From an uncultured Methylobacter sp. (GTDB lineage Bacteria; Pseudomonadota; Gammaproteobacteria; Methylococcales; Methylomonadaceae): DNA of 41,504 nucleotides. A model generated the notes under the pieces. The model saw nothing but the letters and a program-made list of their open reading frames with translations, was not told the DNA's origin and ran no database searches. Shown piece by piece: positions 1-41,504 of the stretch (positions are counted from its first letter, which is position 1; each line of letters begins with the position of its first letter). The stretch is from the NCBI GenBank assembly GCA_903832775.1, contig CAILCX010000145.1, forward strand, positions 1 through 41,504. Reading direction: 5' to 3'. The translations under genes were made by a program, and so were the position numbers.

Positions 1-53
1 ATTTATGTTGCTATAAAATGCGCATAACAAGCCAATATCTCAGGTACCCCATA

Positions 54-290
54 ATGCCGACTATAGCCCCTACCAAAAAAGCAACCAACATTACTCTCTC
101 GTCAGATGTATTGTCCGAGGCAAAAGCATTGGGTATTAATATTTCACAGTCTTGCGACCAATTCTTGCGTGAACTGGTGCGTACTGAGCGAGAACGGCGC
201 TGGCAACAGGATAACGCAGAATTTATCGCCGCTTATAACAAGATTGTAGCGAGCGAAGGTTTACCGCTGGATTCATGGCGAACATTTTAA
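54..290 (+). CDS. ccdA: CcdA-type antitoxin
   Basis: Predicted antitoxin of a type II toxin-antitoxin pair. It would bind and neutralise the following CcdB-like gyrase poison and repress the operon through its N-terminal DNA-binding part. The 78-residue product starts at the ATG at 54, which gives the usual CcdA length; an upstream in-frame ATG at 18 would add 12 residues. The C-terminal half (around RERRWQQDNAEFIAAYN and GLPLDSWRTF) has the pattern of CcdA toxin-binding tails, which end in a Trp-Arg-x-Phe-like sequence. The stop is followed after one base by the toxin start, the classic antitoxin-first arrangement. The call rests on pattern similarity and the adjacent partner. Confidence 0.85.
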   Translation: MPTIAPTKKATNITLSSDVLSEAKALGINISQSCDQFLRELVRTERERRWQQDNAEFIAAYNKIVASEGLPLDSWRTF

Positions 291-291
291 T

Positions 292-609
292 ATGGCGCAA
301 TTTGATGTCTTTAGAAATAATGGGGAACACGCTGAAGTGACGCCATACTTTTTGGATATACAAAGTGATTTATTGCAAGGCTTGGAAACACGCGTTGTTG
401 TGCCGCTACGTAGACGCGATCATTTTCCCGTAGCCAGTCTACCCACCAATCTTACACCAACGTTTGAAATAGAAGGTATCGAATGCCTGCTGGAAACACC
501 AAAACTAGCCGCAGTACCACTACGCTTATTGAAAATACCAGTCGCATCGCTTGCATCCAGCCAGTTTATAATTACTGCGGCACTGGACTTTCTTTTTCAT
601 GGATACTGA
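292..609 (+). CDS. ccdB: CcdB-type DNA gyrase toxin
   Basis: Predicted toxin of the ccdAB pair, expected to trap DNA gyrase on DNA. The protein has 105 residues, close to the usual 100 or so. The N-terminus (MAQFDVFRN, then YFLDIQSDLLQGLETRVVVPL) matches the CcdB pattern of a short beta strand followed by DVQSD and R-V-V-x-P-L. The C-terminus (ITAALDFLFHGY) matches the conserved terminal helix that ends in a Phe/Trp-x-Gly-aromatic and contacts gyrase. The ORF appears intact, so the module is probably functional. The nearest gene downstream is gatB, on the opposite strand. Confidence 0.88.
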   Translation: MAQFDVFRNNGEHAEVTPYFLDIQSDLLQGLETRVVVPLRRRDHFPVASLPTNLTPTFEIEGIECLLETPKLAAVPLRLLKIPVASLASSQFIITAALDFLFHGY

Positions 610-642
610 GAGCATCGCGGCCCATTTATAAATACCAGCAAA

Positions 643-668
643 CAAAAAAAGGGGTGCGATGCACCCCT
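643..668 (-). terminator. Rho-independent terminator of the gat operon
   Basis: Read on the minus strand, AGGGGTGC and GCACCCCT form a GC-rich hairpin with a very short loop. It is followed by a run of seven T. It lies about 20 bases past the gatB stop, where the end of the gatC-gatA-uma2-gatB transcript is expected. Confidence 0.85.
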
Positions 669-687
669 ACCTGATTCATCAATTTAT

Positions 688-2124
688 TTACTTCAACTTA
701 TCCTTAAGCATCTTATTCACTTCACCTGGATTGGCTTTACCCTGCATTTCTTTCATTACTTGCCCGACAAAAAAACCAAATACTTTATCTTTACCGCTAC
801 GGTATTGCTCGACTTGATCCATATTGTCGGCAATGATTTTATCAATGATGGATTCAATCGCGCCGGTATCGGTGATTTGCTTCAGGCCTTTGGCTTCGAT
901 AATCTCATCTGCCGAAGCTTCACCCTGCCAAAGTTCTTCAAAAACCTGTTTGGCTATTTTACCGGAAATAGTATCGTCGCTGATACGCTTTAACAATCCT
1001 GCCAAGCGCTCATGACTGACCGGCGAGTCAGTAATTTCCAAATCAGCTTTATTAAGCGCCGCTAACAAATCACCTGTCACCCAATTAGCACAGATTTTTG
1101 CTGTACAGGACGATTCTTTTACCACGATTTCAAAATAATTAGCCAACGCTCGGGAGGATGTCAGTTGAAGGGCGCTTTCATCATCCAAACCATAGTCTTC
1201 TTTGAATCGTTGTTTTTTAGCTTGCGGCAATTCCGGTAATTCGGCTTTAATTTGCACTTTAAAGTCTTCGTCTATAAGCACCGGCAACAGATCAGGATCT
1301 GGGAAATACCGGTAATCATTGGCTTCTTCCTTGCTGCGCATGGAACGGGTTTCATCCTTGACCGAATCATACAAACGTGTTTCCTGAACAACTTTACCAC
1401 CATTTTCTATCAGCTCTATTTGCCGTTCAACTTCATGATTAATGGCTTTTTCAACAAATTTAAAGGAATTGATGTTTTTGATTTCGGCACGCGTACCAAA
1501 TTCTTTTTGGCCTATTGGCCGCACTGAAACATTGGCATCACAGCGGAATGATCCTTCCTGCATATTGCCGTCGCAAATACCCAGATAACGCACCAATTCG
1601 TGCATTTTTTTCATGTAGGCCACGGCTTCTTTGGCCGAACTCATTTCCGGTTCAGAAACAATTTCCAGCAGCGGCGTACCGGCACGGTTTAAATCGATAC
1701 CGGTCAAACCATGAAAGTTTTCATGCAGGGATTTGCCGGCATCTTCTTCAAGATGAGCACGAGTAATACCGATGCGCTTACTAACGCCGTCAACGTCAAT
1801 ATCCAAATGACCTACACCGACAATAGGCAGTTCCATCTGGCTTATTTGATAGCCTTTAGGTAAGTCCGGATAAAAATAGTTCTTTCTGGCGAACACTGAA
1901 TAAGGTGCAATGTGCGCCTCAATGGCCATACCGAAGATGACAGCCATGCGCACGGCCTCTTCGTTTAGTACCGGCAATACCCCAGGCAATCCCAAATCAA
2001 CCGCACAGGCTTGGGTATTGGGTTCTGCACCGTAAGCAGTAGAGGCCCCGGAAAATATTTTTGATTTGGTAGCGAGTTGGGCGTGGATTTCCAGGCCGAT
2101 GACTGTTTCCCATTGTGAGTTCAT
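688..2124 (-). CDS. gatB: Asp-tRNA(Asn)/Glu-tRNA(Gln) amidotransferase subunit B
   Basis: GatB is the kinase/tRNA-binding subunit of the GatCAB amidotransferase. It phosphorylates mischarged Glu-tRNA(Gln) or Asp-tRNA(Asn), so that ammonia channelled from GatA can convert it to the amide form. The 478-residue length is standard. The N-terminus ([13 protein letters not shown], then [19 protein letters not shown]) is the GatB signature. The body carries EDAGKS and the RCDANVS and RTEIKN-like blocks. The C-terminal 150 residues form the YqeY-like tRNA-binding tail ([17 protein letters not shown]). It follows uma2 by 15 bases and is last in the operon. The presence of GatCAB suggests that GlnRS and/or AsnRS is missing or supplemented in this organism. 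Confidence 0.97.
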
Positions 2125-2139
2125 TTTGGTAATTCCTTG

Positions 2140-2745
2140 TTATTCGGCAAAAACGTCAGTTAAATCAATATTAAGCTCAGGAAAGAGATAGGGTTGCGCA
2201 ATTTCGTCACCCGCATGCATGGCAAATAATTGATATTTTTCGGTTTCCTGATTCAACACAAATTGATAAAGCGCTTGTTCGTAGGGATACACCAACCAAT
2301 ATTCGATGACGCCATTTTCCTGGTAAAGATCAAACTTCAGGCGCATTTCTTTTTTGGTGTTACCTGGAGAAAGTATCTCGATAATCCAATCTGGCGCTCC
2401 GTTGCAACCTTGCTCGGTAAGCTTTTCTTTATCGCAAATCACGCATAAATCGGGTTGCACCGCACTGTACACGTCATAATCTTGTAGCTTTGATTTTTGA
2501 CTGTTATAAAGCTTGACATCAAATGGAGCAACAAAAACTTCACACCGTTTATGGCGTAAATAGCTGTCGATAGGCCGCAATATATTACGCGAAATACGCT
2601 GGTGCTTAAGGTTTGGCGCTGGCGACATCGCCATAATCTTGCCCTTAATCAACTCAACCGTTTCATCCAACTGCCAGGTCAAATAATCGGCATAACTGTA
2701 GGTGGCATTCAAATCTAATTGCGAAAGTTCAGTAACTTTAATCAT
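2140..2745 (-). CDS. Uma2 family (DUF820) PD-(D/E)XK nuclease-fold protein
   Basis: Member of the Uma2/DUF820 family, which has a restriction-endonuclease-like fold, is very abundant in cyanobacteria and has no settled cellular role. The 201-residue length is typical. Visible motifs are Y-x3-D-Y-L-x-W near residues 18-24, E-L-I-K-G-K-I near 31, VQPDLCVI (putative catalytic Asp99) and PDWIIEILSPGNTKKE (putative Glu123 and a downstream Lys), then KFDLYQENGVIEYWLVYP, the family's most conserved stretch. It is embedded between gatA (11 bases) and gatB (15 bases) on the same strand, so it is probably co-transcribed with translation genes. That is unusual and suggests insertion into the operon. No substrate can be named. 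Confidence 0.9.
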   Translation of the reverse strand: MIKVTELSQLDLNATYSYADYLTWQLDETVELIKGKIMAMSPAPNLKHQRISRNILRPIDSYLRHKRCEVFVAPFDVKLYNSQKSKLQDYDVYSAVQPDLCVICDKEKLTEQGCNGAPDWIIEILSPGNTKKEMRLKFDLYQENGVIEYWLVYPYEQALYQFVLNQETEKYQLFAMHAGDEIAQPYLFPELNIDLTDVFAE

Positions 2746-2756
2746 CAGCCTGTTCC

Positions 2757-4208
2757 TTATTCGAAACCTTTAGGTGATTGCGTATGCCAGTCGGTCACTT
2801 GTTGATATAGATGAGCAATATTTAGCAACTTAGCTTCGGCAAAATAATTGCCGATAATCTGCAAACCTACCGGCAAATTATTTGCAAATCCTGCTGGTAT
2901 CGACATTGCAGGAACACCGGCCAAGTTAATCGCAATGGTATAAATATCGGATAAATACATTTCTACCGGATTGGCAATTTTCTCGCCGATACCAAACGCG
3001 GTTGAAGGTGTGACCGGTCCCATAATGACATCAACTTCCGACAATGCTTTTTTAAAGTCTTCGCTAATCACGCGGCGAATTTTTTGCGCTTTTATATAAT
3101 AGGCATCGTAATAACCCGTAGACAAGGCATAAGTGCCCATTAAAATACGACGTTTAACTTCCTTGCCAAAACCTTCGCCGCGTGAGCGGGTATAAAGATC
3201 TGTTAAATCGACTGGATTTTCACAACGGTAACCAAAACGCACCCCATCAAAACGGGACAGGTTAGCGGAACATTCAGCCGGGGCAATCACATAATAAGCG
3301 GGAATAGCCAACTTAAAACTGGGCATGGAGATTTCCGTTACCGTTGCGCCCAACTTACGATATTCATTGATGGCGGCTTCAAGCGTTGCCGCCACATCAC
3401 TGTTTAAGCCCTCACCAAAAAACTCTTTGGGCAGACCGATTTTTAATCCTTCAAGACTGTTAGTTAATCCAATTCTATAATCAGGAACCGGCAAATCAAC
3501 GCTGGTTGAATCTTTTTCATCAAAGCCCGCCATGGTTTGCAACATAATAGCGGCATCTTCGGCGCTACGGGTCATCGGTCCGCCTTGATCCAGACTGGAC
3601 GCATAAGCAATCATACCGTAACGGGATACGCGACCATAAGTGGGTTTTAAGCCGGTAATGCCACACAAAGCTGCAGGTTGACGTATAGAGCCGCCGGTAT
3701 CGGTTCCTGTTGCACAAACTGCCAGCTTGGCAGCAACTGCCGCAGCCGAACCACCAGACGAACCACCGGGAACGGTATTTGTATCCCAAGGATTTCTGAC
3801 AGCGCCGTAATAACTGGTTTCGTTGGAAGAACCCATCGCAAACTCGTCCATATTCAGTTTGCCCAGCATTACTGCACCGGCTTGATTAAACTTTTCCACC
3901 ACTGTCGCATTATAAGGTGCGATAAAATTATCCAGCATTTTTGAACCGCAGCTGGTTTTAACGTTTTGGGTACAAAAAATATCTTTTTGCGCAAACGGAA
4001 TACCGGTTAAAAGTTCAGCATCACCCGCTGCCAGTCTGACATCGGCTTGCTGGGCCTGCTCTAAAGCCCGTTCTTCGGTGACCGTTATATAGGCATTTAA
4101 CGCGCTGTGCTGATTGATTCTGTCTAAAAATGCCTGCGTCAATTCCACGCTTGAAAACTCGCCGGAACGCAGACTTTTGGCTAATTCTGTAATTGATTTG
4201 TTATGCAT
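2757..4208 (-). CDS. gatA: Asp-tRNA(Asn)/Glu-tRNA(Gln) amidotransferase subunit A
   Basis: GatA is the amidase subunit that hydrolyses glutamine (or asparagine) and passes ammonia to GatB for transamidation of mischarged tRNA. The 483-residue product has the amidase-signature hallmarks: FAQKDIFC with the catalytic Lys, [14 protein letters not shown] with the Ser-rich loop, and [14 protein letters not shown] with the cis-Ser and nucleophilic Ser of the Ser-cisSer-Lys triad. The C-terminal [11 protein letters not shown] and LPVGLQIIG segments are also family-typical. It begins 21 bases after gatC. The catalytic motifs are intact. Confidence 0.97.
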
Positions 4209-4229
4209 AGTGATTTCTTATCCCTTTTT

Positions 4230-4517
4230 TCACTCAATGACTTTGGGCACTAGATAAAGCCCTGCTTCAACTTGTGGAGCGATCATTTGAAATTTTTCAC
4301 GATTGTCCGTCTCAGTGACCACATCTGTTCTTAATCTTTGCACCTGATCCATAGGATGCGCCATAGGCTCAATGCCATCGGTATTTACATCACCCATTTG
4401 CGTCATCAATTCCAACATTCCTGACAAATCCTTGGCATAAGAAGCGATATTTTGCTGTTCTATTCCCAGTCGTGCTAAATGCGCACAAGCGACGACTTCA
4501 CTTTCTGATAAAGACAC
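4230..4517 (-). CDS. gatC: Asp-tRNA(Asn)/Glu-tRNA(Gln) amidotransferase subunit C
   Basis: GatC is the small clamp subunit that wraps around the GatA-GatB interface and stabilises the complex. The 95-residue length is normal. The N-terminal V-x-x-x-A-x-L-A-R-L pattern (CAHLARLGI) and the central GIEPMAHP are characteristic. It is the first gene of the operon and divergent from mreB, so the 131-base spacer at 4518-4648 must carry promoters in both directions. Confidence 0.95.
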   Translation of the reverse strand: MSLSESEVVACAHLARLGIEQQNIASYAKDLSGMLELMTQMGDVNTDGIEPMAHPMDQVQRLRTDVVTETDNREKFQMIAPQVEAGLYLVPKVIE

Positions 4518-4565
4518 GATTTACTCCCAATAAAAAATTTCAGAGATTCTACAAACTATTCTGTT

Positions 4566-5692
<1,127 letters not shown>

Positions 5693-5714
5693 TCAAAGTT
5701 ATCTTATATAAACT

Positions 5715-5783
5715 TAGGTTGGATTAGCATAATCAGACAAACCAATGCCCCCCAGTTGGGTTACGCAACGCTAACCCAACCTA
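5715..5783. repeat. Inverted-repeat element between mreB and mreC
   Basis: The spacer is framed by TAGGTTGGATTAGC at the left and the reverse complement of TAGGTTGGGTTAGC at the right, 14-bp ends with one mismatch. The right part contains a perfect 9-bp hairpin, GTTGGGTTA (5755-5763) and TAACCCAAC (5772-5780), with an 8-base loop. The same GTTGGGTTA/TAACCCAAC core recurs twice near the right edge of the window (41127-41155 and 41275-41305), which suggests a dispersed REP- or MITE-like family. The element overlaps the apparent TTG start of mreC. Confidence 0.7.
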
Positions 5784-6754
5784 CTTTAAAGAGGCATCCC
5801 GCTATAAAACTTTTATTTGCTACCGGCCCATCCATTAATACCCGTTTGCTTGTGGCAATAATTGCGTCAGTTGCCTTACTGATCACTGAGCACACAAGCC
5901 AACGTTTGGATTCATTAAGGGCCTCACTCTCCATTTTGGTTGACCCATTAAAATATCTGGTCAATTTACCAACAATTTTGATTGAGCAAACATCCGACTC
6001 CGTTCGCTCCTATTCAAGCCTGAAGAATGAAAACAACAAGTTGCGCGATGAACAATTCATCGACAAAACCCGCTTACTCAAATTCGATTCCCTGGAAAAA
6101 GAGAATATTCGGCTTCGCGCTTTGCTTGAAAACTCCTTCAAGCTTGGCGAACAACTTCTCATAGCAGAATTATTATCTATTAATACAGCTCCCTATGAAA
6201 ATATCGTAGTCGTCAACAAAGGAACACGATTTGGCGTGCACCCCCAACAACCGGTATTAGACGCCAATGGCGTAGTTGGGCAAGTGTTCCGGGCTTTGCC
6301 TTTCAGCTCCGAAATCATGTTAATCACCGACCCGAATCATGCCATCCCAGTTCAGGTCAATCGTAACGGCTTGCTAACCATTGCTGTCGGCAGCGGCCAA
6401 CTTAATCGGCTTAACTTGCCCTTTTTACCCAATAATGCGGATATTCGCCCCGGCGACTTGTTGATAACCTCCGGACTGGGCGGAACTTTTCCTTCCGGTT
6501 ATCCGGTTGCCGTTGTCGATGATTTCACCCCCATGACTAACAAACCCTTTGTTAACATTACCGCCACACCCAAAGCCATGCTCGACCGAAACAGAGAACT
6601 GTTAATAGTTTGGAGTGATACGTCTCCCGTTTCGCTGGGCACATCAACAACAACTAACGAAACAAATCCGGAAGTTCATACATCTACCCCACCTCCTAAA
6701 AACCGGACACAACACGAAACACCTGAAAACAAACATACGGGTGAAACCAGATGA
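5756..6754 (+). CDS. mreC: Rod shape-determining protein MreC (start uncertain)
   Basis: MreC is the bitopic elongasome protein that links MreB and MreD to PBP2 in the periplasm. The conserved protein begins near KLLFATGPSINTRLL, followed by a membrane helix, a coiled coil (roughly residues 85-120, SLKNENNKLRDEQ to EKENIRLRALLENS) and the beta-rich MreC core with GVVGQV and TSGLGGTFPSGYPVAVV. The C-terminal 45 residues are Thr/Pro-rich and probably disordered. The start is a problem. The only canonical upstream start is TTG 5756, which lies inside an inverted-repeat element and adds about 16 atypical residues. An AAAGAGG (5788-5794) sits nine bases before ATA 5804, exactly where homologues would begin MKLLF. 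The true start may be ATA 5804, giving about 316 residues. The stop overlaps mreD. Confidence 0.9.
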   Translation: MGYATLTQPTLKRHPAIKLLFATGPSINTRLLVAIIASVALLITEHTSQRLDSLRASLSILVDPLKYLVNLPTILIEQTSDSVRSYSSLKNENNKLRDEQFIDKTRLLKFDSLEKENIRLRALLENSFKLGEQLLIAELLSINTAPYENIVVVNKGTRFGVHPQQPVLDANGVVGQVFRALPFSSEIMLITDPNHAIPVQVNRNGLLTIAVGSGQLNRLNLPFLPNNADIRPGDLLITSGLGGTFPSGYPVAVVDDFTPMTNKPFVNITATPKAMLDRNRELLIVWSDTSPVSLGTSTTTNETNPEVHTSTPPPKNRTQHETPENKHTGETR

Positions 6755-7236
6755 TGAATAATTACATCGGCTCTGGCCGTATTATTACGACCATTATCAT
6801 GGCGATGTGCCTCAGAATTGTACCTTGGCCGGGCTTCTTAACCGGCATAAATCCAGATTGGGTTCTATTAGTACTGATCTACTGGTCAATCGCAATTCCT
6901 GAACGCGTCGGTATTTTTCATGCCTGGACAATCGGCTTATTGACTGATGTGTTAACAGGAAGACTATTTGGACAATATGCACTGGCCTATTCATTAGTTA
7001 TTTACATCTGCCTGATCATGCACAAACGGTTGCGCCAATTTCCTTTACACCAACAAGCATTTTTTATTTTCTTTTGCCTGTTATTTACCCAAATACTTCT
7101 ATTCTGGCTAAAGAATATTCAAAACCCTGCTCAACTACATGCCTCTTTTTGGCTGCCCGTTTTTACCGGTACATTTTGCTGGCCTTTTATCTATACAGTT
7201 CTGCGCCGCGTCCGTTTGTCACGGCGCACTAAATAA
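6751..7236 (+). CDS. mreD: Rod shape-determining membrane protein MreD
   Basis: MreD is a small polytopic inner-membrane elongasome subunit that binds MreC. The 161-residue product has about five hydrophobic helices. It carries the MreD-typical P-D-W-V-L-L-V-L-I-Y-W near residue 30 and GLLTDVLTGRLFGQYALAYSLVIY in the middle. It starts with a double ATG (6751 or 6754) overlapping the mreC stop, so translation is probably coupled. The tail is basic (RRVRLSRRTK). Confidence 0.93.
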   Translation: MMNNYIGSGRIITTIIMAMCLRIVPWPGFLTGINPDWVLLVLIYWSIAIPERVGIFHAWTIGLLTDVLTGRLFGQYALAYSLVIYICLIMHKRLRQFPLHQQAFFIFFCLLFTQILLFWLKNIQNPAQLHASFWLPVFTGTFCWPFIYTVLRRVRLSRRTK

Positions 7237-7252
7237 ATTCATCCGCGCAGTT

Positions 7253-9097
7253 ATGTCTCGTATTTATACCGTAAAAAACAAGCTGGAAGAGAGCCGTTTA
7301 TTTATCAACCGCATTATTGCGGCCTTTATTTTGATCTTGCTATTAACATCCGGCCTGATTGTCCGACTGGTTTATCTTCAAATTGTCGGACACGAACATT
7401 ACGCAACGCTGGCAAAAGACAACAGCATTAAGATTGAGCCCCTGGTTCCAACGCGCGGCATTATTTATGACCGACGCGGCAAGGTGTTGGCTGACAACAC
7501 CCAGTCGTTCAGTCTTGAACTGATCCCTGAGCAAATCAAAGATCTTGACGATACCTTGCAACGCCTACAAAAATTACTCAATATTTCTGACGAGAAAATC
7601 GACCAATACCAAAAACAGCGTAAACGACAAAAACGCTTTACCAGTACGCCATTACTCATCAGCATGAATGATGAAGAAATCGCCAAATTTGCTGTAGTAA
7701 GACCTTATTTTCCTGGTGTTGATATTCAGGCTCGCTTGGTAAGACATTATCCATACGCAGATTTGGCATCGCATGTTGTCGGTTACGTAGGTCGGATCAA
7801 TGAAGCAGAAATGAAATCATTACCCATCGCAGAATATCGTGGCTCAACCCATGTCGGCAAAATCGGCATAGAAAACACCTACGAAACCGAACTCCATGGC
7901 AAAACCGGTTATGCGGAAATAGAAACCAATGTCCAGGCGCGTGCCATCAATACCGTAAACTCGGTTCCTCCGATACCGGGTGATAATCTATACCTGACAC
8001 TGGATATCGATTTACAAAAAACTGCCTTCGATGCATTGGATAAGTATAACGGTGCCGTTGTCGCCATTGAAATAAAAACCGGCGGCGTATTGGTCTTCGC
8101 AAGTCGTCCGGGCTTTGATCCCAATCCATTTGTTATCGGCATAGCCAACGATGCCTACCAAGCACTCCAATCTTCAGAAAATCAACCCCTTTATAATCGC
8201 GCCCTGCGTGGACTATATCCGCCAGGATCAACCGTAAAGCCGTTTATTGCACTTGCCGGCCTTGAATTTAATGCCATCAGCGCCGAACACCAGCTGTTCT
8301 GTCCAGGCTATTATCAACTACCCAATGTCAGCCATCATTATCGGGATTGGAAAAAAGGCGGGCATGGTTCTGTTAATATGACCGAAGCCATAACTGAATC
8401 TTGCGATGTATATTTTTATAGTCTGGCTTCTACACTAGGCATAGACCGTATGCATAGCTTCCTGCAACACTTTGGCTTTGGCGAAAAGTCCGGAATTGAT
8501 CTATCCGGTGAAAAAACAGGACTGCTGCCCTCAAAAGAATGGAAACGCCAGCAACATAACCAATCCTGGTATCCTGGTGAAACCTTGATTACCGGCATTG
8601 GCCAAGGCTATCTTCAGGTCACACCAATACAACTTGCCAAAGCTACTGCAACCCTGGCCAATAAAGGAAAAATTGTCACACCTTTTCTGGTAAAAAATTC
8701 CGTTAACACCGAGGATTCAGAGCCCGAAAAAGTCACGCCTACAGATAACATTACAATTAAATCCGAAAATATCAACACCATCATTTCGGCAATGATTAAT
8801 GTTATTCATGATCCTCATGGCACAGCAAAGGGGATCAGCAAAAACATTAACTATCAAATCGCAGGTAAAACCGGTACAGCACAAGTTTTCAACATTAAGC
8901 AGGATGCCAAATACAACGAAAATGACATTGACTTCAAATTACGCGACCATGCTTTATTTATATCTTTTGCTCCAGCTGATGATCCAAAAATTGCCATCGC
9001 TGTAATTGTTGAAAATGGGGGCCACGGCGGTTCGGTCGCAGCTCCAATCGCTGGACAGGTTATCAAACAATATTTGGAAGGTAATAATGAAAACTGA
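7253..9097 (+). CDS. mrdA: Peptidoglycan D,D-transpeptidase PBP2
   Basis: PBP2 is the class B transpeptidase that crosslinks new lateral-wall peptidoglycan together with the glycosyltransferase RodA. The ATG at 7253 gives 614 residues with one membrane helix at about 19-42. The dimerisation domain follows (PTRGIIYDRRGKVLADN). The transpeptidase domain has S326-x-x-K329 in PPGSTVKPF, the SxD-type motif SCD at 383-385 and K-T-G at 539-541. An open frame extends upstream to 7139 inside mreD, but family alignment and the 16-base spacer after mreD favour 7253. The gene overlaps rodA by 11 bases. Confidence 0.96.
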   Translation: MSRIYTVKNKLEESRLFINRIIAAFILILLLTSGLIVRLVYLQIVGHEHYATLAKDNSIKIEPLVPTRGIIYDRRGKVLADNTQSFSLELIPEQIKDLDDTLQRLQKLLNISDEKIDQYQKQRKRQKRFTSTPLLISMNDEEIAKFAVVRPYFPGVDIQARLVRHYPYADLASHVVGYVGRINEAEMKSLPIAEYRGSTHVGKIGIENTYETELHGKTGYAEIETNVQARAINTVNSVPPIPGDNLYLTLDIDLQKTAFDALDKYNGAVVAIEIKTGGVLVFASRPGFDPNPFVIGIANDAYQALQSSENQPLYNRALRGLYPPGSTVKPFIALAGLEFNAISAEHQLFCPGYYQLPNVSHHYRDWKKGGHGSVNMTEAITESCDVYFYSLASTLGIDRMHSFLQHFGFGEKSGIDLSGEKTGLLPSKEWKRQQHNQSWYPGETLITGIGQGYLQVTPIQLAKATATLANKGKIVTPFLVKNSVNTEDSEPEKVTPTDNITIKSENINTIISAMINVIHDPHGTAKGISKNINYQIAGKTGTAQVFNIKQDAKYNENDIDFKLRDHALFISFAPADDPKIAIAVIVENGGHGGSVAAPIAGQVIKQYLEGNNEN

Positions 9098-10217
9098 AAC
9101 CCGTAGTGAACAATTTCATCCTCCTTCCGTACTCGGCAAAATTCTTATTAGACTTCACATTGATATTCCTTTGTTTATTGGTTTGATTCTGATTGCCCTA
9201 TTAAGCTTTACAATTTTATATAGTGCCGGCAGTCAGGATATCGACGTACTGATGCGCCAAGCAGCCCGAGTGGGATTGGCTTTTCTATTAATGACAGCGC
9301 TGGCTCATGTTGATCCCTATCAATTTAAGCGCTATTCAGCATTACTATTTAGCTTTGGAATATTATTGCTGATTGCCGTGCTCATTCTTGGGCAATTCGG
9401 CAAAGGCGCACAGCGCTGGCTAGACCTTGGGATATTTCGTTTCCAGCCTTCTGAAATGATCAAAATCACCACACCGATGATGGTCGCCTGGTATTTGGCC
9501 GAGCATGCCTTACCCCCTAAATCAAAGCAATTATTGGTTGCCAGCATACTTATCATTATTCCAACATTGTTGATTGCGAAACAACCCGACCTAGGCACAG
9601 CATTACTGGTTGCCAGCTCCGGGGCTGCGGTACTATTTTTTGCAGGACTTTCCTGGCGCTTCATTCTGGCTATTACTGCAATGCTTGGAGGAATGACACC
9701 GGTACTCTGGCATTTTATGCGCCCCTATCAACGTGACCGGGTACTTACCTTTTTGAACCCGGAAGCTGATCCCTTGGGTCGTGGTTATCATATTATTCAA
9801 TCCAAAATTGCGATTGGCTCGGGCGGTATCTATGGCAAAGGCTGGCTAGGCAGCACCCAGTCAGAGCTGGACTTTTTACCGGAAAGCTCTACCGACTTTA
9901 TCTTTGCGGTTTTTGCCGAAGAATTTGGACTTTTCGGCTGCCTTGGTTTGCTCACTTTATACTTACTGATCATTAGCCGCTGCCTGTTTATTGCCTCACA
10001 AGCTCAAGACACTTACAGCCGTCTATTAGCCAGTAGCTTGGCTTTTACCTTTTTTGTTTATGTGTTCGTTAACATCGGCATGGTCATTGGCGTATTGCCT
10101 GTGGTTGGTGTCCCATTACCTTTAGTCAGTTATGGAGGAACATCAATCGTAACTTTGCTTGCTGGCTTTGGCATTCTCATGTCGATTCACACCCATAAAA
10201 AGTTTCTGCCTCATTAA
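9087..10217 (+). CDS. rodA: Peptidoglycan glycosyltransferase RodA
   Basis: RodA is the SEDS-family polymerase that extends glycan strands from lipid II during elongation. The ATG at 9087, preceded by GGAAGG, gives 376 residues with about ten membrane helices. Typical SEDS sequences are GAQRWLDLGIFRFQPSEMIKI, the QPDLGTA block, the periplasmic loop around PLGRGYHIIQSKIAIGSGG ending in LPESSTDFIFAVFAEEFG, and the terminal GVPLPLVSYGGTS. The open frame extends upstream to 9006 inside mrdA, but the family start is 9087. Translational coupling with mrdA is likely. Confidence 0.96.
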   Translation: MKTETRSEQFHPPSVLGKILIRLHIDIPLFIGLILIALLSFTILYSAGSQDIDVLMRQAARVGLAFLLMTALAHVDPYQFKRYSALLFSFGILLLIAVLILGQFGKGAQRWLDLGIFRFQPSEMIKITTPMMVAWYLAEHALPPKSKQLLVASILIIIPTLLIAKQPDLGTALLVASSGAAVLFFAGLSWRFILAITAMLGGMTPVLWHFMRPYQRDRVLTFLNPEADPLGRGYHIIQSKIAIGSGGIYGKGWLGSTQSELDFLPESSTDFIFAVFAEEFGLFGCLGLLTLYLLIISRCLFIASQAQDTYSRLLASSLAFTFFVYVFVNIGMVIGVLPVVGVPLPLVSYGGTSIVTLLAGFGILMSIHTHKKFLPH

Positions 10218-10239
10218 TAAAATCCAGGAAAGACGAAAA

Positions 10240-10269
10240 TTATGCGTCATATGTTTATCACACGCATAA
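10240..10269 (+). other. Stem-loop between rodA and mltB
   Basis: TTATGCGT and ACGCATAA form a perfect 8-bp stem with a 14-base loop in the 84-base rodA-mltB spacer. No T-tract follows, so it may be an RNA-processing or attenuating hairpin rather than a full terminator. Confidence 0.4.
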
Positions 10270-10301
10270 AATAAAATCACCTAATTAAACATAAAAAAGC
10301 A

Positions 10302-11288
10302 ATGACTTATAAAAAATACATCATTCTTCTTTCGTCTTTCATACTGTGCCTTTTATTGATCGCCTGCACCCGCAACATTAAGGAAACAGAGAATACCTTT
10401 ATTGAAGGGATGGTAAAAAAACACAATTTCGACGAACAAAAACTTATTGATTTATTCACAGCCGTCGAGATCAAACCTGACATTCTTAAAAGAATAGCAA
10501 CGCCTTCAGAAGCCTTACCCTGGTATAAATATCGTAAAATATTTCTCACCGAGAAACGCATAAACGCTGGTGTAAAATTTTGGCAGGAAAATGCAGCAGC
10601 ATTGGCCGCAGCCGAAAAAACATATGGTGTTCCGCCTGAGATCATCGTCGCCATTATCGGCGTAGAAACACAATTTGGGAAAAACACCGGAAACCATCGA
10701 GTCATTGATGCCCTTTCGACATTAGCTTTTGCCTATCCACCACGCAGCCAATTTTTCCTGACTGAACTCGAAAATTTCTTGCTCCTATGCCGCGAAGAAA
10801 ATATTAACCCCAACGAACCTCTAGGCTCCTACGCCGGCGCGATGGGAATGCCGCAATTTATGCCCAGCAGTTTCAGAAACTACGCTATTGATTTTGACAA
10901 CGATAATCGTCGAGATATTTGGCATAACAACAAGGATGTGATTGCCAGTATTGGCAATTATTTTGCCGCACATCATTGGCAGGCCGGTCGAATTGTAGCT
11001 GTTCCTGTAAAAGCTAAAAACGATAACTACAAATCGGCACTGACGAATGACCTTAAGCCGAATTTAAGGCTTGCTGAGTTAGAATCGCTCAACTTAATTA
11101 TTTCGAGGTCAATACCTACAGACAGAAAAGTGAAACTGCTTAGCTTGGAACTAGAGCATGATCAGGAGCTTTGGGCGACCTTAGACAATTTTTATGTCAT
11201 AACTCGCTACAACCACAGCCCTTTATATGCAATGGCCGTTTATCAGTTAAGCCTATCTATCCTAAATAAAAAAGGGGCATTCCCATGA
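10302..11288 (+). CDS. mltB: Membrane-bound lytic murein transglycosylase B
   Basis: MltB cleaves the MurNAc-GlcNAc bond with formation of 1,6-anhydroMurNAc, opening the wall during growth. The 328-residue product has a lipoprotein signal with lipobox L-I-A-C (Cys22), so it is predicted to be outer-membrane anchored. The SLT/MltB domain shows YGVPPEIIVAIIGVETQFG, containing the catalytic Glu, and GSYAGAMGMPQFMPSSFRNYAIDFD, which is diagnostic for family 3. The C-terminus has YNHSPLYAMAVYQL, as expected. It overlaps rlpA by four bases (ATGA). Confidence 0.95.
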   Translation: MTYKKYIILLSSFILCLLLIACTRNIKETENTFIEGMVKKHNFDEQKLIDLFTAVEIKPDILKRIATPSEALPWYKYRKIFLTEKRINAGVKFWQENAAALAAAEKTYGVPPEIIVAIIGVETQFGKNTGNHRVIDALSTLAFAYPPRSQFFLTELENFLLLCREENINPNEPLGSYAGAMGMPQFMPSSFRNYAIDFDNDNRRDIWHNNKDVIASIGNYFAAHHWQAGRIVAVPVKAKNDNYKSALTNDLKPNLRLAELESLNLIISRSIPTDRKVKLLSLELEHDQELWATLDNFYVITRYNHSPLYAMAVYQLSLSILNKKGAFP

Positions 11289-12094
11289 ATAAAATTATAG
11301 CGATCCTATTAATTTTTGTTTTATGCAGTTGTACTACCGAACATGTAAAAACGTCTGATCTTTCGACACCACCTTCGGATACAACTGCCTACTCAGATCA
11401 ACTAAGAACAAAGCTCTATTCTAAATTACACATTGGTATTCGAGATAATCAAAGCAACACCGAAGACGAAACTCTTTTACCCCGCATTACCCGTTACCTT
11501 AAACAAGGCGTAGCCTCTTGGTACGGTTCCGATTTTCACGGTAAAAAAACCGCATCTGGCGAAATATTCGACATGTATGCCATGACTGCTGCCCACAAAA
11601 CATTGCCACTTTCCTCTTACGCTCGCATCACCAACCTTGAAAATCAGCGTAGTGTTATAGTTCGCATCAATGATCGCGGTCCTTTTCATGGCGACCGTGT
11701 TTTAGATTTATCTTACGCCGCCGCAAAAAAACTGGATCTTCACCAGTCAGGTACGGGAGCTGTTGAAATTAAGGCGATTGCGCCTGAACAAGCATTAACG
11801 CAACTTCAAAACACAGCGGTTAAGCAAGAAAAAAATGTCTATTTGCAAATAGGTAGTTTCGACAATAAAAAGAAAGCACAAAAATTGCAAAATAAAATTG
11901 CCGCAAACCATTTGCCACAACCTGAAATACTCCCCTCAAAGCACCAAGGTTCTACTCTGTACAAAGTTCAAATGGGACCCATCCAATCTTCAGAAAGTGT
12001 CGACAAACTTAATTTACAACTGGCAAAACTAGGTATAACAACAACTCAATTTGTTACTGAAACCGGTCAAAAGCAAATCTCCATGATACAATAA
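11285..12094 (+). CDS. rlpA: Septal-ring lytic transglycosylase RlpA family lipoprotein
   Basis: RlpA-type proteins have a double-psi beta-barrel and, in some species, act as lytic transglycosylases on glycan stripped of stem peptides. The 269-residue product has a lipoprotein signal with lipobox L-C-S-C (Cys16). The barrel runs from about residue 74 to 165 (GVASWYGSDFHGKKTASGE, IVRINDRGPFHGDRVLDLS). A SPOR domain, which binds denuded septal glycan, occupies about 184-260. The ATG overlaps the mltB stop. The mltB-rlpA-dac order is common in gammaproteobacteria. Confidence 0.94.
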   Translation: MNKIIAILLIFVLCSCTTEHVKTSDLSTPPSDTTAYSDQLRTKLYSKLHIGIRDNQSNTEDETLLPRITRYLKQGVASWYGSDFHGKKTASGEIFDMYAMTAAHKTLPLSSYARITNLENQRSVIVRINDRGPFHGDRVLDLSYAAAKKLDLHQSGTGAVEIKAIAPEQALTQLQNTAVKQEKNVYLQIGSFDNKKKAQKLQNKIAANHLPQPEILPSKHQGSTLYKVQMGPIQSSESVDKLNLQLAKLGITTTQFVTETGQKQISMIQ

Positions 12095-12128
12095 GCCTAA
12101 GTTTCACTAAGCCTAATGTTAGAGAGCA

Positions 12129-13298
12129 ATGATCATTTTTAAAAATTTTTCTTTATTTTTATTTTTTAGTTTGGCTGTAGCCACAACTTTGGTAAACGCA
12201 GAAGACGCCGAAATTACCACGCCGGCAGCACCTACCATTGCTGCCAGCGGCTACATTTTAATGAGCCATGATACCGGCAAAGTGCTTGCTGAAAATAACG
12301 CCGATGTTAAACTTGCTCCGGCCAGTCTAACCAAGATTATGTCGGTTTATGTAGTGTTTCGCGAAATCAGCAATGGCCATTTACATTTGGATGACATGGT
12401 GACCATCAGCCAAAAAGCTTGGTCAACTCCCGGCTCAAGAATGTTTATCGAAGTCGGTAACCAGGTAAAAGTTGAAGACCTGTTAAAAGGCGTTATTATT
12501 CAATCAGGAAACGACGCGAGCGTCGCCTTGGCCGAACATATTGCCGGCGATGAAACTACATTTGCCGACATGATGAATCAACATGCTGAACGTCTGGGCA
12601 TGAAAAACAGTCACTTTCAAGATAGCAATGGTCTTCCCATCGATAACCATTACACCACGGCTCGAGATCTGGCCATACTCACCCAAGCCTTAATTAAAGA
12701 ATTTCCTGATTACTATCGCTGGTTCTCCCAAAAAGAATTCACCTTCAACAACATCGTTCAGCATAATCGCAATCAGTTGTTATCTCGCGATGAAACAGTC
12801 GATGGCGTTAAAACCGGGTTTACCGATGCAGCGGGCTATTGCCTGGTCGCTTCTGCCTTAAGAAACAATATGCGTTTGATTTCCGTGGTCATGGGAGCAA
12901 GCAGCCCAAATGCCCGGGCCAATGAAAACCAAAACCTGCTAAATTACGGCTTTCGTTTTTTCGAGGCACACAAACTTTATCAAGGAAAAACCTCACTTTC
13001 AGAAGCCAGAATTTGGAAAGGTAACTCTAAAAACATACAAATTGGTTTGGCTGAAGATCTTTATGTCACCATCCCGCGTCGCCGTTATACTGATCTTAAA
13101 GCAGTCATTACCCTTGATAAAAAGATAACCGCACCTATCAAGGAAGGCACAAAACTGGGCACTGTCAACGTCACACTAAAAGATGAAGCAATCGCCAGCA
13201 AAGATTTGATCGCACTAAAATCGGTAGAGGAAGGTAATATTTTCCAACGACTTTATGACAGCGCAATGATGATGATTGAGAAATCTGATGGACAATAA
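12129..13298 (+). CDS. dacC: D-alanyl-D-alanine carboxypeptidase (PBP5/6 type)
   Basis: Low-molecular-weight penicillin-binding protein that trims the terminal D-Ala from pentapeptide stems. The 389-residue product has an N-terminal signal peptide (cleavage near residue 24). Active-site motifs are S66-x-x-K69 (APASLTKIM), S126-G-N128 and K228-T-G230 (DGVKTGFTDAAGYC). A PBP5 C-terminal beta domain follows, ending in a short amphipathic helix (FQRLYDSAMMMIEK) that would anchor it to the membrane surface. It overlaps the transaminase gene by 11 bases. The choice between the dacA and dacC names is uncertain. Confidence 0.94.
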   Translation: MIIFKNFSLFLFFSLAVATTLVNAEDAEITTPAAPTIAASGYILMSHDTGKVLAENNADVKLAPASLTKIMSVYVVFREISNGHLHLDDMVTISQKAWSTPGSRMFIEVGNQVKVEDLLKGVIIQSGNDASVALAEHIAGDETTFADMMNQHAERLGMKNSHFQDSNGLPIDNHYTTARDLAILTQALIKEFPDYYRWFSQKEFTFNNIVQHNRNQLLSRDETVDGVKTGFTDAAGYCLVASALRNNMRLISVVMGASSPNARANENQNLLNYGFRFFEAHKLYQGKTSLSEARIWKGNSKNIQIGLAEDLYVTIPRRRYTDLKAVITLDKKITAPIKEGTKLGTVNVTLKDEAIASKDLIALKSVEEGNIFQRLYDSAMMMIEKSDGQ

Positions 13299-14130
13299 TA
13301 CCGTCTATTTGAATGGTGATTACCTGCCATTAAGCGATGCAAAAATATCGGTTATGGATCGGGGCTTTTTATTTGGTGACGGCATTTATGAAGTTATTCC
13401 GTCCTACTCTGGTCATTTGTTTCATTTTGAACAACACATGGAGCGACTGGAAAACAGTCTGACTCTAATTCGTTTAGAAAACCCCCATGATTCAGCAAAA
13501 TGGCGCGAGATTTTAACGCCCTTGCTCGATGCCAATTTGGATCAGTCTATTTATATACAGATTACCCGAGGGGTTGCGGCTAAAAGAGACCATACCTTTC
13601 CAGCAAACATCATTCCAACTGTATTTGCAATGAGCTCGAACATTGTTGGTTTTACCGATTTGGAAAGTGGTGCAAAGGCCATCAGTATTGATGACAGCCG
13701 CTGGGGTTTATGTAATGTCAAAGCTATTACTCTTCTGGCGAACATTTTGCTTAGACAACAGGCAGTTGATCGAGGTTGCGCAGAAGCTATTTTAGTTAAA
13801 GATGGCTATGTTACTGAAGGTGCGGCTAGTAATATATTTGCAGTCATCGACGGCATCTTGATCACGCCTCCCAAAGGCCGGGAAATATTAGCGGGAGTGA
13901 CCCGAGATGTAATCCTGGAGCTTGCGCGAGATAATGATATTGCCTGCAGCGAAGACATAATTTCACTGGACGCACTAAAAACAGCCAGCGAAATCTGGCT
14001 AACCAGTTCTACTCGAGAAATCATACCCGTTGTGCAACTTGACAATGAAACCATTGCAAACGGTAAACCAGGACCGGTATGGAAAACTATCAACCACCTA
14101 TTTCAAACTTACAAGAAATCCAAACCATGA
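13288..14130 (+). CDS. dat: D-amino-acid transaminase (class IV PLP enzyme)
   Basis: Predicted pyridoxal-phosphate enzyme that interconverts D-Ala and D-Glu with their 2-oxo acids. From the ATG at 13288 the product has 280 residues. The PLP lysine fits K145 in LCNVKAITLLANILLRQQA, the position known in Bacillus D-AAT. E177 in YVTEGAASNIFAV matches the cofactor-contact Glu. The tail EIWLTSSTREIIPVV and KPGPVWK is D-AAT-like rather than BCAT-like. A TTG at 13276 would also be in frame but lacks family support. It lies between a D,D-carboxypeptidase that releases D-Ala and ybeD, overlapping both, so it may recycle the freed D-Ala; that role is inference. Branched-chain or aminodeoxychorismate lyase activity is a less likely alternative. 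Confidence 0.88.
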   Translation: MDNNTVYLNGDYLPLSDAKISVMDRGFLFGDGIYEVIPSYSGHLFHFEQHMERLENSLTLIRLENPHDSAKWREILTPLLDANLDQSIYIQITRGVAAKRDHTFPANIIPTVFAMSSNIVGFTDLESGAKAISIDDSRWGLCNVKAITLLANILLRQQAVDRGCAEAILVKDGYVTEGAASNIFAVIDGILITPPKGREILAGVTRDVILELARDNDIACSEDIISLDALKTASEIWLTSSTREIIPVVQLDNETIANGKPGPVWKTINHLFQTYKKSKP

Positions 14131-14402
14131 GTGAAAATCTAATCGAAGACACCTTATTAGAATTCCCTTGCCAGTTTCCAATCAAGGCCATGGGAAAAAC
14201 CAATCTGGAACTCGACCTGCTGGTTATTGAAATTGTTAACCGGCATGTAGTTGAAGTTCACGAAACCGCTGTTACCAGACGCCCTAGCAAAGATGGTAAT
14301 TACATCGCCGTAACCGTTATGATTGAAGCCTCCAGCAAGCGACAGCTGGATGCCATTTATCAGGACTTATCTGACCATCCACATGTGTTAATGGCTTTGT
14401 AA
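14127..14402 (+). CDS. ybeD: YbeD/DUF493 family protein
   Basis: Small conserved cytosolic protein of 91 residues with an ACT-like fold, found beside dac and lipB in many gammaproteobacteria. Its function is unsettled, and a regulatory role linked to lipoate metabolism has been proposed for the family. The sequence shows LEFPCQFPIKAMGK, the typical opening, and DGNYIAVTVMIEASSKRQLDAIYQDLSDHPHVLMAL, the typical end. The start overlaps the transaminase stop (ATGA). Confidence 0.92.
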   Translation: MSENLIEDTLLEFPCQFPIKAMGKTNLELDLLVIEIVNRHVVEVHETAVTRRPSKDGNYIAVTVMIEASSKRQLDAIYQDLSDHPHVLMAL

Positions 14403-14470
14403 AGACGGTTTTTTTAGAAGCGTATCCAGCAACTGCTGCCTCACAACCCACAAAAAATATAATCATTTGA

Positions 14471-15076
14471 ATGGTAGTGCTACAAAATCTTGGATTGCAA
14501 GATTATGAATTCACTTGGCGTGATATGCTGCACTTTACCCAAAATCGCGTTACAGACACAGCAGACCAACTCTGGATCACCGAACATCCTCCTGTTTATA
14601 CACTGGGCCTAAACGGCAAACGCGAACATTTGCTGGCTACAGGCGAAACTCCCGTCATTAACTCTGACCGTGGCGGCCAAGTGACTTATCATGGCCCCGG
14701 CCAGCTAGTTATTTATACTTTGCTCGATATCAAACGACTCAATTTAAACGTCCGTTCCCTGGTCACTCTCCTTGAACAAGCGATGATCCTTGCCCTAGCT
14801 GAATATGGCATTAGCGCACTCGCCAAAGCCGAGGCACCCGGTGTTTATGTCAAAGACAAAAAAATTGGCTCAATTGGCCTGCGCATTAAAAATAATTGCT
14901 GTTATCATGGCTTAAGCATCAACAATCAGATGGATTTACAGCCTTTCGACCATATCAATACCTGCGGTTATAAAGGTCTTGAAGTAACTCAACTGGCCGA
15001 TCTGGGCGTAAACATCAGCACGACAGAGCTCGCTATTTCTGTTACCAACGCAATTCTTACGGCATTACAAAAATGA
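14471..15076 (+). CDS. lipB: Octanoyl-[acyl-carrier-protein]:protein N-octanoyltransferase LipB
   Basis: LipB moves octanoate from acyl carrier protein to the lipoyl domains of 2-oxoacid dehydrogenases and the glycine cleavage H protein. The 201-residue product carries [14 protein letters not shown], the main family signature, the lysine-containing [12 protein letters not shown], and the cysteine in [14 protein letters not shown], which correspond to the Lys and Cys of the catalytic dyad. It overlaps lipA by four bases, so the two steps of lipoate assembly are co-expressed. Confidence 0.96.
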
Positions 15077-16038
15077 CTTATCAAGCTCCCTCTCGCTCTA
15101 CGCCCGAATCTCACCAACGCAACACCGAAAAGCTGGCTAAAATTCCAATCAAAGTCGAGCCTGCAGAATCTACCTTGCGCAAACCTGAGTGGATACGCAT
15201 AAAAATATCGGCTAGCGACGAAATTATTCGCATTAAACAACTGTTACGTGAACACAAATTGCATACCGTTTGTGAAGAAGCCGCTTGCCCCAATCTGGCC
15301 GAATGTTTTCAGCACGGCACCGCAACCTTTATGATCATGGGTGACTTATGCACCCGTCGTTGCCCTTTTTGCGATGTAGCACATGGCAAACCACTCGCAC
15401 TCGATATTGATGAACCCCAACACTTGGCCGATGCAATACAAGCTATGGCATTGAAATACGTGGTCATCACCTCGGTAGATCGAGATGATTTAAGAGATGG
15501 TGGTGCCGGTCATTTCAGTGCTTGCATCAAAAAAATTCGTCTGCTAACGCCAAGCACCAAAATAGAAATCCTGGTTCCTGACTTTCGGGGACGCATTGAA
15601 AAAGCCGTTACCATTCTTGCCGAGCAACCTTGCGACGTGTTTAATCATAATTTGGAGACTGTACCCCGACTATACAAAAAAGTACGTCCAGGCTCGGATT
15701 ATCAAGGTTCATTGAAACTACTGCAACAATTTCACAAGGCCCAGCCGCAAGTACCAACAAAATCCGGTTTAATGCTTGGCGTAGGAGAGCTCGAACACGA
15801 AGTTCATCAGGTTATGAAAGATTTAATTGCCCACGGATGTTCAATGCTGACACTAGGTCAATATCTCCAACCCAGCAAAGCCCATTTACCGGTTGAGAGC
15901 TACATCACTCCTGAACAATTTGATGAATACGGCAGAGTTGCAAAAGCGCTGGGATTCAAACAAGTCGCCAGCGGCCCGATGGTCAGATCATCCTACCATG
16001 CCGATCTTCAGGCTAAAGATGTTATTCAGGACAAGTAA
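15073..16038 (+). CDS. lipA: Lipoyl synthase LipA
   Basis: Radical SAM enzyme that inserts two sulfurs into protein-bound octanoate. The 321-residue product has the auxiliary-cluster cysteines in [14 protein letters not shown], the radical-SAM CxxxCxxC in [13 protein letters not shown], and [14 protein letters not shown]. The end of the chain has [10 protein letters not shown], including the RSSY serine that ligates the auxiliary 4Fe-4S cluster. All required residues are present. It is last in the transcription block that started at mreB or at an internal promoter. Confidence 0.97.
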
Positions 16039-16271
16039 TAGTCCAATATTTAACTTGAAAGCATTTGATATTTAATGTCCATAAATTTCTGACAACTGGC
16101 ACTACAGGTCGATAGCTCCAATTTGAACTTGAAAAGGATCAAGTCAGTAGCCTATTGCTTGAACACACTTTATAATATCCCATTGAAAGCCTAGAATTTT
16201 GGTTTATTTATAACCGCAATGACTCTCAGCTTGATCACCCTCAACTCAACAGCTCGAAACAGGAATCCTTC

Positions 16272-17351
16272 ATGTCACAGAAAATTTTAGATGTAGTTAA
16301 GCCCGGTGTTGTAACAGGCGATGACGTTCAAAAAATATTTGCCATTTGCAAAGAAAATAGCTTCGCTTTGCCTGCAGTAAACGTCATTAATACTGATTCT
16401 ATCAATTCAGCTTTAGAAGCCGCCGCAAAAGTTAAATCTGCTGTAGTCATTCAATTTTCAAATGGCGGCGCAGCCTTTGTTGCCGGTAAAGGACTTAAAG
16501 CAGAAGGCCAACAAGCAGCAATTCTGGGCGCTATTTCTGGTGCGCAACATGTTCATGCTATGGCTGAAGCTTATGGCGTACCGGTTATTTTGCACACTGA
16601 CCATGCAGCTAAAAAACTACTTCCATGGATAGATGGCTTGTTAGATGCGGGCGAAAAACATTTCGCTGCAACCGGCAAACCTTTATTCAGTTCACACATG
16701 CTGGATTTGTCTGAAGAAAGCCTGGCTGAAAACATTGAAATCTGTGGTCAATATTTAGCGCGCATGTCCAAAATGGGCATGACTCTGGAAATCGAATTAG
16801 GCTGCACCGGTGGAGAAGAAGATGGTGTTGACAATAGCGACATGGATCATTCCATGCTTTACACTCAACCTGAAGATGTCGCTTATGCTTATGAAGAATT
16901 AAGCAAAATCAGCCCACGCTTTACTATTGCTGCGTCTTTTGGAAATGTTCATGGTGTTTATAAGCCTGGCAACGTTAAATTAACACCAACTATTTTGGCT
17001 AACTCACAAAAACACGTTTCTGAAAAGTTTGGCGTTCCAACCAACACTTTAAATTTTGTTTTCCATGGCGGGTCAGGTTCTTCAGCTGCTGAAATCAAAG
17101 AATCAATCAGCTACGGTGTGATCAAAATGAACATCGATACCGATACCCAATGGGCAACCTGGGAAGGTATCATGAACTACTACAAACAAAACGAAGGTTA
17201 TCTGCAAGGCCAAATTGGTAATCCTGATGGCGACGACAAGCCTAACAAAAAATACTACGATCCACGCGTCTGGCAACGTGCCGGTGAAGTCGGCATGTCG
17301 ATTCGTTTGGAGCAAGCGTTTCAGGAATTGAATGCGGTTAATACACTGTAA
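16272..17351 (+). CDS. fbaA: Class II fructose-1,6-bisphosphate aldolase
   Basis: Zinc-dependent aldolase that cleaves or forms fructose 1,6-bisphosphate in glycolysis and gluconeogenesis; in ribulose-monophosphate methylotrophs it also serves regeneration and assimilation. The 359-residue product is of the E. coli class IIA type. It has VILHTDHAAKKLLPWIDGLL (metal-binding His), the LEIELGCTGGEEDGVDNS block and FHGGSGSSAAEIKESI. It is monocistronic: a TATAAT hexamer occurs at 16171 in the 233-base upstream spacer, and a strong terminator follows. The upstream spacer shows nothing else clear. Confidence 0.96.
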   Translation: MSQKILDVVKPGVVTGDDVQKIFAICKENSFALPAVNVINTDSINSALEAAAKVKSAVVIQFSNGGAAFVAGKGLKAEGQQAAILGAISGAQHVHAMAEAYGVPVILHTDHAAKKLLPWIDGLLDAGEKHFAATGKPLFSSHMLDLSEESLAENIEICGQYLARMSKMGMTLEIELGCTGGEEDGVDNSDMDHSMLYTQPEDVAYAYEELSKISPRFTIAASFGNVHGVYKPGNVKLTPTILANSQKHVSEKFGVPTNTLNFVFHGGSGSSAAEIKESISYGVIKMNIDTDTQWATWEGIMNYYKQNEGYLQGQIGNPDGDDKPNKKYYDPRVWQRAGEVGMSIRLEQAFQELNAVNTL

Positions 17352-17366
17352 ATTTTTAGACTGAAT

Positions 17367-17402
17367 AAAAAGGCCGGTGCCTGTGCATCGGCCTTTTTTT
17401 TG
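17367..17402 (+). terminator. Rho-independent terminator after fbaA
   Basis: AAAGGCCG and CGGCCTTT pair around a short loop (gtgcctgtgcat) and are followed by a run of T. It lies 15 bases after the fbaA stop. Confidence 0.9.
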
Positions 17403-17546
17403 TCTGGCAGACTATGCGTATCAAGTTTTTTTAAACATCAGATTATCAATTATGCCCATAAAAAACACCTTGTCATATAACAACACATGACTAATAACCC
17501 ACCGACAGGGTAAACTATATCAATATATTAAATTAAGGTTGGCACA

Positions 17547-18254
17547 ATGACAGCATCAAACAATGTACATCCGCACGAGATTCATAAATTCGGGTCAATG
17601 GCAGAACGGTGGTGGGATCTTCAGGGCGAATTTAAAACTTTGCACGACATTAACCCGCTTCGCCTCGAATTTATCAAGCGTTATGCCGAAATTTCCGGCT
17701 CGCGCATCGTTGATGTCGGCTGCGGCGGGGGTATTTTAACCGAAGGCCTGGCAAAACAAGGTGCAGAGGCCATAGGTATAGATTTAAGTGAAGACTTGAT
17801 TGATATTGCCGATCTGCATGGTCTTGAATCTGGCGCAAATGCCCATTACCAAAAAATAAGCGCAGAAGATATGGCTGGTCAGCAACCCTCAAGCTTTGAT
17901 CATGTAACCTGTATGGAAATGCTTGAGCATGTGCCTGATCCAGGATCTATAATCTCTGCTTGCGCTACTCTGGTAAAGCCAGGGGGGATGGTGTTTTTTT
18001 CAACACTCAACCGCAAACCCAAGGCTTACTTACTGGCTATTCTTGCTGCGGAATATATATTGCAGATGCTACCCAAAGGCACACATGACTTTAAAACCTT
18101 TATCAAACCCTCGGAACTTTGTCAGTCGACCCGCGCTGCAGGTCTTGAATTGCAGGGCATGGTAGGCATTGAGTACAATCCGTTCAGAAAACGTTTTAGT
18201 TTGGGTAAAGACATAGACATCAATTACATCGCTGCTTTTAAGCGCCCCTTTTAA
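17547..18254 (+). CDS. ubiG: Ubiquinone biosynthesis O-methyltransferase UbiG
   Basis: SAM-dependent enzyme that carries out both O-methylations in ubiquinone synthesis. The 235-residue product opens with the family-typical EIHKFGSMAERWWDLQGEFKTLHDINPLR. It has the SAM-binding glycine motif DVGCGGGILTEGLAKQGA and the acidic motif GIDLSED. The CMEMLEHVPDP block and YNPFRKRFSLGKDIDINYIA also fit UbiG. It is separated from gph by three bases, the common ubiG-gph pair. Confidence 0.96.
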   Translation: MTASNNVHPHEIHKFGSMAERWWDLQGEFKTLHDINPLRLEFIKRYAEISGSRIVDVGCGGGILTEGLAKQGAEAIGIDLSEDLIDIADLHGLESGANAHYQKISAEDMAGQQPSSFDHVTCMEMLEHVPDPGSIISACATLVKPGGMVFFSTLNRKPKAYLLAILAAEYILQMLPKGTHDFKTFIKPSELCQSTRAAGLELQGMVGIEYNPFRKRFSLGKDIDINYIAAFKRPF

Positions 18255-18257
18255 AAC

Positions 18258-18935
18258 ATGAGCACTGACTTTAAATTATCTTGCGTATTATTCGATCTGG
18301 ACGGCACCCTAGTAGACACGGCACCAGACCTTATTTCATGCTTAAACCGTGCCCTACAGATTCACGGCTTTAACACGGTTTCCCCTGAAAGCGTCAAACC
18401 GTTCATTTCCTTTGGTGCTGCGGCGATGATTAAACAAAGTCTGACTTCCAGCGATGAACTATTAAAAGCAAATATCCTGGAGACCATGCTGACTCATTAC
18501 CAAAACAATATTGCTGAACACACGGTCTTTTTCAATGGAATGACAGAGACCTTAGCGGCAATTGAAATGCAAGGTCTTAAATGGGGGGTGGTTACTAATA
18601 AACGGGAACGTTTTACTAATCCGCTAATGAAGGCATTAAAGTTAACTGAACGCGCGGCTTGCATCGTCAGTGGAGATACAACTACCAATGCCAAACCGCA
18701 TCCGGAACCGATGTTGGCGGCGTGTAAGCAGGCAGCAGTTAATCCACTGGAATGCGTCTATATAGGCGATGCAAAACACGACATTACCGCAGGTAAAACC
18801 GTGCAAATGAAAACAGGGGTTGCACTTTACGGCTACATTAATCCCAGCGATGCCCCAGAAACCTGGGGCGCGGATGCCTTAATTGAATCACCCCAACACA
18901 TTTCAAACTGGATAACCTCACTGTCATGCCACTAA
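18258..18935 (+). CDS. gph: Phosphoglycolate phosphatase (HAD family)
   Basis: HAD hydrolase that dephosphorylates 2-phosphoglycolate, a product of DNA 3'-end repair or oxygenase activity. The 225-residue product has motif I LFDLDGTLVDTAPDL with the nucleophilic Asp, motif II in GVVTNK, the motif III lysine in NAKPHPEPM, and the motif IV aspartate in CVYIGDAKHDI. Lengths and order are family-typical. Motif IV reads GDAKHD where most relatives have GD-x-x-x-D, so it is intact. It overlaps the next gene by 10 bases. Confidence 0.92.
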   Translation: MSTDFKLSCVLFDLDGTLVDTAPDLISCLNRALQIHGFNTVSPESVKPFISFGAAAMIKQSLTSSDELLKANILETMLTHYQNNIAEHTVFFNGMTETLAAIEMQGLKWGVVTNKRERFTNPLMKALKLTERAACIVSGDTTTNAKPHPEPMLAACKQAAVNPLECVYIGDAKHDITAGKTVQMKTGVALYGYINPSDAPETWGADALIESPQHISNWITSLSCH

Positions 18936-19654
18936 AAAATCAAGTTATCCTAATTACCGGTGCCGCAGGCGGTTTGGGAAGTACAGCTGCATTGGCCTTA
19001 GCCAAACAGGGTGCGCATATCATTTTACTGGATAAAAACATTCCCAAACTGGAAGCAGCTTATGATTCAATTTTGGCCGGTAACGGGCCAGAACCAATTA
19101 TGTATCCATTTGATCTGGCCGGCGCCAATGAAAACGAATACCAGGAATTAGCAGATAAAATTGATGAGAAATATGGCTCACTGCAAGGTATTTTGCATTC
19201 TGCAGTTGAATTTAGCAGCTTCACACCAATGAGTGAATATAAAACAAAAGACTGGGGGCATACTATAAATGTAAATTTAAATGCACCCTTCCTACTATGC
19301 AGAGTACTCATGCCTGTTTTACAAAAGAGCAAGCAAGCAAGCATTGTCTTTACTTCTGATTCCTCAGCCAGAAAGTCACCGGCTTATTCAGGTGCTTATG
19401 GTGTATCCAAAGTAGCAATGGAAAGCTACGCAAATATACTGGCAGAAGAACACGAAGCATTCGGTAAAATCCGTATCAATACGCTTATACCTGGACCGGT
19501 TGACTCCCCGTTTAGAAAAAGAGCCTATCCTGCGGAAGATAAAAGCAAACTACCGACAATGAATTCATTAACCCCCATTTATCAGTACTTATTTGGCCCA
19601 GAGAGCCTTGGCGTTACCGGCCAGACTATCGATGCCCGAACTTTTTATTTATAA
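18926..19654 (+). CDS. YciK-type short-chain dehydrogenase/reductase
   Basis: Predicted NAD(P)-dependent oxidoreductase with a classical Rossmann fold. The 242-residue product has the T-G-x3-G-x-G cofactor motif (LITGAAGGLGS) at the start, an NVNLNAPFLLCR helix, catalytic serine in FTSDSSARKSP and the catalytic Y-x3-K in SGAYGVSKVAMES. A ubiG-gph-yciK order is common in gammaproteobacteria, so this is probably the YciK orthologue. The physiological substrate of YciK is not established. Confidence 0.85.
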   Translation: MPLKNQVILITGAAGGLGSTAALALAKQGAHIILLDKNIPKLEAAYDSILAGNGPEPIMYPFDLAGANENEYQELADKIDEKYGSLQGILHSAVEFSSFTPMSEYKTKDWGHTINVNLNAPFLLCRVLMPVLQKSKQASIVFTSDSSARKSPAYSGAYGVSKVAMESYANILAEEHEAFGKIRINTLIPGPVDSPFRKRAYPAEDKSKLPTMNSLTPIYQYLFGPESLGVTGQTIDARTFYL

Positions 19655-19664
19655 AACATTTACT

Positions 19665-20213
19665 ATGGCCGAAAGAGAAGACGTTGTTTTAACCCGTGAT
19701 GTCAACATTGTTACCATTCCCGACGGTAATACCGGAACCTTAAGTCAAGGTCAAATCGTCACCATTCATCAGGCTTTGGGCGATAACTATACTGTGGTTA
19801 CCGATCATGGTCACATGGTTCGCATTGCAGGAGCAGATGCAGATGCTTTAGGCAAAGTATCACATCAACTACATACTCTTGTTTTAGAAACTGATGCAAC
19901 TGCGGTGGAAAAAAACTGTTGGGAGGTGATGAAAACAGTTTATGACCCTGAAATCCCGGTCAATATAGTAGACCTCGGTCTTGTTTATCAATGCAAAGTC
20001 ACTCAGGTTGATGAAAAACTTAATGATGTCCATGTCATCATGACCCTCACTGCGCCAGGCTGTGGTATGGGACCGGTGATTCAGGGCGATGTAGAAAAAT
20101 GCATTCGCGCGCTCCCAGGTGTTGATCGGGTTAATGTCGAAGTAGTACTTGACCCACCCTGGGCTAGGGAAATGATGTCTGAAGTTGCCCAGTTGCAATT
20201 GGGTTTATATTAA
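19665..20213 (+). CDS. sufT: SufT-like Fe-S cluster assembly/maturation protein (DUF59/MIP18)
   Basis: Predicted auxiliary factor for iron-sulfur cluster maturation. The ATG at 19665 gives 182 residues; the reading frame also stays open upstream inside the SDR gene. The first 85 residues form the SufT-type N-terminal domain. From residue 88 there is a DUF59/MIP18 domain with VYDPEIPVNIVDLGLVYQ, the invariant TAPGCGMGP cysteine loop and VEVVLDPPWAREMMSE. It follows the SDR stop by 10 bases. Because suf operon genes are not visible here, assignment to SufT rests on domain architecture alone. Confidence 0.85.
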   Translation: MAEREDVVLTRDVNIVTIPDGNTGTLSQGQIVTIHQALGDNYTVVTDHGHMVRIAGADADALGKVSHQLHTLVLETDATAVEKNCWEVMKTVYDPEIPVNIVDLGLVYQCKVTQVDEKLNDVHVIMTLTAPGCGMGPVIQGDVEKCIRALPGVDRVNVEVVLDPPWAREMMSEVAQLQLGLY

Positions 20214-20350
20214 GTTAATTACCGAAATTACATTCAACGCATTTTTTAAGGCTTTTACTACTATACTCAATCTGATAATCACCCCATTACAATAATTTAT
20301 AGTGCAATGATGCTGTTTCTTTTACAGCCTCGCACAGGGCAAAAACTCTT

Positions 20351-21577
20351 ATGAATCGCGGTTTCAACACTATTCTTGCAGCGCAGTTCTTTTCATCTAT
20401 CGGCGATAACGCGCTTTTATTTGCTGCAATAGCATTACTTAAAAGTCTAAGCGCGCCTTCCTGGCAAATTCCTGTTTTACAGCAATTCTTTGTATTTTCT
20501 TTTATTGTTTTAGCGCCATTTGTAGGGGCTTTCTCTGATGCATTACCTAAAGGAAAGGTTATGTTAATAAGTAATAGCATCAAGATAATTGGCTGTACTG
20601 CGATGTTATTTGGCTTACATCCATTGTTGGCTTATGGCTTTGTTGGAATTGGAGCTGCCATGTATTCGCCAGCTAAATATGGCATACTCACAGAATACCT
20701 ACCTCCAAGCCGATTAGTATGGGCTAATGGATGGATGGAGGGATTGACTGTCGGAGCAATAATTCTCGGAGCTATATTTGGAGGATTATTAATTGGTAAT
20801 AGCGTTGATGATTTCGTTGCTCTTCATATTAGATCACTTCGATTCAACGGAGGCATCGATACGGCTCCAGAATTTGCTATTTTTGTCATTTTGATTTTAT
20901 ATTTGATAGCAACCATTCTTAACTGTTATATCCCAAAGCTACCAATTGAACACACGCTAACCAATCGATCTCCAGGTTTCCTGCTGGCAGATTTTTGGCG
21001 TTGTTTTCTACTCTTATGGAAAGACCCATTAGGACAGGTTTCTCTCGGTGTCACTTCATTATTCTGGGGAGCAGGGACAAGCTTGCGCTTTATTATTCTT
21101 ACCTGGGCAGCAGCAGCACTTAATCTTAATATGGAAGAAGCAACTCAATTAACTGCTGTTGTAGCAATCGGCCTGGCAATCGGTTCCGTAATAGCCGCCA
21201 AGACTGTACCCTTAGAACATGCTGTAAAAATATTACCATTGGGGATAGCTATGGGTCTGGTTGTATTAAGCATGGTTTTGGTGACTGACTGGAGGGTTTC
21301 AGTATTGGTATTAATACTGATAGGCACTTTGGCAGGTACCTTTTTAATCCCGATGAACGCATTACTGCAACACCGTGGCCACAAACTGATGGGCTCAGGC
21401 CATTCAATCGCTGTTCAAAATTTCAACGAAAATCTTAGTATTTTATTAATGCTGGGCGCTTATGCAATGATGATTGAAGCAGGATTATCAGTGAACACCA
21501 TAGTCATCGCATTTGGACTTTTCATCTCGATAACAATGACTTTACTAAGAAATAAACATGGGCATGATCAGGATTAA
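20351..21577 (+). CDS. lplT: Lysophospholipid transporter LplT (MFS)
   Basis: Predicted 12-helix major facilitator that flips lysophospholipids across the inner membrane for re-acylation. The 408-residue product opens with GFNTILAAQFFSSIGDNALLFAA, the LplT signature. It carries SPAKYGILTEYLPPSRLVWANGWMEG, also diagnostic, and the late FLIPMNALLQHRGHKLMGSGHSIAVQNFNEN motif. The partner acyltransferase Aas is not in this window, so the gene stands alone. Confidence 0.92.
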   Translation: MNRGFNTILAAQFFSSIGDNALLFAAIALLKSLSAPSWQIPVLQQFFVFSFIVLAPFVGAFSDALPKGKVMLISNSIKIIGCTAMLFGLHPLLAYGFVGIGAAMYSPAKYGILTEYLPPSRLVWANGWMEGLTVGAIILGAIFGGLLIGNSVDDFVALHIRSLRFNGGIDTAPEFAIFVILILYLIATILNCYIPKLPIEHTLTNRSPGFLLADFWRCFLLLWKDPLGQVSLGVTSLFWGAGTSLRFIILTWAAAALNLNMEEATQLTAVVAIGLAIGSVIAAKTVPLEHAVKILPLGIAMGLVVLSMVLVTDWRVSVLVLILIGTLAGTFLIPMNALLQHRGHKLMGSGHSIAVQNFNENLSILLMLGAYAMMIEAGLSVNTIVIAFGLFISITMTLLRNKHGHDQD

Positions 21578-21640
21578 TATTTTTAAATTGGTCATATGAA
21601 TGCATAGCAAACATCCATTGATAAACCTGCAATATCTTCC

Positions 21641-21672
21641 GGTACTAACTTAGACATTTGCAAGTTAGTACC
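21641..21672. terminator. Stem-loop between convergent genes
   Basis: GGTACTAACTT and AAGTTAGTACC form a perfect 11-bp hairpin with a 10-base loop, between the convergent lplT and transglycosylase genes. Only a weak T-rich stretch follows, so it may be a bidirectional terminator or a small palindromic repeat. Confidence 0.5.
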
Positions 21673-21731
21673 TTATATTTAGCTTTACGCTAATCAACAT
21701 ATAAAGCGCTAACACTCTGGAATAAATGACG

Positions 21732-22835
21732 TTAAAGCTCGGCCTGTAGTCCTGGTATTCCAATAAGCTGTATTCTCATGGCATTGTCGCCCTCTTCATA
21801 AACGGGGAGCCGACCTTCTTTATCCCAGAGCCTAAAAGCTAACGCATGAGACAAAACCCGGATTGGATAATCACGTGGTAACTGCTGCAAATAAGGTTGT
21901 ATGGTTACAAAATCAGTTGCACCGTATTGTTGCATAATAAAACGCAAACCACCGTTCGCTGGCCCGATGTTATATGCAAGTAGCCCCAGAAAAAGGTCGC
22001 CATGCATTTGATTAAGATAATATTTAAATGTGGCTGCTGCTATAAATGCATTATGTCGCGGGTCCTGTAATGAAGTTTTGCTAACTTCCAGCTTTTTTTC
22101 AACCTGTTCCAAAATAACTTTAGGAACCAATGTAATTTGAAATAATCCTCGCCCTCCATCTTGGCTATCCCTCGGCAAAAAAGATGATTCTGTTGCCGCC
22201 AAACCTTGTAGCAAATTAAAATCTATATCAAAAATTTTAGCTGCTTCTGCAATAACTGGATTATAGGACTCAGCACGGTGAACCAGTTTTAATAATTGCC
22301 CGGAATCATATCGCCGATATGTTGCATAGACCTGGTGCGCGATTGTTACTCGACCGGCTTCCTGTTTACCACCTACCAGCAAACGAAAATGACTAATTGC
22401 TTGAGTAAAATGATTTTGTAGCACAAACCACCCCATAACCAGGGCAAAGCTGATCGCTAAAGCTGGTACTAACAATACAGCCCTCGCTTGCAACCATTTA
22501 CGAAGTTTCCACCACGCTATCAATAATAACGCTGCAGCAATTATCAAACCTAATACACCGATTGCAAACGGCAATAAACTGGTAAAGAATCGGGTTCCGG
22601 AAAACCAATTAGCCGAATAGCCAAGCAAAACCATAATCGCCGAGATCGCCGTTATAGCTAATCCTAATACTTCTATACCTATTATTAAGGCTTTTTTTCT
22701 AAAGCTGCTCACCTCTCGTTTAGGCACTACTTTACTTCTTACCTTGCTAGGTTTGTTTGGTTTACGTGACTTTGCTTTCGGATTTGCATCCAGCTTGACG
22801 CTAACTGGTTTTCGAGGGGGTACTGGTTTATTCAT
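21732..22835 (-). CDS. Inner-membrane SLT-domain lytic transglycosylase
   Basis: Predicted peptidoglycan lytic transglycosylase tethered to the inner membrane. The 367-residue product has a basic, proline- and lysine-rich cytoplasmic N-terminus (1-45), three membrane helices at about 49-71, 86-108 and 118-139, then a periplasmic GH23/SLT domain. The domain shows LLQGLAATESSFLP with the putative catalytic Glu216, GGRGLFQIT, and LLAYNIGPANGG, matching the E-S, G-L-x-Q and A-Y-N-x-G motifs of family 1. Three helices before the SLT domain differ from the classical soluble Slt or lipoprotein Mlt enzymes. It is transcribed alone. Confidence 0.85.
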   Translation of the reverse strand: MNKPVPPRKPVSVKLDANPKAKSRKPNKPSKVRSKVVPKREVSSFRKKALIIGIEVLGLAITAISAIMVLLGYSANWFSGTRFFTSLLPFAIGVLGLIIAAALLLIAWWKLRKWLQARAVLLVPALAISFALVMGWFVLQNHFTQAISHFRLLVGGKQEAGRVTIAHQVYATYRRYDSGQLLKLVHRAESYNPVIAEAAKIFDIDFNLLQGLAATESSFLPRDSQDGGRGLFQITLVPKVILEQVEKKLEVSKTSLQDPRHNAFIAAATFKYYLNQMHGDLFLGLLAYNIGPANGGLRFIMQQYGATDFVTIQPYLQQLPRDYPIRVLSHALAFRLWDKEGRLPVYEEGDNAMRIQLIGIPGLQAEL

Positions 22836-23066
22836 ACAAACACTTTAATAAAACTATTGTGATACAAAAAACTGAAATACCTAAAATACCTGAAATCATA
22901 ATTGATTATATGTTGAAAATCAGTACTCACAATGTATGTAAAATTAATCTACACTTTTTATTCGCGTTATTAATACTGAAAAATATAAATGTCCAACATA
23001 ATGTAACACCAATTTCATAAGACAATGCTATCTTGTGCAATCAGAACAGCTCAGGATAAGTCAATC

Positions 23067-24473
23067 ATGTATAAAACTCACTTAGCCCATCTAGTCTACA
23101 ATTTTAAGACGTTGCGCAATCTTATGGCAAAAGCCACGCCTGCTCGTTCGGGGGATTATCTTGCAGGAGTAGCAGCCACTAATAACCTTGAAAGGGTTGC
23201 TGCTCAAATGGTACTTGCTGATGTGCCTTTAAAACGTTTTCTAAATGAAGCCCTGGTTCCTTATGAACTAGATGAGGTCACTCGTTTAATTATTGACGAT
23301 CATGATAATGTTGCATTTTCTGCTATCAGCCATCTGACGGTCGGAGATTTTCGTAACTGGTTGCTTTCAGAACAAGCCTCAACTGCAACACTTACTAAGA
23401 TAGCACCCGGCTTGACACCTGAAATGGTCGCCGCTGTTTCAAAAATCATGCGTATCCAGGATTTGATCCTGGTCGCAAAAAAATGCCGTATTATCACACA
23501 ATTTCGCAACACCATTGGCCTTGAAAACCGTTTATCAACACGCCTGCAACCGAACCACCCTACCGATAGCCCTGCCGGTGTTGCTGCCAGCCTGGTGGAT
23601 GGCCTCCTCTACGGATGCGGTGATGCAGTCATTGGTATTAATCCGGCTTCAGACAATCTTGAAGCAACCTCACGTCTGCTACACATGCTATCTGATGTGA
23701 TCGAACGCTATCAAATTCCAACACAATCCTGTGTCCTGGCTCATGTAACGACCACCCTCAAAGCTATTGAACAAGGCGTGCCCGTTGATCTGATTTTTCA
23801 ATCAATTGCGGGAACCCAAAAAGCCAATGAAAGCTTCGGCATTACTCTAAGCTTGTTAAACGAGGCGCATCTTGCCGGATTAGAACTAAAGCGAGGGACT
23901 ATTGGTAACAATTGTATGTATTTTGAAACCGGACAAGGCAGCGCCTTATCTGCTAATGCCCATGAAGGACTGGATCAGCAAACTTGTGAAGCCAGATCAT
24001 ATGCTGTTGCACGGAAATTTAAGCCTTTATTAGTCAATACTGTAGTTGGATTTATCGGGCCTGAATATCTTTATGATGGCAAACAAATCATTCGGGCAGG
24101 TCTTGAAGATCATTTCTGCGGCAAATTACTAGGCCTGCCAATGGGTTGCGATGTTTGTTACACTAACCACGCTGAAGCCGATCAGGATGATATGGATATG
24201 CTGCTTACCCAATTTGCTGTTGCCGGTGGTAGTTTTATCATGGGTGTTCCCGGCGCTGATGATGTGATGTTGAATTATCAATCAACTTCATTCCATGATG
24301 CCCTTTATGTACGCCAAGCACTTGGGCTAAGACCGGCGCCAGAATTCGAACGATGGCTACAACAACACCATATTTTTAATCAAGAAAATCAATTAATGCA
24401 ACAATCTGTTATACCGGCATTATTTAAACAGACTTTACAAAAACTTGACGAGTCCAGCGATGAATACCAATAA
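23067..24473 (+). CDS. eutB: Ethanolamine ammonia-lyase large subunit EutB
   Basis: Catalytic subunit of the adenosylcobalamin-dependent enzyme that splits ethanolamine into acetaldehyde and ammonia. From ATG 23067 the product has 468 residues; an in-frame ATG at 23025 adds 14 residues but aligns less well with the usual MYKTHL-type start. Family features include RSGDYLAGVAATNNLERVAA near the N-terminus, TRLQPNHPTDSPAGVAAS, FQSIAGTQKANESFGI, the glutamate-containing YFETGQGSALSANAHEG, and PMGCDVCYTNHAEADQDD. It overlaps eutC by 14 bases. No microcompartment shell gene, eutA reactivase or aldehyde dehydrogenase lies beside it. Confidence 0.95.
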   Translation: MYKTHLAHLVYNFKTLRNLMAKATPARSGDYLAGVAATNNLERVAAQMVLADVPLKRFLNEALVPYELDEVTRLIIDDHDNVAFSAISHLTVGDFRNWLLSEQASTATLTKIAPGLTPEMVAAVSKIMRIQDLILVAKKCRIITQFRNTIGLENRLSTRLQPNHPTDSPAGVAASLVDGLLYGCGDAVIGINPASDNLEATSRLLHMLSDVIERYQIPTQSCVLAHVTTTLKAIEQGVPVDLIFQSIAGTQKANESFGITLSLLNEAHLAGLELKRGTIGNNCMYFETGQGSALSANAHEGLDQQTCEARSYAVARKFKPLLVNTVVGFIGPEYLYDGKQIIRAGLEDHFCGKLLGLPMGCDVCYTNHAEADQDDMDMLLTQFAVAGGSFIMGVPGADDVMLNYQSTSFHDALYVRQALGLRPAPEFERWLQQHHIFNQENQLMQQSVIPALFKQTLQKLDESSDEYQ

Positions 24474-25260
24474 TCCAACAACCTTAGATTTAGACCCCTG
24501 GCACAGCTTGACTCACTTCACTCCGGCACGTATCGCTTTAGGTCGGGCAGGTATGAGCCTTACCACGCGTGCTTACCTTGAATTCCAATTAGCCCATGCT
24601 TTGGCCCGCGATGCTGTCAATACCCCATTGGATTTTGAAAAGCTTGCACAGCAATTGATCATTCATGGTTATCAATCACTGAATCTGGAATCCCAAGCAA
24701 AGGATCAGGCTATGTATTTACAGCGACCTGATCTGGGTCGTATATTAAACTCAATGTCAATAAGTTGTTTAAAACAATCCACACCAATAGCGGCTGATAC
24801 AGTTATTGTTGTTGCCGACGGCTTATCTTCTAAAGCTTTAGAACAACACGCTATACCGTTTCTAAATTTATTATTGCCTGAACTGCAACAAAAAGATTAC
24901 ATTCTGCCGGCCGTTTGTTTGGTAAAACATGGTCGGGTTGCAATTGGTGATGCCATAGCTGAAATCTATGCAGCTCGTTTATGCATAGTTTTGATTGGTG
25001 AAAGACCGGGGTTAAGTTCACCGGATAGTTTGGGGATTTATTTTACTTATAAGGCCAAAGCAGGCAAAACTACCGATGCAGACCGCAATTGTATTTCAAA
25101 TATTCATAGTAACGGCCTGACCTATCAGCAAGCTTTAAATAAGCTGCTGTTCCTCATTGATAAGTCTGAAAAATTAAAACTATCCGGCGTTAACTTAAAG
25201 GATGAGTCAACTAACTCTACAATAGAGCAGTTACAACATATTAACTTTTTACTCTATTAA
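24460..25260 (+). CDS. eutC: Ethanolamine ammonia-lyase small subunit EutC
   Basis: Small subunit that completes the cobalamin-binding site of ethanolamine ammonia-lyase. From the ATG at 24460 the product has 266 residues. The N-terminus has the ARIALGRAGMSLTTRAYLEFQLAHALARDAV block. The C-terminal domain has VVADGLSSKALEQHA and LIGERPGLSSPDSLGIYFTYKAKAGKTTDADRNCISNIH, both diagnostic of EutC. The start lies inside the eutB 3' end, so translation is probably coupled. Confidence 0.95.
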   Translation: MNTNNPTTLDLDPWHSLTHFTPARIALGRAGMSLTTRAYLEFQLAHALARDAVNTPLDFEKLAQQLIIHGYQSLNLESQAKDQAMYLQRPDLGRILNSMSISCLKQSTPIAADTVIVVADGLSSKALEQHAIPFLNLLLPELQQKDYILPAVCLVKHGRVAIGDAIAEIYAARLCIVLIGERPGLSSPDSLGIYFTYKAKAGKTTDADRNCISNIHSNGLTYQQALNKLLFLIDKSEKLKLSGVNLKDESTNSTIEQLQHINFLLY

Positions 25261-25471
25261 CCAACGCATTTCCGCATAAAGAAATTAAATGATTTTTCAT
25301 TAACTGCTAAATTTCATGTAATTTACACAACTTACATGAATAGATTGTGAACTAATTATACCAAAAAGAGAAACAATCCATAAATTATTGACCCCATTGT
25401 CAACAATAGCATCCTCTAGTATAGTTAAGTTGTAGTTTAATCAACCTTTCAATTTATACGAGGACTTAACC

Positions 25472-25645
25472 ATGAACGACTTACAAAAAGATATTTTAAC
25501 GGGGACGATTTTTATAATCGGCTTGGTTGGCTTTATTTCTGGAGAATTTATCATTTCCTCCACGCTATTTGCCTCAGCAGCCATCGCAAGTAATGTTAAT
25601 GCAAACCGTAAAAAAGCAAAATTAGGTCATTTTTCATGGGATTAA
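25472..25645 (+). CDS. Small hypothetical membrane protein (57 aa)
   Basis: Short ORF encoding 57 residues with a good GAGGA Shine-Dalgarno seven bases before the ATG. The product has a short hydrophilic start (MNDLQKDILTG), a long hydrophobic stretch at about 12-42 that could form one long or two short membrane helices (IFIIGLVGFISG, then FIISSTLFASAAIA), and a basic tail (NRKKAKLGHFSWD). It is flanked upstream by 211 bases and followed by a hairpin. I do not recognise it. The strong ribosome site and membrane profile argue that it is real. Confidence 0.6.
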   Translation: MNDLQKDILTGTIFIIGLVGFISGEFIISSTLFASAAIASNVNANRKKAKLGHFSWD

Positions 25646-25681
25646 TGCCCTGCAGCTCTATATCACTAAATAAAACATCAT

Positions 25682-25709
25682 GAAGGCATCCACGGAGGCC
25701 TTCTTGTTT
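25682..25709 (+). terminator. Probable terminator after the 57-aa ORF
   Basis: GAAGGC and GCCTTC pair with a 10-base loop and are followed by the T-rich sequence ttgttt, about 37 bases past the stop. The stem is short, so it would be moderate in strength. Confidence 0.55.
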
Positions 25710-25866
25710 ATCATATATTCAGCCTGAAAAGTCAAGCAATGAACAGACTAATATATTGCCTGCTTTTTGTTCCATACCCCGCAAGATATATTACGAATAT
25801 CTAGAATTAATGCAAAATAACACAACCAAATAGTTGTTATTTAATTAAGGCTTGGCCGAACCTAGC

Positions 25867-26022
25867 TTACCAATAAACTCCCAGCAATAAAAAACTTCCG
25901 ATTAACATAAATTTCATCGACCACATTTCCATTGAACACCCGTAATAACGGTCATAATGATGCATAATCTCTTCAACTTTATTGCCACCAACCTGATCTC
26001 GCATGTGAATTCTTTTTGCCAT
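25867..26022 (-). CDS. Small hypothetical membrane protein downstream of lexA (51 aa)
   Basis: Short ORF of 51 residues on the minus strand, starting 29 bases after the lexA stop, with a strong AGGAGA Shine-Dalgarno. The N-terminal half is hydrophilic and rich in His, Met and Tyr (KRIHMRDQVGGNKVEEIMHHYDRYYG). The C-terminal half is a single membrane helix (KFMLIGSFLLLGVYW). It could be co-transcribed with lexA and therefore damage-inducible; that is inference from spacing. I do not recognise a family. Confidence 0.6.
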   Translation of the reverse strand: MAKRIHMRDQVGGNKVEEIMHHYDRYYGCSMEMWSMKFMLIGSFLLLGVYW

Positions 26023-26051
26023 GATACTTTCTCCTATTTATTTTAATTTAA

Positions 26052-26684
26052 TCAATACGATCTATAACTGCGCATTTGCCCAACCAATACGCCCTGTATT
26101 TCCACTTGAGTTGGATTAAATCGCATAATTTCCATTTCTGAGTTGCCCGGAATTAACAATGTTTCATGCGGATACTGTTCAATAAATTTTAAGGTAGCAT
26201 CACTTTTATCAACTAATGCCACTACGATTTCACCATTACGAGCATGGCAACGCTGCTCTATAACCACCCAATCTCCATCAAAAATCCCCTCATCAATCAT
26301 AGAATCACCTTTAACCTTTAACACATAACAAAGCTGATCTGTTTTGATTTCATTTGGAATGTTCATGTAATGCACATCCTCAATCGCTTCAATGGGTTTA
26401 CCGGCAGCAATCATGCCAACATAACGCAGCGAATGGGCTGTTTGCGTGGTTTCCATTCCGTTTTTTATGGCCTTTTCGGTTAAACGTATTCCCCTATGCT
26501 TGCGATCCAAAGACTCAATTAATCCAGCTTCAATTAGACCCTGAATAAGACGATGCAACGAACCTCGTGATTTTAGACCTAATGCCAAACACAACTCCTC
26601 CAATGTGGGTGGGTGTGGAAAGGTATCAGTATTTTGCAATAAGAATGCAATAATTTCTCTTTGTTTTCGGGTAATTGTATTCAT
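26052..26684 (-). CDS. lexA: LexA-family SOS repressor
   Basis: Repressor of the DNA-damage response, inactivated by RecA-stimulated self-cleavage. The 210-residue product has an N-terminal winged helix (TRKQREIIAFLLQ to GIRLTEKA), the Ala94-Gly95 cleavage bond in MIAAGKP, catalytic Ser128 in KGDSMIDEG and Lys166 in SDATLKFIE. The recognition-helix region reads LKSRGSLHRLIQGLIEAGLIE. This is closer to the alphaproteobacterial S-G-I-H-R-L-I type than to the E. coli S-P-N-A-A-E-E type. In agreement, a GAAC-N7-GAAC direct repeat lies upstream. It may be co-transcribed with the 51-aa ORF that follows. Confidence 0.92.
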   Translation of the reverse strand: MNTITRKQREIIAFLLQNTDTFPHPPTLEELCLALGLKSRGSLHRLIQGLIEAGLIESLDRKHRGIRLTEKAIKNGMETTQTAHSLRYVGMIAAGKPIEAIEDVHYMNIPNEIKTDQLCYVLKVKGDSMIDEGIFDGDWVVIEQRCHARNGEIVVALVDKSDATLKFIEQYPHETLLIPGNSEMEIMRFNPTQVEIQGVLVGQMRSYRSY

Positions 26685-26712
26685 TAATTTGCTTTCAATT
26701 TGTTTTTTTATA

Positions 26713-26740
26713 AGAATAGCACAATATAAAAAAAGAACAA
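26713..26740 (-). promoter_or_regulatory. Candidate lexA promoter
   Basis: On the minus strand TTGTTC (26735-26740) and TATTCT (26713-26718) are separated by 16 bases, 29 bases before the lexA start. The -35-like hexamer overlaps one GTTC half-site of the direct repeat, so a bound repressor would occlude it. Confidence 0.45.
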
Positions 26741-26760
26741 ATAAAGAACAAATAAAGAGC
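26735..26760 (-). promoter_or_regulatory. Candidate LexA operator: GAAC-N7-GAAC-N7-GAGC
   Basis: Plus-strand half-sites are GAAC (26735-26738), GAAC (26746-26749) and GAGC (26757-26760), with identical 7-base spacers AAATAAA. On the lexA coding strand this reads GCTC-N7-GTTC-N7-GTTC, an 11-bp tandem repeat. GTTC-N7-GTTC is the operator type established for alphaproteobacterial LexA, whereas the usual gammaproteobacterial box is CTGT-N8-ACAG. Autoregulation is inferred from the position. Confidence 0.65.
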
Positions 26761-27081
26761 GATGTAGTTTTTTATTTTAATTTTTGCTAAAAAACTGATT
26801 CAAGCTTTAACCCTCAAATAAACAACAAATACGAGAGTCTAAACATCAATTAAAGATGGCAACTTTGAAAACATTAACCAAGGGATCAAATGTTGATATA
26901 AATTTATCTAGCCGATTAAACTTTATTACAAAAACAGATAGCAAAGTTTCTAATGGATGTTAGATCTGCGCATAATCACAGGTTTTTCTGATTACCTTAT
27001 TTATATTTACTGAGCAGACTCTACTTAGGGCTTGCTATTAAATTTAATGATGATTACAGCCAATGAATTTGTGCTGTTAAC

Positions 27082-28317
27082 CTATTTAGTAGCATTCAAT
27101 GCAACTTGAATTGATTTGGCAGTCAGTTGATTAGAATCTTTATGTAGCGCATTTTTAATATCAATGGCTTGCCAATCGGGATGAAGTTCCAGCAAAAGTG
27201 CGGCCACGCCGGCAACATGCGGGGTAGCAAACGAACTACCTGTCATAAAATCATATGCCTGGTGCGGAACAGTCGTCAAAATATCCTGACCTGGTGCAAT
27301 AATGCCAACCTGATTATCTCCACCATCGAATCCGACAGCAAGAACACCAGGAACATTTGCTGGAAAGCCTCCTACTTGAGACTTGGCAGGAACTGCAGCG
27401 ACTACAATAATTCCTTTTGCCAAAGCTTTCTCAACCAATTGCCTAAGCAGGGGATCATCGGGGCCGCTTAGACTGAGATTAACTATCCGACAATCAAGGC
27501 TAATAGCTTGATTTAAAGCCAACGCCAAAGTAAAGCTATTGCAATGCGCCGCCAGTGAATTTGGCTTGTCAGGCCAACAAGCCCGAAAGGCTAAAATTTC
27601 AGCTTCTGGTGCTATCCCAACAATCCCTATTCCATTGTCTGCGCGTGCAGATAAAATACCCGCCACAGCAGTACCATGGATATCTGCAACATTATGATCT
27701 AAGGGCTCAGGCCCCATATTTTCTGACGATTTAATCTGACCTTTTAAATCAGGATGATCAATATCTACCCCGGTATCAATAATGGCTATTCGCACGCCCC
27801 GCCCCGTAGAACTTCGATGCAAGTTTTCTATTTCTAATGCATTAAAACCAGCCTGCAAGTGCACATAAGGATCTGTTGTACTAACCGGAAAACCATGCTC
27901 CTTGCTCCCAAGTACCTCGAAATTATGCATTTGCTGAACTAGGGAAACCTGCGGGTCTTTTTGCAATTCGACCATGACCTGCACCAACTGAAATCCCTTG
28001 GGTACATCGTAAACTACACAACTAACACCCAGTGTAGTCACCGGCCATTGGGTAATGTACTGTAAATGATGACGATCAGCCAAATCATGTGCAAAACGGG
28101 TGCTCCAACCAGAGTTATTATATAGACCACGACTCCGATAACCCTCCTGAGTATTAGCAGGCAACTTCCGATCTATGGTTCGATCGACAAAAGTAACTAA
28201 TAAGCGACGATCAGAATCTGCACCACTATCACCCAAATGATAAGCATCAGATGTATTAGCACAACCGTTTAATAATGCGAATAAAAAAGTTAAAAAGAGA
28301 AAATAAGAAGATTTCAT
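27082..28317 (-). CDS. Lipoprotein subtilisin-like serine protease (S8)
   Basis: Predicted secreted, lipid-anchored subtilase of 411 residues from the ATG at 28317; the frame extends upstream to 28392 but this start gives a clean lipoprotein signal with Cys19 after LLNG. Residues 36-135 resemble a subtilase prodomain (VPKGFQLVQVMVELQKDPQVSLVQ). The catalytic domain carries Asp181 (IAIIDTGVDIDHPD), His214 (DIHGTAVAGILSA) and Ser362 (MTGSSFATPHVAG). The stretch normally holding the oxyanion-hole Asn (AAAGN) reads VVAAVPAKSQVGG, so that residue appears to be lacking. It starts seven bases after the anti-sigma gene, in the same operon. Its target is unknown; a role in signalling with the anti-sigma factor is inference. 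Confidence 0.88.
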   Translation of the reverse strand: MKSSYFLFLTFLFALLNGCANTSDAYHLGDSGADSDRRLLVTFVDRTIDRKLPANTQEGYRSRGLYNNSGWSTRFAHDLADRHHLQYITQWPVTTLGVSCVVYDVPKGFQLVQVMVELQKDPQVSLVQQMHNFEVLGSKEHGFPVSTTDPYVHLQAGFNALEIENLHRSSTGRGVRIAIIDTGVDIDHPDLKGQIKSSENMGPEPLDHNVADIHGTAVAGILSARADNGIGIVGIAPEAEILAFRACWPDKPNSLAAHCNSFTLALALNQAISLDCRIVNLSLSGPDDPLLRQLVEKALAKGIIVVAAVPAKSQVGGFPANVPGVLAVGFDGGDNQVGIIAPGQDILTTVPHQAYDFMTGSSFATPHVAGVAALLLELHPDWQAIDIKNALHKDSNQLTAKSIQVALNATK

Positions 28318-28324
28318 GACAGCA

Positions 28325-29068
28325 TCAGTGCTCCAACACAGGTTCAGCCAACACGACATTCTGCTGACTACGTAACAAGGATATTGTTTCATTTAAATCA
28401 AGGCTATTTTTATCTGCACCCAATCTCACTATATAGGCGCCAATTTTATTAGGCCCTTCTATAATTTGCCCATGGATTTTTTCAAGCACATTATCAATGT
28501 CCACCGTGGACAAGGACTCTTTAAAAACCACGTTTAATTTTACACCCTCTTCAATTTCCGGTTTGGTAGCCGATAGCGTGATATAATCAGCTAAATCAGA
28601 TGAATGTTGCCCGTTATGCATCATAATTGGAATAATTACCAAAACCAACGAGGCCGCAATTGCAAAGTTTTTTAACGTATCAACATTAAATCCTAAGAAT
28701 CGTCTACCTCGACTTGAAGTTTTACCCAGTAAATTTGGCTTACCGCCCCCACTATCTTTTGTATTTGTATTTACATTTACCTGAACTAAAGTGGGTGCAG
28801 AAGTTTTCAAGTCTGGCCTGACTGCTCTAAGCCTCGCCTCTAAACTAGCAAAAGATGTTTCGGCTGCCACCTCTAGAATCGATGATTGCTTGACAGTTTT
28901 AGCCAGTTTATTCAAGCTATTCATCTGACTTCTGCACATAATACATGTACGAAGATGTTTTTCGACCAACTGGTTCTCAACCTGATCTAGCGTTTTATTT
29001 TGATACCAAGGCAATAGTAACTGCATTTGTTGGTGTGTATCGGCTGATAGCAAATTTTGGTTATTCAT
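28325..29068 (-). CDS. Membrane zinc-finger anti-sigma factor with prodomain-like periplasmic domain
   Basis: Predicted inhibitor of the ECF sigma factor encoded at 29515-30141. The start at 29068 gives 247 residues; an earlier in-frame start at 29119 lies inside the preceding gene. The N-terminus has an H-x3-C-x2-C zinc motif (His38, Cys42, Cys45) typical of zf-HC2/ZAS anti-sigma domains, preceded by LLLPWYQNKTLD. One membrane helix spans about 134-150. The C-terminal periplasmic part (about 175-247) has the VLEKIHGQIIEGPNKIGAYI-VRLG pattern ending NVVLAEP, which resembles subtilase inhibitor/prodomain (I9-like) modules. The next gene is a subtilase. I infer that the protease could bind or cleave this domain. 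Confidence 0.8.
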   Translation of the reverse strand: MNNQNLLSADTHQQMQLLLPWYQNKTLDQVENQLVEKHLRTCIMCRSQMNSLNKLAKTVKQSSILEVAAETSFASLEARLRAVRPDLKTSAPTLVQVNVNTNTKDSGGGKPNLLGKTSSRGRRFLGFNVDTLKNFAIAASLVLVIIPIMMHNGQHSSDLADYITLSATKPEIEEGVKLNVVFKESLSTVDIDNVLEKIHGQIIEGPNKIGAYIVRLGADKNSLDLNETISLLRSQQNVVLAEPVLEH

Positions 29069-29072
29069 AACT

Positions 29073-29498
29073 TTAATTCTCTTGGTTATACGTAAACGCT
29101 TGTAGCTTTTTACGGGCATTTGACATACTGGACTTCACTAAATTCTCTGAACTATTAATCATTTTGGCAATATCCTGATAGGATCTTCCATGAAAAAAAG
29201 TTAGCCCGATAATAAGTCGCTGGTCCGGCTCCAGTATCCCAAAAGCAGAACTAAGCCACTCTTCATTATCAAATCTCTTATCTGAAGCAATAAGCCCACA
29301 AATCCAGATAGATAGCTTACTAGCGTAATCTGAAAATTCTTGTTTTTCCAAAACCAGTGATAAATCGCTTCCCAAACAAATATTTTCCAGATGATTTTTT
29401 ACTCTTTGCAAATCATTGTTTTCCAAGGTTTGATTAAGATACCAAGGCAAAAGCGACATGACTTGTTGGTGCTGATCGTTTAATAATGAAGTTCGCAT
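29073..29498 (-). CDS. Chimeric protein: anti-sigma-like N-terminus, sigma region 4 C-terminus
   Basis: Intact 141-residue ORF between sigma and anti-sigma genes, starting at ATG 29498 (a TTG at 29531 is possible). Residues 5-44 (LLNDQHQQVMSLLPWYLNQTLE to KNHLENICL) match the start of the downstream anti-sigma factor (LLSADTHQQMQLLLPWYQNKTLD to KHLRTCIMC), but the zinc motif is broken. Residues 58-136 match the sigma factor from YQSKLSTWIFGIA onward and keep region 4 (WLSSAFGILEPDQR, SYQDIAKMINSSENLVKSS), with about 35 residues of linker missing. It lacks region 2.1-2.2 needed for core polymerase. The likely origin is deletion after tandem duplication of a sigma/anti-sigma pair. The ribosome site is weak. 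Confidence 0.75.
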   Translation of the reverse strand: MRTSLLNDQHQQVMSLLPWYLNQTLENNDLQRVKNHLENICLGSDLSLVLEKQEFSDYASKLSIWICGLIASDKRFDNEEWLSSAFGILEPDQRLIIGLTFFHGRSYQDIAKMINSSENLVKSSMSNARKKLQAFTYNQEN

Positions 29499-29514
29499 AA
29501 CATTAACCGAGGTA

Positions 29515-30141
29515 CTATTGATTACTTGCAAAATTTTTTAACTTCTTTCGCGCATGAAACATACGCGTTTTTACAGTATTTTCCGGACAATCTAAAATTT
29601 TGGCAATTTCCTGGTAATTAAGCTCGTGATAGAACGTCAGTTCAATTACCGCTCGTTGATCCGGTGTCAAAATCCCCAAGGCAGTGTTCAACCAGTCTTC
29701 ATTTTCCCAACTGTGTATTGTAAGACTCACTTCGTCGCCCTCAACATCTAGCAAATCATCAACATTGACTTCACTTTTATGTTTAGCATTCTTGGACATA
29801 GCCTTAAGTGCCTTGTTATAAGCGATTCCAAAAATCCAGGTAGAAAGCTTACTCTGATATTTAAAACGATCCGGGCGCTTCCAAATTACCAACAAAGTTT
29901 CCTGAATCAGCTCCTCAACAAAATCTGGATCACGGGTTACACGAAGAATGAACCGAAATAACCTGGGATAGTAAATCTTGTAAAATACTTCAAATGCAGA
30001 CGCGTCACCTTCAACAATAAGCCTAAACAAAACATACTCATCAACACCTGCCTCTGATTTTTCAGACAAGGATTTCTGACTCCGGTTTGGAACCAACCTT
30101 AAAGGTGTTGATATCTCTGTATTTGCCTTTGATATGTTCAT
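29515..30141 (-). CDS. ECF-type RNA polymerase sigma factor
   Basis: Group 4 sigma factor of 208 residues. After a 35-residue variable N-terminus it has region 2 (FRLIVEGDASAFEVFYKIYYPRLFRFILR, then EELIQETLLVIWKRPDRF and the -10-binding YQSKLSTWIFGIAYNKALK) and region 4 (LGILTPDQRAVIELTFYHELNYQEIAKILDCPENTVKTRMFHARKKL), the -35-binding helix-turn-helix. It is first in the operon that also encodes the chimera, the anti-sigma factor and the subtilase, so it probably controls that operon or envelope functions; the regulon cannot be seen from here. Confidence 0.9.
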   Translation of the reverse strand: MNISKANTEISTPLRLVPNRSQKSLSEKSEAGVDEYVLFRLIVEGDASAFEVFYKIYYPRLFRFILRVTRDPDFVEELIQETLLVIWKRPDRFKYQSKLSTWIFGIAYNKALKAMSKNAKHKSEVNVDDLLDVEGDEVSLTIHSWENEDWLNTALGILTPDQRAVIELTFYHELNYQEIAKILDCPENTVKTRMFHARKKLKNFASNQ

Positions 30142-30207
30142 CTCATTTCAAGTATCGTTAAGTAGGTTCCAAACTAAGGTAATAAAGTTCAAATGCCAGA
30201 AAAAAAA

Positions 30208-30963
30208 TTAAAATCCTACTGTTAATGACAACAGATATTTATTGGTTAAGGGACGCGGATAAAACTCATCATGATCCAGATCAGTGTCAAAATGTTCTTT
30301 TACATAAGCATCAACATAACGAATATCCAGCGCTAAATAAGACGTTAAAAACCACGAAACGCCTAAATTCCAGTAAAAAAAGTTTTGACCTATCAACCCT
30401 TTGGCCTGATAGTAACCCAATCCTCCAGAGAACCTCACCGTATCCAAAATATCACGACGATAAATCAACTCATAATTGGGTATAGTTACATGTCGTTGAT
30501 ATGCGTTGGGAGCAACTGACACTTTCGCGCTTAACCAATCCTGATAATGTAAGGCCGCGTTCAATTCAGCATAGTCGCCAGCCTGTCCAAAAATATTACC
30601 ATTATAAATATAACCACTCACAGACAACTCGGTTCTCAAGTTTGAAGAAATTGGCATAGCCCAGCCGACATAGGGTTTTATTTCAACTGTTGCCAAATTA
30701 GACCTACGTAAACTGTCAAAATTTACTTGTGACAACCCCAACCCTGTAAACCAACCATTATCATTCTGATAATCGAGGTGGCCTTGAAATACCGGATTGC
30801 CCTGACTTTTAGAATATCCACGATAAACATAATTACTTAAAACACCAACCTCTCCATGCCACTCCGCATGAGCAGGTGATAAACCCAACAACATGCAAAA
30901 AATACCACTAAAAATTTTCTTTTTTAATATTAATAATCTATATTGAAAACCATTCAAATTCAT
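30208..30963 (-). CDS. TorF-family putative outer-membrane beta-barrel protein
   Basis: Predicted outer-membrane protein of 251 residues from ATG 30963. A signal peptide ends near AHAEWHGEVGV. The mature protein begins with EVGVLSNYVYRGYSKSQGNPVFQGHLDY, the typical start of the TorF/TIGR02001 (Gcw_chp) family, and continues as alternating amphipathic strands ending in LLSLTVGF, with the C-terminal aromatic typical of barrel proteins. The family's function is unproven; a channel role is assumed. It lies upstream of, and on the same strand as, the sigma factor, separated by 66 bases. Confidence 0.8.
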   Translation of the reverse strand: MNLNGFQYRLLILKKKIFSGIFCMLLGLSPAHAEWHGEVGVLSNYVYRGYSKSQGNPVFQGHLDYQNDNGWFTGLGLSQVNFDSLRRSNLATVEIKPYVGWAMPISSNLRTELSVSGYIYNGNIFGQAGDYAELNAALHYQDWLSAKVSVAPNAYQRHVTIPNYELIYRRDILDTVRFSGGLGYYQAKGLIGQNFFYWNLGVSWFLTSYLALDIRYVDAYVKEHFDTDLDHDEFYPRPLTNKYLLSLTVGF

Positions 30964-31131
30964 AGTTGATAGTATTGCAATTTCAATTAAGCCCAAATGC
31001 CTTCCCCGATTATAAGCTTACAAAAAACTCATATTATATAACATACGATGGAATCCTTAGATTCATTTCACAAACCATATATTAACCGGGCAACGTCTTC
31101 CTATCGCCCGACAATTTACAACCCTAAAAAC

Positions 31132-33552
31132 TTATTTCAAGCCGGCATCAAATGATTTTAATGCTGGCAAGCCTTTTGGTTTTCTTCCAGCCGCTCCAAC
31201 TGCTGGCAATAATATAGTTTGATCTACTGCCGGGTTTGCCGTCACTTTATTCTCATTTCCCACATGTCCATTTGGTATGGTTAAGGATGGATGATCGAAA
31301 GGTGCTTTTTCCCAACGCACCCGTTCATCAGTAAGAGACTTCATAAACGCCACCAGATCAGCTACATCTGAGCTTGTAAGATTTAATGTTTCTTGCGGTG
31401 GTTGACCTGGATTGCAAGTCGTAGTACCTAATTCCTTGGTGCCGGCCATATCCGGAGCAATATTACTGGCCTGACCGGAAGGCCCAGACAGAAAGCCGGT
31501 ATCATCAATCAGACCGGTTGCGGGATCAGCAGCAACCACACCGTTAACTATGAGCGCACCGCCACACTGACTGTCGATCTCAAACATGTCTTTGCGATCC
31601 CCTCCCCGGTTATAAAACTGAACGACTTGCTCAAGGGTTGACTGACCACCATTGTGAAAATAAGGGCCTGTTAACTCCACATTACGCAAACTTGGAGACT
31701 TAAATGCCCCATCAACCGCATCGCGGTCATCACTAGCAACTGAACCCGTTATCGAAAAAAGAAATGAATCAGTCGTAAAGGGATCTGGCGATAAACTGGA
31801 AATATTATCATTAGAAGCACAGACCGCATTAGAATCATAAGGATTACAAGGCGCAGGTACATTTCTTTTTGCATTTCGAGCAAAAGACAAGGGATTACCA
31901 TAGGGATCACCCGCACCTACACCCAAATCTTCAGCTGTTGGACGTACGCCAATATTATAAAAACCTGAATCATAGAGCGCGAACCCACCGTCACCCATCA
32001 ACATACGTTCAGTATATTTACCAATACCCGGCATATTCTGAAGGTTTTCTACATGAGTAGTTGAAGCAGCTGTAAATTCAGCACCCATGTGACAAGCAAC
32101 ACATTTGCCCTGATTTAAGAAAATATTCAAACCATTGCTTTCCTGGGCAGTAAGCTTCTCACGACCATTAATAGTCTGATCAAAACGTGAATCATCAGAC
32201 ACCAAGGTGGCTTCATAAGCTTGAACCGCCAAGCCCCAGAACAATGAGAAATTATTTTCAATGAGTTTATATCCACCTACCGTTTTAGTATCGGGCACAT
32301 CCCAATAGTCGTTATTAAAGGCGCTTTGTATCAATAACTTATAGGTGTTAGCAGGCTTAATATCTCCAGCCGAAGTCGTGTAGGCTCCCAAGACGCTATC
32401 AGAGACATCAATTTTTTGCTTACCCAAAGGCTTAAGTGACAACATTTTTCTGCCCAAGTCTGGAAACTTCTTACCACCACATGACATTTCCATGTCACTA
32501 AGAGCAGGGCCAACTGCTTGAGATGCCAAGCTAGCGTTGAAAATTTCAACTCTCGTTTTAATCAGCTTACCTTTAGTATCTTTACTATAAATCTCGCCAG
32601 CAGGTGTCAAGTTTATATCGGCAAACCGTCTCATGCCGAAAGGATCGAGACCGTTAAATACGTTATTTGCCCGTCCATCCCAAAAATTACGAAAATTATA
32701 AGCTGCATTAATAACTGTAGGTGTGTTGCGCGGCTCGACTTGACGTACCGAGTTTCCTGCAACATTAAATAATGGCATTTGCGGTCCTGAAATAGGGAAC
32801 TTGATAGTGCAGTTCTCCTGCGTGCCCGGTGCTGTCAGGCCTTTAAAGGTTGAATAAAAAACACCTTGAGAGGAAATCACATCATCACTGTCATAGACAA
32901 TTCTCGCATTTCGATCAGCCTGTAGTGGTTGACCCGGCATAAGGAACTGTGGCTCTTCATATTTTCGTAAAGGAAAATCTGATTTTTTCAGCGTGTAATT
33001 AGGACCTTTTCCAGTAGTAGGAAACAAAGGATCGAGATATGTCGAGTTAGGATTAGAAGCCATAAAATCAAATACACTGCCAACTGGCGTTTTACCATCA
33101 CTGGCAAAGCCGTTGCTAGCATTCCTTACGCCTGGGTCAATCTGGTTTTTAATTCGATTATCAGCGCCTGACTGAAAATGGCAACTGGCGCAGGCAAGAC
33201 CATCACTTCCTACCTGACTATCCCAAAATAACATTTTTCCCAACGCGATAGCCGCCGCCTTGTTTTTAATAATACTTTTATAAACTAATACTTTATTGCC
33301 ATTAGGATCAACGGTATATGGCTCTGGAACTGGCGTACACTTAAGTGAACCAGGGACTTCCGGATTGTTTATCCTATCGTTGGCATTAGCCGCACAAAAC
33401 ACTTGTTGCGGTGTAAGTTTCGGCTGACTGACTACCACTGCCTCTACAGGTTGAGTAAAAGTAATAAGTAGTGTCGCTACCAAACCCAAAAATGCAGTCA
33501 GCTCAAGACCAACCGACATATCTTGCCTAATTAATATAGCATCAGTATTCAT
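31132..33552 (-). CDS. Large secreted di-haem cytochrome c peroxidase/MauG-like protein
   Basis: Predicted periplasmic or surface di-haem enzyme of 806 residues, far longer than the roughly 330-400 of classical bacterial cytochrome c peroxidases. It has a long signal sequence (cleavage near VEA, residue 38). There are two haem c motifs, C121-A-S-C-H125 in LACASCHFQSGA and C484-V-A-C-H488 in GKCVACHMGAE, about 360 residues apart. RNTPTVINAAYNFRNFWDGRANN, FKSPSLRNVELTGPYFHNGG and LVAFMKSLTDERVRWEKAPFDHP are CCP/MauG-family signatures. Size and context recall the surface-associated CCP of Methylococcus capsulatus, but that comparison is from memory. It follows the 778-aa gene by 30 bases, with an AAGAGAA ribosome site. 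Confidence 0.85.
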   Translation of the reverse strand: MNTDAILIRQDMSVGLELTAFLGLVATLLITFTQPVEAVVVSQPKLTPQQVFCAANANDRINNPEVPGSLKCTPVPEPYTVDPNGNKVLVYKSIIKNKAAAIALGKMLFWDSQVGSDGLACASCHFQSGADNRIKNQIDPGVRNASNGFASDGKTPVGSVFDFMASNPNSTYLDPLFPTTGKGPNYTLKKSDFPLRKYEEPQFLMPGQPLQADRNARIVYDSDDVISSQGVFYSTFKGLTAPGTQENCTIKFPISGPQMPLFNVAGNSVRQVEPRNTPTVINAAYNFRNFWDGRANNVFNGLDPFGMRRFADINLTPAGEIYSKDTKGKLIKTRVEIFNASLASQAVGPALSDMEMSCGGKKFPDLGRKMLSLKPLGKQKIDVSDSVLGAYTTSAGDIKPANTYKLLIQSAFNNDYWDVPDTKTVGGYKLIENNFSLFWGLAVQAYEATLVSDDSRFDQTINGREKLTAQESNGLNIFLNQGKCVACHMGAEFTAASTTHVENLQNMPGIGKYTERMLMGDGGFALYDSGFYNIGVRPTAEDLGVGAGDPYGNPLSFARNAKRNVPAPCNPYDSNAVCASNDNISSLSPDPFTTDSFLFSITGSVASDDRDAVDGAFKSPSLRNVELTGPYFHNGGQSTLEQVVQFYNRGGDRKDMFEIDSQCGGALIVNGVVAADPATGLIDDTGFLSGPSGQASNIAPDMAGTKELGTTTCNPGQPPQETLNLTSSDVADLVAFMKSLTDERVRWEKAPFDHPSLTIPNGHVGNENKVTANPAVDQTILLPAVGAAGRKPKGLPALKSFDAGLK

Positions 33553-33582
33553 AATAAATTCTCTTCGAAAGTGTATGCTTAG

Positions 33583-35919
33583 TTAAAATTGGCAAGTGTT
33601 TACAAGGCCAGTAGCAGGGCTTGTTATAACACCACATATCAGTGTCGGCACAATACTTCCAACCCCTCCGCGACTTGAATACACATTAACAGTGACAGGG
33701 AGTGTATAAATATTATTAGGTAATGCTGGATTTCCTCGCGGATGCAGTGCATCTAAAATAGTTCCGGAAGCGGTATACTGCCAGCATGGATTATTTCCGA
33801 CTGGGCACGGCAGTCCACCCACAGGTGCAACAGCCGGATTGGTTACCAGTTGCATCGGCTGAGGATCATTAGCCATCTTTGCTCCATTTGAACTAACTGC
33901 CTGAACATACAATTGCAGATTTGGCGTCGAACTCGGTAATGAAGAAGATGCTGTTACCGTCAAAATACCTTTATTTTGTTTGTTATCCCAAGTTGCTTTA
34001 ATAACATTAACGGTATCTCGTGTTTGATTAGTTGGGATGGTCAATTGCTTTGCCAAACTTCCCGCACATTGGTTCGGCGCTGGCATTGGTTGCGCCCATG
34101 GGGCAGGATCAAGCGTCTGTACAATTGGTGGATTTGTTCCAGCACTAGCTGTAGTCAAAGGCCCCGACCCACAGGCAAGAAAAGCTAGATCCTGAAAGTT
34201 ATTAGGAAGCACTGGATCACCCAAAAACAGATTTTCAGTAAAAATATACTCAAAATTCGGCGCATTATACTGACCTGCAACCAGACCATTAGCATATTTT
34301 CCGGCAGGATTTTTTGGATCCTGATAAGCTTGCGGTATGTAACAAGGCATTGTTCTGCTATTACACATTGACCGGCTTACGACACGTACATTACGAGTCG
34401 GAGGACCATAAGCACCGGCCGCAGGCACAAAGCGGGCGCGACCTATAACCGGCGGGCCGGATGGGTTAACACTGCTCATTAATCGCTCAGTAACCACTCC
34501 GGTAACCTTATCAACATCCATCGCAAAAATATCAACCAAAGTACTAGGATCGGTAGTAAAACCTTCAACTTTAATTCTTCCAGTAACTTCTTGTGGAATA
34601 TTCTGAATCGGCAACGCATTAGTACCGGCAAGTAATGACTCAATCATCACATAAACCGGCTTGGTACCAGGATAGGTATAAATACCTACATGAGCATTTA
34701 TGGTATGAGCAGAAATATAATAGGGTGACACTAACATAGAATTTGCCGTATTTACATCAGCCGTTAATGTGCCCGAGTAATCAATATAATCGCCAATTTC
34801 AAAAGGCGCTTGTCGATCAGCGCGTGTTGTACATGGAATGTTAGTTATTGCACCGTTAGTAGCGGTAATTGTTCCGCAAGGTCCCGGTGCTGGCGCTGGA
34901 TTAACGGGCAATGCATCCATTACAAAGCTGTGGCAATAGCCATCCTTTTGCGCAGGAAAAGCAGGAAAAGTAATACCACCAGCTACGGGTAAATTTGTAC
35001 ATTTAGAACCGTTGACACCTTGTTTGGGACGATTTTGTTGCGGACAAAGCGCATCGGTATCACCGCTGGTGCCAAAAGGATAAGCCCTGGGGATACACAT
35101 TGGAAAACCAGTCGCGGCATGAATCGTTGGATTATCGGTATCGGCTGTAAAACGTTGGTCATACAGACTTTCTTCAACATCACAAGTTCCTTGGGATATA
35201 CAACCAGGTCCGCCATGCTTTAAACCAAATCGACCTACTGGATCATTAATTCGAACCCGAGCATCAGGAGACAAACATTCAGGAGTAACCATGGACTGCC
35301 CAGAAAGACCGTTAGCAGGCAAGCTGGAAGAAACACATAATTCACCGGTTGCGTAATCAATAGACTTAATATATCCCTGGCCTAAATTAAGCGACTGCTG
35401 TGAAATAAAGACTAATCCGGCAATATATTTGGAAACACCTGTTGAGGCATCTTTAACAATATTACCCTGAATATGAATTTCAAAAGAGGGTAATGGCAAG
35501 GCTCCCGGAGTTGTATCCCTATCTTCAAGCGCTAAACCCGAGGTACCTGGAGGTGTACCAGCCGGTACCAATGCCGGATCAAAAAGTTCTGCCCATGTCA
35601 ATGAGGTGGCAGGCATCTGCAGAATGGTATTGCAGGGAATGGTAATCTCAACGCCATTGACAGTTACCCAGCCACCATAAAGACGAGGATCAAGGTTGCT
35701 AGGAGAACCGGGACAAACCCGACGATCCACAGCCGCGCTTTGAATGTGTCCGATTACATCAAACTGTGTAGGAACTCCTGGCGGTGGAGTGATTGGGCTA
35801 ACCGGAAAGATGGCTGGCTTGATTCCATTTAGATTGCCACCTTGTGCGGCGATGGCACAGTTGGCAGCAACTATTATGCTTGTCAAACCTAAAGCAATGG
35901 AAAAGTATCTCAACTTCAT
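33583..35919 (-). CDS. Unrecognised 778-aa cysteine-rich secreted protein
   Basis: I do not recognise this family. The 778-residue product has a clear signal peptide (cleavage near NCAIAA, residue 25), a good AGAGG ribosome site, and about 20 cysteines spread along the chain, often in PC, CP or GC pairs, which suggests disulfide bonding outside the cytoplasm. It is rich in Pro, Gly, Thr and Asn and has no membrane helix or haem motif. Several segments resemble small beta-barrel elements (FDVIGHIQSAAVDRRVCPG, FEIGDYIDYSGTL, VTGRIKVEGFT), and the C-terminal 130 residues look Ig-like. It is co-oriented with, and 30 bases before, the di-haem peroxidase, so it may be a partner or matrix protein. 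That role is inference. Confidence 0.75.
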   Translation of the reverse strand: MKLRYFSIALGLTSIIVAANCAIAAQGGNLNGIKPAIFPVSPITPPPGVPTQFDVIGHIQSAAVDRRVCPGSPSNLDPRLYGGWVTVNGVEITIPCNTILQMPATSLTWAELFDPALVPAGTPPGTSGLALEDRDTTPGALPLPSFEIHIQGNIVKDASTGVSKYIAGLVFISQQSLNLGQGYIKSIDYATGELCVSSSLPANGLSGQSMVTPECLSPDARVRINDPVGRFGLKHGGPGCISQGTCDVEESLYDQRFTADTDNPTIHAATGFPMCIPRAYPFGTSGDTDALCPQQNRPKQGVNGSKCTNLPVAGGITFPAFPAQKDGYCHSFVMDALPVNPAPAPGPCGTITATNGAITNIPCTTRADRQAPFEIGDYIDYSGTLTADVNTANSMLVSPYYISAHTINAHVGIYTYPGTKPVYVMIESLLAGTNALPIQNIPQEVTGRIKVEGFTTDPSTLVDIFAMDVDKVTGVVTERLMSSVNPSGPPVIGRARFVPAAGAYGPPTRNVRVVSRSMCNSRTMPCYIPQAYQDPKNPAGKYANGLVAGQYNAPNFEYIFTENLFLGDPVLPNNFQDLAFLACGSGPLTTASAGTNPPIVQTLDPAPWAQPMPAPNQCAGSLAKQLTIPTNQTRDTVNVIKATWDNKQNKGILTVTASSSLPSSTPNLQLYVQAVSSNGAKMANDPQPMQLVTNPAVAPVGGLPCPVGNNPCWQYTASGTILDALHPRGNPALPNNIYTLPVTVNVYSSRGGVGSIVPTLICGVITSPATGLVNTCQF

Positions 35920-36434
35920 AACAGGAACCTCTATAAATTATTGAATTATCATTAATTCAGTGTAACTATCACTGAATTTTTCTTCTTCGTCGATAAAATT
36001 AAAGCAAGACCTGTACCAACCCAGAAAATCACACCCCAAAAACCATGCACTAAAGCACACTATCAAGCATGACGAGAACTACAACCCAGCTATACAAAAA
36101 CATTACCACTCCCACAAACCGAGACAGTGCCATCAAATATCGCCCTGTGAGGCAAAATATTTTCCCCACGAAGCCCCTCGCCCTTATTAATCGGACACCT
36201 GATGTAGCCAAAAGTTAGAATAGACTGACAAGTAGAGCTATGACACAAAAACTGTAAAACTGCCAAGATCGGAATCGACCTGACAAATCTGTCACTGACC
36301 TGACCAAACACTCACTTAACAAGATGTGAAGCCCAAATTAATCATGTAAAAACACAAAAACCTGAGCCCTTCGAATGCTATGATTTTATAGATTACATTG
36401 CCTGAATTATGTGAACTGTGCCCAGATGCCCCAC
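35920..36434. other. Intergenic region upstream of the 778-aa gene (515 bp)
   Basis: Contains a 9-bp inverted repeat at 35954-35978 and a 32-codon minus-strand ORF at 35952-36050 (GTG start, no ribosome site) whose translation looks like a terminal membrane helix (HGFWGVIFWVGTGLALIL-STKKK). This could be a gene remnant. Nothing else is convincing; the 73-codon frame at 36090-36311 has no ribosome site or recognisable features. Confidence 0.5.
35954..35978. promoter_or_regulatory. Inverted repeat upstream of the 778-aa gene
   Basis: AATTCAGTG and CACTGAATT form a perfect 9-bp inverted repeat with a 7-base centre, 35 bases before the start at 35919. On the plus strand it is followed by T-rich sequence, but no plus-strand gene ends there. 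An operator or leader hairpin of the peroxidase operon is more likely than a terminator. Confidence 0.5.
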
Positions 36435-37085
36435 TTAACCCAGCAACTCGGCTAAAACTGGACGACTGCCGTTAGGCTCCATCCAGCGCACATACTCCGC
36501 AAGATATTTGGCATCACCCAACGCAGGCGCCATACCCCATCGTTCCAGAGACTCAATACCAAATTTGACGACACCTAAATGCTGACTCTTATCGTTATCA
36601 AGACCCGGATCAGAAAACTTATAGCCGAGGTGTTCTCTTAATAGCTCGATATTGGCTTTGGTTCCTGTCAAAAATGTCCAACCTGGCTGTATCTTGTGCA
36701 TCTCGGTATAGGCTTTTAAAATAGCAGGCGTATCATGTTCTGGCTTTAACGAAATGGAATACATAAAAACATCCTTGCCCATACGCTCACCAAATTCCTT
36801 ATAAACCCGTTTGAGGTTAGCCGTCATGCCTGGGCAAATACCTTTGCAATCGGTATAGGTAAAGTTAATCATGACTATCTTGTCCTTGATCAGGTCGTCA
36901 TAAAAGCGAACCACTTTGCCTTCATGCGTTATGACAGGCACATTCGGAAAAGTTTTTTTACTACGACTGGCCTGACTTCCAATAACCGGAGCGTGGGTCT
37001 TGGCTACACTTTCAGGAACGAAAGCTAAAGCTGCGGCACCTAAAGAAGCACCCGTCAAATTTTTAAGAAAGTTTCTTTTATTCAT
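36435..37085 (-). CDS. SCO1/SenC copper chaperone
   Basis: Thioredoxin-fold copper-binding protein of 216 residues, expected to deliver copper or maintain thiols during maturation of a copper enzyme. It has an exported N-terminus (NKRNFLKNLTGASLG, a Tat-like signal with Lys-Arg instead of Arg-Arg). The copper ligands are Cys80 and Cys84 in TDCKGICPG and His169 in KSQHLGVV. It follows the multicopper oxidase at 37120 by 34 bases, so it probably serves that enzyme rather than cytochrome oxidase. It is clearly related to the SCO half of the protein at 40001-40954 (both share FYDDLIKDKIV and HDTP-x-x-LKAYTE). Confidence 0.93.
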   Translation of the reverse strand: MNKRNFLKNLTGASLGAAALAFVPESVAKTHAPVIGSQASRSKKTFPNVPVITHEGKVVRFYDDLIKDKIVMINFTYTDCKGICPGMTANLKRVYKEFGERMGKDVFMYSISLKPEHDTPAILKAYTEMHKIQPGWTFLTGTKANIELLREHLGYKFSDPGLDNDKSQHLGVVKFGIESLERWGMAPALGDAKYLAEYVRWMEPNGSRPVLAELLG

Positions 37086-37119
37086 GGCTATTTACTCTGC
37101 AATAGTTGATTTGGGCGAA

Positions 37120-39120
37120 TTATTTGCCAGCATTAGGATCGGTAGGCGGCACGATTTTGAAACGAATCATCATCGCGTGATCTTCATGTACTACGTTATG
37201 ACAATGCATTGGGTAATCGCCATACCAGTCACGGAACTGCACTTCAAAAGTAATGCTCGTAGTTCCAGCCGTGCCTTGAGCGGCATCACCGATTCTCACC
37301 ACATCTTTCCGGGATAAATCATCAAGTGCCGTCGGTGCTCTACCATTGCGGGCAGTTATCTGGAACTCTTCGTGATGGATATGGACCGGATGCGCCCAGC
37401 CACCTGGTGAGGTAAGCGTCCACTCTTCTCTGGACCCTTCTGCCGGATAAGCGCTGATAAGATTTGGGCTAAAAAATTTGCCATTCACCACCCAGGCACC
37501 ATTACTGGTACCAAAATCAAACTTACGTTTCACTTTGACTGGATTTTTAGTGCGATCAGGCATAGGCACCATCACCTGAGTTTGTAATGTCGCTAACGAT
37601 GCGCTGCTATCAACCGGAAGCGCAGTGGCACTTGAAACAATAAACTTCAACAATTGAGTCTTGGCACTGGAAGGTAAAATTTTACCGGTAGGACCTTTGC
37701 CATTAAGTTGCTCAAGGCGATTTTCCAGATAGATCACATCACCAGGCTTATATTTACTAAAGTCGATAATGACATCGGCGCGCTCTGCAACGCCCAAACG
37801 AATACTGGAAACCACTTGCGCCTTAGGTAACAAATTTCCGCAATTAGCGATGCGAGTCATCGTAGTAGGGACTGTTGTATTGGTGCTACTTAATGACAAC
37901 TCAATAAAACGGGAAGGGCCACCATCCAGAAAACGGAACCGGTATTTGCGACGCTCAACCGTCAAAAACGGTTTAATTTTGAAGTTAACGGTTTGCTGAT
38001 CGCCCACTATGCCTTCAATATTAAAGCTATCAAAAAACATCTGTCCGGTTTGATCCAGTACCTTGTCAGTAAACAACAACGGGATATCATATTTACCGCT
38101 AGGCAATCTCAAGCCGGTTGTTTCATCATCGGTATCCAGATTAATATCTTTGCTAAACAAGGTATAAAAAGAAGCCAGTCCCTTATAAACATTCTGGGCG
38201 GTAAAATCCATGCGATGATCATGAAACCAAAGTGTGCTTTGGGTTTCCTGCCAATCACCGGGACACCATAAACCTTTAGGGTTAGCCGCATCATAGCGAG
38301 TTGTTCCAGCCTTATGAGTACTAGCAAAACCGGCACGGACATTCGGATACCAGTAGTCATACCATTTACCGGAATCCAAAAAGCGCATTGGACCACCATC
38401 AGATTCAGGCGGATTATGGGCATTATGAAGATGCGGAGAGATTTGATTAATACCAAAGCCTTGAGTATCGCGACCATCTTTAGGTAAACCGTTATACATA
38501 CGCATTAGCACCGGCTGCCCATACTGCGCCTTCAAACGTAATACGCCGGTAGCAAACTCACCTTTGCTATTAGGATTCATGTCCTTATAAGTCCAGACCT
38601 TGGAATTAAACGTAGGATACTCTGCAGCAGAATAAAAATTCCAGTCGATTTCCTGAGCCATCAACTCATATTTAGCACAAGCGGCGTCTCCACCTAACTC
38701 GTCCCAACGTTGATGTACTTCTGTACGCGCTTCAGTAAAATCCTCAAAGCCACCAATTGGACCCTTACCTGGATTCCAAAGATTATGCGGTTCCAAACAT
38801 TGACCTTTATCAGGACCAGGCCCTCTAAAATTACCCACAGACACCGCTGTTTGCGGTATTGGCAATGGATCTGACCAAGGCTTGTTACAAGGAGGGCTAA
38901 TAATGCTTGAAGTTTTACTACTTGCAGCTTGCGCCAAATTTGGCAGGAATGCGCCACCGCCGATAGCGGTTAAACCACCCACGCCAGCACTCAAACCCAT
39001 TTTAAATAATTCCCGACGAGTGACTCCAGCTTCCTGGATATCGTTTACCTCTTTCATATAACGTTCTACAGCTTTCTCTTGCTTACTGAAGTTAGTCACT
39101 TGGATAATTTTTTTAAACAT
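37120..39120 (-). CDS. Tat-exported multicopper oxidase
   Basis: Predicted multicopper oxidase of 666 residues (ATG 39120; an ATG at 39129 has its ribosome site too close). A Tat signal with a long n-region contains T-R35-R36-ELFK and ends near AQAASS. All four copper-ligand clusters are present: ISPHLHNAHNP, TLWFHDHRMDF, HPVHIHHEEF and HCHNVVHEDHAMM, the last with the T1 copper Cys-His and axial Met. The arrangement and length resemble CotA/bilirubin-oxidase-like enzymes. Substrate is not evident; metal ions such as Mn(II) or Cu(I), or phenolics, are possible. It is followed by an SCO gene and preceded by an 880-bp region with repeated palindromes. Confidence 0.93.
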   Translation of the reverse strand: MFKKIIQVTNFSKQEKAVERYMKEVNDIQEAGVTRRELFKMGLSAGVGGLTAIGGGAFLPNLAQAASSKTSSIISPPCNKPWSDPLPIPQTAVSVGNFRGPGPDKGQCLEPHNLWNPGKGPIGGFEDFTEARTEVHQRWDELGGDAACAKYELMAQEIDWNFYSAAEYPTFNSKVWTYKDMNPNSKGEFATGVLRLKAQYGQPVLMRMYNGLPKDGRDTQGFGINQISPHLHNAHNPPESDGGPMRFLDSGKWYDYWYPNVRAGFASTHKAGTTRYDAANPKGLWCPGDWQETQSTLWFHDHRMDFTAQNVYKGLASFYTLFSKDINLDTDDETTGLRLPSGKYDIPLLFTDKVLDQTGQMFFDSFNIEGIVGDQQTVNFKIKPFLTVERRKYRFRFLDGGPSRFIELSLSSTNTTVPTTMTRIANCGNLLPKAQVVSSIRLGVAERADVIIDFSKYKPGDVIYLENRLEQLNGKGPTGKILPSSAKTQLLKFIVSSATALPVDSSASLATLQTQVMVPMPDRTKNPVKVKRKFDFGTSNGAWVVNGKFFSPNLISAYPAEGSREEWTLTSPGGWAHPVHIHHEEFQITARNGRAPTALDDLSRKDVVRIGDAAQGTAGTTSITFEVQFRDWYGDYPMHCHNVVHEDHAMMIRFKIVPPTDPNAGK

Positions 39121-39203
39121 GGCGCGCATCCTCTTTATTTAAGACAATTACTTTGGTTTATTACTACAGACATCCTTTATAAAGGCCTGTCATCTTTGTT
39201 CTT

Positions 39204-39237
39204 ACCAAACCAGCCTGAAGCTGAATTTGGTTTTTTT
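39204..39237. other. Hairpin with T-tract upstream of the oxidase
   Basis: On the plus strand ACCAAA, AGC, GCT and TTTGGT form an interrupted hairpin followed by seven T, 84 bases before the oxidase start. It would terminate plus-strand transcripts and could fold in the oxidase leader RNA. No plus-strand gene needs it. Confidence 0.4.
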
Positions 39238-39419
39238 AATATTTTTTTATTTTCTTTGAACCTTTGCCGGCAACCAGGGGACTAACCGTATAGAGAACAA
39301 ATTTAATAATGAGCACATTAATAACAAAGCAAAGATGATGCCAACGCATACAAACTAAGAGATCAGAGACCGCAATTGCTTTAATGCGTAAGAATTAAAA
39401 ACAACTGCTAGGTTGTGAC

Positions 39420-39437
39420 TGTAATATTTTTGTTACA
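39420..39437. promoter_or_regulatory. 18-bp palindrome copy 1, TGTAA-N8-TTACA
   Basis: TGTAATATTTTTGTTACA, perfect 5-bp inverted arms, flanked by AC on the left and C on the right as in copies 2 and 3. It lies about 300 bases upstream of the multicopper oxidase start. Probably an operator for a dimeric regulator. Confidence 0.65.
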
Positions 39438-39474
39438 CTAAATTCGGGAACCCAATGATTACAGGCTATTCAAC

Positions 39475-39492
39475 TGTAATATTTGTGTTACA
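39475..39492. promoter_or_regulatory. 18-bp palindrome copy 2, TGTAA-N8-TTACA
   Basis: TGTAATATTTGTGTTACA, differing from copy 1 at a single position. Its start is exactly 55 bases from that of copy 1, close to five helical turns, so both sites would face the same side of the DNA. Confidence 0.65.
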
Positions 39493-39698
39493 CCCTTGTG
39501 ATTGATGATTGGGAGAAACAGGCTGTTTTAGACTTGGAAAATACGCAGAATTTTCGTGTAATAATTTATTTAACGCACCAAAAATAAATCGTATGACTTT
39601 GAAATTGTTTGCTTTATTTTAATAAATAGCACTGACATAATGTCAGTAAATTTGATTAACAAATTAAGCTCAGTGCTTAAATGATCGTTATTTTTGAC

Positions 39699-39716
39699 TG
39701 TAAAATTTCTGATACA
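39699..39716. promoter_or_regulatory. 18-bp palindrome copy 3 (degenerate)
   Basis: TGTAAAATTTCTGATACA keeps the flanking AC and C and 14 of 18 bases of copy 1, but the right arm is ATACA instead of TTACA. Confidence 0.5.
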
Positions 39717-39947
39717 CTGGCAACTGCCAGCACCTTGAACACACCACTTAGACCTTACCCCCGAACAAAACAATACATTAAGCTCACCACAGTTATCCAT
39801 GACAAAACTGCCTGCTTTATGTCAATAACCTGTCAAATGTGGCAATTTCAGGTTTTAACCAAATTTTCAGAAGTAACGCGAAAAGTATATTGAAGCCCTC
39901 GGCGCATGACGCTACGCTTATACACACCACCGAATTTTCCTTTGAAC

Positions 39948-39983
39948 TTTAGGGTGTACGAGCGCAGCGCCATACACCCTAAA
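39948..39983. repeat. Cruciform-type inverted repeat after the SCO-cytochrome gene
   Basis: TTTAGGGTGTA and TACACCCTAAA form a perfect 11-bp stem around a GC-rich centre with its own GCG/CGC pairing. It lies 18 bases past the stop at 40001, so it may act as a terminator, although no T-tract follows. It looks like a REP-type dispersed palindrome. Confidence 0.6.
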
Positions 39984-40000
39984 CCCATAACCTCGACGAA

Positions 40001-40954
40001 CTACTCTTTAACCGCCTTGTCATTATCTTCAAGATACTTAAGCAACCCTTCCACTTCCGCATCATCCAATTTGAAATTAGGCATGTTAACTTTGTTATAA
40101 CGCTCGAATAAATCACTGGCAATCGGATCTTTCTCGGCCAATAACTTATCAGGCGCCTTTAACCAACGAGCCAGCCAAGCCCTGTCTCGGACCTTAGTTA
40201 CGCCTTGCAAACCAGGACCTATACCCTCTTCATTACCCAGACTATGACAAGAAGCACAACGAAAACGAAACTTCTCTTCGCCCTTGCTCATATCGGGAAG
40301 TCTTTGCGCCTCATCATAAGCGCGCAAATCCGAGTTATGATAAGCATTGAAGCTACTTAAAACCCGCCCCAACTGGTGAGCTAAAACTTTGGGCTCATCA
40401 AAAGGCGAACGCTTCACCCATTGGCCGGTCGCTTCATTACCTATCATAAAGCTGGTCGTGTGCTCAGACAGCTTCGCAGCTTCTACATCATCTCGGTATA
40501 AGCCTAATAATTTTCGCAACAGAGTCACGTCTTTTTTGCTGCCGGTTAAAAAGCTCCAGCCGGAATCAGAACCGATTTTAAATTTTTCGGTATAGGCTTT
40601 AAGCACCTTTGGGGTATCGTGGTCCGGATCAATACTAATCGAATAAAAGAAAATATCTTTTCCCATTCGATCACCCAGTAATCTTTGCACTTGACGTAAA
40701 CTCGCGGTCTCTGCCGGACAGCTATCACCACAGTGGGTAAAAATAAAATTTATTGCGACAATCTTATCTTTAATAAGATCATCATAAAAATGGACTTTTT
40801 TGCCGTCCTGATTAACTAATTCAATATTAGGAAAATAATCCTTACCCCAGGGAGAGCCCTTAGGAGCCGCCCAAACGAGATTACTCCCAAGCAACAACAT
40901 TACACCAATGAATAGCCCTCTCTTTAAACAAGCAATAATGCCACGTGCTTTCAT
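40001..40954 (-). CDS. SCO1/SenC-cytochrome c fusion protein
   Basis: Exported two-domain protein of 317 residues with a signal peptide (cleavage near LVWAA, residue 30) and a strong AGGAG ribosome site. Residues about 38-205 form an SCO thioredoxin-fold domain with copper ligands Cys75 and Cys79 (THCGDSCP) and His165 (LSEHTTSF). Residues about 222-312 form a class I cytochrome c with C233-A-S-C-H237 and a probable axial Met291 in VNMPNFKLDDAEVEGLLKYL. A fused haem could reduce the copper site or pass on electrons from the neighbouring oxidases. It is downstream of the partial multicopper oxidase at the window's right edge. Confidence 0.93.
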   Translation of the reverse strand: MKARGIIACLKRGLFIGVMLLLGSNLVWAAPKGSPWGKDYFPNIELVNQDGKKVHFYDDLIKDKIVAINFIFTHCGDSCPAETASLRQVQRLLGDRMGKDIFFYSISIDPDHDTPKVLKAYTEKFKIGSDSGWSFLTGSKKDVTLLRKLLGLYRDDVEAAKLSEHTTSFMIGNEATGQWVKRSPFDEPKVLAHQLGRVLSSFNAYHNSDLRAYDEAQRLPDMSKGEEKFRFRCASCHSLGNEEGIGPGLQGVTKVRDRAWLARWLKAPDKLLAEKDPIASDLFERYNKVNMPNFKLDDAEVEGLLKYLEDNDKAVKE

Positions 40955-41126
40955 CTTTCTAATCTCCTGTTATTTAACTATTTATTGAATGATAAAGCTT
41001 GGCCTGAGAATCCACCAGCCCATGTTCTTAAAGTTTACCATTTATCGTTTAATTCATGTTATCAACATAAATCCGGCTGTCTTCTATTCGGTAACTAACA
41101 ATTTAAAACCTATAGCCTTGAAAATA

Positions 41127-41155
41127 TTGGGTTAACGATAAGGCTGTTAATCCAA
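41127..41155. repeat. GTTGGGTTA-type palindrome, copy A
   Basis: TTGGGTTAAC and GTTAATCCAA pair with one G-T wobble around the loop gataaggct, followed by CCTATCC. Nearly the same sequence recurs as copy B about 148 bases to the right, and the core recurs in the mreB-mreC element. Confidence 0.6.
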
Positions 41156-41215
41156 CCTATCCAGCTATTGGATAACTTGACCTTTGAAACTGTAATCTTA
41201 AATGGTAAATAATAA

Positions 41216-41253
41216 AAAGGCCGGATTGCCATCCATTTGGCAAACCGACCTTT
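41216..41253 (-). terminator. Bidirectional terminator of the partial oxidase gene
   Basis: AAAGGCCGGATTGCCA pairs with TGGCAAACCGACCTTT at 14 of 16 positions with a 6-base loop. On the minus strand it is followed by TTTATTATT. It lies about 70 bases after the oxidase stop, so the oxidase and SCO-cytochrome genes are probably separate transcripts. Confidence 0.75.
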
Positions 41254-41274
41254 CAAACTTATTGGCAACTATAA

Positions 41275-41305
41275 GTTGGGTTAACAAAAAAGCCGTTAAC
41301 CCAAC
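41275..41305. repeat. GTTGGGTTA-type palindrome, copy B
   Basis: GTTGGGTTAAC and GTTAACCCAAC form a perfect 11-bp hairpin with a 9-base loop, followed by CT. It lies 17 bases past the stop of the partial oxidase. Confidence 0.65.
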
Positions 41306-41321
41306 CTCCGCAACTTACTGC

Positions 41322-41504
41322 CTACGGTAATACAAACTTTGCCTTTGCCGTCAAATCACCGGTTTTAACAGTCGGTAAGCTGACACTCGGAATATAAGTG
41401 ACGCCATTCCAGTCGGGGATCGGTGTAGCAAAACGTGTGGTTTGACCTGGATGTTCAAGATCCCAGCGTAACAACATCGCATGGTCTTCATGTTGGGTAT
41501 TATG
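41322..41504 (-). CDS. Multicopper oxidase, C-terminal fragment (runs off window)
   Basis: The last 60 residues of a protein whose start lies beyond the right edge. The fragment opens with HNTQHEDHAMLLRWDLEHPG, which fits the terminal copper motif H-C-H-N-x-x-H-E-D-x-A-M of multicopper oxidases, with the T1 Cys just outside the window and the axial Met present. After this motif it has about 40 more residues ending in KAKFVLP, more than in the complete oxidase at 37120-39120, so the two are not close copies. The LLRWD-x-E-x-PG tail recalls MofA/McoA-type oxidases linked to Mn(II) oxidation, but that is a tentative recollection. It is co-oriented with the SCO-cytochrome gene. Confidence 0.8.
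   Translation of the reverse strand, partial: HNTQHEDHAMLLRWDLEHPGQTTRFATPIPDWNGVTYIPSVSLPTVKTGDLTAKAKFVLP

Follow-up and report, generated by a model that had tools for sequence, protein, structure and literature searches.

A selectively maintained fusion of an anti-sigma factor and its partner ECF sigma factor in two genera of Methylococcales

Introduction

Pairs of sigma and anti-sigma factors are usually described as a two-body lock. Casas-Pastor and colleagues describe two conserved interfaces, one between anti-sigma helix 1 and the DNA-binding region of sigma-4 and the other between helix 4 and the polymerase-binding region of sigma-2 (PMC7406223). The same work names RpoE R178 as the partner of RseA D11, and states that the sigma-4 residues of the helix 1 contact also touch the -35 element (PMC7406223). 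A study of RslA reports a crystal complex (3HUG) in which sigma-4-L without sigma-2 is held by a zinc anti-sigma factor, although isolated sigma-4-L showed no RslA binding by SPR and bound only on co-expression (PMC2877774). The same paper gives an about 8-fold weaker binding of sigma-L by zinc-free RslA (PMC2877774). Two departures from the simple pair are mentioned in PMC8103513: PhyR, a sigma-factor mimic that serves as an anti-anti-sigma factor of Alphaproteobacteria, and split sigma factors, exemplified by SigO with RsoA. Among the matches listed for literature on sigma/anti-sigma fusions, no title or abstract opening describes a gene of the kind reported here, and among those listed for subtilisin or prodomain anti-sigma factors and S8 context, none describes such an operon.

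The gene considered here lies in a 41,504-nucleotide contig of an uncultured Methylobacter sp., the whole of which is referred to as the window. It was originally predicted, from the DNA letters, to join the start of an anti-sigma factor to the end of a sigma factor, and to have arisen on the spot by a deletion between two tandem pairs.

The Host Operon

On the minus strand of the window, the gene order is a TorF/Gcw_chp-type gene, an ECF sigma factor (29515-30141; 208 aa, with regions 2 and 4), the fusion ORF (29073-29498), a zinc-type anti-sigma factor (28325-29068; 247 aa, with HLRTCIMC in its N domain), and an S8 subtilase (27082-28317; 411 aa) in which LLNGC, on inspection by eye, marks a lipoprotein-type signal. 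These positions bear out the predicted arrangement, in which the fusion of anti-sigma N-terminus and sigma C-terminus stands between a complete sigma factor and a complete anti-sigma factor. The anti-sigma factor has one hydrophobic helix (residues 129-153 in the model), taken by eye as a membrane helix, and a subtilisin-prodomain-like C-terminal domain with the order beta-alpha-beta-beta-alpha-beta. A Pfam match of this domain to Fervidolysin_NPro (PF22148) is above cut-off at E 4e-5, and 9 of 12 homologues match at E <= 0.1. When the AF2 model of the anti-sigma factor is compared to the PDB with Foldseek, subtilisin prosegments score best (3whi, 1spb, 3cnq; E 0.003-0.008), with ferredoxin-like folds such as ribosomal S6 close behind and none under 0.001.

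The adjacency of sigma factor, anti-sigma factor, and subtilase on one strand is found in 34 of 38 distinct annotated loci with a sigma match (from 40 rows, as L063 repeats G073 and L064 repeats G007), a set limited to at most 30 loci per search, which covers part of the matching genomes, 32 of 81 in the order search. The four loci that do not have the trio are labelled Acidobacteria, Chloroflexi, Acetothermia, and Nitrospirae. The operon is conserved in Methylococcales. The ORFs of sigma factor and anti-sigma factor touch or overlap in 32 of the 34 trio loci, as judged from longest ORFs, the starts of which may be called too early; in the window and in G073, a metagenome-assembled genome (MAG) of another genus, the fusion occupies the gap between them. 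Together, the prodomain-like domain and the neighbouring subtilase suggest an ECF switch in which the prodomain-like inhibitor on the anti-sigma factor would meet a cognate protease. At two loci, L022 and L023 (G106 and G107), the match to the sigma C-terminus crosses an in-frame TAG, apparently giving a shorter C-terminus.

A promoter-like pair lies at 30142-30207 on the minus strand, in the interval that separates the sigma gene from the porin-like gene upstream. The likely promoter of the operon within it (30165-30192, minus strand) reads TTGAACTTT-N13-GGAACC. Of 26 loci, 19 have the pattern TGAAC[CT]-N14-17-GG[AC]A no more than 130 bases ahead of the called start of the sigma gene, and 23 have its TGAAC[CT] half when this is considered alone. 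The placement of a promoter-like pair ahead of the sigma gene suggests autoregulation. A scan of the genome's own sequence with the operon motif at up to 2 mismatches gave 82 matches against 49 for the reversed control, which is too noisy to define a regulon.

Composition of the Fusion Gene

The fusion ORF runs on the minus strand from an ATG at 29498 to a TAA at 29075-29073 and has 141 codons, encoding 141 aa; a TTG start at 29531 is possible, and would overlap the sigma stop. Its N part (residues 1-44; 29367-29498) corresponds to the region of anti-sigma helices 1-3. Residues 45-72 (29283-29366) are what is left of sigma region 2. About 30 residues of the sigma factor are then skipped, and residues 76-139 (29082-29273) are sigma region 4 (PF08281). 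The region 2 remnant (LSLVLEKQEFSDYASKLSIWICG) begins at about residue 45 and aligns to LLVIWKRPDRFKYQSKLSTWIFG at the end of region 2 of the sigma factor. Homology to the anti-sigma factor stops at the zinc motif, ahead of helix 4.

Both halves can be assigned by pairwise alignment. Residues 8-37 share 16 of 30 positions with the anti-sigma factor (two-sequence BLAST E 1e-8) and residues 76-139 share 35 of 64 with the sigma factor (E 4e-23), with 0 of 2000 shuffles scoring as high in either case. The crossed comparisons are at chance level: the N half against the sigma factor was equalled by 1967 of 2000 shuffles, and the C half against the anti-sigma factor by 330 of 2000. The fusion aligns in DNA as well, matching the anti-sigma gene at 62 of 97 bases and the sigma gene at 120 of 192. 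The ORF is therefore a real chimera, as had been predicted, of about 44 anti-sigma residues, a region 2 remnant, and region 4 of the partner ECF sigma factor. The similarity first proposed for residues 5-44 and 58-136 holds with slightly shifted limits: the aligned segments are those given above and sigma-like sequence begins near residue 45. The predicted lack of a core-binding region 2 is right in that most of the region is gone; the second deletion, inside the sigma part, had not been noted.

Profile searches agree with this composition. Sigma region 4 is recognized in the window fusion at E 4.4e-10 and 39.5 bits (cut-off 25.7), while the N half reaches 16.1 bits against zf-HC2, under the cut-off of 22.2. 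The latter is a weak criterion for judging the fusion, because the window's real anti-sigma factor also falls below it, at 17.7 bits. Region 2 (PF04542) gives no Pfam match at E <= 1 in the window fusion or the G073 fusion, about 28 residues of it being left, and no response-regulator receiver domain is among the matches of either at that threshold. As these families are defined by their full domain sets, the fusion is outside PhyR, the ECF sigma factors, and the zinc anti-sigma factors. The zinc site is broken, as had been noticed early on, since HLENICLG stands where the anti-sigma paralogue has HxxxCxxC and the ligands are gone.

The AF2 model of the fusion (mean pLDDT 77.5, pTM 0.60) predicts helices at 2-14, 17-21, and 27-40 and a well-predicted sigma-4 bundle, with a weak stretch at 42-55; in the alignment used for folding, the last few residues of the anti-sigma rows are misplaced. 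The bundle resembles the solved sigma-4 domains 3vfz, 5fgm, 3hug, and 2h27, with weak Foldseek scores for the fusion model (best E 0.017). The recognition helix reads SSENLVKSSMSNARKKL in the fusion vs. CPENTVKTRMFHARKKL in the adjacent sigma factor. In 21 sigma factors (from 21 of the 38 loci) the recognition helix has 12 invariant positions, and the window fusion departs from them at six, including replacements of T, R, F, and H by S, S, S, and N, respectively; the changed residues are presumably those that read the -35 element. The fusion retains the arginine aligned with RpoE R178 in an alignment to the 1or7 chain, a residue number that holds if chain 1or7_A begins with three extra residues. 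Of the -35-binding helix-turn-helix originally proposed, the sigma region 4 is thus present, while binding to DNA is doubtful.

A Second Copy in Another Genus

A second fusion is found in G073, on contig C263 at 323-766. The record CAIUYS010000263.1 (uncultured Methylococcaceae bacterium Ja1-D4_bin-692) has ORFs and coordinates equal to those of G073:C263. The gene order there is sigma factor (cut by the contig end), fusion, anti-sigma factor, and subtilase, so that the fusion holds the same operon slot as in the window. The two fusion proteins are 48% identical, share their junction, and are aligned with 0 indels over 139 codons, and their DNA identity is 62% over 134 codons. The G073 fusion retains a whole zinc motif, HLRSCILC, and exceeds both Pfam cut-offs, with 23.8 bits for zf-HC2 (22.2) and 62.8 bits for sigma region 4 (25.7). 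Its recognition helix differs from that of its own sigma factor at 2 of 17 positions, vs. 7 of 17 for the window fusion. An assembly artefact is unlikely, because the two copies come from two assemblies and have diverged to this extent.

The fusion is rare. Matches of any kind were found in 56 of 237 genomes of the family (E <= 1e-6) and 81 of 311 of the order (E <= 1e-8), with a limited number of candidates scored per genome; a match that spans both halves in one frame occurs, among the matches listed, in 2 of the 311, the window's genome and G073. A further draw of 369 class and 398 phylum genomes returned only the window itself at E <= 1e-18, a threshold that could miss a more diverged fusion, and the class draw includes some genomes of the same order. 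The same architecture therefore does exist elsewhere, in one copy in another genus, and these broader draws add no further one. A plasmid-borne origin was considered and set aside, as 72,556 plasmid records gave 0 matches at E 1e-5.

Origin of the Fusion

In trees of the sigma factor, anti-sigma factor, and subtilase, the window operon pairs as sister with the operon of the congeneric G043, which does not have the fusion (98/92, 93/91, and 96/93). The G073 operon lies near those of its own fusion-less congeners G052 and G082, with weaker support. The fusions themselves were placed with a joined alignment of anti-sigma N and sigma C codons (127 codons). They group together (SH-aLRT/bootstrap 87.8/91 for codons and 80.8/73 for amino acids), beside genes of the genus of G073 (95/74 for codons; 83.4/37, a weak value, for amino acids).

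The original prediction had explained the gene by a local deletion in the window. The recurrence of the same junction in another genus contradicts an origin from the pair found there. So does the AU test on the joined alignment, which rejects the topology that places both fusions with the window genes (tree E; p 0.003 for codons, 0.0016 for nucleotides, 0.042 for amino acids). Some other tests keep tree E with amino acids (p-SH 0.10), and its AU values for single parts with amino acids are 0.0503 for the N part alone and 0.172 for the sigma part alone. Two independent origins (tree B) are disfavoured by AU with p 0.032 for codons, 0.186 for nucleotides, and 0.070 for amino acids, and are disfavoured more strongly because junction and length are identical; tree B is marginally best on the sigma part alone with nucleotides. 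Old inheritance with losses, which unites the fusions at the base of the clade (tree A), has AU values of 0.097 for codons, 0.033 for nucleotides, and 0.508 for amino acids. With the G073 fusion beside its own sigma factor and the window fusion basal (tree D), the values are 0.013, 0.202, and 0.238 in the same order, and on amino acids of the N part by itself tree D comes out best. A single origin is likely.

The G073 fusion is 80% identical in DNA to its own sigma gene over 65 codons, with a dS of 0.59-0.85 by three methods; dS between the window and G073 sigma genes is 1.2-2.7 by the two methods that yielded an estimate. It follows from this closeness that the fusion either originated in the G073 lineage and was later transferred to the window lineage, or is older and was partly overwritten in G073 by gene conversion. 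The low dS between fusion and own sigma gene at L034 1-766 (G073) suggests a recent origin there or gene conversion.

A single deletion, as first envisaged, does not suffice, since a second in-frame loss lies inside the sigma part and is common to both copies. The adjacent double pair that had been put forward as the ancestor was not seen, by eye, among the matches listed at the above thresholds for the 237 family and 311 order genomes. The history may be pictured as a duplication of a sigma/anti-sigma pair that then collapsed through in-frame deletions; this most likely happened a single time, in the G073 lineage or close to it. The fusion would have reached the window lineage by recombination, or would have been inherited and lost several times. 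Overall, the fusion is older or more mobile than was originally assumed, is conserved as a protein, and is rare.

Selection on the Fusion

With a codon model that gives each fusion its own omega, the window fusion has values of 0.137 (tree C), 0.151 (tree A), and 0.265 (tree B), which are rough because its branch is long and saturated (3.4-5.4 for the whole alignment). Omega of 1 is rejected on all three trees (p 1.9e-9 for C, 6.4e-8 for A, and 1.4e-3 for B); for the N part alone, the same test gives p 0.018, 0.013, and 0.14. The G073 fusion has an omega of 0.30-0.32, and omega of 1 is rejected on one of three topologies (p 0.0024; 0.072 and 0.11 on the others). The window fusion is thus under purifying selection, and the suggestion that it had been kept as a coding gene is upheld by these tests.

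This weighs against the view, which is unlikely, that the gene is the scar of a duplication and deletion, slowly dying and with no function of its own. Such a view fits the rarity of the fusion (2 of 311 genomes), its absence at the corresponding operons of G043, G052, and G082, which are near relatives, and the degraded zinc site and DNA face of the window copy, part of whose losses could be decay given its long and saturated branch. A dying gene would not be expected to reject omega of 1 on three trees, nor to keep its frame open with 0 indels over 139 codons between copies at 62% DNA identity. An open frame would probably not have survived neutral drift: in a simulation that starts from the G073 fusion as a stand-in for the ancestor and has no indels, it stayed open in 54, 7, 6, 0, and 0 of 4000 runs at 0.2, 0.35, 0.5, 0.7, and 1.0 substitutions per site, respectively. 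Since the fusion is selected as an intact gene, it probably tunes the switch formed by the sigma factor and its inhibitor.

Possible Function

Judged from the sequence, both sides of the contact between helix 1 and sigma-4 appear to be present in the fusion, which seems to have neither anti-sigma helix 4 nor sigma regions 2.1-2.2, the two sides of the other contact. With one complete contact inside it, the fusion can either close on itself or bind helix 1 of the anti-sigma factor through its own sigma-4. No working holoenzyme is expected from the fusion alone because the main core-binding surface is absent. One interface being whole and the other absent, with the zinc site and DNA-reading helix degraded, a role in protein-protein contact is favoured; the changed recognition helix together with the retained arginine likewise fits a protein partner better than DNA. 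The residues equivalent to R178 also touch the -35 element, so the retained arginine alone does not separate the two kinds of binding.

The reading preferred here, tentatively and at somewhat less than even odds, is that the fusion acts as a sigma-4 decoy for the anti-sigma factor. The fusion would be co-expressed from the same operon as the sigma and anti-sigma factors, and its sigma-4 would take helix 1 of the anti-sigma factor, making it a weak anti-anti-sigma factor. Inhibition of the real sigma factor would thereby be loosened, and the threshold of a protease-linked envelope signal tuned. Because isolated sigma-4-L was not bound by SPR, a decoy made of sigma-4 only may be weak. The N part could also occupy the fusion's own sigma-4, which would leave a closed, inert protein.

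Other uses of the retained parts can be imagined. If the N part, with helices 1-3, bound sigma-4 of the real sigma factor, the fusion would be a soluble, non-membrane inhibitor, that is, an extra anti-sigma factor. Helix 1 is the conserved sigma-4 binder (PMC7406223), and the N part is kept in both copies, intact with its zinc motif in G073; however, the fusion has no helix 4, which is the part that blocks core RNA polymerase, its own sigma-4 competes in cis, and the window copy does not have the zinc ligands, while RslA without zinc bound its sigma factor more weakly (PMC2877774). This possibility is accordingly quite unlikely. A competitor for DNA, in which region 4 would sit on the -35 elements of the sigma factor's promoters without region 2 and repress them, is decidedly improbable. 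Region 4 is the best-supported part of the fusion, and the nearly unchanged recognition helix of the G073 copy would suit such a role, but region 4 on its own generally binds DNA weakly, and six of the seven differing positions in the window helix are invariant in the 21 sigma factors. Finally, the fusion could be the sigma-4 half of a two-part sigma factor, for which SigO and RsoA offer a precedent (PMC8103513). A complete sigma factor is encoded next door, no region-2-only partner was detected among the five operon-neighbourhood proteins scanned with Pfam, and the window copy has a degraded DNA face, which together make this last explanation very remote.

The decoy reading can be carried further, to a version that is possible but rather doubtful. 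The fusion would be a single-chain half-interface regulator that holds one of the two interfaces, with both of its sides, that lies between the genes of the two proteins from which it was cut, and that has been exchanged between genera; having dropped zinc and DNA binding, it would serve purely as an anti-anti-sigma decoy in an envelope-stress switch linked to a protease. If true, a third gene made from pieces of both partners and kept by selection would mean that such a switch can gain a tuning knob by duplication and deletion alone. As the fusion isolates one interface, it is a natural construct with which to ask if the contact between sigma-4 and helix 1 can by itself retune an ECF switch.

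Comparison With Known Systems

The N part of the fusion corresponds by homology to helices 1-3 of the local class I zinc anti-sigma domain (the class of ChrR, RsrA, RslA, and RsiW), and the G073 copy keeps HxxxCxxC. Unlike these domains, the fusion has no helix 4, membrane domain, or sensor domain and is joined to sigma-4, and the window copy has no zinc ligands. In its C part the fusion has region 4 of the local, RpoE-like ECF sigma factor, but region 2 is cut to about 28 residues and the main core-binding surface is missing. The proposed working of the fusion, a sigma-like surface that would titrate the anti-sigma factor, is analogous to that of PhyR; the fusion differs from PhyR in having no receiver domain, in offering sigma-4 only, in carrying anti-sigma helices, and in belonging to a different lineage. 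As with SigO and RsoA (PMC8103513), the sigma-4 unit of the fusion is separate from sigma-2, whereas here a full sigma factor adjoins it and the five neighbourhood proteins scanned include no sigma-2 partner.
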